Below are positions 1 to 64,000 of a stretch of DNA of 64,000 nucleotides, in pieces (positions within the stretch are counted from its first letter, which is position 1; each line of letters begins with the position of its first letter). The notes under the pieces were generated by a model. It did no database searches. It saw only the letters and a list, made by a program, of their open reading frames with translations, and was not told the DNA's origin. The position numbers and the translations under genes are program-made. This stretch comes from Rhodococcus sp. 105337 (GTDB lineage: Bacteria; Actinomycetota; Actinomycetes; Mycobacteriales; Mycobacteriaceae). Location: assembly GCF_012844225.1 (NCBI RefSeq), contig NZ_JABAGQ010000004.1, forward strand, positions 186,001 to 250,000, written 5' to 3'.

Positions 1-956
1 TCCCGTCGTGGCTGCCGGAGCGCGTCACCGCGGCGGAGGTCGCCACCCCTGCGGTATGGGCCTCGACGCTCCACGAGTTGACCCGGCCGTACCGGATCCT
101 CGACACAGCCCGGCTCCAGGACTGCCTCGATCTCGAGGAGGTGTCCGTGGTGCGCGGGCGGGTGGACACGATCGACGCGCACAGCGCGGTCCTGAGCACC
201 GGCGACCGGATTCGCGCCCGGTACGTGATCGACGCGCGGGGGGTGCCCGCAGGCCCGGATCGCGCCGCGCAAACCGCCTTCGGGCGGGTGCTCGACGACG
301 CCACCGCCGCATCCGCCCTGGAAGGGCAGCAGGCCTGGTTCATGGATTGGCGGCGCGACAACGGCACCGACTCCTCCGATGTCCCGTCGTTCCTGTACGC
401 GATGCCGCTGGGCGGCGGGCTCGCCCTCCTCGAGGAAACCTGCCTGGTGGGGCGGCCGCCTCTGACGCTCCCGGAGTTGCAGCGACGACTCGACGTCCGG
501 CTGGCGGCGCGGGGCATCGCGACCGGGGACCCGGAACGGACCGAGAAGGTGCGGTTCGCTGTGGAAGGCATCCGTAGCGAGCGCGGGGTGGTCGGATTCG
601 GCGCGCGGGGCGGACTCATGCACCCCGCGACCGGCTATGCCGTCGCGACGGCCCTCTCCACGGCGGACGCCCTCGTCGCCTCCGTGCTCGCCGGGTCCGA
701 TCCGCGGCAGGTGCTGTGGCCGGCGTCCGCCCGTGGTGTCGCCGCGCTGCGTGGCCTGGGGCTTCGTGTGCTGCTCCGGCTCGACGCGCAGTCCGCCGCA
801 GCCTTCTTCGACGAGTTCTTCGGTCTGCCCACCGAGCAACAGCGGGCCTACCTCTCCGGCCGCACCGATCTCACGGCCGTCGCCGGCACGATGTGGACGC
901 TCTTCCGACGTCTGCCGGGACCCCTGCGCGGCGCTGTTCTGCGCTCGGCGTGGTGA
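1..956 (+). CDS. Lycopene beta-cyclase family protein, 5' end missing
   Basis: This is the C-terminal ~317 residues of a flavoprotein-type lycopene cyclase (CrtY/CrtL family), which forms the ionone rings of carotenoids from lycopene at the membrane. The reading frame is open from base 3, the left edge of the window, and there is no start codon to choose, so the gene is cut by the window and not by mutation. Recognisable family features are the stretch PYRILDTARLQD, a middle segment around QAWFMDWR followed by FLYAMPLGGGLALLEETCL, and a substrate-domain end with GGLMHPATGYAVATAL. The FAD-binding Rossmann motif would lie upstream of the window. The assignment rests on family resemblance; a related FAD monooxygenase is less likely. 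Confidence 0.85.
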   Translation, partial: PSWLPERVTAAEVATPAVWASTLHELTRPYRILDTARLQDCLDLEEVSVVRGRVDTIDAHSAVLSTGDRIRARYVIDARGVPAGPDRAAQTAFGRVLDDATAASALEGQQAWFMDWRRDNGTDSSDVPSFLYAMPLGGGLALLEETCLVGRPPLTLPELQRRLDVRLAARGIATGDPERTEKVRFAVEGIRSERGVVGFGARGGLMHPATGYAVATALSTADALVASVLAGSDPRQVLWPASARGVAALRGLGLRVLLRLDAQSAAAFFDEFFGLPTEQQRAYLSGRTDLTAVAGTMWTLFRRLPGPLRGAVLRSAW

Positions 957-1032
957 CGCACGTCTCTGCGACACCCGGACCGATTTCGGCTTCTTTTCAG
1001 CGCATGTCCGGATCGTCGATCATGATGGAGAG

Positions 1033-2055
1033 ATGCGGTCGATTTGGAAAGGTGCCATCGCGTTCGGCCTCGTCAACGTGCCGGTCAAAGTGTATTCGGC
1101 AACCGAGTCCCACGACATCAAGTTCCACCAGGTGCACGCCAAGGACGGCGGACGCATCAAGTACCAGCGTGTGTGTTCCGAATGCGGGGAAGTAGTCCCG
1201 TTCCAGGAGATCGACAAGGCGTACGACTCCGACAACGGTGAGCGGGTCGTCCTGACCGACGAGGACTTCGAGAAGCTGCCCGCAGCGGAGAAACACGAGA
1301 TCCCGGTGCTGGAATTCGTGCCGTCCGAGCAGATCGACCCGATGCTCTTCGAGAAGTCGTACTATCTCGAACCGGATTCCACGTCGCCGAAGGCGTATGC
1401 CCTGCTGGCCGCGACCCTCGACCAGAGCGACCGGATCGCGCTGGTGCATTTCACCCTGCGGCAGCGCACCCGACTCGCCGCGCTGCGCAACCGGGACGGA
1501 CTGCTGGTGTTGCAGACGCTCCTGTGGCCGGACGAGGTCCGCGCCGCCGAGTTCCCGTCGCTCGACGGGGTCGAGAAACCGAAGCCGCGAGAACTGGCGA
1601 TGGCGGAGACACTCGTCGAGTCGATGTCGGGCGATTTCGATCCCACCGAGTTCACCGACGAATACCAGGTCGAACTGCGGGCCCTGATCGACGACGCCCT
1701 CGCGCGTGGCGGCGAGAAAGTGTTCCAGGTCGCCGAGCCGGACTCCGGCGGTGAGGACGCCGAAGTGCTCGATCTTGTTGCCGCGCTCCAGCGCAGCGTC
1801 GAGGCCGCGGGCACGGGGTCCGGTCGCACGTCCGGTAGGGCGTCGGAGGAAAAGTCGTCCGGGTCGTCCTCTGCGAAGAAGACCACCGCGAAGAAGACAG
1901 CAGCCAAGAAAACACCGGCCAAGAACGCCGGCGGCAAGGACTCGTCGAGCGACGGGTCTGCGGCGAAGAAGACGACCGCAAAGAAAACACCGGCGAAGAA
2001 GACTGCCGCCAAGAAGTCCCCGGCGAAGAAGAGCAGCGAACGCAAAGGCGCGTGA
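1033..2055 (+). CDS. ku: Ku DNA end-binding protein with lysine/alanine-rich tail
   Basis: Bacterial Ku (340 aa) forms a homodimeric ring on double-strand DNA ends and recruits LigD for non-homologous end joining. The start ATG gives the family N-terminus MRSIWKGAIAFGLVNVPVK. The Ku core fills about residues 1-260. Residues about 270-340 are a low-complexity tail of repeated AKKTTAKK, AKKTAAKK, AKKTPAK units, histone H1/HupB-like, which in other actinobacterial Ku proteins promotes DNA bridging and sliding. The usual partner ligD is not in the window. The open frame runs further upstream into the cyclase gene, but the ATG at the conserved MRSIWKG is clearly right. The gene is followed by a convergent MarR gene only 34 bp away. 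Confidence 0.95.
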   Translation: MRSIWKGAIAFGLVNVPVKVYSATESHDIKFHQVHAKDGGRIKYQRVCSECGEVVPFQEIDKAYDSDNGERVVLTDEDFEKLPAAEKHEIPVLEFVPSEQIDPMLFEKSYYLEPDSTSPKAYALLAATLDQSDRIALVHFTLRQRTRLAALRNRDGLLVLQTLLWPDEVRAAEFPSLDGVEKPKPRELAMAETLVESMSGDFDPTEFTDEYQVELRALIDDALARGGEKVFQVAEPDSGGEDAEVLDLVAALQRSVEAAGTGSGRTSGRASEEKSSGSSSAKKTTAKKTAAKKTPAKNAGGKDSSSDGSAAKKTTAKKTPAKKTAAKKSPAKKSSERKGA

Positions 2056-2089
2056 CGCCGCGGGTCCTGCGACGGCCGCCCTCGTCGGT

Positions 2090-2623
2090 TCAGTCCATGG
2101 ACTCCCCGAGGCGGTGCAGCAGGACGGTGAGTTCGCGAATGTCCGCGGTCTCCCACCCCGACAGCCGCTGACGCCACAGTTCGGTCTCGTCGCCCAGGAT
2201 CTCGTCGAGTTTGCGTCGGCAGTCCGGGTCGAGTGCCACCAGGCGGGCACGCGCGTCGTCCGGGTCGGGGATGCGTTCGACCAGCCCGAGGCGTGCAGCG
2301 CTGTCGATGCGGCGGGTGAGCGTCGATTTCTCGATCGCCAACTCTGCGAGCAGATCCGACATCGCGACCGCGTCGGCACGGCGCAGCATCAGCAACATCG
2401 GGTAGCAGACCGGGTCCAGCTTCGGGTGCACCGCGCGGGCCCGCTCGGCGATCAGCCTTCGGAAACGCCGTACCACCGCGATCATCTCGTGCTCGAGCGC
2501 GACGACGGGATCGGCGGCTACCTCGGCGCCCGGTCCGGGCTCGACGGCCCCGCCCGGTCCGGGCGGGACGCTACCGCCGTCCTCGTCTGCTCGGATATCC
2601 GTGTCGGTCACGAAGATCCGCAA
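2090..2623 (-). CDS. MarR family transcriptional regulator
   Basis: A 177-residue winged-helix regulator. The MarR core runs from about residue 40 (VVALEHEMIAVVRRFRRLIAE) to the end, with a recognition region EKSTLTRRIDSAARLGLVER and a wing ending in DPDDARARLVAL. The N-terminal 35 residues are acidic, Gly/Pro-rich and probably disordered. The TTG start lies 3 bp after the sufT stop codon, so the gene is probably the last member of the suf operon; a GTG four codons downstream is an alternative start and I see no strong ribosome-binding site for either. The ligand is unknown. Its position suggests, but does not prove, a role linked to redox or Fe-S status. Confidence 0.85.
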   Translation of the reverse strand: MRIFVTDTDIRADEDGGSVPPGPGGAVEPGPGAEVAADPVVALEHEMIAVVRRFRRLIAERARAVHPKLDPVCYPMLLMLRRADAVAMSDLLAELAIEKSTLTRRIDSAARLGLVERIPDPDDARARLVALDPDCRRKLDEILGDETELWRQRLSGWETADIRELTVLLHRLGESMD

Positions 2624-2626
2624 CTG

Positions 2627-3052
2627 TCACACGGTGAAGCCGAGCGCGCGCAGCTGCTCGCGACCGTCATCGGTGATCTTGTCGGGGCCCCACGGCGGCA
2701 TCCACACCCAGTTGATGCGGAGGTCGGGGCACAGGCCGCTGCGCACGAGCGCATTGCGTGCCTGGTCCTCGATCACATCGGTGAGCGGGCACGCGGCCGA
2801 GGTGAGAGTCATGTCGACCGTGACGGCGTCTTCGGACTCGGAGATGCCGTACACCAGCCCGAGGTCGACCACGTTGATGCCGAGTTCCGGGTCGACGACA
2901 TCGCGCATCGCCTCTTCGAGCTCGTCGAGCCGGACCGGATCCAGCGGTGGCACCGTGTCGGCGACCAGCGTCGTGGTGTCTCCGCTGGTGTCGTCGGATG
3001 CGGGTGTTGTGGCGCTCTCGGGGTTCGAGGTGCCGGGGGCGGGTTCTGTCAT
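2627..3052 (-). CDS. sufT: SufT-type iron-sulfur assembly protein (DUF59/MIP18)
   Basis: A 141-residue DUF59 (MIP18-like) protein that assists maturation of Fe-S proteins in Gram-positive bacteria. The core begins about residue 40 and includes DVVDPELGINVVDLGLVYGI and the motif SAACPLTD, whose Cys88 is the conserved cysteine of the family. The first ~35 residues are a Thr/Asp-rich extension. The start ATG overlaps the sufU stop as ATGA, which fixes the start and implies translational coupling. It is the seventh gene of the suf operon, the same order as in mycobacteria. Confidence 0.93.
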   Translation of the reverse strand: MTEPAPGTSNPESATTPASDDTSGDTTTLVADTVPPLDPVRLDELEEAMRDVVDPELGINVVDLGLVYGISESEDAVTVDMTLTSAACPLTDVIEDQARNALVRSGLCPDLRINWVWMPPWGPDKITDDGREQLRALGFTV

Positions 3053-3551
3053 CGGTTCTGTCCTCCGCTCGAAACGGTGTCGGCGTCGCCGGTCCCGAGG
3101 CCGGCAGCGTCGCTGCTCCGGTCCACGATCTGCGCGACGGCGTCCTTGAAAGCCATCCAGCCCAGCAGTGCGCACTTGACGCGTGCCGGGTACTTCGACA
3201 CACCGGCGAAGGCTATGCCGTCACCGAGCACGTCCTCGTCACCTTCGACGGTGCCTCGGCTACCCACCATCTCGACGAAGCTGTCGACCGTCGCGAGTGC
3301 GTCGGCGACGGGCATCCCGATCACCTGATCGGTGAGAACCGAGGTGGCGGCCTGGCTGATGGAACAGCCCTGACCGTCGTACGACACGTCGGCCACAGCA
3401 CCGCCGTCGAGATGCACGCGCAGTGTCACCTCGTCGCCGCACGTCGGATTGACGTGGTGCACCTCTGCGCCGTACGGCTCTCGCAACCCGCGGTGGTGCG
3501 GGCGCTTGTAATGGTCCAGGATGACCTCCTGGTACATCTGCTCCATCCGCA

Positions 3552-3552
<1 letters not shown>
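3049..3552 (-). CDS. sufU: SufU, zinc-dependent sulfurtransferase
   Basis: SufU (167 aa) takes the persulfide from SufS and hands the sulfur on to the SufBCD scaffold. The three zinc-binding cysteines are visible at about Cys38 (NPTCGD), Cys63 (GQGCSISQA) and Cys127 (ARVKCALLGW), with Asp40 nearby. The stretch GCSISQAATSVLTDQVIGM and the insertion between Cys63 and Cys127 are typical of SufU rather than IscU. The ATG overlaps the sufS stop by one base (TGATG), and the open frame upstream of it is non-conserved, so the start is secure. The C-terminal ~25 residues are a variable hydrophilic tail. Confidence 0.95.
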
Positions 3553-5610
<2,058 letters not shown>

Positions 5611-5665
5611 CGATCAGTGGTTCCTTAAAGAAGAAGTATCGGGGTTACGGGTCGTGCGGAGCCGG

Positions 5666-6904
5666 TCAGACGCCGACTGCCTCGAGCTCTGCTTCGATGG
5701 CGGCCTCGAGACGCTCGCGAATCTCGGGCACCGTGATCCGCTCGAGCAGCTCGTGGAAGAAGCCGCGCACGACGAGGCGGCGCGCCTGATCTTCCGGGAT
5801 ACCGCGCGACCGCAGGTAAAACAGCTGCTCGTCGTCGAAACGGCCGGTCGCGGAGGCGTGGCCGGCACCGACGATCTCGCCTGTCTCGATCTCGAGGTTG
5901 GGCACCGAATCTGCGCGGGCACCGTCGGTGAGCACGAGATTGCGGTTGAGCTCGAACGTGTCGGTGCCTTCGGCCGCGGCACGGATGAGCACGTCGCCGA
6001 TCCACACGGTGTGCGCGTCCGGCTTTCCCGAACCGGGATCGCCCTGCAGAGCGCCCTTGTAGACCACGTTCGACTTGCAGTTGGGCTGCGAGTGGTCGAC
6101 GAGCAGACGCTGTTCGAGGTGCTGTCCGGCATCCGCGAAGTAGAGTCCGAGCAACTCGGCGTCGCCGCCGGGCCCGTCGTACTTGGTGGTCGCGGAGACG
6201 CGGACCAGATCACCGCCGAGCGCGACGGTGAAGTGACGCAGCACGGCGTCGCGGCCCAGCCGTGCGTGATGCGCGGCGACATGGACGGCGTCGTCGGCCC
6301 AGTCCTGCACCGCGACGACCTTGAGCTGCGCGCTGTCGCCGACGATGAACTCGACGTTCTCGGCGTACGTGCCGCTCCCCCGCTGGTCCACGACCACGGT
6401 GGCCCGGGCGAACGCCTCGAGGCGGACCTGCAGGTGCCCGTAGGCGACCTTGCCCTCGCCCGGCCCGGTGACCGTGACGACGACGGGATCGGCGATCTCG
6501 GTTTCGCGGCCGACGGTGACGACGGTCGCGGACTCGAACGATGAGTACGCCTGTGCGGCGACGCGGTCGAACGGGACACCGCCCTGGCCGAGTCGTGCGT
6601 CGTCGCGGCCCACGGTCTCGATCCGGACGCCGTCGACGGGAGCGACCTCGACGGTGGCGGTGCCGTCGGCGACGGCACTGCCGTCGTGCAGTCCGCGCAG
6701 GCGGCGCAGCGGCGTGAAGCGCCAGATCTCGTCGCGTCCGGAGGGAACTTCGAAAGCGTTCACGTCGAACGACGTGAACACCTCACCCTTGTTGGTTGCC
6801 GGCTTGCCGGACGGGGCGCGGTTCTCGCCGCGCACCGCGTCCTGGACACCGGTGGCGCCTGTCGGCGCACCGGTGGTGGGAATGTTCTTCGCTTCCGCAG
6901 TCAT
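5666..6904 (-). CDS. sufD: SufD, Fe-S assembly scaffold protein
   Basis: SufD (412 aa) pairs with SufB and SufC in the SufBC2D scaffold on which clusters are built. The family beta-helix core spans about residues 100-350, and the C-terminal signature GRFDDEQLFYLRSRGIPEDQ, followed by ARRLVVRGFFHELLERI, is present. Its ATG directly abuts the sufB stop (TAA then ATG), so the two are translated together. The N-terminal ~35 residues are Ala/Thr/Gly-rich and poorly conserved. Confidence 0.96.
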   Translation of the reverse strand: MTAEAKNIPTTGAPTGATGVQDAVRGENRAPSGKPATNKGEVFTSFDVNAFEVPSGRDEIWRFTPLRRLRGLHDGSAVADGTATVEVAPVDGVRIETVGRDDARLGQGGVPFDRVAAQAYSSFESATVVTVGRETEIADPVVVTVTGPGEGKVAYGHLQVRLEAFARATVVVDQRGSGTYAENVEFIVGDSAQLKVVAVQDWADDAVHVAAHHARLGRDAVLRHFTVALGGDLVRVSATTKYDGPGGDAELLGLYFADAGQHLEQRLLVDHSQPNCKSNVVYKGALQGDPGSGKPDAHTVWIGDVLIRAAAEGTDTFELNRNLVLTDGARADSVPNLEIETGEIVGAGHASATGRFDDEQLFYLRSRGIPEDQARRLVVRGFFHELLERITVPEIRERLEAAIEAELEAVGV

Positions 6905-8350
6905 TTAGCCGACTGCCCCTTCCATCTGCAGTTCGATCAGTCGGTTGAGCTCGAGGGCGTACTCCATCGGCAGCTCCTTCGCGATGGGCTCGACGAATCC
7001 GCGAACCACCATCGCCATCGCCTCGTCCTCGTTGAGGCCGCGGCTCATGAGGTAGAACAGCTGGTCGTCGCTCACCTTGGACACGGTGGCCTCGTGACCC
7101 ATGGTCACGTCGTCCTCGCGGATGTCCACGTACGGGTAGGTGTCCGAGCGGCTGATCTGGTCGACGAGCAGTGCGTCGCACTTGACGGTCGACTTGGACC
7201 CGTAGGCGCCCTTGTTGACCTGCACGAGACCGCGGTACGACGCGCGTCCGCCACCGCGGGCCACCGACTTCGACACGATGGTCGACGACGTGTGCGGCGC
7301 CAGGTGCAGCATCTTCGCGCCCGTGTCCTGGTGCTGGCCCTCACCGGCGAACGCCACGGAGAGCACCTCCCCGCGGGCGTGCTCGCCCATCATCCACACT
7401 GCCGGGTACTTCATCGTCACCTTGGAACCGATGTTGCCGTCGATCCATTCCATCGAGCCGCCGGCCTCGACCTTGGTGCGCTTGGTCACCAGGTTGTAGA
7501 CGTTGTTCGACCAGTTCTGGATCGTCGTGTAGCGGCAGTGGCCGCCCTTCTTGACGATGATCTCGACCACGGCGGAGTGCAGCGAGTCGGACTTGTAGAT
7601 CGGCGCGGTGCAGCCCTCGACGTAGTGCACGGAGGCACCCTCGTCGACGATGATCAGGGTCCGCTCGAACTGACCCATGTTCTCGGTGTTGATCCGGAAG
7701 TACGCCTGGAGCGGGATGTCGACGTGCACACCCGGCGGAACGTAGATGAACGAGCCGCCCGACCACACCGCGGTGTTGAGCGCCGAGAACTTGTTGTCAC
7801 CGGCCGGGATCACCGTGCCGAAGTACTCGCGGAACAGCTCGGGGTGCTCGCGCAGACCGGAGTCGGTGTCGAGGAAGATGACGCCCTGCTGTTCGAGGTC
7901 CTCACGGATCTGGTGATAGACGACCTCGGACTCGTACTGGGCTGCGACACCGGAGATCAGCCGCTGCTTCTCGGCCTCGGGGATGCCCAGCTTGTCGTAG
8001 GTGTTCTTGATGTCCGCGGGCAACTCGTCCCAGCTCGCGGCCTGCTTCTCGGTCGAGCGCACGAAGTACTTGATGTTGTCGAAGTCGATCCCGTCGAGAT
8101 CCGACCCCCAGCCCGGCATCGGCTTCTTGTCGAAGGTGCGCAGTGCCTTGAGGCGAATGTCGAGCATCCACTCGGGCTCGCTCTTCTTGGCCGAGATGTC
8201 CCGCACGACGTGCTCGGACAGGCCTCGTTGCGCTGCAGCGCCTGCGGCGTCGGGGTCCGACCAGCCGAACTGGTAGTGACCGAGAGAATCGATCGTCTCT
8301 TCTTGCGTCAGCGGTGCGCCGGTGGACGTCTGGTCCGAGGTGACGGTCAT
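6905..8350 (-). CDS. sufB: SufB, Fe-S assembly scaffold protein (no intein)
   Basis: SufB (481 aa) is the main scaffold subunit on which the [4Fe-4S] cluster is assembled. Recognised segments include [59 protein letters not shown] and the C-terminal [19 protein letters not shown]. The cysteine in VEGCTAP is the conserved one. M. tuberculosis SufB is interrupted by an intein; this one is continuous and of ordinary length. I chose the ATG preceded by AAGGAGCTCGC; an in-frame ATG 19 codons upstream is possible but lacks a ribosome-binding site. Confidence 0.97.
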
Positions 8351-8445
8351 GCGAGCTCCTTCCGGAGTCTGTGGTGTGGTCGGCGTGGGCTGCGCGCCGA
8401 CTGTCATCGGGTAGTTCACGAAGTCGGGGGTGGTTCCTGCAGGCG

Positions 8446-9177
8446 TCAAGAGCTCGGCGGCTCCTTGGCCGGGAGGACCGGCACGTGGGTGGTGCAGAAC
8501 GCGTCGCCGTTGGCGATGGTCGCGAGCCGCTGCACGTGGGTTCCGAGGATCTCCACGAACGCCTCCTCTTCCGCTTCGCACAGTTCCGGGAACTGCTCGG
8601 CCACGTGGGACACGGGGCAATGGTGCTGGCAGATCTGTACGCCCGGGCCGACCCGGCGGGTGGACGCCGCGAATCCCGATGCGGAGAAGGCTCCGGCGAT
8701 CTCTTCGGCGGTTTCTTCCACGTCCTGACCGGCGGGGTCGATCCCGCTGAGGATCGACTGGACGCGCCGGCGCGCGAAGTCCTCGATTGCGGCTTCGCCG
8801 CCGATCTCACGCAGATGGCGCATGGCGGCAGTGGCAAGATCGTCGTAGGAGTGGCCGAGCCGCGCACGGCCGACGGCCGTGAGCTGGAAGCGTCGCGCGG
8901 GTCTGCCCCTGCCGCGGCCCTGCCGGCGTGACGGTGCGGCGGCCTCGGCTTCACCCGATTCGATCAGGGCGTCGAGGTGGCGACGCACGCCTGCCGCGCT
9001 GAGTCCGAGTCGCTCCCCGATTTCGGGTGCGGTGATGGGTCCGTGTTCGACGAGAAGCTTCACCACCGCGGCGCGGGTCTGACCTTCGTGTGCATCGCGA
9101 CCGGTCGCAGCAGCGCGCGCGACAGGCGCGTGACCTGTGCGTTCTGCTTGCACGTCGAGTGCGGTCGATGATTTCAC
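8446..9177 (-). CDS. sufR: SufR, Fe-S-sensing repressor of the suf operon
   Basis: A DeoR/ArsR-like winged-helix regulator (243 aa from the chosen GTG) that in mycobacteria carries a [4Fe-4S] cluster and represses the suf operon. The N-terminal helix-turn-helix includes [20 protein letters not shown], and the C-terminal part has the cluster-ligand pattern CQHHC followed 12 residues later by another Cys (PELCEAE). It is the first gene of the suf operon, 95 bp ahead of sufB. A perfect 5-7-5 inverted repeat (TCACA/TGTGA) covers this GTG and a -10-like CACACT, so the transcript may be leaderless and autoregulated. An in-frame TTG 13 codons upstream is the alternative start. Confidence 0.9.
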
Positions 9178-9190
9178 AACACCAGTGTGA
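9174..9190. promoter_or_regulatory. Probable SufR operator
   Basis: The 17-bp inverted repeat TCACAACACCAGTGTGA has perfect 5-bp arms around 7 bp. Read on the minus strand it contains ACACT-N5-TGTGA, the SufR-binding pattern I recall from M. tuberculosis. It overlaps the likely sufR GTG start and a weak -10 (CACACT), as expected for autorepression. Confidence 0.65.
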
Positions 9191-9274
9191 CGGAATTCAG
9201 GAAACTGTTCCACCAAGGGTGCCCTTCCTCACCCTTCGATCCCGGAGCCGTCCGGTGCCGCGGACGCCGCCCGT

Positions 9275-9289
9275 TACGCTGCTCGGGTG
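9275..9289 (+). promoter_or_regulatory. Leaderless promoter of mptB
   Basis: A -10 box TACGCT lies 6 bp before the GTG start. This matches the actinobacterial leaderless arrangement (TANNNT then 6-8 bp then start codon) and decides the mptB start; no ribosome-binding site is present. Confidence 0.55.
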
Positions 9290-11017
9290 CCGTCGAACCC
9301 ACCCCTCAGTCCGAGCGAGAACCCGGTCGCGGCGGGGCGACCCGGCATCGGGCCGCGCATCCTCGACCTGACGCGACGCGCACTCGGACTCGACCGTCCG
9401 AGTCCCCGGGCCGACGTCTCCGTCGTGCTGCACGGCGACGAGACCGAGGGTCGTGGGCTCGATCCGGTCGAGACCACGCAGCTGCACCGGATCAGGCTGT
9501 TCGGTGCGACCGGCGCCGTACTGATGGCGATCGGTGCGCTCGGCGCCGGGGCGCAACCCGTCCTGCAGAATCCGGTGCAGGGAGTCCGCGGACTCGGCCT
9601 GGCCGCACGGATGCCCAGTGCGGCACTGACGGTGACGATGACGGGCATCGTGCTTGTGGTGCTCGCCTGGCTTCTGCTGGGCCGATTCGCCATCGGCCGC
9701 CGCGACCCGGACGGACAACCCCGCAGGCTGACGCGCTCCCAGCTCGACCGGACGCTGTTGCTGTGGATCGTGCCGCTCGTCGTCGCACCGCCGATGTTCA
9801 GCAAGGACGTGTATTCCTATCTCGCGCAGAGCGAGATCGCCGCGCGCGGACTGGATCCGTATGCCATCGGTCCCGCCGGTGCGCTCGGAGTCGACCATGT
9901 GCTGACGCGGACGGTGCCCAACATCTGGCGCGACACCTCGGCGCCCTACGGCCCGGCATTCCTGTGGCTCGGCGAGAAGATCGCGGCACTCACCGGCGAG
10001 AACATCGTCGCCGGAATCTTCGTACACCGGCTCTTCGCGCTGGTCGGGGTCGCATTGATCGTGTGGGCGCTGCCTCGGCTGGCGCGACGCTGCGGGGTCG
10101 CGTCCGTGAGCGCACTGTGGCTCGGCGCCGCGAACCCGCTGCTGCTCTTCCACCTGGTTGCCGGCGTCCACAACGAGGCACTGATGCTCGGCCTCATGCT
10201 CACCGGCGTGGAACTGGCGCTGCGCGGCGTCTACGGCGACACCCCGGACGGCCGCGCGTACCGCAACCGCGCGACGGCCTGGATCGCCGCGGGTACCGCG
10301 CTCATCGCGCTCTCCGCCATGATCAAGTTGCCTTCACTACTCGCACTCGGTTTCGTGGGCATGGCCCTCGCGCGGAGGCGAGGCGGCGGCGTCCGCGCAG
10401 TTGTGACCACGGCGGTGATGCTCGGGATCGGCGCCGTACTGGTGATCGGCGTCGTCAGCTGGGGCAGCGGCCTGGGCCTGGGATGGACGCAGACTCTCGG
10501 GACCGCCACCGAGGTCCGCAGCTGGATGTCGATTCCGACACTGCTCGGGATGGGCACGGGGCTCGGCGGGGTCCTGCTCGGTCTCGGCGACCACACGACG
10601 GCTGTGTTGTCCATCACGCGCCCCATCGCCGCCGTGGTCGCCGCGTTCATCACGGTGCGGATGCTGCTGGCAACCCTGACGGGACGGATCCACCCCGTCG
10701 GCGCGCTCGGCGTCTCGCTCGGCGCGATCGTGCTCCTGTTCCCGGTGGTGCAGCCCTGGTACCTGCTCTGGGCGGTGATTTCCCTGGCCGCGTGGGCGAC
10801 CCGCCCGATCTTCCGCATTCCCACGATCGCGTTCTCGTCGGTGGTGAGCGTGATCCTGATGCCGAACGGCGGCGAGTATCAGCCGTTCATCATCGTGCAG
10901 GCCGCCATCGCCACCATCGCGGTGGTGGGTCTGCTCATCGTCGCGACGCGCAACATCCTGCCGTGGCGGGGTGAGGAGCGCGCACCGGCGCGCCCGCCGG
11001 AAACCGCCGACGCCTAG
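9287..11017 (+). CDS. mptB: Polyprenol-phosphomannose-dependent alpha-1,6-mannosyltransferase (MptB family)
   Basis: A GT-C fold integral membrane mannosyltransferase (576 aa) with about a dozen hydrophobic segments. In corynebacteria and mycobacteria MptB adds alpha-1,6-mannose from polyprenyl-phosphomannose to build the mannan core of lipomannan and lipoarabinomannan outside the membrane. The catalytic acidic residue of the first loop is visible at D174 in MFSKDVYSYLAQSEI, followed by RGLDPYAIGP; a second signature is HNEALMLGLM. The first ~65 residues are cytosolic and variable. Position next to sufR and ahead of the ABC pair and ctaA matches the Rv1459c locus. Transcription is divergent from the suf operon over a 109-bp region. 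Confidence 0.92.
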   Translation: MPSNPPLSPSENPVAAGRPGIGPRILDLTRRALGLDRPSPRADVSVVLHGDETEGRGLDPVETTQLHRIRLFGATGAVLMAIGALGAGAQPVLQNPVQGVRGLGLAARMPSAALTVTMTGIVLVVLAWLLLGRFAIGRRDPDGQPRRLTRSQLDRTLLLWIVPLVVAPPMFSKDVYSYLAQSEIAARGLDPYAIGPAGALGVDHVLTRTVPNIWRDTSAPYGPAFLWLGEKIAALTGENIVAGIFVHRLFALVGVALIVWALPRLARRCGVASVSALWLGAANPLLLFHLVAGVHNEALMLGLMLTGVELALRGVYGDTPDGRAYRNRATAWIAAGTALIALSAMIKLPSLLALGFVGMALARRRGGGVRAVVTTAVMLGIGAVLVIGVVSWGSGLGLGWTQTLGTATEVRSWMSIPTLLGMGTGLGGVLLGLGDHTTAVLSITRPIAAVVAAFITVRMLLATLTGRIHPVGALGVSLGAIVLLFPVVQPWYLLWAVISLAAWATRPIFRIPTIAFSSVVSVILMPNGGEYQPFIIVQAAIATIAVVGLLIVATRNILPWRGEERAPARPPETADA

Positions 11018-11031
11018 GCTGGAACCCTGTG
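11015..11031 (+). promoter_or_regulatory. Leaderless promoter of the ABC transporter operon
   Basis: A -10 box TAGGCT begins inside the stop codon of mptB and is followed after 8 bp by the GTG start. No ribosome-binding site lies between them. Confidence 0.5.
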
Positions 11032-11973
11032 ACCCCGAGTTCTCCCTCCGCCGCAGTGCCGGCCGTGCGCCTGGACGGCGTTGTGAAGACCTATGGGGGC
11101 GTCACCGCGGTGGACCGCCTCGACCTGACGGTCGAACGCGCCCAGGTGCTCGCCCTGCTCGGCCCGAACGGCGCCGGGAAGACGACCACCGTCGAGATGT
11201 GCGAGGGGTTCGTGACCCCCGATGCGGGCTCCGTCCGAGTGCTCGGACTCGATCCGGTCGCCGACTCCGACGCGCTGCGACCACGGATCGGCGTGATGCT
11301 GCAAGGCGGCGGCGCCTACCCCGGGTCCCGTGCGGGCGAGATGCTCGACCTCGTGGCCGCCTACTCGGCAGATCCCCTCGATCCGGACTGGTTGCTCCAT
11401 CGTCTCGGCCTGGAGGAAGCGCGGCGTACCCCCTACCGGCGGTTGTCCGGAGGCCAGCAGCAGCGTCTCGCGCTGGCGTGCGCCCTGGTCGGCCGACCCG
11501 AACTGGTGTTCCTCGACGAGCCCACAGCCGGTCTCGACGCACAGGCCCGGCTGCTGGTCTGGGAATTGATCGACGCGTTGCGCCGCGACGGCGTGAGCGT
11601 GCTGCTGACCACGCACCTGATGGACGAAGCCGAAGAACTCGCCGACGAAATCGTGATCATCGATCACGGCAGCGTCGTGGCGGCGGGAACCCCGGAAGAA
11701 GTCATGCGCACCGGCGCGGAGGGCCAGTTGTGGGTGACGGCCCCGCCCGCTCTCGACGTGGCACCGCTGCAATCCGCGCTGACCGGCACCTGCCGGGTCC
11801 GCGAAGCACTCCCCGGCCGCTACCTGATCGAAGGTGCGGTCGAACCGTCCGTCGTCGCCGCGGCAGCGCAGTGGTGCGAGAAGCTGGGTGTGCTGGCCAC
11901 CGAGATCCGGGTGGACCAGCGCAGCCTCGAGGACGTGTTCCTCGAACTGACCGGACGGGAGCTGAGAGGGTGA
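11029..11973 (+). CDS. ABC transporter ATP-binding protein (Rv1458c-like)
   Basis: A DrrA/ABC-2 type ATPase (314 aa). Walker A is GPNGAGKT at residues 45-52, the signature LSGGQQQR at 139-146, and Walker B LVFLDEP at 159-165, with the switch His in LLTTHLMDEAEELAD. The ~90-residue C-terminal extension with EDVFLELTGRE is typical of drug and lipid exporter ATPases. It is coupled to the permease by a GTGA overlap. By synteny it matches the transporter placed between mptB and ctaA in mycobacteria. The substrate is unknown. Confidence 0.93.
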   Translation: MTPSSPSAAVPAVRLDGVVKTYGGVTAVDRLDLTVERAQVLALLGPNGAGKTTTVEMCEGFVTPDAGSVRVLGLDPVADSDALRPRIGVMLQGGGAYPGSRAGEMLDLVAAYSADPLDPDWLLHRLGLEEARRTPYRRLSGGQQQRLALACALVGRPELVFLDEPTAGLDAQARLLVWELIDALRRDGVSVLLTTHLMDEAEELADEIVIIDHGSVVAAGTPEEVMRTGAEGQLWVTAPPALDVAPLQSALTGTCRVREALPGRYLIEGAVEPSVVAAAAQWCEKLGVLATEIRVDQRSLEDVFLELTGRELRG

Positions 11974-12767
11974 GCGTGACCCACGACCGACTGGCGAACA
12001 ATCGATTCGCCGAGGGGACCTTCACGCCCCGTCCCACTCCGAATGCGCCGGCGAGGATGCTCGCGGCGCAGACGCGGATGGAGCTGAAACTACTGCTGCG
12101 CAACGGCGAGCAGTTGCTGCTGACGATGTTCATCCCCATCACGCTGCTGATCGGTCTCACCCTGCTGCCGATCGCCGATCTCGGTGAGGACCGTGCCGCC
12201 CGCGTTCTTCCCGCCGTGATGATGGTGGCGATCATGTCGACCGCCTTCACCGGGCAAGCGATCGCCGTCGGATTCGACCGCAGATACGGTGCATTGAAAA
12301 GAATCGGTGCGACCGCACTCCCGAAGTGGGGCATCATCGCAGGTAAAAGCGGTGCTGTCGGGATCGTAGTGGTGCTGCAATCAATTCTCCTCGGAGGAAT
12401 CGGCGTCGCGCTCGGATGGCGGCCCACCGCGGTGGGACTGCTCGTCGGCGCCGTCGTGATCGCACTCGGAACGGTGATGTTCGCGACCCTCGGACTGTTG
12501 CTCGGCGGCACGTTGCGGGCCGAGATCGTGCTCGCGCTGGCGAACATCGTCTGGTTCGTGCTCCTCGGAATCGGCAGCATCGTGCTGCTCGACGATGTCG
12601 TTCCTGACGCGCTGCTGCATGTCGTGCGCCTCGTGCCGTCGGGCGCGCTGACGCTGGCGCTCGACACCGCCGTGGCGGGCGGCGTGGACTGGCTGTCGAT
12701 CGCCGTTCTGGTGGTGTGGACGGCGATCGGCGGGACCGCCGCTGTGAGATGGTTCCGGTTCACCTGA
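11970..12767 (+). CDS. ABC-2 type transporter permease
   Basis: Membrane partner (265 aa) of the preceding ATPase, with six predicted hydrophobic segments between about residue 45 and the C-terminus, including LLLTMFIPITLLIGLTLLPI and WLSIAVLVVWTAIGGTAAV. The GTG start overlaps the ATPase stop (GTGA), indicating translational coupling; a second GTG two codons later is also possible. ABC-2 permeases of this size work as dimers and export drugs, lipids or other small amphiphiles. Its place next to heme A synthase could mean a link to respiratory assembly, but that is conjecture. Confidence 0.9.
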   Translation: MSVTHDRLANNRFAEGTFTPRPTPNAPARMLAAQTRMELKLLLRNGEQLLLTMFIPITLLIGLTLLPIADLGEDRAARVLPAVMMVAIMSTAFTGQAIAVGFDRRYGALKRIGATALPKWGIIAGKSGAVGIVVVLQSILLGGIGVALGWRPTAVGLLVGAVVIALGTVMFATLGLLLGGTLRAEIVLALANIVWFVLLGIGSIVLLDDVVPDALLHVVRLVPSGALTLALDTAVAGGVDWLSIAVLVVWTAIGGTAAVRWFRFT

Positions 12768-12782
12768 TCGGCGCAGCACCCA

Positions 12783-12797
12783 ACTACACGTTGTAGT
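12783..12797. promoter_or_regulatory. Perfect palindromic operator in the ctaA promoter, BlaI-like
   Basis: ACTACACGTTGTAGT is a perfect 6-3-6 inverted repeat placed at the -35 position of the ctaA promoter. Its TACA/TGTA half sites resemble operators of BlaI/CopY-type repressors. From memory, BlaI of M. tuberculosis controls the neighbouring Rv1456c operon, which makes BlaI the first candidate. Confidence 0.55.
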
Positions 12798-12808
12798 GGA
12801 CGACGCCG

Positions 12809-12824
12809 TAGCATCGGGGCCGTG
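12809..12824 (+). promoter_or_regulatory. Leaderless promoter of ctaA
   Basis: A -10 box TAGCAT is followed after 7 bp by the GTG start of ctaA, with no ribosome-binding site between. The palindrome 12-26 bp upstream would block polymerase when occupied. Confidence 0.55.
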
Positions 12825-13787
12825 TTGTATCGCGGCTACCTGAGCCTTGTCGACCGTCTCCCCTTGCCGTCTCTCCGGGCGCAGCGGATCATCGCGTTCC
12901 TGACGATCCTCACCCAGGGCGGCATCGCAGTGACCGGTTCCGTGGTCCGCGTGACCGCGTCCGGGCTCGGCTGCCCCACCTGGCCGCAGTGCTTCCCGGG
13001 ATCGCTGGTCCCGGTCGGGGTGTCGAGCAACGTCCACACCCTGCACCAGGTCGTCGAGTTCGGAAACAGACTGCTCACGTTCGTGGTCGTCGCTGTCGCG
13101 GCGGCGATCGTCCTCGCTGTGACCCGGGCGCGCCGTCGCAAGGAAGTGATCGCGTGGGCGTGGCTGATGCCCGCCGGCACGGTCGTCCAGGCGATCCTCG
13201 GCGGAATCACCGTCCTCGCGGGCCTGGTGTGGTGGACCGTGGCGATCCACATGCTCGCTTCCATGCTGATGGTCTGGCTCGCAGTGATCCTCTACGCCAA
13301 GGTCGGCGAACCGGACGACGGGATCGTCGTGCAGGTGCTGCCCCAGCCGTTGCGCTGGCTCACCGCTCTGTCCGCCGTCGCGCTGGCGGGCGTCCTCGTC
13401 CTGGGCACCATGGTGACCGGTGCGGGACCACACGCCGGTGACAAGAGCATCGACAACCCGGTGCCTCGCCTCGACCTCGACATCACGATGCTGGTTCACC
13501 TGCACGCGGAAGCACTCGTCGGCTATCTCGCACTGCTCGTCGGCCTCGCGTTCGCCGTGTACGCCCTCCACGCCCCCGAAGCGGTCAAGACCCGACTGAA
13601 GGTCGTCCTCGCCCTCGTCGCCGCCCAGGCATGTATCGGACTCGTGCAGTTCTGGACCGACGTGCCTGCCGTGCTGGTCGTGCTGCACGTCGCCGGCGCC
13701 GGGCTGTGCACCGCCGCGACCGCCGCCGTCTGGGCCGCCGGACGGATCCGGACCACCGCACCGGTGCCCGAACCGGTCACCGTCTGA
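12822..13787 (+). CDS. ctaA: Heme A synthase, COX15/CtaA family
   Basis: Integral membrane enzyme (321 aa, about eight transmembrane helices) that oxidises the C8 methyl of heme O to a formyl group, giving heme A for aa3-type cytochrome oxidase. The first half has SGLGCPTWPQCFPG and the heme-ligand region HTLHQVVEFGNR; the second half has LVHLHAEAL and LHVAGAGLC. The paired cysteines Cys51/Cys57 of the extracytoplasmic loop are present. CtaB, which makes the substrate heme O, is encoded about 2.5 kb away. The GTG start is chosen from the -10 spacing and the family N-terminus. Confidence 0.94.
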   Translation: MLYRGYLSLVDRLPLPSLRAQRIIAFLTILTQGGIAVTGSVVRVTASGLGCPTWPQCFPGSLVPVGVSSNVHTLHQVVEFGNRLLTFVVVAVAAAIVLAVTRARRRKEVIAWAWLMPAGTVVQAILGGITVLAGLVWWTVAIHMLASMLMVWLAVILYAKVGEPDDGIVVQVLPQPLRWLTALSAVALAGVLVLGTMVTGAGPHAGDKSIDNPVPRLDLDITMLVHLHAEALVGYLALLVGLAFAVYALHAPEAVKTRLKVVLALVAAQACIGLVQFWTDVPAVLVVLHVAGAGLCTAATAAVWAAGRIRTTAPVPEPVTV

Positions 13788-13809
13788 CTCCTCACAGACC
13801 GTCCCCCAT

Positions 13810-13860
13810 ACAGACCTCGGGGCCGTCCACATCGACGATGTGGACGGCCCCGAGGTCTGT
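13810..13860. terminator. Perfect 51-bp inverted repeat, bidirectional terminator
   Basis: Two perfect 25-bp arms around a single central base lie between the convergent ends of ctaA and the following minus-strand gene. Transcribed either way it folds into a very long GC-rich hairpin. There is no T-run. Its position between two stop codons argues for a bidirectional terminator. Confidence 0.75.
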
Positions 13861-13872
13861 GTCGGGCAGGTG

Positions 13873-14226
13873 TCAGGAGCGAATCGGGTGCTCGTTGCGT
13901 GCCTTCGGGAACCGCGCCTGACGGGCGACCCAGCCGGCCATCTTCTTCCAGTGCCCGGGCTGCGGATTGACGATGCTGGTCAGTTCCCGGTCCCACTCGG
14001 AGACGGTGACGTCCGGCAACGCGTCGATGACGGCGTGGGCGGTCGGCAAGTCCTTCGCGACCCGATCACCGAGCGTCCCGTCGGCGGCGACGACGGTGAC
14101 CCGGACCCCGGACCGGCCGATCGGCTGCAGCACGGCCTTGCCGGAGCCGCCGTGCTCGGCGACGAAGGTGCGAATGGACGAGACGATGGCGGCCGGTGCG
14201 GCCGCGACCTCTGTTTCGGCGCTCAT
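13873..14226 (-). CDS. Conserved actinobacterial protein, Rv1455-like
   Basis: A 117-residue soluble protein with no signal peptide or membrane segment. It has an alpha-beta start (AAIVSSIRTFVAEHGGSGKAVLQPIG) and a basic end with WKKMAGWVARQARFPKARNE. I recognise it only as the conserved hypothetical that lies between qor and ctaA in mycobacteria (Rv1455); its function is unknown to me. The ATG is 6 bp behind a TATTCT -10 box that overlaps the -10 of the divergent qor gene, so the two genes probably compete for polymerase. Confidence 0.85.
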   Translation of the reverse strand: MSAETEVAAAPAAIVSSIRTFVAEHGGSGKAVLQPIGRSGVRVTVVAADGTLGDRVAKDLPTAHAVIDALPDVTVSEWDRELTSIVNPQPGHWKKMAGWVARQARFPKARNEHPIRS

Positions 14227-14232
14227 GAAAGC

Positions 14233-14242
14233 AGAATACTGT
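14233..14242. promoter_or_regulatory. Overlapping divergent -10 boxes, Rv1455-like gene and qor
   Basis: In AGAATACTGT the minus-strand -10 (TATTCT) and the plus-strand -10 (TACTGT) share two base pairs. Each box is 6 bp from its ATG, and the two start codons are only 22 bp apart, so both messages appear leaderless and the two promoters cannot be bound at once. Confidence 0.6.
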
Positions 14243-14248
14243 GACGGA

Positions 14249-15214
14249 ATGCGCGCAATCGAAGTGGCACAGTTCGGAGGTCCCGACGTCCTCGTTCCGG
14301 TGGAACGTCCCGACCCGCAGCCCGGCCCCGGCGACCTGCTCGTCCGCACCGACGCCATCGGCGTGAACTTCATCGACACCTATTTCCGCACCGGTATGTA
14401 CCCCACCGACCTGCCGTACGTTCCGGGCTCGGAGGGCACCGGCACGGTCGTCGCAGTCGGCGAGGGCGTCGAGGACGGGCGGATCGGCACGCGGGTGTCG
14501 TGGTGCGCGGCCCCCGGCTCGTATGCGGAACTCGTCTGCGTCCCCGAGGCCGTGGCGGTACCGGTCCCGGACGGCGTGCCCACCGAGCAGGCGGCGTCTG
14601 CGCTGCTGCAGGGCATGACCGCGCACTACCTGATCGAGTCGGTGTATCCCGCCCGGGCCGGCGACACCGTGCTCGTGCACGCGGGTGCCGGCGGCGTGGG
14701 TCTGCTGCTCACCCAGTTGGCCGCAAAGAAGGGCGTACGGGTGATCACCACCGTCTCGTCCGATGCCAAGGAAGCCCTGTCCCGCGACGCCGGTGCGGCC
14801 GAAGTCCTGCGCTACGACGACGACATCGCAGCCCGGGTCCGGGAACTCACCGGCGGTGAGGGCGTCGCCGCGGCGTACGACGGGGTCGGTGCGGCAACGT
14901 TCGAGGCGTCCCTCGCCTCGGTCCGTATCCGCGGCATGGTCGCGTTGTTCGGTGCGGCGAGCGGCCCGGTTCCGCCGTTCGACCTGCAGCGCCTCAACCC
15001 CGCGGGTTCACTGTTCGTCACCCGCCCTACCCTCGCGCACTACACACGCACCCGCGAAGAGCTGCTCTGGCGGGCGGGGGACGTGTTCGCGGCGATCGCC
15101 GACGGATCCCTGCACGTCCGTGTCGGTGCGACCTACCCGCTGGCGGACGCCGCCCGGGCGCACACGGATCTCGCTGCCCGCCGGACGACCGGCTCCGTCG
15201 TCCTGATTCCCTGA
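14249..15214 (+). CDS. qor: NADPH:quinone oxidoreductase, zinc-free MDR family
   Basis: A medium-chain dehydrogenase/reductase (321 aa) of the quinone oxidoreductase group, which reduces quinones with NADPH by one electron. The N-terminal GroES-like domain holds the family stretch GVNFIDTYFRTGMYP, and the Rossmann fold has the NADPH site HAGAGGVGLLLTQLA. Zinc-binding cysteines are absent, as expected for the family. The product may help keep the quinone pool or detoxify quinones; physiological substrates are unknown. The start follows from the conserved MRAIEV terminus and the -10 placed 6 bp upstream. Confidence 0.9.
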   Translation: MRAIEVAQFGGPDVLVPVERPDPQPGPGDLLVRTDAIGVNFIDTYFRTGMYPTDLPYVPGSEGTGTVVAVGEGVEDGRIGTRVSWCAAPGSYAELVCVPEAVAVPVPDGVPTEQAASALLQGMTAHYLIESVYPARAGDTVLVHAGAGGVGLLLTQLAAKKGVRVITTVSSDAKEALSRDAGAAEVLRYDDDIAARVRELTGGEGVAAAYDGVGAATFEASLASVRIRGMVALFGAASGPVPPFDLQRLNPAGSLFVTRPTLAHYTRTREELLWRAGDVFAAIADGSLHVRVGATYPLADAARAHTDLAARRTTGSVVLIP

Positions 15215-15233
15215 GCAACGACCGCACAACGCA

Positions 15234-15264
15234 AAGCCCCCGCTCCGGTGTGGAGCGGGGGCTT
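15234..15264. terminator. Bidirectional terminator between qor and ctaB
   Basis: A perfect 13-bp GC-rich stem (AAGCCCCCGCTCC and its complement) with a 5-nt loop lies between the convergent qor and ctaB stops. The stem ends in AA/TT pairs but no long T-run follows. Confidence 0.8.
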
Positions 15265-15287
15265 CGTCGTGATCAGGGGATCCGGGA

Positions 15288-16265
15288 TCAGAAGTAGGAG
15301 CCGATCGTCGGCAGGGCCAGCACCGAGTCGACCGCGAGGCCGAGGCATACCAGCGCCAGGTAATTGTTGGACTGCAGGAACAGCTTGAGCGGCTTGACCG
15401 ACGCGCCGCCCCGCACGCTGCTGTAGAGCTGGTGCGCGACGAACAGGAACCACGCTCCGGCGAGGACGGCGAACACGGCGTAGATGATGCCGGCGGCGGG
15501 CACGATCACGAGGGTCGCGATCACGGTCGCCCAGGTGTACAGGAGGATCTGCTTGGTGACGTGCTGCTCTGTCGCGATCACGGGCAGCATCGGCACGCCG
15601 GCCGCCTTGTAGTCCTCCTTGTACCGCATCGCCAGCGCCCACGTGTGCGGCGGCGTCCAGAAGAAGATGACGAGGAACAATACGACCGGTTCCCAGCTGA
15701 GCGATCCGGTGACGGCGGCCCAGCCGACCATCACGGGCATGCATCCTGCCGCGCCGCCCCAGACGACGTTCTGCCAGGTACGACGCTTGAGCACCATCGT
15801 GTAGACGAGGACGTAGAACGCGATGGTCGCGACGACCAGCAGACCCGACAGCAGGTTCGCCCGCCACCACAACCACGCGAAGGAAGCCACACCCAGCAGG
15901 ACGCCGAAGACGAACGCATTGCGGGTCGGCACGGTCTGACGTGCGAGGGGACGAAGCGCGGTCCGCTTCATCACCTTGTCGATGTCGGCGTCGACCACAC
16001 AGTTGAGCGAATTGGCGCTCGCCGCACCCATCCAGCCACCGAACAGGGTGCTCAGGATCAGGACGATGTCGACGTGGCCCCGGTCGGCGAACAGCATCGC
16101 GGGGATGGTTGCGACCAGCAGCAGCTCGATGACACGCGGCTTCGTGAGCGCGATGTAGGCGAGCACGGTGCCCGAGAGACGTCCCCACGCGGTGTCGGGG
16201 CGGGGAGCGCCTGGCGCTTCGGGGGCGCCGAATCCGTGTCCCTTCGGCCGTTGCCCTGCCCGCAC
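15288..16265 (-). CDS. ctaB: Protoheme IX farnesyltransferase (heme O synthase)
   Basis: UbiA-family prenyltransferase (325 aa, about eight to nine membrane helices) that attaches a farnesyl group to heme B to make heme O, the substrate of CtaA. The Mg-prenyl diphosphate motif is [15 protein letters not shown], preceded by [19 protein letters not shown]. The second region [19 protein letters not shown] is diagnostic of CtaB. I placed the start at a GTG with AAGGAG 5 bp upstream. The frame stays open for 63 more codons upstream without conservation. It is transcribed divergently from tkt. Confidence 0.94.
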
Positions 16266-16338
16266 ACTGTCTCCTTGCACCACGCGAATCCGCACTTTCG
16301 CTCGCCCGTTCACGGTCGCCCGGGTCCGGACGCTCCTT

Positions 16339-16357
16339 CTACTACAAACGATGGTAG
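16339..16357. promoter_or_regulatory. Imperfect palindrome between ctaB and tkt
   Basis: CTACTACAAACGATGGTAG carries CTAC/GTAG half sites 11 bp apart and an ACTACA element like that in the ctaA operator. On the minus strand it includes TACCAT, a possible ctaB -10. The resemblance to the ctaA palindrome is partial. Confidence 0.3.
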
Positions 16358-16403
16358 ACGGCGGACCCGCCCCGACCGAATCGACCCGCTCCGCGGCGCG
16401 CAC

Positions 16404-16409
16404 TACTCT
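16404..16409 (+). promoter_or_regulatory. Possible -10 of the tkt operon
   Basis: TACTCT fits TANNNT and would give a leader of about 60 nt before the tkt GTG, which has an AGGAG ribosome-binding site. Confidence 0.4.
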
Positions 16410-16477
16410 TAAGGAGCGCGCGGGCCAACTTCTACCCGCAGGCACCCCGTACACCCCATGTCAGGAGAACTCTGCTC

Positions 16478-18580
16478 GTGTCGATCACAGACGAGATCCG
16501 CACCCTCACTCAGCCGGCGCATCCGGCCGACTGGACCGACCTGGACACCAAGGCGGTCGACACGGCCCGCGTGCTCGCCGCCGATGCGGTGCAGAAGGTC
16601 GGCAACGGGCACCCCGGCACCGCGATGAGCCTCGCTCCGCTCGCCTACACCCTCTACCAGCGCGTGATGCGTCACGACCCGACCGATCCGAAGTGGGTCG
16701 GTCGCGACCGTTTCGTGCTGTCGTGCGGCCACTCCAGCCTGACCCTGTACATCCAGCTGTACCTGTCGGGATACGGCGTCGAACTCGCCGACCTCGAGGC
16801 GCTGCGCACGTGGGGCTCGCTGACCCCGGGACACCCCGAGTACGGGCACACCGCGGGCGTCGAGATGACCACCGGACCGCTCGGCCAGGGCCTCGCGTCC
16901 GCCGTCGGTATGGCCATGGCCGCCCGTCGCGAGCGCGGCCTGTTCGATCCGGACACCGCTCCGGGTGAGAGCCCGTTCGATCACTTCGTCTACGTGATCG
17001 CGTCCGACGGTGACATCGAAGAGGGCGTCACGTCCGAGGCTTCGTCGCTCGCCGGCGTGCAGGAACTCGGCAATCTGATCGTCTTCTACGACGCCAACAA
17101 GATCTCGATCGAGCACGACACCACGATCGCGCTCGGTGAGGACGTGGCGAAGCGGTACGAGGCGTACGGCTGGCACGTGCAGACCGTCGACGGCGGCGAG
17201 AACGTCACCGGGATCCTCGAGGCCGTCGAGGCCGCCAAGGCGGTCACCGATCGTCCGTCGCTCATTTCCGTGCGCACGATCATCGGCTATCCGGCGCCGA
17301 CCAAGATGAACACCGGCGACGTGCACGGCGCTGCGCTCGGCACCGACGAGGTCGCCGCCGTGAAGAAGGTGCTCGGCTTCGATCCCGAGAAGAACTTCGA
17401 CGTCGATCCGGCTGTGATCGAGCACGCCCGCGGCGTCATCGAGCGCAACGCCAAGGTGCGCGAGGCGTGGCAGGCCGACTTCGACGCGTGGGCTCGGCGG
17501 GAGCCGCAGCGCAAGGAACTGTTCGACCGTCTGTTCGCGGGTGAGTTCCCGGAGGGCTGGGTCGACGCCCTGCCGCTCTACGATCCGACCGACAGCGGTC
17601 CCGCGACCCGCAAGGCCTCGGGCAATGCGCTCGCGACCCTCGGCCCGATCCTGCCGGAACTGTGGGGCGGTTCCGCCGACCTCGCCGGCAGCAACAACAC
17701 CACGATCCCCGGTTCCGACTCGTTCGGTCCCGAGTCGATCTCCACCGACGAGTGGACTGCCCAGCCCTACGGCCGGACCCTGCATTTCGGTATCCGCGAG
17801 CACGCGATGGGTTCGATCCTCAACGGCATCGCGCTGCACGGCCCGACCCGCGCCTACGGCGGCACCTTCCTCGTCTTCTCCGATTACATGCGGCCCGCGG
17901 TCCGTCTCGCCGCGCTCATGCAGACACCGGCGATCTACGTGTGGACCCACGACTCGATCGGACTCGGTGAGGACGGCCCGACGCACCAGCCGATCGAGCA
18001 CCTCGCCGCGCTGCGCGCGATCCCCAACCTCGCGGTGATCCGTCCGGCCGATGCCAACGAGACGTCCTTCGCATGGAAGTCGGCTCTCGAGAACAAGACG
18101 GGCCCGACCGCGCTGGCACTCACCCGCCAGAACGTGCCGGTTCTCGAAGGAACCCGGGAGAAGGCCGCCGAGGGTGTCGCCCGCGGCGCATACGTGCTCG
18201 TCGAAGCGTCCACCGGAACCCCCGAGGTCGTGCTGCTCGCAACCGGTTCGGAGGTCGAACTGGCCGTGGCCGCGCGCGAGACCCTCGAGGCCGAGGGTGT
18301 GCCCACCCGCGTCGTCTCGGTGCCGGTGCTCGACTGGTTCCTCGAGCAGGATCAGGCATACCGCGACGAGGTGCTCCCGCCGTCGGTGCGTGCCCGTGTC
18401 TCCGTCGAGGCCGGCCTCGCGCTCCCGTGGTACCGGCTCATCGGCGACGCCGGCAAGGCCGTGTCGCTCGAGCACTTCGGCGCTTCCGCCGACTACAAGA
18501 CCCTGTACCGCGAGTTCGGAATCACCGCAGAAGCCGTTGTCGACGCTGCGCACCGCTCGCTGACCACAGTGAAGGGATGA
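16478..18580 (+). CDS. tkt: Transketolase
   Basis: Thiamine diphosphate enzyme (700 aa) of the non-oxidative pentose phosphate pathway, moving two-carbon units between sugar phosphates. The N-terminal active-site stretch [19 protein letters not shown], the thiamine site [30 protein letters not shown], and the C-terminal [20 protein letters not shown] are all intact. Start GTG has AGGAG upstream. It heads the five-gene operon tkt-tal-zwf-opcA-pgl, whose genes are separated by 4 bp or less or overlap, giving both branches of the pathway from one promoter region. Confidence 0.97.
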
Positions 18581-18584
18581 TCGG

Positions 18585-19730
18585 ATGACTTCGCAGACCA
18601 CCGCGCAGAACGAGGTACTCGCCGCCCTCTCCGCCCAGGGCGTTTCGGTGTGGCTGGACGACCTGTCGCGTGAGCGGATCGAGTCCGGCAATCTCGCCGA
18701 ACTGATCGCCACCCGGAGTGTCGTCGGTGTCACCACCAATCCGTCGATCTTCCAGGCGGCGTTGTCCAAGGGACACGCGTACGACGCGCAGGTTCGTGAG
18801 CTGGCAGCGGGCGGTGCGGACGTCGAGGAAACCATCCTCGCCGTCACCACCGACGACGTCCGCTCGGCGTGCGACGTGCTCGCTCCCGTGTACGAGGCGA
18901 CCGGCGGGCTCGACGGCCGCGTGTCGATCGAGGTCGATCCGCGCCTCGCTCACGCCACCGACGAGACCGTCGCGCAGGCGCTGGAGTTGTGGCGCGTCGT
19001 CGATCGCCCCAACCTCTTCATCAAGATCCCCGCGACCATGGCCGGGCTGCCGGCGATCGCACGCGTGATCGGCGAGGGCATCAGTGTGAACGTCACGCTG
19101 ATCTTCTCCGTCGAGCGATACGAGCGGGTCATCGAGTCGTACCTGGACGGGCTGACCGCGGCCAAGGCCGCCGGCCACGATCTCTCGAAGATCCATTCGG
19201 TGGCATCGTTCTTCGTCTCCCGGGTCGACACCGAGATCGATGCGCGTCTCGAGGAGATCGGCACCGACGCGGCCCTGGCGCTGCGCGGCAAGGCGGGCGT
19301 CGCGAACGCCCGGCTGGCGTACGGCTCGTACCGCAAGGCCTTCGAGTCCGGTGCACGTTTCGAGCAGCTCGCAGAGGCGGGCGCGCTCCCGCAGCGTGCC
19401 CTGTGGGCGTCGACCGGGGTGAAGAACCCGGAGTACTCCGACACGATGTACGTCACCGAGTTGGTTGCTCCGAACACCGTGAACACGATGCCGGAGAAGA
19501 CCCTCGAAGCGGTCGCCGACCACGGGGAGATCACCGGCGACACGGTCACCGGCAACATCGCCGCAGCGCAGCAGGTGTTCGACGCGCTCGCTTCCGCGGG
19601 GATCGACCTTCCGGACGTGTTCCGCAAGCTCGAAGAAGAAGGTCTCGAGAAGTTCGAAGCGTCCTGGAACGAGCTGCTGACGGCCACGTCGGAGCAGCTC
19701 ACCGCCCACGCACCCGGCGCGGAGGGCTGA
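18585..19730 (+). CDS. tal: Transaldolase
   Basis: Transaldolase (381 aa) transfers a dihydroxyacetone unit between sedoheptulose-7-phosphate and glyceraldehyde-3-phosphate. The Schiff-base lysine is K147 in [29 protein letters not shown] near residue 48 and [13 protein letters not shown] are family motifs. This is the longer actinobacterial type, with a C-terminal extension. It starts 4 bp after the tkt stop. Confidence 0.97.
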
Positions 19731-19732
19731 AC

Positions 19733-21274
19733 GTGAGCGAATCCGGGACGGCGGAGTGGGTGAACCCGCTGCGGGACAGCAGGGATCGCCGGCTACCCCG
19801 TATCGCGGGTCCGTGCGCTCTCGTCATCTTCGGCGTCACGGGCGATCTCGCCCGGCGCAAGCTGATGCCGGCGGTGTACGACCTGGCCAACCGCGGGCTC
19901 CTGCCGCCCGGATTCGCTCTTGTCGGATTCGCCCGCCGGGAGTGGGACGACGCCGAGTTCGGTGAAGTGGTGCATGACGCGGTGCGCAACAATTCGCGCA
20001 CCCCGTTCCGCGAGGAGGTCTGGCAGCGGCTCGCCGAAGGCATCCGCTTCGTCCAGGGCTCGTTCGACGACGACGCGGCGTTCGCCGAGCTCGCCGAGAC
20101 CCTGCACAAGCTCGATCAGGAGCGGGGTACCGGCGGAAATCACGCCTTCTACCTGTCGGTTCCGCCCGACGCGTTCCCGGTGGTGTGCGGGCAACTGGCA
20201 CGCTCGGGTCTCGCGGCGGCGCACGACGACTCGTGGAGCCGGGTGGTGATCGAGAAACCGTTCGGCCACAACCTCGAGAGTGCGCGTGAACTCAACGCGG
20301 TCGTCGGCGAAGTGTTCTCCGAGGATTCGGTGTTCCGCATCGACCACTATCTCGGCAAGGAGACGGTTCAAAACATCCTGGCGCTGCGGTTCGCGAACCA
20401 GTTGTTCGATCCGATCTGGAACGCGCACTACGTCGACCATGTCCAGATCACCATGGCCGAGGACATCGGTCTCGGCGGACGAGCGGGATATTACGACGGG
20501 ATCGGGGCGGCGCGCGACGTCATCCAGAACCATCTGCTGCAGTTGCTGGCGTTCACGGCGATGGAAGAGCCGATCAGCTTCGCGCCGTCCGAACTGCGCG
20601 CCGAGAAGATCAAGGTGCTGTCCGCGACCCGGCTTGCCGAACCCCTCGACGAGACCACCGCACGCGGTCAGTACACCGGTGGCTGGCAGGGCGGCGAACG
20701 TGTCGTCGGGCTGCTCGAGGAAAAGGGCTTCGCGGCGGATTCGACGACCGAGACGTATGCGGCGATCACCCTCGAGGTGGACACCCGGCGGTGGGCCGGG
20801 GTCCCGTTCTACCTGCGGACCGGAAAACGGCTGGGCCGCCGGGTCACCGAGATCGCCGTCGTGTTCAAGCGTGCGCCCCACCTGCCGTTCGACACGACGA
20901 TGACCTCCGACCTCGGCCAGAACGCACTCGTGATCCGGGTGCAGCCCGACGAAGGTGTCACGATGCGCTTCGGGTCGAAGGTGCCCGGCTCCGAGATGGA
21001 GGTGCGCGACGTGAGCATGGACTTCAGTTACGGTCAGGCGTTCACGGTGTCCTCCCCGGAGGCGTACGAACGACTGTTGCTCGACGTGCTGCTCGGAGAA
21101 CCGTCCCTGTTCCCCGTGGACGAAGAGGTCGAGTTGTCCTGGAAGATCCTCGATCCGGTTCTCGACCATTGGGCCACGAAGGGCCGGCCCGAACCGTACG
21201 AGGCGGGAAGCTGGGGCACGGCGTCGTCCGACGAGATGCTGCGCCGCTCCGGCCGGGAATGGAGACGGCCGTGA
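19733..21274 (+). CDS. zwf: Glucose-6-phosphate 1-dehydrogenase
   Basis: First enzyme of the oxidative pentose phosphate pathway (513 aa), oxidising glucose-6-phosphate with NADP. The nucleotide-binding motif is FGVTGDLARRKL near residue 33, and the substrate and catalytic motif RIDHYLGKE is at residues 202-210. The GTG start is 2 bp past the tal stop. Its end overlaps opcA by 4 bp. In actinobacteria OpcA binds and activates this enzyme, so coupled synthesis makes sense. Confidence 0.97.
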   Translation: MSESGTAEWVNPLRDSRDRRLPRIAGPCALVIFGVTGDLARRKLMPAVYDLANRGLLPPGFALVGFARREWDDAEFGEVVHDAVRNNSRTPFREEVWQRLAEGIRFVQGSFDDDAAFAELAETLHKLDQERGTGGNHAFYLSVPPDAFPVVCGQLARSGLAAAHDDSWSRVVIEKPFGHNLESARELNAVVGEVFSEDSVFRIDHYLGKETVQNILALRFANQLFDPIWNAHYVDHVQITMAEDIGLGGRAGYYDGIGAARDVIQNHLLQLLAFTAMEEPISFAPSELRAEKIKVLSATRLAEPLDETTARGQYTGGWQGGERVVGLLEEKGFAADSTTETYAAITLEVDTRRWAGVPFYLRTGKRLGRRVTEIAVVFKRAPHLPFDTTMTSDLGQNALVIRVQPDEGVTMRFGSKVPGSEMEVRDVSMDFSYGQAFTVSSPEAYERLLLDVLLGEPSLFPVDEEVELSWKILDPVLDHWATKGRPEPYEAGSWGTASSDEMLRRSGREWRRP

Positions 21275-22179
21275 GACTGCAATTGCGCAACACCTCCGCG
21301 GTGGACGTCAGCAAGAAGCTGGTCGAACTTCGCAGGACCGGCGGAATCGTCACTCAGGGCAGGGTTCTCACACTCGTCGTGTGCGCCGGCGAAGCCCGGG
21401 GAATCGAGGCGGCGATTTCGGCCGCCACCGATGCCGCCCGCGAGCATCCCTGCCGCGTCATCGTCGTCGGGCGGGGGCGGGCCGAAGGCCCCTCGCGCCT
21501 CGACGCGGAGATCCGCGTCGGTGGTGAGGCCGGCGCGTCCGAGGTGCTGATCCTCGCGCTCCACGGCGAACTCGCCGAGCACCAGGAGTCGGTCGTGGTG
21601 CCCTTCCTGCTGCCCGACACGCCTGTCGTGGCGTGGTGGCCCGGCCAGGCGCCGCCGGTTCCCGCACACGACCCCGTGGGCAGGTTGGCGGTGCGCCGGC
21701 TCACCGACACCACGAACGCCCTCGATCCGCGCGCCGATCTGTTCTCGCGGTTGTCCGGATACACCCCGGGTGACACCGACCTGGCATGGGCCCGGATCAC
21801 CTACTGGCGCGCGCTGCTGGTCTCCGCGCTCGAACAACCGCCGTACGAGCAGGTCGTGTCAGCCCATGTCTCGGGCCTGCAGACCGAACCGGCCATCGAC
21901 CTTCTCGCGGGATGGCTCGCGAGCCGCATCGACTGCCCGGTGCAGCGCGCGACCGGCGACCTGCGCGTCGAACTGCGCACCACCACGCAGACGATCGTGC
22001 TCGGCCGTCCGCAGGAGGGGCGTGTCGCGACGCTCGAACGAACCGACAAACCTGCGTCCTTGATCACGCTGGCACGGCGGGACTCCGCGGAGTGCCTCGC
22101 CGAAGAACTGCGCCGGCTCGACCCCGATGTCATCTACGAGGCCGCGCTGTCGGCCCTGCCGAAGGTGGAATATGTCTGA
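21271..22179 (+). CDS. opcA: OpcA, glucose-6-phosphate dehydrogenase assembly protein
   Basis: A 302-residue protein required for full activity of Zwf in actinobacteria and cyanobacteria. Typical segments are NTSAVDVSKKLVELRRTGG, the central PDTPVVAWWPGQAP and LDPRADLFSRL, and an end with LAEELRRLDPDVIYEAAL. The GTG start overlaps the zwf stop (GTGA) and has GGAGA upstream. An in-frame ATG four codons earlier is an alternative start. The 3' end overlaps pgl by 8 bp. Confidence 0.93.
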   Translation: MRLQLRNTSAVDVSKKLVELRRTGGIVTQGRVLTLVVCAGEARGIEAAISAATDAAREHPCRVIVVGRGRAEGPSRLDAEIRVGGEAGASEVLILALHGELAEHQESVVVPFLLPDTPVVAWWPGQAPPVPAHDPVGRLAVRRLTDTTNALDPRADLFSRLSGYTPGDTDLAWARITYWRALLVSALEQPPYEQVVSAHVSGLQTEPAIDLLAGWLASRIDCPVQRATGDLRVELRTTTQTIVLGRPQEGRVATLERTDKPASLITLARRDSAECLAEELRRLDPDVIYEAALSALPKVEYV

Positions 22180-22933
22180 TCCCGCCAAGACCCCGACCGA
22201 GGTATTGACCTTCGCCGACTCCGATGCCGTCGCACGCGCCGCGGCAAAGGCTTTCGTCGATGCGGTGGTGGCAGCACAAACCGAACGGCTCCAGGCCCAC
22301 GTGGTGCTCACCGGCGGCGGAACGGGCATCGCCGTGCTCGAACACGTCGGGCGTGAGCAGGGCGGGATCGACTGGTCGGCCGTCAACGTGTACTTCGGCG
22401 ACGAGCGGTTCCTGCCCCCGGGCGACCCCGAGCGCAACGAAGTACAGGCGCGGGCTGCGTTGCTCGACCACGTGCCGATCGACGAGGCGCGCATCCACAC
22501 CATGCCTGCTCTCGGTGAGGACGGATGCACCACGCCGGCGGAGTCCGCCGAGCGCTATGCCCGACTCCTCGCGGCACAGTCCGCAGACGGGTCCGTGCCC
22601 GACTTCGACGTGCACCTGCTCGGCATGGGCGGCGAGGGGCACATCAACTCCCTCTTCCCGCACACCGCTGCGGTGCGCGAAACGGAGCGATTCGTCGTCG
22701 GAGTGGACGATTCACCGAAGCCGCCGCCGGCGCGGGTGACCTTGACGCTGCCCGCTGTGCAACGCGCCCGTCAGGTGTGGTTGCTGGTCGCCGGTGAGAA
22801 CAAGGCCGACGCCGTAGCCGCGTCGGTCGGCGGAGCGGACCCGGAGGACATTCCCGCCGCCGGAGCGCACGGGCGTGAGCGCACCGTGTGGTTCGTCGAC
22901 CCGGCTGCGGCCGCGAAACTTCCCACGTCCTGA
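22172..22933 (+). CDS. pgl: 6-phosphogluconolactonase
   Basis: Hydrolyses 6-phosphogluconolactone, the product of Zwf. The 253-residue NagB/RpiA-fold protein shows LTGGGTGIAVLEHV, VYFGDERFLPP and the catalytic loop LGMGGEGHINSLFPHT, where the usual Asp before Gly-His is Glu but the histidine is kept. The ATG lies inside the last codons of opcA. It is the last gene of the operon; a hairpin follows directly. Confidence 0.94.
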   Translation: MSDPAKTPTEVLTFADSDAVARAAAKAFVDAVVAAQTERLQAHVVLTGGGTGIAVLEHVGREQGGIDWSAVNVYFGDERFLPPGDPERNEVQARAALLDHVPIDEARIHTMPALGEDGCTTPAESAERYARLLAAQSADGSVPDFDVHLLGMGGEGHINSLFPHTAAVRETERFVVGVDDSPKPPPARVTLTLPAVQRARQVWLLVAGENKADAVAASVGGADPEDIPAAGAHGRERTVWFVDPAAAAKLPTS

Positions 22934-22934
22934 T

Positions 22935-22956
22935 CGGCGGCGGTTCCGCGCCGCCG
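22935..22956 (+). terminator. Hairpin terminating the pentose phosphate operon
   Basis: An 8-bp GC stem (CGGCGGCG / CGCCGCCG) with a 6-nt loop starts 2 bp after the pgl stop codon. There is no T-run. Confidence 0.6.
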
Positions 22957-23258
22957 AGTTATCGAGGGTCGCTGTCGCAGTCCGGATCGTCGGCCGGGAT
23001 CTGCGGTGCGGTGTCGTCGGTGCCCTCCCTGACGCAACGAAACTTTATGGACGAGCGGGGTCCGCGCGTCGCGCGTGAGGCAGCGAGCCGAGAGCGTCCG
23101 GGAACACATCGCGTCGTTCGTGGATCCATGCGGGTGGGCTCCTCCTGTGGTGGGCCGCCGTCGTTGTCGGCCCTTGTCACGTTCGACGCACCACCGGACC
23201 CTGCGGTTCCCACGCCGCAGGAAGAACCGGCGCTCCCCTAGCTCGGTCTCGCTGTCCC
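22957..23258. other. Intergenic stretch between pgl and the GMC gene
   Basis: About 300 bp between two convergent genes. Short open frames exist on both strands (for example 84 codons at 22959-23213 on the minus strand) but none shows a family motif or a convincing ribosome-binding site. I see no gene here. Confidence 0.5.
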
Positions 23259-25034
23259 TTACAGCCCTCGCTCGATCACCGCGGCGGTGACCCGGTCGTC
23301 GATCGACGAGACCGGATTCTCACGCCCCACCCACACCTCACCGCCGAAGTACTTCTCGATGATCTTCTCCGCCGTCCGGGTGGCGACAGCCTGCGTGGTC
23401 AGCGTGGGGTTGGGGCCGCCGAGGCTGTTGGCGAGCGCCGAGTTGTCGGTGATGAACAGGCGCTTGACCCAACGTGATTCCGCATCGGCGTCGAGTACCG
23501 AGTTGTGTTCTTCGAGGCCCATCCGCATGCTCGACTGCGAATGCAGAATCAACGGCGGCCAGTCGCATCGGTGCACCGACTTGGCGCCCGCCGCGCGCAT
23601 CAGTTCGACAGCCTTCCGGGTCGAGTATTCGCGATTGCGCTTCGTGCGCGCCGATCGATTTCTGTGGGCCATGGTCACTTTCGGCGCGAGCCCGCCTTCG
23701 CTCGGAAGCAGCACCGGCGACAACGTCACCCGGTTCTCCGGTTCGACGTCGTCGTCGGTGATGACGAGTGCCGCGAGCACCCGGTCGGTGTCGGCCATCG
23801 TATTCAGCAGATCGCGGCCCACGAGCCTTCCCATGGTGTCCGCTCCCGCGGAGTCGACCACGCCCCCCGCTCTTCCGTATCCGTGGATCCCGGAATCGCT
23901 GAAGTTCAGTGCGTACGCGATGAGCGCCGGTGGCAGACCGAGTTGCTCGACCCCGCCGTAGCCGGGAAGGTCGACGCGTGCATTCGAGCCGGGGCCTCTG
24001 GTCTGGCCCGTGTACTCGTCGAAGACCCCGAATACGCCGTCCATGTGGTGATCGGTCAAGCCACGGCCGACCCATCCGTTCGGGTTGGGGAGACCGGAAC
24101 CGAGCCACAGTCGCGGCGACTCGACACATCCTGCGGCGAGAACGACGACGGGAGCCGTGGCCTCGTGCTCCGCGCCGTCGGCGGTGGTCGTGAACCGCAC
24201 CCCACGCGCGGTGGTCTCCCCGTGGACCTCCTCGAAGAGGATCTTCGTGACGACGGCGTCGGAGACGAGTGTGACGGCACGGCCGTGGGGCGACCACGCG
24301 TCGGCGGTGAGCATCATCGGAACGTACGAATTATCGGTCGAGCGCTTGGCTTTCAGATTTCGTGGCGCTCCGAGCGGCAGGTAGCAACCCTGATAGCAGT
24401 GCCCACACATGGTGCATCCGCGTGCGTCGGGGTAGTGCAGCAGCGCGGGGTCGCGGGTGCGTCCGGCGGTTCCGCCGGGCTGCAGGATCGCGTTCTGCTG
24501 CGCACGGTACGACGGTCCTGTCGTGTCGAGCGTGGTCTGGTGTGTCAGGCCGAGGGCGGCGGCGCCACGGAGGAACACCTGCTCCTTGGCGCCCATCGGC
24601 GCCGTCTGCACCGGGAGTGTCGCCTCGACCCATTCGTAGTAGCGCCGCAACTCGTCGTAACCGAACGGGAACAGATGCGCGGTGTCGTACATGTCCCGGT
24701 CGGGACCGTCGTATCCGGCGAATGCACCTGCTGCCGCCCGAGGCGAATTACCGAAGAAGTGCAGGGTGGTGCCCCCGACGCCGGCGACCTGCCACACATA
24801 CGATTGCTGAGGAACGTCGCGCAGCCACGGCGTCCGGGATCGATCACCGGGTCCTTGCCGCAGAAATCCTGTGATCGGGTTGTTGGCGTCGTCCTCGAAA
24901 TGCGTCCACTCGTTCTCCGGGTCGGCGAAGCGTGGCCCGGCTTCGAGGACGAGGACATCGAGCCCGCGGGCGGCGAGTTCCTTCGCGACCACGGGGCCGC
25001 CCCCGCCCGACCCGATCACGATTACGTCGGTCAT
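23259..25034 (-). CDS. GMC family FAD oxidoreductase
   Basis: A 591-residue flavoprotein dehydrogenase or oxidase. The FAD Rossmann motif VIVIGSGGGGPVVAKELAARG is at the N-terminus, the GMC loop VGGTTLHFFGNSPR follows near residue 87, and the C-terminal active-site region has LHSQSSMRMG and SLGGPNPTLTTQAVATRTAE. A cysteine cluster CTMCGHCYQGC near residue 210 is as in alcohol and sugar GMC dehydrogenases that pass electrons to a partner. Its ATG abuts the stop of the Tat-exported partner. The substrate is unknown; polyol, sugar, sterol or alcohol are all possible. Confidence 0.88.
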   Translation of the reverse strand: MTDVIVIGSGGGGPVVAKELAARGLDVLVLEAGPRFADPENEWTHFEDDANNPITGFLRQGPGDRSRTPWLRDVPQQSYVWQVAGVGGTTLHFFGNSPRAAAGAFAGYDGPDRDMYDTAHLFPFGYDELRRYYEWVEATLPVQTAPMGAKEQVFLRGAAALGLTHQTTLDTTGPSYRAQQNAILQPGGTAGRTRDPALLHYPDARGCTMCGHCYQGCYLPLGAPRNLKAKRSTDNSYVPMMLTADAWSPHGRAVTLVSDAVVTKILFEEVHGETTARGVRFTTTADGAEHEATAPVVVLAAGCVESPRLWLGSGLPNPNGWVGRGLTDHHMDGVFGVFDEYTGQTRGPGSNARVDLPGYGGVEQLGLPPALIAYALNFSDSGIHGYGRAGGVVDSAGADTMGRLVGRDLLNTMADTDRVLAALVITDDDVEPENRVTLSPVLLPSEGGLAPKVTMAHRNRSARTKRNREYSTRKAVELMRAAGAKSVHRCDWPPLILHSQSSMRMGLEEHNSVLDADAESRWVKRLFITDNSALANSLGGPNPTLTTQAVATRTAEKIIEKYFGGEVWVGRENPVSSIDDRVTAAVIERGL

Positions 25035-25715
25035 CTACGCCTCCACCTTGTCGATCCCGCGGTAGTACCCGATCACTTCGTCCCACCCATCGCTCGGCCC
25101 GGCGTAGTTGCTGAGGTCCCAGCCGACGGGACGGCCGGTCGTCTTCCGTTCGACCGGATCGAACGCCGACACCTCCGAGAACGCGGCGAACGCGGCGAGG
25201 GTGGGCAGCGCGTTGACCACGAACCTGATGATGAAATTCTCGAAGCGTGGGTCGGTGTCGAGCCACTCGAACACCAGCGCCTTCTTCGCAAAGTCCAGGT
25301 TGGCGAACGGCGCCGCGAACGGCCCGTTCGAAGCGCCCGGATCGGCGGTGGCAGCAAAGATGTTGAGCAGCACCGCAACTCCGGCTGCGCCCGGAAGGGG
25401 AACTCCCACTCCTCCGAACAGCGGAATCGCGAGCGCTCGGTCGAGGGTGCGCTCGAGCGACGCTGCCGTGCCCGGAGTCACCCCACCCGGCCGGTCCGTC
25501 GCCACCCCCTGATGATGCGAATAGGGGTCGTTTCCGGGAACCACGAACGAGAGCACACCGTTGATGGTGTCCCGGATCGGTGGTGCCGGGGCCGCGGGTT
25601 GAGCCCCCGCCGCGGGCGCGCCCACCACGCCCAGCGCGGCCAGTGCGGCACCACCGCCGATCAAGCCGGTCAGAAACTGCCGTCGGTTCCATGAACCGTC
25701 GTGTTCGCAGGCCAC
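25035..25715 (-). CDS. Tat-exported small partner protein of the GMC oxidoreductase
   Basis: A 226-residue secreted protein. The N-terminus has the twin-arginine motif NRRQFLTGL at about residues 10-18, then a hydrophobic stretch and a likely cleavage after AGA. The mature part has no motif I can assign beyond general similarity to small subunits that accompany GMC dehydrogenases (gluconate dehydrogenase subunit 3-like); segments include NFIIRFVVNALPTLAAFAAF and GWDEVIGYYRGI. The GMC subunit has no signal of its own, so it is probably carried out with this protein. The GTG start has GGAGG-type pairing upstream and a possible -10 TACACT at 25753-25758. Confidence 0.75.
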   Translation of the reverse strand: MACEHDGSWNRRQFLTGLIGGGAALAALGVVGAPAAGAQPAAPAPPIRDTINGVLSFVVPGNDPYSHHQGVATDRPGGVTPGTAASLERTLDRALAIPLFGGVGVPLPGAAGVAVLLNIFAATADPGASNGPFAAPFANLDFAKKALVFEWLDTDPRFENFIIRFVVNALPTLAAFAAFSEVSAFDPVERKTTGRPVGWDLSNYAGPSDGWDEVIGYYRGIDKVEA

Positions 25716-25882
25716 GCCGCCCCCCTCCGCCGGTGCAAAGACAACTTATGGGAGTGTACGGACGAACCGGTCGGAATTCGGGAGATGGGGCGACCGGCCG
25801 GGACCTACCGGCCGCGCCGGTTCGGTCACCCGTCGGCGGTCCGGTGGACCACACTGGGAGGGTCTACGAGAGGGAGAATCCG

Positions 25883-26371
25883 ATGGGCACGCCGACCACG
25901 GTGATGGGAGAAGTACGGCCGGAAAGCGACTGTCCCGACGACGCGTCGCTGGTCGGACTGGTCTACCGTCGCAGTTTCGCGTTGCCCGCAAGCGAGATCT
26001 GGACAGCACTCACCGAACCCCGCGAATTGTCCCGCTGGTACGGCACATACACCGGAGATCCCTCCACCGGGCGGGTGCGGTTGACGATGGTGGACGAGCA
26101 CGATTCGGCCACCGCCGACGTGCGCATCGTCGAATGCACTCCCCCGTCCCGTTTCTCCGTCGACGTCGACGGATGGTTGCTCGCCGTCGCGCTGCACACC
26201 GTAGGCCGCGTCACCACCCTCGACTTCACGCACTCACACGTCCCACGATCGGAAGCCGGTGAGATCGGTCCGGTCTGGCAGTACTACCTCGATCGCTTGG
26301 ACGCCGCCTTGACCGGAGGCCGGCCGCCTCGGTGGAGCGACTACTTGTCGCTGGTCGACGAATATCGGTGA
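25883..26371 (+). CDS. SRPBCC (AHSA1/START-like) domain protein
   Basis: A 162-residue single-domain protein of the SRPBCC superfamily. Typical features are FALPASEIWTALTEPRELSRWYGTYTGDP at the start of the fold, then FSVDVDGWLLAVALHTVGRVTTLDFTHSH. Such proteins bind hydrophobic ligands, but no substrate can be named. The ATG is preceded by GAGGGAGA. It ends 19 bp from the convergent SRAP gene. Confidence 0.8.
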   Translation: MGTPTTVMGEVRPESDCPDDASLVGLVYRRSFALPASEIWTALTEPRELSRWYGTYTGDPSTGRVRLTMVDEHDSATADVRIVECTPPSRFSVDVDGWLLAVALHTVGRVTTLDFTHSHVPRSEAGEIGPVWQYYLDRLDAALTGGRPPRWSDYLSLVDEYR

Positions 26372-26390
26372 GACCTCTCCTCCGGGCCGG

Positions 26391-27107
26391 TCAATGATGG
26401 ACGGGCCGTAGCAGATCCGGCGTGTTGTTCCGGGGCGAGTTGACGGCGGTACCGACCTCGTACGGCTCGAGATGAGGTTCCGGGATCGAGTTGAGCAGCG
26501 CCTCCACGTCGTCACGGTCGGTCAGCGCCACGTCCAGCCACGGGTCGACGAACGTCTCCGGAAGCACCACGGGTGAGCGGTCGTGGATATGCCCGGCCGC
26601 ATCGGTGGCCGGGCGCGTCAGCACCGTGCACGTCCACAACCAGCGATCCGGATCATCCTCGGGCCGTTCCGGATCGGGCCACAACTCGTAGAGCCCGGCC
26701 ATCGAGATCGGCGCGTCGGCGTGCAGGAAGAAGGGAATCTTCTTGCCCTCCTCGTTCTTCATCCACTCGTAGTAGCCGTCCGCCGGCAGGATGCATCGCC
26801 GCCGGGACGCAGCAGCCTTGAACGCCGGTTTCTGCGTGATCGTCTCCGAACGGGCGTTGATCATGCGCGAGCCGATCTTCGGGTCCTTCGCCCACGACGG
26901 CACCAGACCCCAACTGACCCGGGACGACACCATGCGCACCGGATCACCGCCGGGCGTGTCGCGTGGGACGCGCTCGAGCACCACGTTGACCCGCTGGGTG
27001 GGGGCGACGTTGTAGGACGGTGGCAACTCCTCACCGACCGCCGTCACGGCATCGTAGGCCGCAAGCAGGTCGTCCCGGGTACTCGTGCTTGCATATCGTC
27101 CGCACAC
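26391..27107 (-). CDS. SRAP-domain protein (YedK/HMCES-like), abasic site processing
   Basis: A 238-residue SOS response-associated peptidase family protein, which forms a stable thiazolidine crosslink with abasic sites in single-stranded DNA through its N-terminal cysteine. Cys2 directly follows the start (MCGRY), Asn33 is in YNVAPTQ, Asn84 in MINARSET, Glu114 in ADGYYEW and His175 in IHDRSPVVL; these are the catalytic and DNA-binding positions of the family. Cys2 must be freed by Met removal, which fixes the GTG start. The end of the protein is a short variable tail. Confidence 0.93.
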   Translation of the reverse strand: MCGRYASTSTRDDLLAAYDAVTAVGEELPPSYNVAPTQRVNVVLERVPRDTPGGDPVRMVSSRVSWGLVPSWAKDPKIGSRMINARSETITQKPAFKAAASRRRCILPADGYYEWMKNEEGKKIPFFLHADAPISMAGLYELWPDPERPEDDPDRWLWTCTVLTRPATDAAGHIHDRSPVVLPETFVDPWLDVALTDRDDVEALLNSIPEPHLEPYEVGTAVNSPRNNTPDLLRPVHH

Positions 27108-27209
27108 GACATCGGCCTCTCTGGTTGCGACGCTCCGTTTGTTTCACATCTTCCCACCGCGATACGGCCGCACCCGGCACTCTCCGGCAACGGACGCAGC
27201 CCGGGACGT

Positions 27210-28454
27210 TCACCCCGGTCGATCCCCGAGCGAAGCCAGTCGGGAACGCACTCGGCGACGTTCCGGTTCGGTGCCGGCGAGGTCGAGCGCCTGCCGGAAC
27301 GCGGACTCGGCCTCGGCATCACGGCCGAGGCGGACGAGAAGATCGGCCCTGGCCGTGTGGTACGGGTGATGCTCGCGCAGGACCGGTTCGCCGGCCAGGC
27401 CGTCGAGCAGTGCCAGGCCCGACTCCGGGCCGTCGCACATCGCCACGGCGACCGCGCGGTTCGCGGCAACCAGCGGCGACGGCATGAGTGCGAGCAGCAC
27501 TCCGTACAGCGCAACGATCTGTCGCCAGTCGGTGGACTCGGCGTCGGGCGCCTCGTCGTGCAGCGCGGCGATCGCCGCCTGCACCGCGTACGGGCCGGGG
27601 GGCCCACCGGTCAGCCCGGTCACCACCAGCGCACGACCCTCGTCGATCATCGCCGTGTCCCACCGGGTCCGGTCCTGGGCGTCGAGGAGCACGATCTCAC
27701 CGTCGGAATCGGTGCGGGCGTGGCGACGGGCATGGACGAGCAGTTCCAGCGCGAGCAACCCGGCCACCTCACGTTGCGAAGGCATGAGCCCGTGCAGGAT
27801 CCGCACCAGCCGAAGCGATTCGTCTGCCAGATCGGGCCGTTGCAGATCGGTGCCACTACTGGCCGCATACCCTTCGGTGAAGATCGAATACAGGGCACCG
27901 AGAACCACCGGCAGCCGTTCGTCGAGTTCGTCCGGACGAGGAACCCGGAACGGGATTCGCGCGCCACGGATCTTGTTCTTGGCCCGCACGATCCGCTGCG
28001 CCATCGTGGCGTGCGGAACGAGGAACGCGCGCGCGACCTCGCCGGTGGTCAGACCTCCGAGACAACGAAGGATCAGCGCGACACGGTCGTCGGGAGCCAG
28101 TGCCGGGTGGGCACACGTGAAGAACAGTTCGAGTCGTTCGTCGGGCAATTCGTCGCCGCGCGGATCCGAGGAGCCGCGCCGCTCGATGTCGATCGCGAGT
28201 TCGGCCAGACGTTGCGTGTAGACGCGGTCGCGGCGTACCCGGTCGAGTGCCCGGCGACGGGCGGTGGTGAGCAGCCACGCGCCCGGCCGATCGGGCACCC
28301 CGCCGACCGGCCAGTGCACGAGTGCCGCCTCGAGGGCGTCCGATGCGGCTTCCTCGGCCAGGTCCAGATCGCCGAAACGGTGCACCAGCGCCGCGAGAAG
28401 CCGCCCGTGCTCCTCGCGGAACACCGCTTCGGCCGAGACACCCGCATCGGGCAC
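27210..28454 (-). CDS. ECF sigma factor with TPR-like C-terminal extension (ECF42 type)
   Basis: A 414-residue RNA polymerase sigma factor. Region 2 starts at FREEHGRLLAALVHRFGDLD, and region 4 is around LILRCLGGLTTGEVARAFLV. The C-terminal ~210 residues form a helical TPR-like extension, including SIFTEGYAASSGTDLQRPDL, as in the ECF42 group. ECF42 sigma factors are known for neighbouring YCII/DGPF-domain proteins, and here the GTG start lies 2 bp after the stop of such a gene. There is no anti-sigma gene; in this group the extension itself controls activity. The inducing signal is unknown. Confidence 0.92.
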   Translation of the reverse strand: MPDAGVSAEAVFREEHGRLLAALVHRFGDLDLAEEAASDALEAALVHWPVGGVPDRPGAWLLTTARRRALDRVRRDRVYTQRLAELAIDIERRGSSDPRGDELPDERLELFFTCAHPALAPDDRVALILRCLGGLTTGEVARAFLVPHATMAQRIVRAKNKIRGARIPFRVPRPDELDERLPVVLGALYSIFTEGYAASSGTDLQRPDLADESLRLVRILHGLMPSQREVAGLLALELLVHARRHARTDSDGEIVLLDAQDRTRWDTAMIDEGRALVVTGLTGGPPGPYAVQAAIAALHDEAPDAESTDWRQIVALYGVLLALMPSPLVAANRAVAVAMCDGPESGLALLDGLAGEPVLREHHPYHTARADLLVRLGRDAEAESAFRQALDLAGTEPERRRVRSRLASLGDRPG

Positions 28455-28456
28455 GG

Positions 28457-28795
28457 CTAGTCGCCGAACTCGGCGATCGGGCGCACCACCACGGTGCCGC
28501 CGTCCCGGGCGCCCGGACACCGGGACGCCCACTCGATCGCGACGTCGAGGTCCGGTACATCGACGACGTCGTAGCCGCCCAGTACCTCCCGGGTCTCCGC
28601 ATACGGGCCGTCGGTGACCGTGCGACGACCGTCCGCCGCCACCTGTACGGCGGTCGCGGTGGTGAGGTCCTGGAGTGCGTGGCCGGTGACGAGCACCCCC
28701 GCGTCCCGCATCGCCTTTTCGTAGTCCTGCCAGTCCTCGACCGTGCAGGTGCTCTCGTCGGCCGCCGATGTGTAGATCAACAGCATGTACTTCAT
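28457..28795 (-). CDS. YCII/DGPF-domain protein
   Basis: A 112-residue single-domain protein of the YCII-related (DGPF) family. It begins MKYMLLIYTSA and carries the signature TDGPYAETREVLGGY. The ATG has GAGGAG 6 bp upstream. It is the first gene of a pair with the ECF42 sigma factor. Family members are often the main target of their cognate sigma factor; the biochemical role is unknown. Confidence 0.9.
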   Translation of the reverse strand: MKYMLLIYTSAADESTCTVEDWQDYEKAMRDAGVLVTGHALQDLTTATAVQVAADGRRTVTDGPYAETREVLGGYDVVDVPDLDVAIEWASRCPGARDGGTVVVRPIAEFGD

Positions 28796-28898
28796 GATCG
28801 TCTCCTCGTGGTTCGGTACGACGATTCGCCGTACACCATGACGACGAACTCTCCCTACCGAAATCGACACGCGCGCGAGATTTTCTTTCGGCGGCCGG

Positions 28899-31655
28899 TC
28901 AGCCGCTGTTCCGGAGCGCGGTGGCGAGTCCGTTCATCGTCAGCTGGATTCCCCGGCGAACCTGTTCGGTGTCCTCGCCCGCCCGGAATCTGCGCAGGAA
29001 CTCGACTTGCAGGTGGTTGAGCGGTTCGAGGTACGGGAATCGGTTGTGCAGTGACCGTTCCAATGCAGGATTGTCGGCGACGAGCGAGTCGTAGCCCGTG
29101 ATCCGCTGGTAGGCGTCGACGGTCCGGGCGTGTTCCTCCACGATCCGGCCGAACACCCGTTCCCTCAGATCGGTGTCCTCGACCAACTCCGAGTAGCGTG
29201 CGGCGATTCCGAGATCGGATTTGGCCATCACCTGCGCCATGTTCGAGAGCACCGTGCGGAAGAACGGCCAGCGCCGATACAGGGTTCGCAAGGACTCGAG
29301 CTTCTCGGGATCGTCGCCGACCCACTCGGCCACCGCGCTGCCCGTGCCGTACCAGCCCGGCAACATCACCCGGCTCTGTGTCCACGCGAGCACCCACGGG
29401 ATCGCACGCAGGTCGGCGATGGCCGCGGTCGGTTTGCGCGACGCCGGCCGGCTGCCGATGTTGAGCGCTCCGATCTCCGCGACGGGCGTCGAGGTCGTGA
29501 AGTACTCGACGAATCCGGGCGTCTCGTGAACCAGACGCCGGTAGGCGTTTCGGGCCAGGTCCGCGAGTTCGTCGAAGATCCGGTAGGCAGCCGACGCATC
29601 CGCGCCGAGCCCTTCGACGTCGAGCAGTGTGGATTCCAGAGTCGCGGCGACGAGCGCCTCGAGGTTGCGACGGGCGAGCACGGGTTCGCGGTACTTGGCG
29701 GCGATCACCTCTCCCTGTTCGGTCACCCGGAGCGAGCCCCGCACCGCACCGGGCGGCTGGGCGAGGATGGCGTCGTAACTGGGACCGCCGCCGCGGCCGA
29801 CGGTTCCCCCACGGCCGTGGAACAGACGCAGGCGAACACCCGCGGCGCGGGACGCCTCGACGAGGTCGAGTTCTGCTCGGTACAACGCCCAGTTGGCGGC
29901 GAGATATCCGCCGTCCTTGTTGGAGTCGGAGTAGCCGAGCATGACCTCTTGCAGCCCGTCGTGCGCATCGACCAGGCTCCGGAATTCCGGTACGGCGAGG
30001 GCCGCTGTCAGCGTCGACGCGCCGCTGCGCAGATCTTCGATGGTTTCGAACAGCGGAATCACCTGCACGCTGCTCCGCGGATATCCGGAGTCGAGGTCGA
30101 GCAACCCGACTTCCTTGAGGAGGACTTCCACCTCGAGCAGATCCGAGACCGAGGTACACATGCTGATGATGTAGTGCTCGATCGCGGCGGGCCCGATGCG
30201 GCGCACGACGCTCGCTGCGGCGCGCAAGATGCCGAGTTCCTTGGCCGTTTCGTCCGACAACTGCGCGTCGGGGGTGGTCAGGGGCCGCCGGATGCGTAGT
30301 TCGGAGGTGAGCAACGCGACCTTGTCATCCTCCGGCAGCGTTGCGTAGCGGTCTGTCACACCCGCCCAGGAGAGCAGTTCGGCTACCACGCGCTCGTGGA
30401 CGTCGGCGTTCTGCCGCAGGTCCAGTGGAGCGAGGTGGAACCCGAAGACCTCGACTGCGCCGCGCAGTCGGGCGAGACGATCGTCGGCGATGACCGCTCC
30501 CCCGCCGGCGCGCAGCGACGCGTCGACGACCGACAGATCGGCGAGCAGTTGCGCGGGGGTGCGGTACGGCTCGCGCGACGGCTCGACGGTGTGTGGGAGG
30601 TCGACGTCCGGGAGCAGCCGGGCGCCGGTCGCGGTGAGGCGTCCGCGGATTCCCCGCACGGCCCGCCGGTACGGCTCGTCGCTGTGCGCGGGATTCTCGT
30701 CGCCGGAGATGTCGGCGAGTTCCTGCAAGCGGGCGGTGATGGTCGTGGTGCGCACCGACATCGACAACTCTTGTTCGAGCACGGCGAGTTCGGCCAGGTG
30801 ATGGCGCAGGGAGGTCGCGCACGCGCGGTCGGCGGCCGTGGTGACGACCGCGGCGTCGACGTTGGGGTTTCCGTCACGGTCGCCGCCGATCCACGTGCCG
30901 GGACGCACGAGCGGACGGGTGAGCACTGCGGCATCGGGCCACCGCTCCCGGAGCGCACGGCGTACCTCGGCGTTGAGAGTGGGCACGACCTCGAAGAACG
31001 CCAGATCGTAGTAGCGCAGGCCGTTGTCGATTTCGTCGCTGATGCGAAGCCTCGCCAGCCGGATCAGTGCGGTCTGCCAGAGGGTGAGGATGTGCCGGTA
31101 CAGGGCACGGTCGATGCTGTCCCGCTCGTAGGGGTCGACGGTGCGGTCGCGGCGCCGCATCAGGTCGGTGACGGCGGTTTGCACGTCGAATACGGTGCGG
31201 CGGCGGGTTTCGGTCGGGTGCGCGGTGATCACCGGTGCGACGAGTGCGTCCGCGAGCGCATCGGCGACCCCGTCCGCATCGAGCGGGACCGCATCGAGCT
31301 TGGCGTAGGTCGCGGCGAGAGCGCTGTCCTGCGGGGGATCACCGGCCTCGAGATGGACAGCGCGCCGGCGTTCGCGATGAAGGTCCTCGGCGAGGTTGGC
31401 GAGCAGCCCGAAGTGACTGAACGCACGGGCGACCGGCAGCAGATCTGCGGTCTCGACGGCAGCGAAACGCTCGGCGAGATCGGCGCGGTCCATCTCGGAC
31501 CGCCGGATCCGGAAACTCGCGACCCTCGCTGCTTCGACGAGTTCGAACACCTCGTCGCCCGCCTGATCGCGAACGACATCACCGAGGATGCCGCCCAGCA
31601 GGCGGATGTCGTCACGCAGAGGTTCGGTGGCCGAAACCGGCACGGTATCCGTCAT
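28899..31655 (-). CDS. ppc: Phosphoenolpyruvate carboxylase
   Basis: Adds bicarbonate to phosphoenolpyruvate to form oxaloacetate, refilling the citric acid cycle. The 918-residue protein has catalytic His146 in [13 protein letters not shown], the second signature [14 protein letters not shown], the glycine-rich loop [14 protein letters not shown], and a slightly altered C-terminus TALRNSG (family usually RNTG). Transcription may be leaderless: GATACT, a -10-like box, lies 6 bp before the ATG. In corynebacteria ppc follows tpi; here secG and an MFS gene lie between. Confidence 0.96.
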
Positions 31656-31700
31656 TCGGCCAGTATCGGCGCCCCGGGGCCGATATGCGACCGCTGCCGA

Positions 31701-31934
31701 TCAGCTGAACTTGATCTGCAATCCGATACCGAGAATGGCGATGACCCACACGATGCCGGTGAACACGGTGAGCCGGTCGAGGTTCTTCTCGGCTACCGAC
31801 GAACCGGACAGGTTGGATTGGACCCCGCCGCCGAACAGGCTCGACAGACCGCCGCCCTTGCCGCGGTGCAGCAGCACCAGCAGGATGAGCAGCAGGCTCG
31901 TGACGATCAGCAGAATGTCCAGGAACAGTTCCAT
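31701..31934 (-). CDS. secG: SecG, preprotein translocase subunit
   Basis: A 77-residue membrane protein with two transmembrane helices (FLDILLIVTSLLLILLVLL and VFTGIVWVIAILGIGLQI) separated by the Gly/Ser-rich loop GKGGGLSSLFGGGVQS, the SecG signature. It assists SecYE during protein export. The open frame extends upstream of the ATG without conservation. It lies between the MFS gene and ppc, as expected from the tpi-secG-ppc order of related genomes. Confidence 0.95.
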   Translation of the reverse strand: MELFLDILLIVTSLLLILLVLLHRGKGGGLSSLFGGGVQSNLSGSSVAEKNLDRLTVFTGIVWVIAILGIGLQIKFS

Positions 31935-32046
31935 GTCGGCGTTCGGTGTCCTTCGATGGTGGGTGACGTCGGCCGTCAGCTTACCCGGTCCCGGCGAATC
32001 CCAGAATTGCCGCACCCGGTTCGCCGTCCTCGCGGATCGTGGGCCT

Positions 32047-33243
32047 TCAGGGCTCGTCGTGGGTATACCGGTCGCGACCCGCGAACGCCCCGACCACAGC
32101 TTGCCCGGCCCCGCACACCGCGACCAGCAGCAGGACCGTGGTCCAGGTGCCGGTGAGGTCGAAGATCGCGCCGGCGAGCACCGGCCCGCACGCCGCGAGC
32201 AGGTAGCCGAGGCATTGCGCCATGCCCGAGAGTTGCGCGGTCTGGGCGACTGTGCGGGTGCGGAGACCGAACAGCGACACCGCGATGATGAACGTCGCGC
32301 CACTGCTCATCCCCGCGACCAGGACCCACAACAGGACGAGGTGCGGCGCCCACAGCACACCGATCATCGCGACGACGAGGGCCGAACCGGCGACAGCGGT
32401 GAGCCGACTCTGGTCGGTGCGGCGTCCCATCAGAGCGGTGGCGCCCAGACCCGCCACGATGCCGACCACCTGATAGACCGACAGGTGCCATCCGGCGGCC
32501 GCGCGGTCGACACCCAGACCGGTCTCGATGGACGGCAGCCACGTCACCAGCAGATAGAACGTGGTGGACTGCAGACCCATGAACGCGGTGACCTGCCACG
32601 CGGTGGCGGAACGCCACATGGACACGCCGGGTGTCGTGTCCGGGGCGGCCGGCAGCGGTGTCGGCAGGACCCGTCCGCGCACGACCCACACGGCCGCCGC
32701 GACCAGCGACACCACGGCCCACAACGCGAGCGCGCCACGCCAGTTGCCTGTCAGGGCGACGAAGGGCACCGCCAAACCGGAGCCCAGTCCGGCGGCGCCG
32801 GTCGTCACCGACGAGTACACGCCGGTCACCGTCGAGATGCGCGTGGGATGGTCGCGTTTGACGACTGCCGGCAACAGCACGTTGCCGATGCCGATTCCCA
32901 CACCGATCGCGATCGTGCCGCCCCACAGCCACAGCGCGCCGGGAATCGACCGCAGCAGGATTCCGGCCGTCAGGACCAGCATCGCGACGAGCACCATGCG
33001 CTGCGTCCCGTAACGGATCGCGGGGCGGTGAATCCACGGGGAGACCGCCGCGAAGCACAACAGCGGCACGGCGCCGAGCACGCCGAGCGCCGTGTTGCCG
33101 AGCCCGGTGTCGGCGCCGATGTCCTCGAGCAGCGGCCCGATCGCGGTGATGGCCGGGCGCAGGCAAGCGGCGACGAGCAGCACCGCTGCCAACCCGAACA
33201 CCACGCTGCGGGTGCTCGGGCCGGTGTCGGCGGGGGCGGTCAT
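32047..33243 (-). CDS. MFS transporter, CynX/NimT-like
   Basis: A 398-residue major facilitator with twelve predicted membrane segments, starting FGLAAVLLVAACLRPAIT, which is the characteristic first helix of the CynX/NimT (cyanate or nitroimidazole) group. The loop motif HRPAIRYGTQRMVLV follows helix 2. Substrates of this group are varied and not predictable from sequence. The ATG has AAAGG upstream. It lies just behind the tpiA terminator and so needs its own promoter. It interrupts the usual tpi-secG order. Confidence 0.85.
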   Translation of the reverse strand: MTAPADTGPSTRSVVFGLAAVLLVAACLRPAITAIGPLLEDIGADTGLGNTALGVLGAVPLLCFAAVSPWIHRPAIRYGTQRMVLVAMLVLTAGILLRSIPGALWLWGGTIAIGVGIGIGNVLLPAVVKRDHPTRISTVTGVYSSVTTGAAGLGSGLAVPFVALTGNWRGALALWAVVSLVAAAVWVVRGRVLPTPLPAAPDTTPGVSMWRSATAWQVTAFMGLQSTTFYLLVTWLPSIETGLGVDRAAAGWHLSVYQVVGIVAGLGATALMGRRTDQSRLTAVAGSALVVAMIGVLWAPHLVLLWVLVAGMSSGATFIIAVSLFGLRTRTVAQTAQLSGMAQCLGYLLAACGPVLAGAIFDLTGTWTTVLLLVAVCGAGQAVVGAFAGRDRYTHDEP

Positions 33244-33284
33244 ACGCGTGATGCCTTTCGGTTCGGGTGCACACTCGGAAACGC

Positions 33285-33320
33285 CGTGGGGCGCAGGATC
33301 CGAAGATCCTGCGCCCCACG
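33285..33320 (-). terminator. Strong hairpin after gap-pgk-tpi
   Basis: A perfect 16-bp stem with a 4-nt loop. Read on the minus strand the loop is UUCG closed by a C-G pair, a very stable tetraloop. It lies 33 bp past the tpiA stop and before the MFS start. Confidence 0.75.
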
Positions 33321-33352
33321 ATCGAGTGAGCCGTACTGCTGCTCGGGCCGGC

Positions 33353-34138
33353 CTACAGGAGCGGGCCGCCCGCCGCGATTGCGGAGAGCTGAGCGAACTC
33401 GTCGGCCTTGAGCGAGGCGCCTCCGACGAGGCCACCGTCGACATCGGTCTGCGCGATGAGCTCGCCGATGTTCTTGGCGTTCACCGATCCGCCGTAGAGG
33501 ACACGGACCGACGATGCCACCTCGGGCGAGGCGAGTTCGGCGAGGGTGGAGCGCACCGCCGCACAGACTTCCTGGGCGTCGGCGGCCGAGGCCACCTTGC
33601 CCGTGCCGATCGCCCACACCGGCTCGTACGCGACGACGATCTTGGCGATGTCGTCGGCGGACAGCCCGGCGAGCGAGCCCTTCAGCTGGGCGACGTTGTA
33701 TGCGACGTGGTCGCCGGCCTCACGGATGTCGAGGCCCTCGCCGATGCACACGATCGGAGTCAGGCCGTGCTTGAGCGCGGCCTTCGTCTTGTCGCGCACG
33801 ATCTCGTCGGTTTCGGCGTGCATCGTGCGTCGCTCGGAGTGCCCGACCACGACGTAGGTGCAGCCGAGCTTGGCGAGCATCGCACCGGAGATCTCCCCGG
33901 TGTACGCGCCGGAATCGTGGGCGGAGACATCCTGCGCACCATAGGTGAGCTTGATCTTGTCGCCGTCGATCAGCGTCTGTACCGAACGGATGTCGGTGAA
34001 CGGCGGGATGACCGTGACATCGACCTTCTCGAGGTACTTGTCGGGCAGCGTGAACGCGATCTTCTGCACCAGCGCGATGGCCTCGAGGTGGTTCAGATTC
34101 ATTTTCCAGTTGCCCGCGATCAGCGGTGTGCGTGCCAT
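33353..34138 (-). CDS. tpiA: Triosephosphate isomerase
   Basis: Interconverts dihydroxyacetone phosphate and glyceraldehyde-3-phosphate (261 aa, TIM barrel). Catalytic residues are Lys12 (AGNWKMN), His100 (VVGHSERR) and Glu172 ([12 protein letters not shown]); the phosphate loop is [11 protein letters not shown]. The ATG lies 5 bp after the pgk stop, so it is the third gene of the gap-pgk-tpi operon. Confidence 0.97.
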
Positions 34139-34143
34139 CGCGC

Positions 34144-35355
34144 TCAGGCCTCCAGAACCGAGATGCCGGGCAGTTCCTTGCCCTCGAGGTATTCGAGGGA
34201 GGCACCGCCGCCGGTGGAGATGTGTGAGAACCCGTCGTCCGGCAGGCCCAGCTGGCGCACTGCCGCAGCGGAATCGCCACCGCCGACGACGCTGAACGCA
34301 CCCTTGCCGGTGGCGTCGACGATGGCCTCGGCGACACCCTTGGTGCCCGCCGCGAACTTCGGGAACTCGAACACGCCCATCGGGCCGTTCCAGAACACGG
34401 TCTTGGCCGCCGAGAGCAACGACGCGAACCGCTGCACCGACTCCGGTCCGATGTCCAGACCCATCCAGCCGTCCGGAATCTCCGTGACCGGGACGGTCTT
34501 CGCTTCGGCGTCGGCCGAGAAGCTGTCGGCGATCACGACATCCTGCGGGATGTGCAGGACATCGGCGTAGCGGTCCAGCAGTCCCTTGCAGGTCTCGATC
34601 ATCGACTCTTCGAGCAAGGAATTGCCGACCGAAATGCCCTGTGCCGCAAGGAATGTGAAGCACATTCCGCCACCGATGACCAGCGTGTCGACCTTCGGCG
34701 CGAGCGCCTCGATCACTGCGAGCTTGTCGGAGACCTTCGATCCGCCGAGCACGACCGCGTAGGGACGCTCGGTGTCGGTGGTGAGCTTCTCGAGCACTGC
34801 CACCTCGGCAGCGACGAGGCCACCGGCGTAGTGCGGGAGCAGCTTCGCCACGTCGTACACCGACGCCTGCTTGCGGTGCACGACACCGAAACCGTCGGAG
34901 ACGAAAGCACCGTCGTCGCCGACGAGCTCGACGAGATCGCGGGCGAGCGCCTGACGCTGCGACTCGTCCTTGCTGGTCTCCCGCGGATCGAAGCGGATGT
35001 TCTCCAGCAGGAGGATGTCGCCGTCGGTCAGGCCCTCGGAGCGAGCCAGAGCGTCCTGCCCGACGACGTCGCCGGCGAGCTGGACGTTGCGGCCGAGCAC
35101 CTCACCGAGCTTCGCCGCGACGGGCGCGAGCGAGAACTTCGGATCCGGCTCGCCCTTGGGCCGGCCGAGGTGCGCCACGACCACGACCTTGGCGCCGGCT
35201 TCCGCCAGTGCTTCGATCGTCGGGGCGGACGCGATGATGCGGCCGGGATCGGTGATCGTCGCGCCGTCCAAGGGGACGTTGAGGTCGGAGCGCACCAGCA
35301 CACCGCGCCCCTCCACCCCGGCGTCGAGCAGATCCTTCAGGGTCTGAACTGCCAC
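34144..35355 (-). CDS. pgk: Phosphoglycerate kinase
   Basis: Transfers a phosphate from 1,3-bisphosphoglycerate to ADP (403 aa). Signatures are [13 protein letters not shown] near the start, [37 protein letters not shown] and the nucleotide loop [15 protein letters not shown]. The GTG start is inferred from the conserved N-terminus [15 protein letters not shown]. The gap to the gap gene is 29 bp. Confidence 0.97.
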
Positions 35356-35384
35356 TGTTCGGGTGTCCTGTCCGGTTCGGGGTC

Positions 35385-36530
<1,146 letters not shown>

Positions 36531-37508
36531 CTACGCGTCGTCCAGCAACTCCGCGGTCACCGCCGACTCGGTATCGGGAATCCCGAGGTCCTTCGCTCGG
36601 CGGTCGGCCATCGACAACAGACGCCGGATGCGTCCGGCGACCGCGTCCTTGGTCATCGGCGGGTCCGCGAGCTGCCCGAGCTCCTCGAGGGAGGCTTGGC
36701 GATGCTCGACCCGGAGCGTGCCGGCAGCGGCCAGATGCTCGGGAACGTCGTCGCCCAGAATGTTGAGAGCCCGCTCGACGCGGGCCGCAGCCGCGACTGC
36801 CGCGCGCGCGGATCGGCGCAGGTTGGCGTCGTCGAAATTCGCGAGCCGATTCGCGGTCGCCCGTACTTCCCGGCGCATCCGGCGCTCCTCCCAGGTCAAC
36901 CGGGTGTCCTGGGCTCCCATCTGGGTGAGGAGCGCTCCGATGGCTTCACCGTCGCGGATCACCACGCGGTCGGCGCCGCGTACCTCCCGCGCTTTGGCCG
37001 TGACGCCGAGGCGGCGAGCCGCACCGACGAGCGCGAGCGCGGCTTCGGGTCCGGGGCAGCTGATCTCCAGCGCCGACGACCGTCCGGGCTCGGTAAGCGA
37101 GCCGTGTGCGAGGAAGGCTCCCCGCCATGCCGCGGCTACGTCGGACACGCTGCCACCGACCACCTGGGCGGGCAGTCCTCGCACCGGGCGTCCGCGGCCG
37201 TCGAGCAGTCCGGTCTGGCGCGCGAGGGCCTCGCCGTCCTTTCCGACCCGCACCACGTACCGCGAACTCTTGCGCAGGCCACCCGCGCCGAGCACGTGGA
37301 CGTCGGCGGCATAGCCGTAGAGCTCGAAGATCTCGCGGCGCAGCCGACGCGCGATCGAACCGAGGTCGACCTCGGCTTCGACGACCACGCGGCCGGTGAC
37401 GATGTGCAGCCCGCCGGCGAAGCGCAGAAGGGAGGACACTTCGGCCTTGCGATTGCTGGTACGGGTGACCGACAGCCTGCTCAGCTCGTCCTTGACCTCC
37501 GCTGTCAT
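36531..37508 (-). CDS. whiA: WhiA, sporulation/cell division regulator homologue
   Basis: A 325-residue DNA-binding protein with an N-terminal homing-endonuclease-like domain and a C-terminal helix-turn-helix. The N-terminus [12 protein letters not shown] and the C-terminal [20 protein letters not shown] are typical. In Streptomyces it switches on division genes; in non-sporulating relatives the role is less clear. The ATG overlaps the yvcK stop (ATGA). It closes the run uvrC-rapZ-yvcK-whiA. Confidence 0.95.
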
Positions 37509-38545
37509 TGCCACGAGATGATCTCCCTCCGGTCGCCGATTCCGGCGCGGGCGCTGCCGCGAATCGGTGACAGATACGTTTCCAGTGCGACCGCCAGCTT
37601 GGCGGGGTCGTGTCGTTGGGTTCCGTCTTCGGACACGTCGGCATACGAGACGTCCGCGCCCAGGTGCGAAGCCGCGCGACTCAGGTGGTCCCGTTCCCGC
37701 CCCGGGGTCACCGAGCCCGCGTCGACGACGATGTGGTCGACCCGGAAGTCCGGAGCGTGCTGCGCGAGGACGTGCAGGTGCCGTTCCGCGGAGAAACCTG
37801 CGGTCTCCCCCGGCTCGGCAGCGAGGTTGAGCACGAGGACCTTCGTCGCCGAGGTGTGCGTCAGGGCCTCGTGGAGTTCCGGGACGAGCACGTGCGGGAT
37901 CACGCTCGAAAACCACGAACCCGGTCCGAGCACCACCATGTCCGCTTCGCACACGGCGTCGACCGCGAGCGGGCACGCCGGTGGATCGGCGGGGATCAGC
38001 CGCACCCGCCGCACCTTGCCGGGGGTGGTCGCGACCGCGACCTGCCCGCGGATGCACCGGCTCACCCGGGGGTCCGTTTCGAGCCCCGAGACGTCGGCTT
38101 CGATGTCGAGTGCGATCGGCGACATCGGAAGCACCCGTCCCCGCAGTCCGAGGACCTTGGCGAGCATGTCCAGTGCCTCCACCGGATCGCCCACCACCTC
38201 GGTGAGCCCCGCGAGGATCATGTTGCCCACCGAGTGCCCCGCGAGGGCGCCGGTGCCGCCGAAGCGGTGCTGCACGACCTCGGTCCACACACGAATGTCC
38301 GGGGTGTCGGCGGCCAGCGCCGCGAGGGCCATCCGCAGGTCTCCGGGCGGGATCACACCGAGTTCGGCGCGGAGCCGGCCGGACGATCCGCCGTCGTCGG
38401 CGACCGTCACCACGGCGGTGACGCGATCGGTGAGCCGCCGGACCGCGCTCAACGTGGCATACAGTCCGTGCCCCCCGCCGAGGGCGGTGATCGCGGGCCC
38501 GGAGCGAGCGTCGCCGGGCGGTGGAGTCGGAGGGTGCGCGGTCAC
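37505..38545 (-). CDS. yvcK: YvcK/CofD-like gluconeogenesis factor
   Basis: A 346-residue protein of the CofD-related group; YvcK (CuvA in mycobacteria) binds UDP-sugars and affects cell wall synthesis and growth on gluconeogenic carbon. Motifs are [32 protein letters not shown], and [12 protein letters not shown]. The GTG overlaps the rapZ stop (GTGA). The open frame upstream of it runs through rapZ out of frame and is not conserved. Confidence 0.93.
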
Positions 38546-39483
38546 TCGCGCCCCAGATCCCGGTGCACGACGTGCACCGCGAGCCCGGGCTCCCGCTCGA
38601 GGCGCGCGGCGAGTGCTTCTGCCATCGCCACGCTTCGGTGTTTGCCGCCGGTGCATCCCACCGCGATCGTCATATAGCGCTTCCCCTCCCGACGGTAACC
38701 GGCCGTGGTCAATTCCAGGAGCCGGTGATAGGTGCGCAAGTAGTCTTCGGCACCGTCGCGGGACAGTACATAATCGCGGACCGAGGGGTCCTGCCCGGTA
38801 TACGGGCGGAGTTCCGCGATCCAATGGGGATTCGGGAGGAACCGCACGTCGCACACGAGATCCGAATCCATGGGGAGTCCGTACTTGAAGCCGAACGACT
38901 CCACCGTGACCCTGATCGTGTCGGACGCCGCGTCGCCGAATGCCGCTTCGATCTTGCGGCGCAGCTCGGGCCCGGACAGCGTGGAGGTGTCGATGACGAG
39001 ATCGGCGGCGCCCTTCACCGGAGCGAGCTGAGCCCGTTCGGCGGCGATGCCGTCGGAGAGGGTCCGGTCGGCGGTGTCCTCCTGCAGCGGGTGACTGCGC
39101 CGGACCTGCTCGAACCGGCGGATCAGGACGGCATCGGTGGCGTCGAGGAACAGCACGCGGGTGCTCACCGGCCTCGCGGCGAGATCGGTCACAACCCGCC
39201 CGAGATCGCCCGTGAACAAGCGACTGCGCACGTCCATGACCACCGCGAGCCGTTCGAGGGGAGGGTCGGCGTGCACCGCGAGATCGACCATCGAGATCAC
39301 GAGCTGGGGCGGCAGATTGTCGGCGACGTACCAGCCGAGGTCCTCGAGCGCGGTCGCAGCGGTGCTCAGTCCCGCACCGGACAGTCCGGTCACGAGGATC
39401 ACCTCTGCACGCGCTTCCTTCTCCCCTGCCGGACTCGTCCCGTGCTCGTCCCGCTCCCGGGACCTACGATCCACTTCCGTCAC
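38542..39483 (-). CDS. rapZ: RapZ/YvcJ family nucleotide-binding protein with altered P-loop
   Basis: A 313-residue protein of the RapZ (YvcJ) family; in E. coli it controls amino-sugar synthesis through small RNA decay, in other bacteria it binds ATP/GTP. The Walker A region reads GLSGAGLST at residues 33-41, so the usual lysine (arginine in M. tuberculosis as I recall) is a leucine; the codon is CTG. The rest is well conserved, including [20 protein letters not shown] and the C-terminal [14 protein letters not shown]. The GTG start overlaps the uvrC stop. Confidence 0.93.
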
Positions 39484-41618
39484 TGTTCAGCCTCCGCTCG
39501 CGACGCCGACACGCCGACCGGGTCATCATCGCCCACGGACGGGACCGGCGCACCCGGGTCGGCGTCCTTGCTGGAACCCGGCGGGGTGCGCTCGGCGTGC
39601 AGCGCATCGAGAACCGCCTGTGCGGTGGTCTTGCCGATACCCGGCACAGCGGTGATCTCCTCGACGTCCGCCTCGCGCAACCGCGCGACCGAGCCGAAGT
39701 GGGTGACGAGCGCCTTGCGACGGGTCTCCCCGAGGCCTTTGACCCCGTCGAGCGCCGAGGCGGTCATACGGCGGGAACGCTTGCTGCGGTGGAAGGTGAT
39801 CGCGAAGCGGTGCGCTTCGTCGCGGATGCGCTGCAGCAGGTAGAGCGACTCGCTGGTGCGCGGCAGGATCACCGGGTCTTCCTCCCCCGGTACCCACACC
39901 TCCTCGAGTCGCTTGGCGAGGCCGATCACGGCGACGTCGGTGATCCCCAGTTCGTCGAGGACCTCTGCGGCCGCCGCCACCTGCGGGGCACCGCCGTCGA
40001 CGACGTAGAGGTTCGGCGGATAGGCGAATCGGCGGGGGCGGCCGGTCGCGGGATCCAGCGCGGCTTCGGGCGCGAAATCGCCGCCGTTGCCGGCATCGGC
40101 CGGTGTCGTGTCGCGTTGGTGACGCAGGAACCGGCGGCGCGTGACCTCCGCGATGGACGCGACGTCGTCGGAGTGCCCGTCGCCGGCGGCATGCTTGATG
40201 CCGTAGTGCCGGTAGTCGGACTTGCGGGGCAGTCCGTCTTCGAACACCACCAGCGACGCGACCACATCGGTGCCCTGCACGTGGCTGATGTCGACGCACT
40301 CGATGCGGAGCGGCGCCGAATCGAGGTCGAGTGCTTCCTGGATTCCCTGCAATGCCGCCGAGCGCGCGGTGAAATCACCGGCGCGTCGCAGCTTGTGTTG
40401 CGCCAGCGCCTCCTTCGCATTGCGCTGCACCGTGTCGGCAAGGGCCTTCTTGTCGCCGCGCTGCGGCACCCGCAGGCGCACCGGGCCACCGCGCAGACCG
40501 CCGAGCCAGCGAGTCATCTCCTCCGGTTCCGGGGGCAGTGCGGGCACCAGGACCTCCCGCGGCACCGCACCGCCTTCGTGTGTCTCCTCGTCGGCCGGCG
40601 CACCGGATACGAGTGCGGCTTCCTCGCCGTAGAACTGCGTGAGGAACTGTTCGACGAGCAAGGAGACCTCTTCCACGTCGCCGACGTGCTCGGTGGCTTC
40701 GCCGGGGGTGTTCCTGTCGTCGGGGCGGTCGAGCACGTCGCCGGATTTCTCGACGACCCAGCCACGTTGGCCTCGGACCCGTCCGCCGCGCACATGGAAC
40801 ACCTGCACGGAGACCTCGAGGTCGTCGTCGGCGAACGCGACGATGTCGGCGTCGGTCCCGTCACCGAGCACGACCGCCTGCTTCTCGAGCGCCTTGCGAA
40901 GCGCTCCGAGATCGTCGCGGAGCCTGGCTGCGGTCTCGAAGTCGAGTTCGTCGGCGGCCGCCTGCATCTTCAGTTCGACTTCGCGGACCATCTTGTCGGT
41001 ACGGCCGGCGAGGAAGTCGCAGAACGCTTCGACGATGCGGCGGTGTTCGTCGGCGTCGACCCGGCCGACACACGGGGCCGAGCACTTGTCGATGTAGCCG
41101 AGCAGGCAGGGACGGCCGATCTGGGTGTGTCGTTTGAACACCCCGGCGGAACAGGTGCGGGCGGGAAAGACGCGGAGCAGCAGGTCGAGGGTTTCGCGGA
41201 TCGCCCACGCGTGGGAATAGGGCCCGAAATACCGGACGCCCTTGCGGCGGGGTCCCCGGTACACGAAGAGGCGGGGGTATTCCTCGTTGAGGGTCACCGC
41301 CAGCATGGGGTACGTCTTGTCGTCGCGATAGCGGACGTTGAACCGAGGATCGAACTCCTTGATCCAGTTGTACTCGAGTTGCAGCGCCTCGACCTCGGTG
41401 CGCACCACGGTCCACTCGACGCTGCCGGCGGTGGTGACCATCTGCCGGGTACGCGGATGCAGCGATGCGACGTCGGCGAAATACGAGTTCAGACGCGAGC
41501 GGAGGTTCTTCGCCTTACCGACGTAGACGACCCGGCCGTGCGGGTCTCGGAACTTGTAGACCCCCGGTTCCGTCGGAATGGTGCCGGGAGCCGGGCGGTA
41601 TGTGGAGGGGTCGGGCAC
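39480..41618 (-). CDS. uvrC: UvrABC system protein C
   Basis: Excision endonuclease subunit (712 aa) that cuts on both sides of a lesion held by UvrB. The N-terminal GIY-YIG domain is [20 protein letters not shown] near residues 18-38, the UvrB-binding UVR motif is around residues 207-245, the RNase H-like nuclease domain includes [12 protein letters not shown] and [10 protein letters not shown], and tandem helix-hairpin-helix motifs end in [20 protein letters not shown] ~40-residue acidic tail follows. Normal in length apart from that tail. Confidence 0.97.
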
Positions 41619-41627
41619 GAGTCCAGG

Positions 41628-43827
<2,200 letters not shown>

Positions 43828-43901
43828 TTGCCTGGGCTCCAAATCTCGTATCCGGACGACTCGTGCTTCGCGTCCACTTGTCGTGTCCACCCTACGACTA
43901 C

Positions 43902-44507
43902 CTAACGGGCGTTCTGCAGTCGCTCCACGTACTTGGCGATCACATCGACCTCGAGGTTGACCAGCGTGCCGGGCTCGGCTGAACCGAGAGTGGTCAGCGA
44001 CAAGGTGGTGGGGATCAGCGAGATCTCGAACCACTCGTCACCCGGATCGCCACCGAGCGCGGAGACGGTGAGGGACACTCCGTCCACGGTGATCGATCCC
44101 TTTTCGACCACGTATCGAGAGATGCTGTCCGGCAGCGAAATTCGCACCACCGTCCAGTTCTCGGACGGCGCCCGGGAGATCACGGTGCCGGTGCCGTCGA
44201 CGTGTCCCTGCACGAGGTGCCCGCCCAGCCGGCTGTTCAGCGCGGCAGCACGCTCGAGGTTGACCCGGCTTCCCGCGGCGAGCCGCGCCAGCGAAGACCG
44301 GTTCAGTGTCTCCTGCATCACATCCGCCGTGAAGGAGTCGCCGGCCTGCACGTCCACCACCGTCAGGCACACGCCGTTGACGGCGATCGAGTCGCCGTGT
44401 TTCGCGTCGGAGGTCACCACCGGGCCGAGCACGGTGAAGCGCGCTGCGTCCGCGAGATCCTCTCGCGCCACGATCTCACCCAGTTCCTCGACGATGCCGG
44501 TGAACAC
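43902..44507 (-). CDS. ribE: Riboflavin synthase alpha chain
   Basis: Dismutates two lumazine molecules to riboflavin (201 aa, trimer). It has the two lumazine-binding repeats: [13 protein letters not shown] with [10 protein letters not shown], and [13 protein letters not shown] with [11 protein letters not shown]. Start at the invariant MFTGIVE. The 65-bp gap to ribD contains one copy of a 22-bp repeat that also covers the ribD stop codon. Confidence 0.96.
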
Positions 44508-44546
44508 GTTCGGGCTCCTTCACTCCCGGCCGAGGCCGGGTTCGGT

Positions 44547-44594
44547 TCACAGATCCCGTTCCGGGACCGGTCTCACAGATCCCGTTCCGGGACC
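44547..44594. repeat. Two 22-bp direct repeats at the 3' end of ribD
   Basis: Identical 22-bp copies at 44547-44568 and 44573-44594, a 26-bp period. One holds the last codons and stop of ribD, the other lies in the spacer before ribE and repeats the same tail, including the TGA. Each contains the short hairpin TCCCG-TTC-CGGGA. Confidence 0.85.
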
Positions 44595-45592
44595 AGGGTC
44601 AACAACACGTCCGCGCCGACGGTGTCGATGCGCTCCCGACGAAACCGTAGCGCCTCGGTGATGCTGTGTACGCCGGCGTCCTGCACAGCGGGCGTTCCCG
44701 CACCCAGGAACATCGGCGCGAGGTAGGCCTGTATCCGGTCGACACTGCGCGCGGCGAGGAACGCCCCGGCAAGTCGCGGCCCGCCCTCGAGCAGCACGTC
44801 CGGGTGGTCGGCGAGGGCGTCGAGGACGTCCCCGATGTCGCGGGTACGCAGCACGAGCGTCGGCGCCGCGTCGTCGAGCACACGTGCCGAGGTCGGGATC
44901 TCCCGCATCCCCACGACCACGCGCAGCGGTTGGTGCGGTGCGAGATCTCCGTCGGGCAGCCGGGCGGTCAGCCACGGATCGTCGGCCAGAACCGTCCCGG
45001 TGCCGACGACGATCGCGTCGAGCCGACTGCGCTCGTCGTGCACCCTGGCACGCGCTTCCGGTCCGGAAATCCACTGGCTGGTTCCGTCCTGCGCGGCGCT
45101 CCGGCCGTCGAGCGTCGCCGCGTACTTCCACGTGACATGGGGCCGGCCGGTGCGTGCCCGGTGAAGCCAGGCCCGCAACGGGCCGTGGATGACGGCGTCG
45201 GCCCCGAGTCCCGGATGCACCGTGATCCCCGCGGCACGCAGGGTCTCTGCTCCTCCCCCTGCCACCGGACCGGGGTCCGGGACGGAGTAGTACACCGTCA
45301 CGATTCCGGCGTCGATGAGCGCGCGGGCGCAGGGGCCGGTGCGTCCGGTGTGGTTGCACGGCTCGAGGGTGACCACGGCGGTGCCGCCGCGTGCCCGGTC
45401 GCCGGCCGCAGCCAGGGCCCGCACTTCCGCGTGCGGACCACCCGGAGGTGCTGTGGCACCTACCCCGGCGACCTGCCCGTTCGCGTCGAGGATCACGGCG
45501 CCGACCGGCGGGTTCGGGCTGGTGGTTCCCCGCACGGCCTCCGACGCATCCAGCGCGAACTGGAATGCCTCGGTGACTTCGGGGGGCGTCAC
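44573..45592 (-). CDS. ribD: Riboflavin biosynthesis deaminase/reductase
   Basis: Bifunctional enzyme (339 aa) that deaminates and then reduces the pyrimidine intermediate of riboflavin. The deaminase zinc site is His54/Glu56 (GPHAEVRAL), Cys79 and Cys88 ([15 protein letters not shown]); the reductase domain starts near residue 150 with [16 protein letters not shown] and has [14 protein letters not shown]. The GTG start overlaps the rpe stop. Its last seven codons are duplicated just after the stop. Confidence 0.96.
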
Positions 45593-46272
45593 GTCGCGAG
45601 CGTCAGGTGCGGCGAGGCGGCCGCCGCCTGTGCGCGCAGCTTGCGCACCGCCTCGGCCGGATCCTCGGCACCGTAGACGGCGGAACCGGCCACGAAGCAG
45701 TCCACGCCGGCCTCCGCCGCCGCTTCGATGGTGTCCGCGTTGATTCCGCCGTCGATCTCCACCAGGAGGCGCAGTTCGCCGGAGTCCACCAGTCTCCGCA
45801 CCGCGCGCGCCTTGTCGAGTACGTCGGGAATGAACGCCTGGCCGCCGAAACCGGGTTCGACGCTCATGACGAGCAGCGTGTCGAACTCGCGGAGGATCTC
45901 CAGGTAGGGCTCGATGGGGGTGCCCGGTTTGACGGACAGTCCGGCCTTACCGCCTGCGGCGCGGATATCGCGGGCCACGGCCACCGGATCGTCCGTCGCC
46001 TCGGCGTGGAACGTCACGTTGTGTGCGCCCGCTTCGGCATAGGGCGGGGCCCACCGGCCCGGGTTCTCGATCATCAGATGGCAGTCGAGCGGGATGTCCG
46101 TCGCCTTCAGCAGCGACTGCACGATGGGCAGACCGAGAGTCAGGTTCGGCACGAAATGGGCGTCCATCACATCGACGTGGAGCCAGTCGGCACCGGCGAC
46201 GGCCTGCGCCTCGTCGGCGAGACGAGCGAAATCGGCGGACAGAATCGAGGGGGCAATCATCGGGTGGGCCAC
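45589..46272 (-). CDS. rpe: Ribulose-phosphate 3-epimerase
   Basis: Interconverts ribulose-5-phosphate and xylulose-5-phosphate (227 aa, TIM barrel), linking the pentose phosphate pathway and riboflavin precursors. Signatures are [45 protein letters not shown] and [12 protein letters not shown] chose the GTG that lies 8 bp behind a TAGACT -10 box; the ATG four codons later is an alternative start. It is probably the first gene of the run rpe-ribD-ribE-ribBA-ribH. Confidence 0.95.
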
Positions 46273-46286
46273 ATCGATCGAGTCTA
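46270..46286 (-). promoter_or_regulatory. Leaderless promoter of rpe and the riboflavin genes
   Basis: TAGACT on the minus strand followed by 8 bp and the GTG start. The same hexamer serves the FUSC gene. Confidence 0.5.
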
Positions 46287-46410
46287 GACGAGCGCATCGC
46301 ACGTGCCGGTCACCAGCACGGACGCTCCGCCCGGCGGCGTCGCCGCGGATCGAGACGAAACAGAAACGACTGCCCGGCAGTGTATTCGGACAGTCTCCCG
46401 AGATTCGGGT

Positions 46411-49400
46411 TCAGACCCGGCGGAACGACGACGTGAACCGCGACAGTCGCCCTTCACTCGGCAACACCTCTTCGACCATGAAGGTCACGGTCTGATCGAT
46501 TCGTTCGAGAGACTGGAGCACACGGGACAACGTGCTGTCGTGCGGGATGTCGTACTCGTCGGTGGCCTGCATGTCCTCCTGCACCGCGGAGGGCGTCTCC
46601 CCTGCCAGCGCTTTCAGCAGGGCCTCGAAGTTGTCCTCACCGATATCCTGGATCGCGCCCCACTGCGAGTCGGTCAGGACGTTCTCGTCGGCCGAGAGAC
46701 GCTCGGTGGCGGACACCAGATGCCGCGTGTAGAACAACAGAGCCCACAGTGCGGTGAGCCGCCCTTCGATCCCCCGGACATCGAGCGCCCCGGAAGAACG
46801 GCGCAGCGGGACGGCGGTGGCCTCGACCTTCTGGACCAGCGTGGTCAGCGCGAGTTCCCGGCGTGCGAGTTCCTGCCTGTCCAGGGTCCCCGTGGATCCG
46901 GACCGCAGGTGTGCGAGACAGATGCCGGTGACGTCCTGGACGGTCCGCACCAACTGAGACGTGTCCGACGACAAGCGGGTGCGGGTACGGGTGGGCAGAA
47001 CGACCGCGGCGACCACCAGCGCGAGCCCCGCTCCGATCACCGTCTCCACGACACGCAGTTCGATGGTTTCGGTATCCAGTCTTCCCAGCAGGTCGTAGAG
47101 CAACGCGACGAACGCCGTGATCCAGAGCGCCGACAGGACGGACGACACAGGACGGAAGTACGTCGACGCCAAGATGCACAGGGCCAGCAGCGGGAGGACC
47201 ACGGGAGTGTCGGTCCCGACCACGATCGCGAAGCCGAACCCGATCGCGGCTCCGGCCACGGTTCCGACGATGCGCTGCATCCCCTTGAGAAACGTCTCCC
47301 CGTCCGTCTCACCCAGTACAAAGAACGCCGGCAGCGCGGCCCAATACTGGTAGGTCTCCGATACGGACCCTCCGATCCAGAGGGCCAGCCCGGTCGCGAG
47401 TGCGGCCTGCACCGCGCGTCGGATCGGCCCGGCGTTCGTGCCGGCCGGCGCGCGTCCTCCGCTCGGAGCGGAGGACGATTCCTGCTCACCCGCAGCAGAT
47501 CCCGCTCCGACCGCGGAAGTCGAGCCTGCACCATCGGTGTCGCCGGGGCTGCCGATGAGGTCTTCGGGGCGGGCGGTATGCAACGCGTCCACAGCAAACC
47601 GGAGTTCGCGCACGGCATGATGCAACCGCTGCGCCGGCAGAGGCCAGTCGATGGGATCGGGCACGTCGTCGGGTGGACGGATCGCGTCGTTCTCGTCTCC
47701 GGAATCGCCCATCCACGCCGGAAGGTCCGGATAACTACGAATGTGGAGCTGGAGCTGTTCGAGTTCGCCGGCGAGCCGAGCCCGGACCGGGATGGGCATG
47801 CCCGACCCGGTCGCATCCCGAGCCGCCGCAGACAGATTGACCGTTGCGAGCTCGACATCGAAGAGACGTATTCGCAGGTTGTTCTGCTGCTCTGCGGAGA
47901 AGTGCAGGGCCGGGTCCTGTTTGGTGAGCTGACCTCCCAGAAAGGACGCGGTGTGGTGGAGTTGGTCGAGTCCGCTGTGCATACGTTTGCGCAGATCCGG
48001 ATCCCACCGGGCTGCCGACACCGTATCGACGAGGGGATCGATGCTGTGCGCAACACTGTTCTCGAACGCCCGGACGCCGCTCCGTACGAGCCCGACGTGT
48101 CCGTGACCGAGCGGAATGAACTGAACGAGTACCGACGCGGTGACGCTCACCAGCCCCGTCAGTGCGTACAGCCAGAAATCGTCAGGGCTCAGCCGAAGCA
48201 GCAGGCTGAAGTAGAACGTCATGAACAACACGCGGCCGAGCCCGGCCCCTTGTGGTCCGAACCGGGACAGCAACACACCCACGAAGGCGAGGGCGGCGAC
48301 GGCGAGCACCGACGGCAACCGTTCGCGTGGAACCAGGGTGATCAAACCGACCGCGACGACCACGGGGACGAGCGTCAGCATCCCGCCGAACTTGGCGAGT
48401 CCCGGGCGCGCACCGCTTTGCGCCGCAACCCCGCCCGCGAACATCGCGATCATTCCGCCGAAGATGGCCGTGGGCATCGGGGCTTTCCCTGCGAGTTCGA
48501 GGCCGATCGCCACCACCGCCACCGAGACCACCGCCGCGATGAGCACGCGCAAGGACCCGAATAGCCGGATGTAGCCGGGATCGATGAGCGTGAACCGGTT
48601 GGCGAAGAAGGCTCGTACGCCGCCGGTGGCGGGCTTCCGGGTTCCCGGAGCAGTGGTTTCCGGAACATCCGCCCAGCCGGGCGCGTACACCGGCTGATAA
48701 TCGAGGTCCCGGCCGACCGCATCGGTGAACTGTTGCGCCCGGTACGCGAACGGCAGCCACTCGACGTACCGTTCGTAGGCCTCGTCGAGATCGGTGAGTG
48801 GTTCGAGGTGAACGAGTTCGCCCATCTTCCGATTCACCCGGGCGAACCGGGCAACCCACGGATCCTCGCTCTCGACAGGAGGCGCCGAGCGATGTCCGTC
48901 CGTCCGGTGCAGCTCGATGTCCTCCCCGATCAGCCGGCGGAACTCCCCACGCGACCTCGTCTCGGGAACATCGGTGCTCGTCCACCCGAGCAGAGGATGC
49001 ATGTAGTCCGCGAACTTCAGGAACTGGTCGGTGAGCGGAAGCAGCATCGGCTCGACAGTCACCGGGTGGGATCTGGGCAACCCCCACCGAAGTGCCCCGA
49101 CGACCCCGCTCAGCATCCGGATCGAATACGGCAGCGAGAACGTGTCGCGGCCGCTCTGGAAGTAGTAGGCGGAGTGGTGCAGCCGGACACCGTCGGTGTA
49201 GCTGCTGAAACTGTCGGCGATGGACGAGAGTTTGGAGTCGAGGTCGCGCGATTCGCCGCCCGGGAAGTACGGCTTCAGGCTCGCGACCGGGTCGCCGACG
49301 CTGTTTCCGGGATTGTAGAACTGCGCGGACAGACCGCGCAGGGCGCTGATCACTCCGTAGACCCCGAGAAGAAACGTGAGAATCAGGAAGACGAGCACGA

Positions 49401-49827
49401 CACCGGTGAGAGTCTCCAGGACCGAGATGATCCGGGATACATCGGTGTCGGGAACGACTTGGGACGTGCCCACCGTGGAGAGCTGGGCTGTACTGAAATA
49501 AATTGCGCCGAAGGCATCGTCGGTGCCGCCGTTGTACAGGAAGTCTTGCTCCCTCATCATGCCGACGTAGATGAAGGCGTATCCCAGGATCGTGCCGCCC
49601 ACCCACATGCCCACCGTGACGATGAGCTGAATGCCCGTGACCTGACGGAGTACGGCGGGTCGCCGTCCGCGTGACATCTTTCGCGTCACTCGTCTGATGA
49701 CACGCCAGACCCACGACGTCACAGCGCGCGTGAGAAAGCCTGCGTCGTCGTAATTGAGGGCGGTGAGGAATACATCCAGCAGCGTCAACCCAAGGATGAT
49801 GATCCCGAGCCACTGGACAGCGTCCAC
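46411..49827 (-). CDS. Large membrane protein: channel-like pore domain fused to two FUSC-type modules
   Basis: A 1138-residue membrane protein with an unusual architecture. Residues 1-165 look like a two-helix potassium-channel pore: helix near 66-90, a pore helix FGAIYFSTAQL and a filter-like TVGTS at 118-122 in place of the classical TVGYG, then a second helix near 140-163. Residues ~425-615 form a first FUSC-type membrane block (RVLIAAVVSVAVVAIGLELA and more), ~620-800 are soluble and helical with an Ala/Gly/Ser linker, ~815-985 are a second membrane block with YQYWAALPAFFVLGETDGET and RIVGTVAGAAIGFGFAI, and a soluble helical end follows. FUSC proteins include aromatic acid and antimicrobial exporters. 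Substrate unknown. Probably leaderless: TAGACT lies 6 bp before the GTG. Confidence 0.8.
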   Translation of the reverse strand: MDAVQWLGIIILGLTLLDVFLTALNYDDAGFLTRAVTSWVWRVIRRVTRKMSRGRRPAVLRQVTGIQLIVTVGMWVGGTILGYAFIYVGMMREQDFLYNGGTDDAFGAIYFSTAQLSTVGTSQVVPDTDVSRIISVLETLTGVVLVFLILTFLLGVYGVISALRGLSAQFYNPGNSVGDPVASLKPYFPGGESRDLDSKLSSIADSFSSYTDGVRLHHSAYYFQSGRDTFSLPYSIRMLSGVVGALRWGLPRSHPVTVEPMLLPLTDQFLKFADYMHPLLGWTSTDVPETRSRGEFRRLIGEDIELHRTDGHRSAPPVESEDPWVARFARVNRKMGELVHLEPLTDLDEAYERYVEWLPFAYRAQQFTDAVGRDLDYQPVYAPGWADVPETTAPGTRKPATGGVRAFFANRFTLIDPGYIRLFGSLRVLIAAVVSVAVVAIGLELAGKAPMPTAIFGGMIAMFAGGVAAQSGARPGLAKFGGMLTLVPVVVAVGLITLVPRERLPSVLAVAALAFVGVLLSRFGPQGAGLGRVLFMTFYFSLLLRLSPDDFWLYALTGLVSVTASVLVQFIPLGHGHVGLVRSGVRAFENSVAHSIDPLVDTVSAARWDPDLRKRMHSGLDQLHHTASFLGGQLTKQDPALHFSAEQQNNLRIRLFDVELATVNLSAAARDATGSGMPIPVRARLAGELEQLQLHIRSYPDLPAWMGDSGDENDAIRPPDDVPDPIDWPLPAQRLHHAVRELRFAVDALHTARPEDLIGSPGDTDGAGSTSAVGAGSAAGEQESSSAPSGGRAPAGTNAGPIRRAVQAALATGLALWIGGSVSETYQYWAALPAFFVLGETDGETFLKGMQRIVGTVAGAAIGFGFAIVVGTDTPVVLPLLALCILASTYFRPVSSVLSALWITAFVALLYDLLGRLDTETIELRVVETVIGAGLALVVAAVVLPTRTRTRLSSDTSQLVRTVQDVTGICLAHLRSGSTGTLDRQELARRELALTTLVQKVEATAVPLRRSSGALDVRGIEGRLTALWALLFYTRHLVSATERLSADENVLTDSQWGAIQDIGEDNFEALLKALAGETPSAVQEDMQATDEYDIPHDSTLSRVLQSLERIDQTVTFMVEEVLPSEGRLSRFTSSFRRV

Positions 49828-49839
49828 GGCGCAAGTCTA
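49825..49839 (-). promoter_or_regulatory. Leaderless promoter of the channel-FUSC gene
   Basis: TAGACT on the minus strand, 6 bp before the GTG start, no ribosome-binding site. Confidence 0.5.
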
Positions 49840-50220
49840 GGGCTACACGACCGTACGGGTACGGGATAACGGGATCGACGGCGAAGAACGGACTATCCGG
49901 GCGATCGCGAGGTGTACCGCGAGAACCTGTTCATGAGCGGCCCGTTCGAGTTGACGCGATTGACCCGCGTGACACAAACACGGTGTATATGCTCGCGTCG
50001 GACTGCAAGTCTCGTCCTTCCGGCGACAGTGCGCCGGCGTGCCGAGAAAAGCGTGACTGACCGGTGCAAGGATCGGAGGTCGCTCGATGCATACCGCTCG
50101 ACACCATGCAGGGCGAAGCCCGCAGGCACCATCTCCAGGTCGACAGAAGTCCGAAATGCCTTGTTCAGCAGAGCCGTTCGCGATTGATCACACACCTCGC
50201 CCGAAAGCGCAGGCCCGTCG
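49840..50220 (+). promoter_or_regulatory. Upstream region and possible structured leader of amt
   Basis: About 380 bp without a gene. At 49952-49973 there are three TGAC elements spaced exactly 9 bp apart (TGACNNNNN), a possible activator site. TATATG/TATGCT at 49986-49993 may be a -10, which would leave a leader of about 220 nt. The leader has short hairpins (for example GGGCGAAGCCC near 50108) but I could not match it to a known riboswitch. Nitrogen control by GlnR is expected for amt, but I do not see a clear GlnR box. Confidence 0.35.
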
Positions 50221-51849
50221 ATGACCTCTACGACCTTGTCCCAAGACGTGATCAACACCGGTGACACCGCGTGGGTGCTGGTGTGCGCAGCCCTTGTGCT
50301 GTTCATGACACCGGGCCTGGCGTTCTTCTATGCCGGCATGGTGAGCAAGCGCAACACCCTCGTGATGTTGCAGCAGAATCTGATCGGGCTCGGCATCATC
50401 TCGCTCACCTGGTTCGCCTTCGGGTACAGCATCGCGTTCGGTAACGACCGAGGTAACGGGATCGTCGCCGATCTCGGATTCGTCGCACTCACCAACATCG
50501 ACGACGCCCCCAAGCCGGACCTCCACGTGGTGACCGAAACCGTGGCGATCCCGACGCTGGCGTTCTTCGCGTATCAGTTGATGTTCGCGATCATCACCCC
50601 GGCGCTGGCCACCGGCGCAGTGGCCAATCGCCTCAAGGCCTTCGGGTGGGCAGTGTTCATCGCCATCTGGTCGGTGATCGTGTACGCACCCGTCGCGCAC
50701 TGGTTGTGGGCCCCCACGGGATGGTTGACCAAGATGGGAGCGCAGGACTGGGCAGGTGGAATGGTTGTCCACGCGTCGGCGGGGGCTGCCGCACTCGGTC
50801 TGTTGATCGTCCTCGGGCGGCGCAAGGTGCGGCCCAACCGGGCACCACTGCCGCACTCGGTCCCGTTGGTGATCGTGGGAGCGGGAATACTCTGGTTCGG
50901 CTGGTTCGGTTTCAACGCCGGTGACGGACTGCAGGCCAACGGAGTTGCCGCGCAGGCGTTGGTCAACACCCAGTTGGCGGGTGCCACTGCGATGCTTGTC
51001 TGGCTGGTGTTCGAGCGGTACCGGGAAGGCCATTCGACCGTGCTCGGAGCCGTGACCGGCGCGGTCGCCGGATTGGCGACCATCACCCCCGCCGCAGGTT
51101 ATGTCAGCAGCTGGGCCGCGGTAGTCATCGGCGCCCTCGCCGGAGTTGTCTGCTACCTGGCCCTCGGCCTGAAACGGCTTCTGCGCGTGGACGATGCGCT
51201 CGACGTGCTGGCGGTCCACTTCATCGGCGGCGTGTTCGGCACCCTGTGCGTCGGGCTCTTCGGGGAAGAAGCCATCAACGCGATCGGCCGAGACGGTCTG
51301 TTCCACGGTGGCGGATTGACGCTGCTCGGATATCAAGTCGTCGCACTGGCCTCGGTGATCGCCTACGCGTTGGTGCTCACGCTGGTGATCGCCTTCGCGA
51401 TCGACAAGACGATCGGACTGCGCGTCAGTGCCGAGGAAGAAGAACACCTCGACCTCAGCCAGCAAGGGATGAGCGCGTACCACGAGGGTCCCACTCCCCC
51501 CGATCCCACGGCCGACGGGGCAACGGTTTCCGCGGCTCCGAAGCCGTTGGAGCCCGGGAACACGCTGTACCTGGTCACCGCCGTTCTCGACTCGGGCGGG
51601 GCCGCGGGCGTGGAACGGGAAGTGCTCGCCGCAGGTGCCCGCCGCGCGATGTTGTCCGAGGTATTCGTCACGACGGCTTCGTCGGTCGACCAGATGGTCC
51701 GAGGACAGAAACGAACCATGGATGTCACCCCACGGGTCCGCGCGGAAATCCTGACCCCTGCGGAGTCGCTGACCAGCGTGCGAAGCGCCCTGTCGGCGTT
51801 GGGCGACGACCTCGTCGAAATGACCGTCGTGCCGGTCGAGAGCGGATAG
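50221..51849 (+). CDS. amt: Ammonium transporter with C-terminal PII-like domain
   Basis: Residues 1-~405 are an Amt/Rh ammonium channel with eleven predicted helices: FYAGMVSKRNTLVMLQQN, the signature DWAGGMVVHASAGAAALGLL with the first pore histidine, and LDVLAVHFIGGVFGTL with the second. A 45-residue acidic/Pro linker follows, then residues ~448-542 resemble a PII signalling protein: LYLVTAVLDSGG, LSEVFVTT and VRGQKRTMDVTPRVRAEILTP align with the PII core and T-loop. The PII tyrosine that is uridylylated or adenylylated is replaced by Arg, and the C-terminal nucleotide-binding loop is missing. PII proteins normally plug Amt as separate trimers; here the regulator seems built in. A terminator hairpin follows. 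Confidence 0.88.
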   Translation: MTSTTLSQDVINTGDTAWVLVCAALVLFMTPGLAFFYAGMVSKRNTLVMLQQNLIGLGIISLTWFAFGYSIAFGNDRGNGIVADLGFVALTNIDDAPKPDLHVVTETVAIPTLAFFAYQLMFAIITPALATGAVANRLKAFGWAVFIAIWSVIVYAPVAHWLWAPTGWLTKMGAQDWAGGMVVHASAGAAALGLLIVLGRRKVRPNRAPLPHSVPLVIVGAGILWFGWFGFNAGDGLQANGVAAQALVNTQLAGATAMLVWLVFERYREGHSTVLGAVTGAVAGLATITPAAGYVSSWAAVVIGALAGVVCYLALGLKRLLRVDDALDVLAVHFIGGVFGTLCVGLFGEEAINAIGRDGLFHGGGLTLLGYQVVALASVIAYALVLTLVIAFAIDKTIGLRVSAEEEEHLDLSQQGMSAYHEGPTPPDPTADGATVSAAPKPLEPGNTLYLVTAVLDSGGAAGVEREVLAAGARRAMLSEVFVTTASSVDQMVRGQKRTMDVTPRVRAEILTPAESLTSVRSALSALGDDLVEMTVVPVESG

Positions 51850-51868
51850 CACACCCGAGCGGTGGAGG

Positions 51869-51896
51869 GGCGTGCGGCGACTGTGCGCCGCACGCC
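51869..51896 (+). terminator. Terminator after amt
   Basis: A perfect 11-bp GC-rich stem with a 6-nt loop beginning 20 bp after the amt stop, followed by CTTAT. Confidence 0.7.
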
Positions 51897-52545
51897 TTAT
51901 CGATGTCACGACCGGATTCGGCGATGATGTGTCCGCCGTCGAAGAACCACGACGCTGGTACGGAAATCCGGTCGGCCGCAATTCTGGACCTCGAGAAATA
52001 TGTCCGGGCTTGCCGTTACCCGATACGGCGACCCGACCGCCGGCGGTCCACGCGCAATTCACCGACTCTCGCTCGACTCCGAAACTGAACGCACGACAAA
52101 GAATTGCGATCCGTCCGTTTCGGGCTTTTGTTCCGTCCGGAAATTGTGCAGCCGATTCGCACCACCGAGTCGACCATTCTTCGGATCGGCCGAAATGCAG
52201 TCTTCCACGGATCCGGCACACGAAGCCTTTCGTTCCCCGGTGGAGGGTCGGAGCAGCAGACGCACGTCACTACAGCGTCGGGCGCCACGTATGCAGGCTG
52301 AACGACTGCACATATGAATAGATATTCAATTCACGGACGACGACAACGACCGCTGTTCCTATATCTGGAGGTTCGCCGGGTGTTGCCGCGCTTATCGGTC
52401 TCGGCGTCGGCGCTGCCCGCGTCCGATGAAAAAACCAAAGGCCGAACTTCATTGCGGATCCGGCGTATCGTCCGAGACAGCGAGCTCCGGCTCGTCGCCG
52501 GGAGATGCTCATCGAATCGGAACCTACGGCATTGCGGGAGCAGAA
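51897..52545. promoter_or_regulatory. Long low-GC intergenic region before the urease operon
   Basis: About 650 bp with no supported gene. Sample lines are near 53% G+C, well below the flanking coding DNA. Open frames on both strands lack motifs and ribosome-binding sites. A 14-bp palindrome TGAATA-GA-TATTCA at 52315-52328 is a candidate operator. ATG of ureA is preceded by GGGAG. Confidence 0.45.
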
Positions 52546-52851
52546 ATGGATTTGACTCCACGAGAAATCGAAAAGCTTTACGTGTACCAGGTTGCAGAAC
52601 TTGCACGCCGACGACGCGAACGGGGCACGAAGCTCAACGCCAGCGAGGCAACCGCGCTCATCAGCGAGGCGATCCTGGAAGGCGCTCGCGACGGACGCTC
52701 CGTTGCGGAAGTGATGGAGCTGGGAAGAACGATCGTCGCGGAGAAGGACTGCATGGGAGGCGTGCGGGAACGCCTGCCGCTCCTGCAGGTCGAAGCGACG
52801 TTCGTCGATGGGAGCAAGCTGGTCTCCTGCCACGACCCGATCGGGAACTGA
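52546..52851 (+). CDS. ureA: Urease gamma subunit
   Basis: Smallest structural subunit of nickel urease (101 aa). It begins [20 protein letters not shown] and contains [21 protein letters not shown] and VPxxL-type middle replaced by [21 protein letters not shown], all typical. The frame is open 40 codons further upstream, but the ATG with GGGAG at the conserved terminus is right. The stop is 1 bp before the next gene, so the CbiX-like protein is translated from the same message. Confidence 0.96.
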
Positions 52852-52852
52852 C

Positions 52853-53749
52853 GTGGCCGAACCCGCCGGGAAAGACGCCACCACGATTCTGGTCGCGGGC
52901 CACGAAAGCGCCGAGGGCGCGGACGTGCGATACCTCGAACAGGCTCGCAACCGGTGGTTCGTCACCCCGATCGGCCGGCCGCTCCACAATCTGCTCACCC
53001 GCCATCTGGCGTCCGGAGACGGCCCGATCGTGGTCGTTCCCATGACGATGGGGCGTAATCCGACCTTGGTGGCCGACACCGCCAAGACGGTGCGGTGGCT
53101 GGCAGCGAGTGCGCCGGAACGTCTCGCGCTGGCGGCGCCGTTCGGCAGCCCCGACCATCTGATCTCGTGGCTGCGCCTGGCGGCCACGGGTATTCGGAGC
53201 CGCTCGTCCGACGCCGCGATGGTGATCCAGGCCCCTTCCTCCGACCCTTTCGACGAGGCGGAACTGCACCGCGTCGCGCACCTCGTGCGCACCCACGGAG
53301 CAGGCAACGTAGTGGAGGTTGCCACGACACACACCGACGACGATCTTGTCGACGTTCTGCAACGGCTGCGACGGCTCGGCAACCCGCACGCCGTAGTCGT
53401 TCCGGCAGGCTTTCGCCGGGAGTCCCCTGTTCCTTTGGACGACAGCAGGTTTACCGGCTGTGAGTTCTACGGACCGTTGATGAGCGAACAGGCAGCGATC
53501 CGCATCATCGATGCGCGCATCCGCGACGCAGTGCACGAACTCGCCCACGGCCGTACCGGAGTCGAGTCCGGCCTGATGGCGGACCACGGCCACGGCTACG
53601 CCCATTCGCACGCTTTCGACGACTCGCCGGACAGCGCGCACGGCCACGGACACGGACACGGACACGAGCACGCAGATCGGAGCCGTCCCGGCGACGATCC
53701 CGGCACCGAACACAGCCACCGACACCCCGCTACCGCGTCTTCACACTGA
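52853..53749 (+). CDS. CbiX/SirB-like chelatase-family protein with histidine-rich tail
   Basis: A 298-residue protein between ureA and ureB. Residues ~10-240 resemble the CbiX/SirB/CfbA chelatase fold in two half-domains: [13 protein letters not shown] (His17 in the place of the first metal histidine), [20 protein letters not shown] and [14 protein letters not shown] in the first, [20 protein letters not shown] and [13 protein letters not shown] in the second. The second metal-site histidine of the family appears lost. Residues 242-298 are a tail with 14 histidines, including [11 protein letters not shown]. The urease cluster lacks ureE, whose products often end in such a tail, so a nickel-storage or nickel-delivery role is inferred. 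The GTG start is 1 bp past ureA. Chelatase activity on a tetrapyrrole is the alternative. Confidence 0.75.
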
Positions 53750-53810
53750 CCGGCAGATCGACCCGACGGCGCGCTGCAACACGCAACCGCTCCGCGAGGA
53801 AGGAATCATC

Positions 53811-54236
53811 ATGGTAGCCAAGCCCACATACGACCACAGCGAAGCCGACATCGAGATCAACGCGGGGCGGCGCAGCGTCACCCTGCAGGTGAGCAACACC
53901 GGAGATCGTGCAATCCAGATCGGGTCCCATTTCCATTTCTTCGAGGTCAATAAGGCGCTGCTGTTCGATCGTGAACTCGCCTACGGAATGCACCTGGATC
54001 TGCCTTCCGGGCTGGGGGTGCGCGTCGAGGCCGGCGACACCCGTGAGGTGACCCTCGTCGCGTACGCCGGCAACCGCCACGTCATCGGCTTCAACAACCT
54101 CGTCGACGGCGGTCTGGACTCCGAGGGCACAAAGATCCGTGCCATGGCGCTCATGAAGGAACTCGAGTACCAGGACGGCACACCCAAGGCGCGAGAGAGC
54201 TCGAGCACCTCGAAGAAGAAGAAGGGCGCAAAGTAA
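53811..54236 (+). CDS. ureB: Urease beta subunit with C-terminal extension
   Basis: Structural beta subunit (141 aa). The core has [40 protein letters not shown] and [16 protein letters not shown]. Usual beta subunits are about 100-110 residues; here ~38 extra residues end in a Ser/Lys stretch ([11 protein letters not shown]). AAGGAA lies 6 bp before the ATG. The stop overlaps the ureC ATG (TAATG). Confidence 0.95.
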
Positions 54237-55960
54237 TGGCAATCATCTCGCGCAAGCAGTACACGGACCTCTTCGGACCCACGACGGGTGACCGAGTCAC
54301 CCTCGCCGACACGAACCTCGTCATCGAGATCGAAAAAGACTTCAACGAGGGCAACTACGGCGACGAGATCGTCTACGGCGGCGGCAAGACGGCGCGCGAC
54401 GGAATGGGTGCCGACCCCCAGGGAACCGATGCCCAGGGAGTGCTGGACCTCGTCATCACGAACGCGATCATCCTCGATCCGGTGCTCGGCGTCCTCAAGG
54501 GCGATATCGGAGTACGGGACGGAAAGATCGCCGGTGTCGGCAAATCCGGCAACCCGCATCTTCAGAAGGGCGTCGATCCCCGACTCGTCGTCGGGCCGGG
54601 TACCGAACTCCTCGCCGGTGAACATTGCATCGCGACGGCGGGCGGCTTCGACTCCCACGTGCACTACATTTCCCCGCAACAGGGGGTGACGGCCCTGGCG
54701 AACGGAATCACCACCTTGTTCGGTGGCGGCACCGGACCGACGGACGGCACCAACGGTGTCACCACCACCCCCGGCGTCTGGAACCTCCACCGGATGCTCG
54801 AATCCGCCGAAGCCATGCCGGTCAACATGGGCTTCCTCGGAAAGGGGAACGGATCCCTGCCGGAGGCGCTCTGTGAGCAGATCGAAGCCGGCGCGGCAGG
54901 TCTGAAGGTGCACGAGGACTACGGCGCCACACCCGCCGCGATCAGCAACGCACTCGACGTCGCCGACCGCTACGACATCCAGATCTCCGTACACACCGAC
55001 ACCCTCAACGAGTCGGGCTTCGTCGAGAACACTCTGGATGCGATCGACGGCCGGACGATCCACACGTTCCACAGCGAGGGCGCCGGCGGCGGACACGCAC
55101 CCGACCTCATCAAGGTCACGGGTCACCCGAACGTGCTGCCGTCCTCCACCAACCCGACGCTCCCCTACACGGCCAATTCGGTGGATGAACTGCTCGACAT
55201 GGTGATGGTGTGCCACCACCTGTCGCACGACATCCCGGAAGACGTCGCATTTGCGGACTCCCGCGTGCGTGCCGAGACGATCTCCGCCGAAACGGTGTTC
55301 CACGACGAAGGCATCATCTCGATGGTGTCCTCCGATTCACAGGCCATGGGCCGTATCGGCGAGTCCTTCATGCGTGCGTTCCAGATCGCACACCACTGCA
55401 AGGACAAGCGCGGCAAGCTGCCGGAGGACTCACCGGACAACGACAACTTCCGCGTGCTGCGCTACCTGGCGAAAATCACCATCAACCCCGCGATCACCCA
55501 GGGCGTCTCGGACTACATCGGGTCGCTCGAAGAAGGGAAGATGGCCGACATCGTGCTGTGGCCGACGACGTCGTTCGCCGCCAAGCCCAAGGTGATCGTC
55601 AAAGGCGGCCTGATCAACTGGGGTCTGATGGGTGAACCGAACGCGTCGCTGCCCACGCCGCAGCCGGTGTACTACCGCCCGATGTTCGGTGCGCAGGGCA
55701 GGGCATTGCAGTCCACGAGAGCCACGTTCATGTCGAAGGCGGCGATCGCGAACGGTGTGCCCGAAAAGCTGGGGCTGGAGAGTCAGGTGCTGCCGGTGAA
55801 GAGGTGCCGCAACATCGGAAAGCAGCACATGGTGCGCAACACCGCCACCCCGGTCGTCGAAGTCGATCCCGAGACCTACGACGTCACGTACGACGGAAAA
55901 CCGGCGGCGATCGATCCTGCGCAGACCCTCCCGCTCACGCAGATGTTCTTCCTGGCCTGA
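54236..55960 (+). CDS. ureC: Urease alpha subunit, catalytic
   Basis: Catalytic subunit (574 aa) holding the two nickel ions. Ligands are visible: His141 and His143 (FDSHVHY), the carbamylated Lys224 ([10 protein letters not shown]), His253 (SVHTDTL), His279 ([16 protein letters not shown]) and Asp367 ([12 protein letters not shown]). The flap region has Cys326 and His327 ([15 protein letters not shown]). All essential residues are present, so an active urease is expected. HVHYISPQQ replaces the commoner HIHFICPQQ. Confidence 0.98.
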
Positions 55961-55969
55961 GGTGACACG

Positions 55970-56662
55970 GTGACGTCCGATATTCGCCAGTTGCTGACGA
56001 GTCTGCAGTTCTCGGACTCGGCGTTCCCGAGCGGCTTCTACACCATGTCGCACGGACTGGAGGGTTACAGTCAGGCCCGCCTCGTCGACCCCGGTGAGGT
56101 GCAGGACCTGTTGTGTTCGTTGCTCGTCCACACGGTCGGGCCCGGGGACGCGACAGCCCTCGCCGCCGCACATCGGGCGGCGGGGGCGGGTGACTGGGAG
56201 CTCGTCGAGGAAATCGATCACCGCCTGTTCGCGTCCAAGTTGAATGCCGAGATGCGACGGGCGTCCGTACGCAGCGGTCACCAGCTCGCGGACCTTGCCG
56301 ACGTGGTGCTCGGCAGCGACGCGCTGGACGAGTACCAACGGCGAGTGAAGGCGCGGGCCACGCCGGGATGCCAGCCGGTGGTGTCCGCTCTCATCTACTC
56401 GGCGACCGGCGTCGGAACGGGCATCGCGGTGGCCTCCGATCTCTCCGCATTCGCGGTGAGTTTCGTGGGCGCCGCGCTGCGCCTCCGGCTGGCCGATCAC
56501 CGGCAGGCGCAGGTGATTCTGCACGCCGTCGGCCCGGTGATCGAGCAGGTGGCACACGACGCCGCCGAACGTGACGTGCACGATCTCGGAGGCTTCGCAC
56601 CGATGGCCGACATCATGTCCGCACAGCACGAACGGGCCGAGGCGCGCCTGTTCGCCAGTTGA
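55970..56662 (+). CDS. ureF: Urease accessory protein UreF
   Basis: A 230-residue helical accessory protein that works with UreG and UreD/H to load nickel into urease. Family features are LQFSDSAFPSGFYTMSHGLEGY at the start and ASDLSAFAVSFVGAALRL. The start GTG lies 9 bp after the ureC stop, following GAGGTGACACG. Its product bridges UreG to the UreD-apourease complex. Confidence 0.95.
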   Translation: MTSDIRQLLTSLQFSDSAFPSGFYTMSHGLEGYSQARLVDPGEVQDLLCSLLVHTVGPGDATALAAAHRAAGAGDWELVEEIDHRLFASKLNAEMRRASVRSGHQLADLADVVLGSDALDEYQRRVKARATPGCQPVVSALIYSATGVGTGIAVASDLSAFAVSFVGAALRLRLADHRQAQVILHAVGPVIEQVAHDAAERDVHDLGGFAPMADIMSAQHERAEARLFAS

Positions 56663-56728
56663 CCGCGCATACCGAAGAGCGGCCGGCCGACGTGCCGGCC
56701 CCGTGAAGATCCGAGGGGAACGAAAACT

Positions 56729-57361
56729 ATGGGTGACAACGCATTGAGGATCGGTATCGGGGGACCGGTGGGATCGGGGAAGACGGCACTGACCGAAGCG
56801 CTTGTGCCCCTGCTCATCGCAGCCGGACGCACTCCGGGTGTCATCACGAACGACATCTATACCCAGGAGGACGCGCAGCACGTCCGGCGCGAACTCGACG
56901 GGGTGCTCGACCCCGAACGGGTGGTGGGCGTCGAGACCGGCGCGTGCCCGCACACGGCCGTGCGCGACGACCCGACGATGAATCTCGCCGTCGGAGAGGA
57001 ATTGCTGCAGCGATTCCCGGATATCGACACGCTGATCTACGAATCCGGTGGGGACAATCTCACTCTCACGTTCTCGCCCTCGCTGGCCGACGTCTTCGTG
57101 TTCGTCCTCGACACGGCGGAAGGCGAGAAGATGCCGCGTAAGCGGGGTCCGGGCATCACCGACAGCGACATCCTGGTGATCAACAAGATCGACATCGCAC
57201 AGTATGTCCGGACGGATCTCGGCGTGATGGAGAGTGACGCCATCCGGGTACGCGATGGCGCCCCCGTCGTCCTCACCAACTCGCTCACCGGCGAAGGCCT
57301 GGACGTGCTCCTCGACCAGATCTTGTCGTTGTGGAACGGCGCACGGACCGAACTCGTCTGA
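56729..57361 (+). CDS. ureG: Urease accessory GTPase UreG
   Basis: SIMIBI-class GTPase (210 aa) that carries and delivers nickel. P-loop GPVGSGKT at residues 12-19, the nickel motif Cys-Pro-His at 73-75 (GACPHTAVRDD), ESGGDNLTLTFSPSLAD and the base-specific NKIDIAQYV are intact. GAGGGGAACG precedes the ATG. The stop overlaps the ureD ATG by one base (TGATG). Confidence 0.97.
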   Translation: MGDNALRIGIGGPVGSGKTALTEALVPLLIAAGRTPGVITNDIYTQEDAQHVRRELDGVLDPERVVGVETGACPHTAVRDDPTMNLAVGEELLQRFPDIDTLIYESGGDNLTLTFSPSLADVFVFVLDTAEGEKMPRKRGPGITDSDILVINKIDIAQYVRTDLGVMESDAIRVRDGAPVVLTNSLTGEGLDVLLDQILSLWNGARTELV

Positions 57362-58422
57362 TGACGGCCGACATCTCGACGGGCAGGGACCTCGATCCCG
57401 GGGCGGATCCGAACGCGCCCCGGGGCTTGGCACCCGTGAGCCCATTACCCGTCCGCCCGGTGCACCCCGGTGGATATCGGCTCCAGCCGGACTACTTCGA
57501 GCCCGTCCGGGTGCCGGCCGAGGTACTCCGGTATGCGGGTGGTGACTCGCCTCTCCCGGTCGGGAGCCCGGGCAAGGTCGGTATCCTCCAACTCGGTTTC
57601 GAGCACAACCAGGACCGGGACCGCACCGAACTCGTGCAGCACTATCAGAAGTCACCGCTGCAGATCATGCGCCCGCTGTACTTCGATCCGTTGCGCCCCG
57701 ATGTTCCGTACACGTACGTGATGTCCTCGGGCGGCGGCATTCTCCAGGCGGACCGGTTGCGCACCGATCTCACATTCGGGACAGGCACCTCGGCACATGT
57801 GACGACGCAGGCGCAAACCAGGGTGTATCGGATGGACTACGACTACGCGTCGTCCGTCACGAACATCTCGGTGGGGGCCGGTGCGTACACCGAGTACCTG
57901 CCCGAACCCGTGGTTCCGTTCGCCGGATCGCGCTTCTACCAGCACACCTCGGTGACGCTCGACGAATCGGCCACGCTCCTTCTCGGGGAGACCGTGTATG
58001 CCGGACGGCTCGCCCGCGACGAGCGCCACAGGTACGAGGTCTACGCGTCCGACGTCGAAGTCCGGCGGCCCGGCGGTCGTCTCGTGGCACTCGACCGGGT
58101 CCGGCTGTGTCCCGGCGAGGATCACGATTCCGCCGCAGCACCGAGTCTCGGCGTCCTGGCCGACCACGACATCCTCGCGATGTTGTACGTGTTCACTCCG
58201 CTGGTGCCGGTCGCCGTGCTCGCGGATCTGCTCCACGACGCGCTGGCCGCCACTCTGCCGGACGGCTTGTTCGGTGTGAGTGCGCTGCCGAACGACGCCG
58301 GCGTCTGGATGCGCTTGGTCGCCAACGATCCTGTCACGGTGGCCCGCGCCACTCACGCGGCGGCGGGAGCGGCTCACGAAGCACTCACGGGGTTCGCCGC
58401 TCCGGCGATCCGCAAGATGTAG
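57361..58422 (+). CDS. ureD: Urease accessory protein UreD/UreH, N-terminally extended
   Basis: Scaffold that binds apo-urease and recruits UreF and UreG (353 aa). The conserved core begins near residue 70: GKVGILQLGFEHNQDRDRTE, then YQKSPLQIMRPLYFDP, SSGGGILQADRLRTDLTFG and TTQAQTRVYRM. The first ~70 residues (Pro/Gly-rich, HPGGYRLQPDYFEP) are an extension not found in ordinary ~270-residue UreD. Along with the long UreB this suggests an uncommon urease lineage. Confidence 0.92.
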   Translation: MTADISTGRDLDPGADPNAPRGLAPVSPLPVRPVHPGGYRLQPDYFEPVRVPAEVLRYAGGDSPLPVGSPGKVGILQLGFEHNQDRDRTELVQHYQKSPLQIMRPLYFDPLRPDVPYTYVMSSGGGILQADRLRTDLTFGTGTSAHVTTQAQTRVYRMDYDYASSVTNISVGAGAYTEYLPEPVVPFAGSRFYQHTSVTLDESATLLLGETVYAGRLARDERHRYEVYASDVEVRRPGGRLVALDRVRLCPGEDHDSAAAPSLGVLADHDILAMLYVFTPLVPVAVLADLLHDALAATLPDGLFGVSALPNDAGVWMRLVANDPVTVARATHAAAGAAHEALTGFAAPAIRKM

Positions 58423-58474
58423 GGGCGCTCGACGGTCACCGATCCATACCGGATGCACGGCGAAGGAGCTGGAC

Positions 58475-59398
58475 ATGACTACGGGAACTGCACCGCAGGA
58501 TTCCATGGCCTCACCGCGCTCCTGGCTGGTGGGGTTCGGCCACGGTCCGTCACAGATCTATTTCCAGGCGAACATCTACACCTCGCTGCTCATCATGGTG
58601 GCCTTCGTCGTCGCCAGCTGGCAGATGGCAGTGCTGGTGGCGATCGGCTGTGTGGCACAAACCTTTACCGGGTGGGTCATCCGCACGAAAGCGTCCGACC
58701 TGATCTTCGGTATGCAAGGTTTCTCCGGGGCCCTGGTCGGCGCTGCGACCTTTGCCACCCTCGGCAGCCAGTGGTTCTCGTACCCCATCGCACTCGTCGG
58801 CGGGGCGCTTGCCGCACCGGTCACGTGGCTGGTCAATGCACTGTTCATGCGGACACCGCTGAAGATCTACGGACTCCCGTCGACGACGGCACCGTTCTGC
58901 ATCGTGGCGACGATCATCCATTTCGGTTTCGAACGCTGGTGGGTCGAATCGTCGTCGATGACCATCGACTCGACCACGGTGGCGTTCTTCCGGTCGTTGC
59001 TGACCAACGTCTCGGAAGTGGTTCTGGTCGACAATGTCTGGGCCGGTGCCCTCATCCTCATCGGCCTGTTCATTGCGAATTGGAAGGTCGGTCTGGCGGG
59101 TTTGCTCGGTAGTGTCGTCGGCACGCTGTGTGCCCTCGCACTGGGCGAGAGCCTCACCGAGACAGGAAACGGTCTGAGCGGGTATTCCGGTGTGCTCACC
59201 GCGATCGCGCTCTCCGTGACCTTCTTGAAGGAGAGTGTTGTCTCCTGGGTCCTCGCGCTGATCGGCACCGTCGTCACCGCAGTCGTCACCCTGTGGATGC
59301 ACGACCTCGGGGTTCCCACCTACACGTGGCCGTACATTCTCACCACGTGGGTGTTCCTGGTGATCGCGCACTACATTCCCTCTGCCGAGCGTCCCTGA
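58475..59398 (+). CDS. Urea transporter, UT family
   Basis: A 307-residue integral membrane protein of the eukaryote-like urea transporter (UT) family. It shows [18 protein letters not shown] near the start, a filter motif [15 protein letters not shown], and around ten hydrophobic segments. It gives passive urea entry and is a natural supplier for the urease encoded just upstream. The ATG has AAGGAG 7 bp upstream and lies 52 bp past ureD. Confidence 0.92.
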
Positions 59399-59442
59399 CG
59401 ACAGCACGCGCAACGAACCGCGTTCGGAGGAGCATCCACGAC

Positions 59443-60453
59443 ATGAGCGCCACCGGAGAAGCGGGACCCCTGTTCCCGGACCGCAATCTCGCCTTGGAAC
59501 TGGTCCGTGTGACGGAAGCCGGCGCACTGGCATCCGGCCGGTGGGTCGGACGCGGCGACAAAGAAGGCGGGGACGGTGCGGCGGTCGACGCGATGCGCGT
59601 CATGTTGTCGACCGTGACCATGAGGGGCGTCGTCGTGATCGGCGAAGGCGAGAAGGACGAAGCACCGATGCTGTTCAACGGCGAGTTGGTCGGCGACGGC
59701 ACGGGACCGGAGTGCGATTTCGCGGTCGACCCGGTCGAGGGCACCACCCTGATGGCCGCCGGCGCGCCGAATTCGCTGAGCGTCGTGGCGGTAGCCGAGC
59801 GCGGGGCCATGTTCGACCCCTCGTCGGTGTTCTACATGAACAAGATCGCCGTGGGCCCGGACGCGGCAGACGCCGTGGACATCACCGCTCCGGTCTCCGA
59901 GAACATCTCGCGCGTCGCCGCCGCGCTCGGCACGTCGGTCGCGGACCTGACCGTGGCCGTGCTCGACCGGCCGCGTCACACCGAACTGGTCGACCGGATC
60001 CGCCGGGCCGGCGCGCGGGTGCGGTTGCTGCCGGACGGGGACGTCGCCGCGGCCATTGCCGCTGCGCGTCCGACCTCCGGTATCGATATGGCGATGGGCA
60101 TAGGCGGCACACCGGAAGGCATCCTCGCGGCAGCGGCGGTGCGGTGCCTGGGAGGAACGATTCAAGCGCAACTGACTCCCCGGGACGCCGGCGAACGCGG
60201 GCAGGTTCGGGCCGCGGGGCACGATACCGATCGGGTCCTCCACACGACGGACCTGGTCGGCGGCGCGAACGTGTTCTTCGCCGCCACGGGAGTCACCGAC
60301 GGGCCGCTGTTGCGTGGAGTGCGGTACTTCGGCGGAAACCGCGCGGGCACTCAATCGATCGTGATGCGCAGCAAGTCCGGCACCGTCCGGATCATCGAGG
60401 CCGAGCACCGACTGGATTTTCCCGGTCCCCACAGCGAGGCCGCACGGACGTGA
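59443..60453 (+). CDS. glpX: Fructose-1,6-bisphosphatase class II, GlpX family
   Basis: Metal-dependent phosphatase (336 aa) of gluconeogenesis, giving fructose-6-phosphate. Metal and substrate motifs are [10 protein letters not shown] at 67-76 and [12 protein letters not shown] starting at 96, with [20 protein letters not shown] later. GGAGGAGC precedes the ATG. It is 44 bp behind the urea transporter, so probably in the same transcript. Mycobacteria carry their main glpX elsewhere, so this could be a second copy. Confidence 0.93.
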
Positions 60454-60467
60454 ACCGGAGCAACGGA

Positions 60468-60484
60468 CCGGGGCGCTCCCCCGG
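60468..60484. terminator. Small hairpin between glpX and crcB
   Basis: A 6-bp GC stem (CCGGGG / CCCCGG) with a 5-nt loop between convergent genes. Confidence 0.4.
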
Positions 60485-60495
60485 CGAACTCGGAT

Positions 60496-60873
60496 TCAGA
60501 TCGACGTGCCGATCCACAACCCGATTCCTGCGGCGGCGAGGGCCAGCACCAGCATCACCACACCGCTGATGAACGAATCCCCGTATCGGCGCTCCTTGAT
60601 CAGTTGCACCGTCTCGTAACTCGCCGTACTGAATGTGGTGTATCCACCGAGGAATCCGGTTCCGATGACATAGCTGGCGTCGGTGGAGACGAGATGCTCG
60701 ACCGTGAGTCCCGTGAGGAATCCCAGGACGAGCGATCCCGACACGTTGATGATGGTCGTCGCCCACGCGAACTTCGTCTTCATGTGTGCACGGATGAAAC
60801 CGTCCAGGACGAAGCGCACGACTGCTCCGACCCCACCCGCGATACTCAGCGTGATGAAGATGAGCGGCGTCAC
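60496..60873 (-). CDS. crcB: Fluoride channel CrcB/Fluc, subunit 1
   Basis: A 125-residue protein with four membrane helices. Conserved positions are Asn43 in IINVSGSLVLGFLTGL and the polar track GGYTTFSTASYE at 77-88. Fluc channels let fluoride leave the cell as dual-topology dimers. Its ATG overlaps the stop of the second crcB (ATGA), so the two are translated together and probably form a heterodimer. Confidence 0.93.
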   Translation of the reverse strand: MTPLIFITLSIAGGVGAVVRFVLDGFIRAHMKTKFAWATTIINVSGSLVLGFLTGLTVEHLVSTDASYVIGTGFLGGYTTFSTASYETVQLIKERRYGDSFISGVVMLVLALAAAGIGLWIGTSI

Positions 60874-61319
60874 GATGTCATCCCTCCCCCGGCGGGCGGC
60901 GTCATGCGCGCGTTGACGCTACTGGCAACCGCAATTCCCGCCCAGGTGGCGCACGCACCGACGATCAGTGTCCCGACCACGTACACCACGCCCTGCCAGA
61001 TGTATCCGTCCCGGAAGAGCACCGCCGTGTCGGTCGCAAGCGAACTGTAAGTGGTGAAACCGCCGCAGAATCCGGTTCCCAGAAGGAGCTTCAGATTCTT
61101 CCCCGTGGGCTTCGCGCTGTCGATCCGGGTGACGGCTTCGTACAGATAGCCGAGGAGAAATGCACCGACGATGTTCACGACGGCGATCGCGATCGGGACT
61201 TCGCCGAGTTTCGGGATAGCCAGCGAAACGCCTTCGCGGCTGCCGGCCCCGAACAGGCCTCCGATCGCTACCAGTCCGATCGAGGCCCATTGCAGATAGG
61301 CTGGCCGCCCGTTACTCAT
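60870..61319 (-). CDS. crcB: Fluoride channel CrcB/Fluc, subunit 2
   Basis: A 149-residue second Fluc subunit, four helices, with VVNIVGAFLLGYLYEAV and GGFTTYSSLATD. N-terminal and C-terminal tails differ from subunit 1. A fluoride riboswitch often precedes crcB; the 93 bp upstream contain GGGAGGATGGATC but I could not fit it to the crcB motif. Confidence 0.92.
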   Translation of the reverse strand: MSNGRPAYLQWASIGLVAIGGLFGAGSREGVSLAIPKLGEVPIAIAVVNIVGAFLLGYLYEAVTRIDSAKPTGKNLKLLLGTGFCGGFTTYSSLATDTAVLFRDGYIWQGVVYVVGTLIVGACATWAGIAVASSVNARMTPPAGGGMTS

Positions 61320-61412
61320 TCCCGCTCTCCCGCATGTCGGGTGCGCGAGGACTTCGGCCGAAGATCCATCCTCCCATGCTAACCGAGCGAGCCGGGTACC
61401 ACGGCGCTTTGC

Positions 61413-62342
61413 CTACGTGCTCCGGGCGACCGCGTCGAACCGATCGATGTCCTCACGACGGCATACGCGGCTTCCGGCGGTCAACAGCGCTGCGGTGCCG
61501 CACGCGACACCCAGCGCCAGAGCGTCGCGCAGCGTGCGTTCCTGCAGTAGTCCGACGACGAGTCCGGCGACCATGCTGTCACCGGCACCCACGGCGCTCC
61601 GTACCTCCACCTCCAGCGCGGGCACCTCGACGGCGTCGTCGGCGGTGACCATGATCGCGCCGTCGGGGCCCAGCGACACCACCACAATCTCTGCGACCCC
61701 GCGCTCGACCAGTTCGCGCGAGGCCTCGATCCGGTCGTCCGTGCCGGGCAGGTCACGGCCGACCCACTCGCACAGTTCGCCCAGCGACGGCTTGACGAGG
61801 AACACCCCGGACTCGATGCTCGCCAGAGCCTCTCCCGACGAGTCGAGCACGAAGCGCGCCCCGGCGGCGTGGGCGACTTCCGCGACCCGGTGGACGAACG
61901 CCCCGGAGACGCCGGGCGGGAAGCTGCCGCTGGCCACGAGATACTGTGCGCCCCGGGCTGCTTCGGTGAGCACCGCCAGGCAACGCTCCTGTTCGTCGCG
62001 AGTCAGGTCCGGCCCCGGTGTGACGAACCGGTATTCGAGCCCGGTCTTGCGGTCGATCGCGGTGAAGCATTCGCGGGTGTCGTCGACGATGGGCACGACA
62101 TACGCGTCGACGTGGTCGTCGTCGAGCAGCCCGCTCATCTGCCGGCCCCGTGCGCCACCTACCGGGAACACCGCTCCCGCCGACGCACCGAGCACACGCG
62201 CGACCTTGGCGACGTTGATGCCTCCACCCCCCGCGTCGTAGAACGGCTCCTCGCACCGGAGCTTGCGGGTGGGTACGACTTCCTCGGCGAAGGTGGTGAC
62301 ATCGAGGGCCGGATTCATGGTCAGGGTGACGATATCGGGCAT
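61413..62342 (-). CDS. PfkB family sugar kinase, probably 1-phosphofructokinase
   Basis: A 309-residue ribokinase-family kinase. It has the substrate glycine motif DAGGGGINVAKVARVLG near residue 36 and the catalytic SAVGAGDSMVAGLVVG with Asp255. The start IVTLTMNPALDV is typical of the phosphofructokinase branch (FruK/PfkB). With no PTS fructose genes here the substrate could be fructose-6-phosphate, fructose-1-phosphate or tagatose-6-phosphate. Transcription seems leaderless: TAGGGT is 6 bp before the ATG. Confidence 0.88.
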   Translation of the reverse strand: MPDIVTLTMNPALDVTTFAEEVVPTRKLRCEEPFYDAGGGGINVAKVARVLGASAGAVFPVGGARGRQMSGLLDDDHVDAYVVPIVDDTRECFTAIDRKTGLEYRFVTPGPDLTRDEQERCLAVLTEAARGAQYLVASGSFPPGVSGAFVHRVAEVAHAAGARFVLDSSGEALASIESGVFLVKPSLGELCEWVGRDLPGTDDRIEASRELVERGVAEIVVVSLGPDGAIMVTADDAVEVPALEVEVRSAVGAGDSMVAGLVVGLLQERTLRDALALGVACGTAALLTAGSRVCRREDIDRFDAVARST

Positions 62343-62354
62343 ACCGAAACCCTA
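62340..62354 (-). promoter_or_regulatory. Leaderless promoter of the pfkB-type gene
   Basis: TAGGGT on the minus strand followed by 6 bp and the ATG. Confidence 0.5.
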
Positions 62355-62366
62355 GCCGTGCGACAG

Positions 62367-62419
62367 GACACCCGACGGGTCCGGCAGAGTCCTCGTACGT
62401 GTTGTCCCGTCGGGATGTC
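62367..62419 (-). terminator. Possible hairpin after rsmB
   Basis: GACA-CCCGACGGG pairs with CCCGTCGGG-A-TGTC just after the rsmB stop, 13 bp of pairing with one bulged base, around a 26-nt loop. Read on the minus strand it precedes the pfkB promoter. Confidence 0.4.
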
Positions 62420-63865
62420 TCAGTCGCGCGGTTTGCGCAGAGCCGCCATGAACATCCCGTCCGTGCCGTGCCGGTGCGTCCACAACTGCACACCCGGTCC
62501 GTCACCGAGTTTCGGCACACCCGGGAGGAGTTCCCTCGTGTCGAGTTGTTCGACCCCGTACCGGCGGACCGCGTCGGACACCACCCCGACGGTCTCCGAG
62601 ACGTGCGGCGAGCAGGTGGAATACAACACCACGCCACCGGGACGCAGCAGACCGATCGCCGCGCCGAGAAGCTCTTTCTGCAGTTTGACGAGGTCGGCCA
62701 CATCTTCGGGCCTACGGCGCCAGCGCGACTCGGGCCGGCGGCGCAGCGACCCGAGTCCGGTGCAGGGTGCATCGACCAGGATCCGGTCGTACCCGGGCTC
62801 GAGACCCGAGTCGCGGCCGTCCGCGACATGCACGACCACCGGGAGATCACGCGCGGTCTTGCGGACCAGGTCGGCACGGTGCTCGACGGGTTCGACCGCA
62901 TCCACCGAGAATCCGTCCAGCGCGGCGAGAGCGCCGAGCAGTGCCGCCTTGCCACCGGGTCCGGCGCACAGATCGAGCCAGCGCCCCGTGTCCTCGCCGA
63001 GCAGCGGAGCCAGCGTGAGCGCTCGCGCGACGAGCTGGCTGCCTTCGTCCTGCACCGCGGCCATGCCCTCGCGGACCGGCTCGAGCCGACCGGGATCGCC
63101 GTGTTCGATGTGCACCGCGTACGGCGACCACGGACCGATCTCGCCGCCGGTCACGAGTGCAAGCTCCTCAGCGGTGATCACACCGGGCCGGGCGACAAGA
63201 TGCACGATCGGACGGGCGTCGTCGGCCGCGAGCACGTCGGCGAGTTCCCCTGCGTCGGCACCGAGGGAATGCACGAATGCCTGGGCGATCCACAGCGGGT
63301 GCGCGTACCGGAACGCCAGGTGCCCCACCGGGTCGCGCTCGGGGTCGGGTGCGAGCAGGTCGATCCACTCGTCCTCGGTTCGTTCCCCCACTCGCCTCAG
63401 CACGGCATTGACGAATCCTGCTCGGCCCGAACCGAATTCGGTGCGGACGAGGTCGACGCTGGTCGCCACGGCGGCGTGCGGGGCGACCCTGGTCCGTAAC
63501 AACTGATAGGTGCCCAGCCGCAGCACGTCGAGCAGCGCGCCGTCGATCTCGTCGACGGGACGGTTGGCGGCATCGGCGATGACGGCGTCGAGCAGTCCCT
63601 GCGCGCGTGCCGCCCCGTAGGTGAGTTCGGTGGCCAGCGCCGCGTCACGAGAGTCCAGTTTGCGTTCGCGAAGGAGGGCCGGCAGCACCAGATTGGCGTA
63701 GGCATCGCGCTCGCGGACCGCGCGCAGTACGTCCCGCGCCGCGGTGCGAGCCGGATCCACCGCCGACTGGGTGGGACGGCGAGTCTGCCGTGGGGCGGTG
63801 TTGCGCCCGGTATGTCCGCCCGGCTTCTGCCCTGAACGCCGGGCCGGTTTGCGAGCTTCACTCAT
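62420..63865 (-). CDS. rsmB: 16S rRNA (cytosine967-C5) methyltransferase RsmB (Fmu)
   Basis: A 481-residue rRNA methyltransferase. A basic ~35-residue tail is followed by a NusB-like RNA-binding domain (about residues 38-170), then the SAM-dependent domain with [17 protein letters not shown], the motif [18 protein letters not shown] with one catalytic cysteine and [13 protein letters not shown] with the other. The ATG overlaps the fmt stop (ATGA). In M. tuberculosis rpe would follow directly; here ~16 kb intervene. Confidence 0.95.
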
Positions 63866-64000
63866 TGCGCACGTACTTTCGAGTCGAGTCGGGCGCCGCG
63901 CGCCCAATCTGCTGCTGCCATCGGTTTCTTGCCGGGGGGCTGAACGGTGCCGAGCCGCACCGCGGTGGACCCTGTCCCGACGAGCAGGCCGTTCTTGAGG
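63862..64000 (-). CDS. fmt: Methionyl-tRNA formyltransferase, C-terminal end only
   Basis: The last 45 codons of fmt, cut by the window edge. The end reads [20 protein letters not shown], followed by [11 protein letters not shown] and the stop, typical of the actinobacterial Fmt C-terminal domain that holds the tRNA. The enzyme formylates initiator Met-tRNA. Its stop overlaps the rsmB start. The catalytic N-terminal domain is outside the window. Confidence 0.88.

Follow-up and report, generated by a model that had tools for sequence, protein, structure and literature searches.

How is nickel delivered to a urease whose gene cluster encodes neither UreE nor a histidine-rich UreG? The route of nickel to urease without UreE has so far been answered only in part. 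A rule stated in 2009 holds that organisms lacking UreE have a histidine stretch on UreG (PMC2770081), and this stretch has been proposed to offset the missing protein (PMC2770081, PMC10100864). Two bacterial exceptions to the rule, Frankia sp. CcI3 and Bradyrhizobium japonicum USDA 110, were recorded at that time, with HypB being tentatively proposed as the substitute (PMC2770081). Some UreEs themselves bear a metal-binding histidine tail; that of Klebsiella aerogenes UreE is dispensable for urease maturation (PMC7055735), and the presence of a histidine tail is thus no proof of a donor site.

The window analysed here (a stretch of DNA of 64,000 nucleotides) contains a urease cluster of this kind with an additional gene, termed X in the following, that encodes a CbiX/SirB-like protein with a histidine-rich tail. 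The original prediction, made from the window sequence, was that this protein could be a nickel metallochaperone that takes the place of UreE. A literature search that included the available parts of PMC2667541, PMC4531530 and PMC7689651, with subscription papers mostly outside its scope, found no link between CbiX and a urease cluster.

Gene X and the urease cluster

X adjoins ureA upstream and ureB downstream in a ureABCFGD cluster without ureE. The genes of this region are the following.

50221–51849, plus strand: ammonium transporter gene (Amt), upstream of the urease genes (PF00909, E = 1e-113)
52546–52851, plus strand: ureA, urease gamma (PF00547, E = 4e-39); the frame could begin at 52426, and the PF00547 match corresponds to residues 41–139 of that longer frame
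52853–53749, plus strand: X, CbiX/SirB-like protein with a histidine-rich tail, 298 residues
53811–54236, plus strand: ureB, urease beta (PF00699, E = 2.5e-39)
54236–55960, plus strand: ureC, urease alpha (TIGR01792, above cut-off)
55970–56662, plus strand: ureF (PF01730, E = 1.3e-31)
56729–57361, plus strand: ureG, with no histidine extension at the N- or C-terminal end (TIGR00101, above cut-off)
57331–58422, plus strand: ureD, its start overlapping ureG (PF01774, E = 8e-50)
58475–59398, plus strand: urea transporter gene, downstream (PF03253, E = 6e-58)

The X frame is open throughout and starts with a GTG codon 1 base past the ureA stop; an in-frame ATG at 52808, within ureA, is an alternative start. 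Comparison with two orthologues from the same genus (L013 and L014) gave whole-gene dN/dS values of 0.24 and 0.22, respectively, which indicate that the predicted frame between ureA and ureB is a genuine gene maintained by purifying selection. The corresponding values for the tail alone are 0.37 and 0.10. A 1138-codon frame on the minus strand near the ammonium transporter gene (46411–49827) appears by eye to encode a membrane protein whose beginning resembles an ion channel.

Relationship to CbiX-type chelatases

The window protein alone matches the CbiX family PF01903 weakly (E = 0.013, 16.2 bits, with a cut-off of 22) and has no CbiX match in NCBIfam. An alignment of 30 X proteins (A3) was prepared from the 34 X loci described below, leaving out the fragment L171 and loci L170, L172 and L177; its comparison with ten ordinary CbiX proteins by hhalign gave 99.2% over 214 columns that span both lobes. 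Within this set, 22 of the 30 proteins match PF01903 at E = 0.1 or better (best 8e-7), and two show a weak match to the NCBIfam sirohydrochlorin nickelochelatase (best E = 0.024). As judged from these profile comparisons, the X family is a remote two-lobed relative of the CbiX/SirB chelatases, in agreement with the predicted kinship.

The structure models of X are of low confidence, with a mean pLDDT of 50.3 for the full-length model and 57.7 for the trimmed one. Foldseek ranked SirB first for both models, with E values of about 3e-3 and none reaching 0.001; the fold-match lists contain many unrelated proteins besides chelatases, in one list from rank 2. A second structure aligner gave Z scores of up to 7.9 for ∼95 residues of one lobe, a range that the aligner's own note describes as possibly just a common arrangement. 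Sequence searches of the PDB returned three weak matches to proteins of another kind for the window protein (E of about 0.03), SirB (6jv6; E = 0.52) and the unrelated RuvA (E = 0.82) for the A1 query, and no match at E = 1 for the A3 query. X shares its superfamily with CfbA and SirB and, from the models, may also have a similar fold. The class II cobalt chelatase CbiX-L of Bacillus megaterium likewise has two CbiX lobes and a long histidine-rich C-terminal region, for which a role in storing and delivering metal has been suggested (PMC7689651); one difference is that X sits in urease clusters.

The metal ligands of SirB are His10, Glu43 and His76, with equivalent residues in CfbA (PMC11301274), and other members of the chelatase group keep a histidine pair in the C lobe (PMC7689651). 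The regions of X that are relevant to this comparison and to its tail are as follows.

52898–52906, plus strand: GHE, residues 16–18, with His17 aligned to the first chelatase histidine
53039–53062, plus strand: PMTMGRNP, residues 63–70 (PMTxGRDP in the family), at the region of the second chelatase histidine
53576–53746, plus strand: histidine-rich tail, residues 242–298, with 14 histidines in 57 residues
53600–53611, plus strand: AHSH, residues 250–253, forming the tail's conserved HxH core

The first chelatase histidine is found in 18 of the 30 X proteins, the other 12 having Ala, Pro or Tyr there, and the second histidine of the SirB/CfbA metal site is absent from all 30. In the C lobe, no X protein has a histidine at residues 124–133 and at most one has a histidine at each of residues 182–195. 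CbiX-L has the catalytic residues His14 and His79 and a 4Fe–4S centre (PMC7689651), whereas X lacks the second histidine and, in 30 of 30 proteins, a CxxC motif of the 4Fe–4S type. With the chelatase histidine pair gone, X is probably not a chelatase, and the analogy to CfbA-type chemistry is not supported. The family has conserved features of its own. Its invariant residues include Glu18 and Arg68 (each in 30 of 30), Arg42, Arg108 and Leu138, and two motifs, PMTxGRDP (the strongest) and DAELFRxARLVRQ, are widely kept.

It could be argued from the homology to CbiX/SirB, and from the PF01903 and nickelochelatase matches, that X is a working chelatase which makes a metallo-tetrapyrrole and resides in the urease operon owing to a shared metal supply or regulation. 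The residue losses in both lobes and the missing CxxC speak against this reading, which we consider highly improbable. Furthermore, the genome of the window contains two more two-lobed CbiX genes on another contig, both with the usual histidine motifs, so that X is not required for its tetrapyrrole chemistry.

Histidine-rich tail

The count of 14 histidines in the last 57 residues, noted in the original prediction, was confirmed. Against the background of eight neighbouring proteins (60 histidines in 2468 residues) the binomial probability of such a tail is 7e-11, or about 9e-6 after multiplication by the 128,000 six-frame positions. All 30 X proteins have an HxH sequence within their last 70 residues and 7–27 histidines within their last 60; the AHSH core is present in 26 of them, beside a variable HGHGH run. 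A few members (L019, L139 and L167–L169) have a second histidine-rich run at the N-terminus. In one small-genome genus (L138, L139 and L174–L176) X lacks the histidine of the GHE motif, and most of these proteins have long histidine tails; the N-terminal run of L139 is also long.

A tail of this type might instead belong to a nickel buffer or store that affords protection from surplus nickel and supplies urease by an indirect route, with UreG obtaining its nickel elsewhere. Small histidine-rich proteins of gastric Helicobacter reportedly act in nickel storage and buffering. The low complexity and variable length of the X tail would suit such a role, the histidine tail of HypB has been described as serving storage or buffering (PMC7055735) and the histidine region of CbiX-L has been described as serving storage (PMC7689651). 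However, a tail alone would require neither two conserved lobes nor their invariant residues. We regard storage as the main rival to a donor function and as unlikely.

Distribution and linkage to urease

When the window protein was compared with 101 related genomes, matches were found in 11, of which ten lie directly behind ureA; the eleventh (G079) is an ordinary CbiX. A search with an 11-member alignment, in which only strong matches were counted, found X in 27 of 301 genomes at the level of the family, 3 of 397 for the order, 4 of 345 for the class and 2 of 396 for the phylum, these samples being overlapping and each including the genome of the window. None of the urease-linked matches is weaker than E = 4e-26. 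With a cut-off of E = 1e-10, a further 21 weaker CbiX-type matches (E values of 1e-10 to 1e-18) came from the searches of the order and the phylum, and none of the 21 adjoins ureA; a pattern search of 15 of them found the usual CbiX histidine motifs in 11. Loci L122, L127 and L131 encode ordinary actinobacterial CbiX proteins with a histidine-rich end after an MNCDxC motif.

A total of 34 X loci were gathered and urease genes adjoin X in every one of them, with UreE missing from the X clusters, as the predicted association would have it. The gene order ureA-X-ureB-ureC-ureF-ureG-ureD is present in 31 of the 32 loci with a readable ureG, the exception being the rearranged locus of Actinomadura sp. 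KC216 (X-ureB-ureF-ureG-ureD, followed by ureA and ureC). X is also carried by plasmids of Streptomyces sp. NBC_01237 and Embleya sp. NBC_00896. In the latter (L188, 6935–7819) X is followed by ureB, and no ureA was found in front; this is perhaps a decaying cluster. A second ureA-X piece in G1115 (L171, 3324–3950) is truncated by its position at the end of a contig and accompanies the full cluster of that genome. A contig search with the single window protein yielded at least one locus, and a search of viral contigs for X yielded none.

The location of X between the genes of two structural subunits, together with invariant lobe residues that suggest a binding surface, raises the alternative of a structural or regulatory partner of urease, such as an assembly factor or a metal sensor, in which the histidine tail merely tunes the activity.

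UreE, histidine-rich UreG and X

The cluster in the window does lack ureE, as stated in the original prediction, and a search of the whole genome with UreE_C (PF05194) gave no match. The reading that this absence is unusual in itself was rejected: UreE_C was found in 4 of the 101 related genomes, compared with urease gamma in 66. The search detected UreE_C in one of three control genomes with urease gamma, which sets a limit to calls of UreE absence. Doing without UreE is the norm among these relatives, since their UreG as a rule bears a histidine-rich extension. The odd point is that the X clusters are also without a histidine extension on UreG.

Histidines were counted in the N- and C-terminal extensions of UreG in 98 urease clusters with a readable ureG. 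Extensions with at least three histidines are present in 50 of the 51 clusters that have neither UreE nor X, in none of the 15 UreE clusters and in none of the 32 X clusters; these pooled counts are not frequencies, as X or UreE itself served as the query that led to the X clusters and to some of the UreE clusters. The results for other thresholds are listed below in the same order.

At least one histidine: 51/51 with neither, 8/15 with UreE, 6/32 with X (the contrast fades)
At least two: 50/51, 1/15, 1/32
At least four: 39/51, 0/15, 0/32
At least five: 27/51, 0/15, 0/32

The sample of 101 genomes, which was not chosen by X and is less biased (69 clusters in 66 genomes, with 65 clusters assessed), gave 49/50, 0/5 and 0/10 at the threshold of three. 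The lone cluster with neither UreE nor X and fewer than three histidines in the UreG extension is L105. Loci L091, L092, L110, L111, L112, L171 and L188 were set aside owing to the lack of a readable ureG, L091 and L092 being from genomes whose ureG was counted elsewhere (L108 and L109); G072, in which the ureG match starts at a contig end, is outside the count. Ten of the 15 UreE clusters are from the searched genomes and five from plasmids of other phyla. Our own iterated profile, and not PF05194, was the sole basis for counting L057 as UreE-bearing; UreE of G052 was found by our own profile and not by PF05194.

The position of the extension on UreG varies. An N-terminal histidine extension in every UreE-less cluster was considered and rejected, as it is found in 36 of 51, with most of the others being C-terminal. 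A C-terminal histidine tail (for example, PMAPHFHADDDHGHGHGH) is present in 15 clusters, including those of eight other species of the window's genus (L082–L086, L095, L096 and L099), and an N-terminal extension with at least three histidines, often MPPHLIDGEPHSH-like, is present in 35 other clusters. The eight congeners with a tailed UreG indicate that closely related bacteria use different solutions.

UreE resembles X in being encoded in the urease cluster alongside a UreG without a histidine extension. The two differ in position: among the scored genes, ureE directly follows ureC in 11 of the 15 UreE clusters, whereas X is located between ureA and ureB. PF05194 is not among the four Pfam families listed for the 30 X proteins (E = 0.1), and the NCBIfam UreE match of one member (E = 5e-4) is most likely to be due to its histidine tail. 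In the histidine-rich UreG described from mycobacteria, streptomycetes, plants and fungi the histidine stretch is fused to the GTPase, whereas in X it is located on a separate protein of another superfamily.

The exclusion pattern lends indirect support to X as a candidate urease nickel metallochaperone. A buffer or store would provide no reason for the exclusion of both UreE and histidine-rich UreG at the level of the cluster. A structural or regulatory partner would leave unexplained why X is present where both are missing, and we judge this alternative to be improbable, more so than storage.

UreC phylogeny

A careful UreC tree was calculated from 80 rows after the removal of five long or incomplete rows and 14 near-duplicates. 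The X clusters form one clade (100/99), the sister clade of which bears UreE (the two together, 100/99), and the clusters with neither UreE nor X form another (100/100). A quick tree of 99 rows contains the same X clade with the same sister. UreE clusters branch on both sides and a single UreE clade was rejected (p-AU = 0.006), which is consistent with two separate losses of UreE. In this tree, the rooting of which is not established and which contains long branches, two losses of UreE offer the simplest account, one line having a histidine-rich UreG and the other having X. Since X is a single clade, about one evolutionary event on its side underlies the exclusion with respect to histidine-rich UreG.

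A UreE_C gene is also present in seven of the 30 X genomes tested, in each case in a separate urease cluster. In five of these genomes (G026, G034, G1116, G1136 and G1171) the UreE cluster that accompanies the X cluster is of the sister type, and in the other two (G1115 and G1152) it belongs to another branch. X is thus not always the sole possible nickel donor, and the predicted substitution for UreE, which is favoured by the linkage to urease and by the exclusion pattern, is qualified to this extent.

Proposed function

We consider it likely, with a probability of roughly two in three, that X serves as the dedicated nickel donor of this urease lineage in the place of UreE. We infer that X binds nickel, docks and transfers the metal in the following manner. 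Ni(II) would be captured by the tail, through its AHSH core and a variable HGHGH stretch. The folded lobes would contact the maturation machinery, either UreG or UreF/UreD, and X would pass the nickel to UreG, which would insert it by hydrolysing GTP, in the manner of other systems. X would in this way fill the slot that is occupied by UreE in related clusters and by the histidine-rich extension of UreG in others.

X would have descended from a two-lobed CbiX-type chelatase, the architecture of which was kept while the metal site was lost, and the ancestor may have been an actinobacterial CbiX with a histidine-rich tail. We lean, somewhat less firmly than for the donor function itself, towards a history in which a tetrapyrrole chelatase became a protein metallochaperone in one actinobacterial urease lineage, losing its insertion site, keeping or gaining a histidine tail and taking over nickel delivery from UreE. 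X would be a protein family that is new to a known role and not a new kind of process.

As a gene linked to urease, X is a candidate for the exceptions that have neither UreE nor a histidine-rich UreG. If the donor function is correct, X would be a third solution besides these two, may account for organisms that have been recorded since 2009 with neither of them, such as Frankia sp. CcI3, and would show clearly how a chelatase fold can be redeployed to carry metal from one protein to another.

A further gene is found in the slot between ureA and ureB on a Thermus thermophilus plasmid (L189, 3016–3645). It encodes a NicO-like permease (E = 8e-6; 25.8 bits, slightly under the Pfam cut-off of 27.7), and only a short UreE-like frame follows ureC at this locus. 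As a single case, a permease in this slot fits nickel handling and parallels the position of X, the NicO-like protein being a membrane transporter and X a soluble chelatase-like protein.
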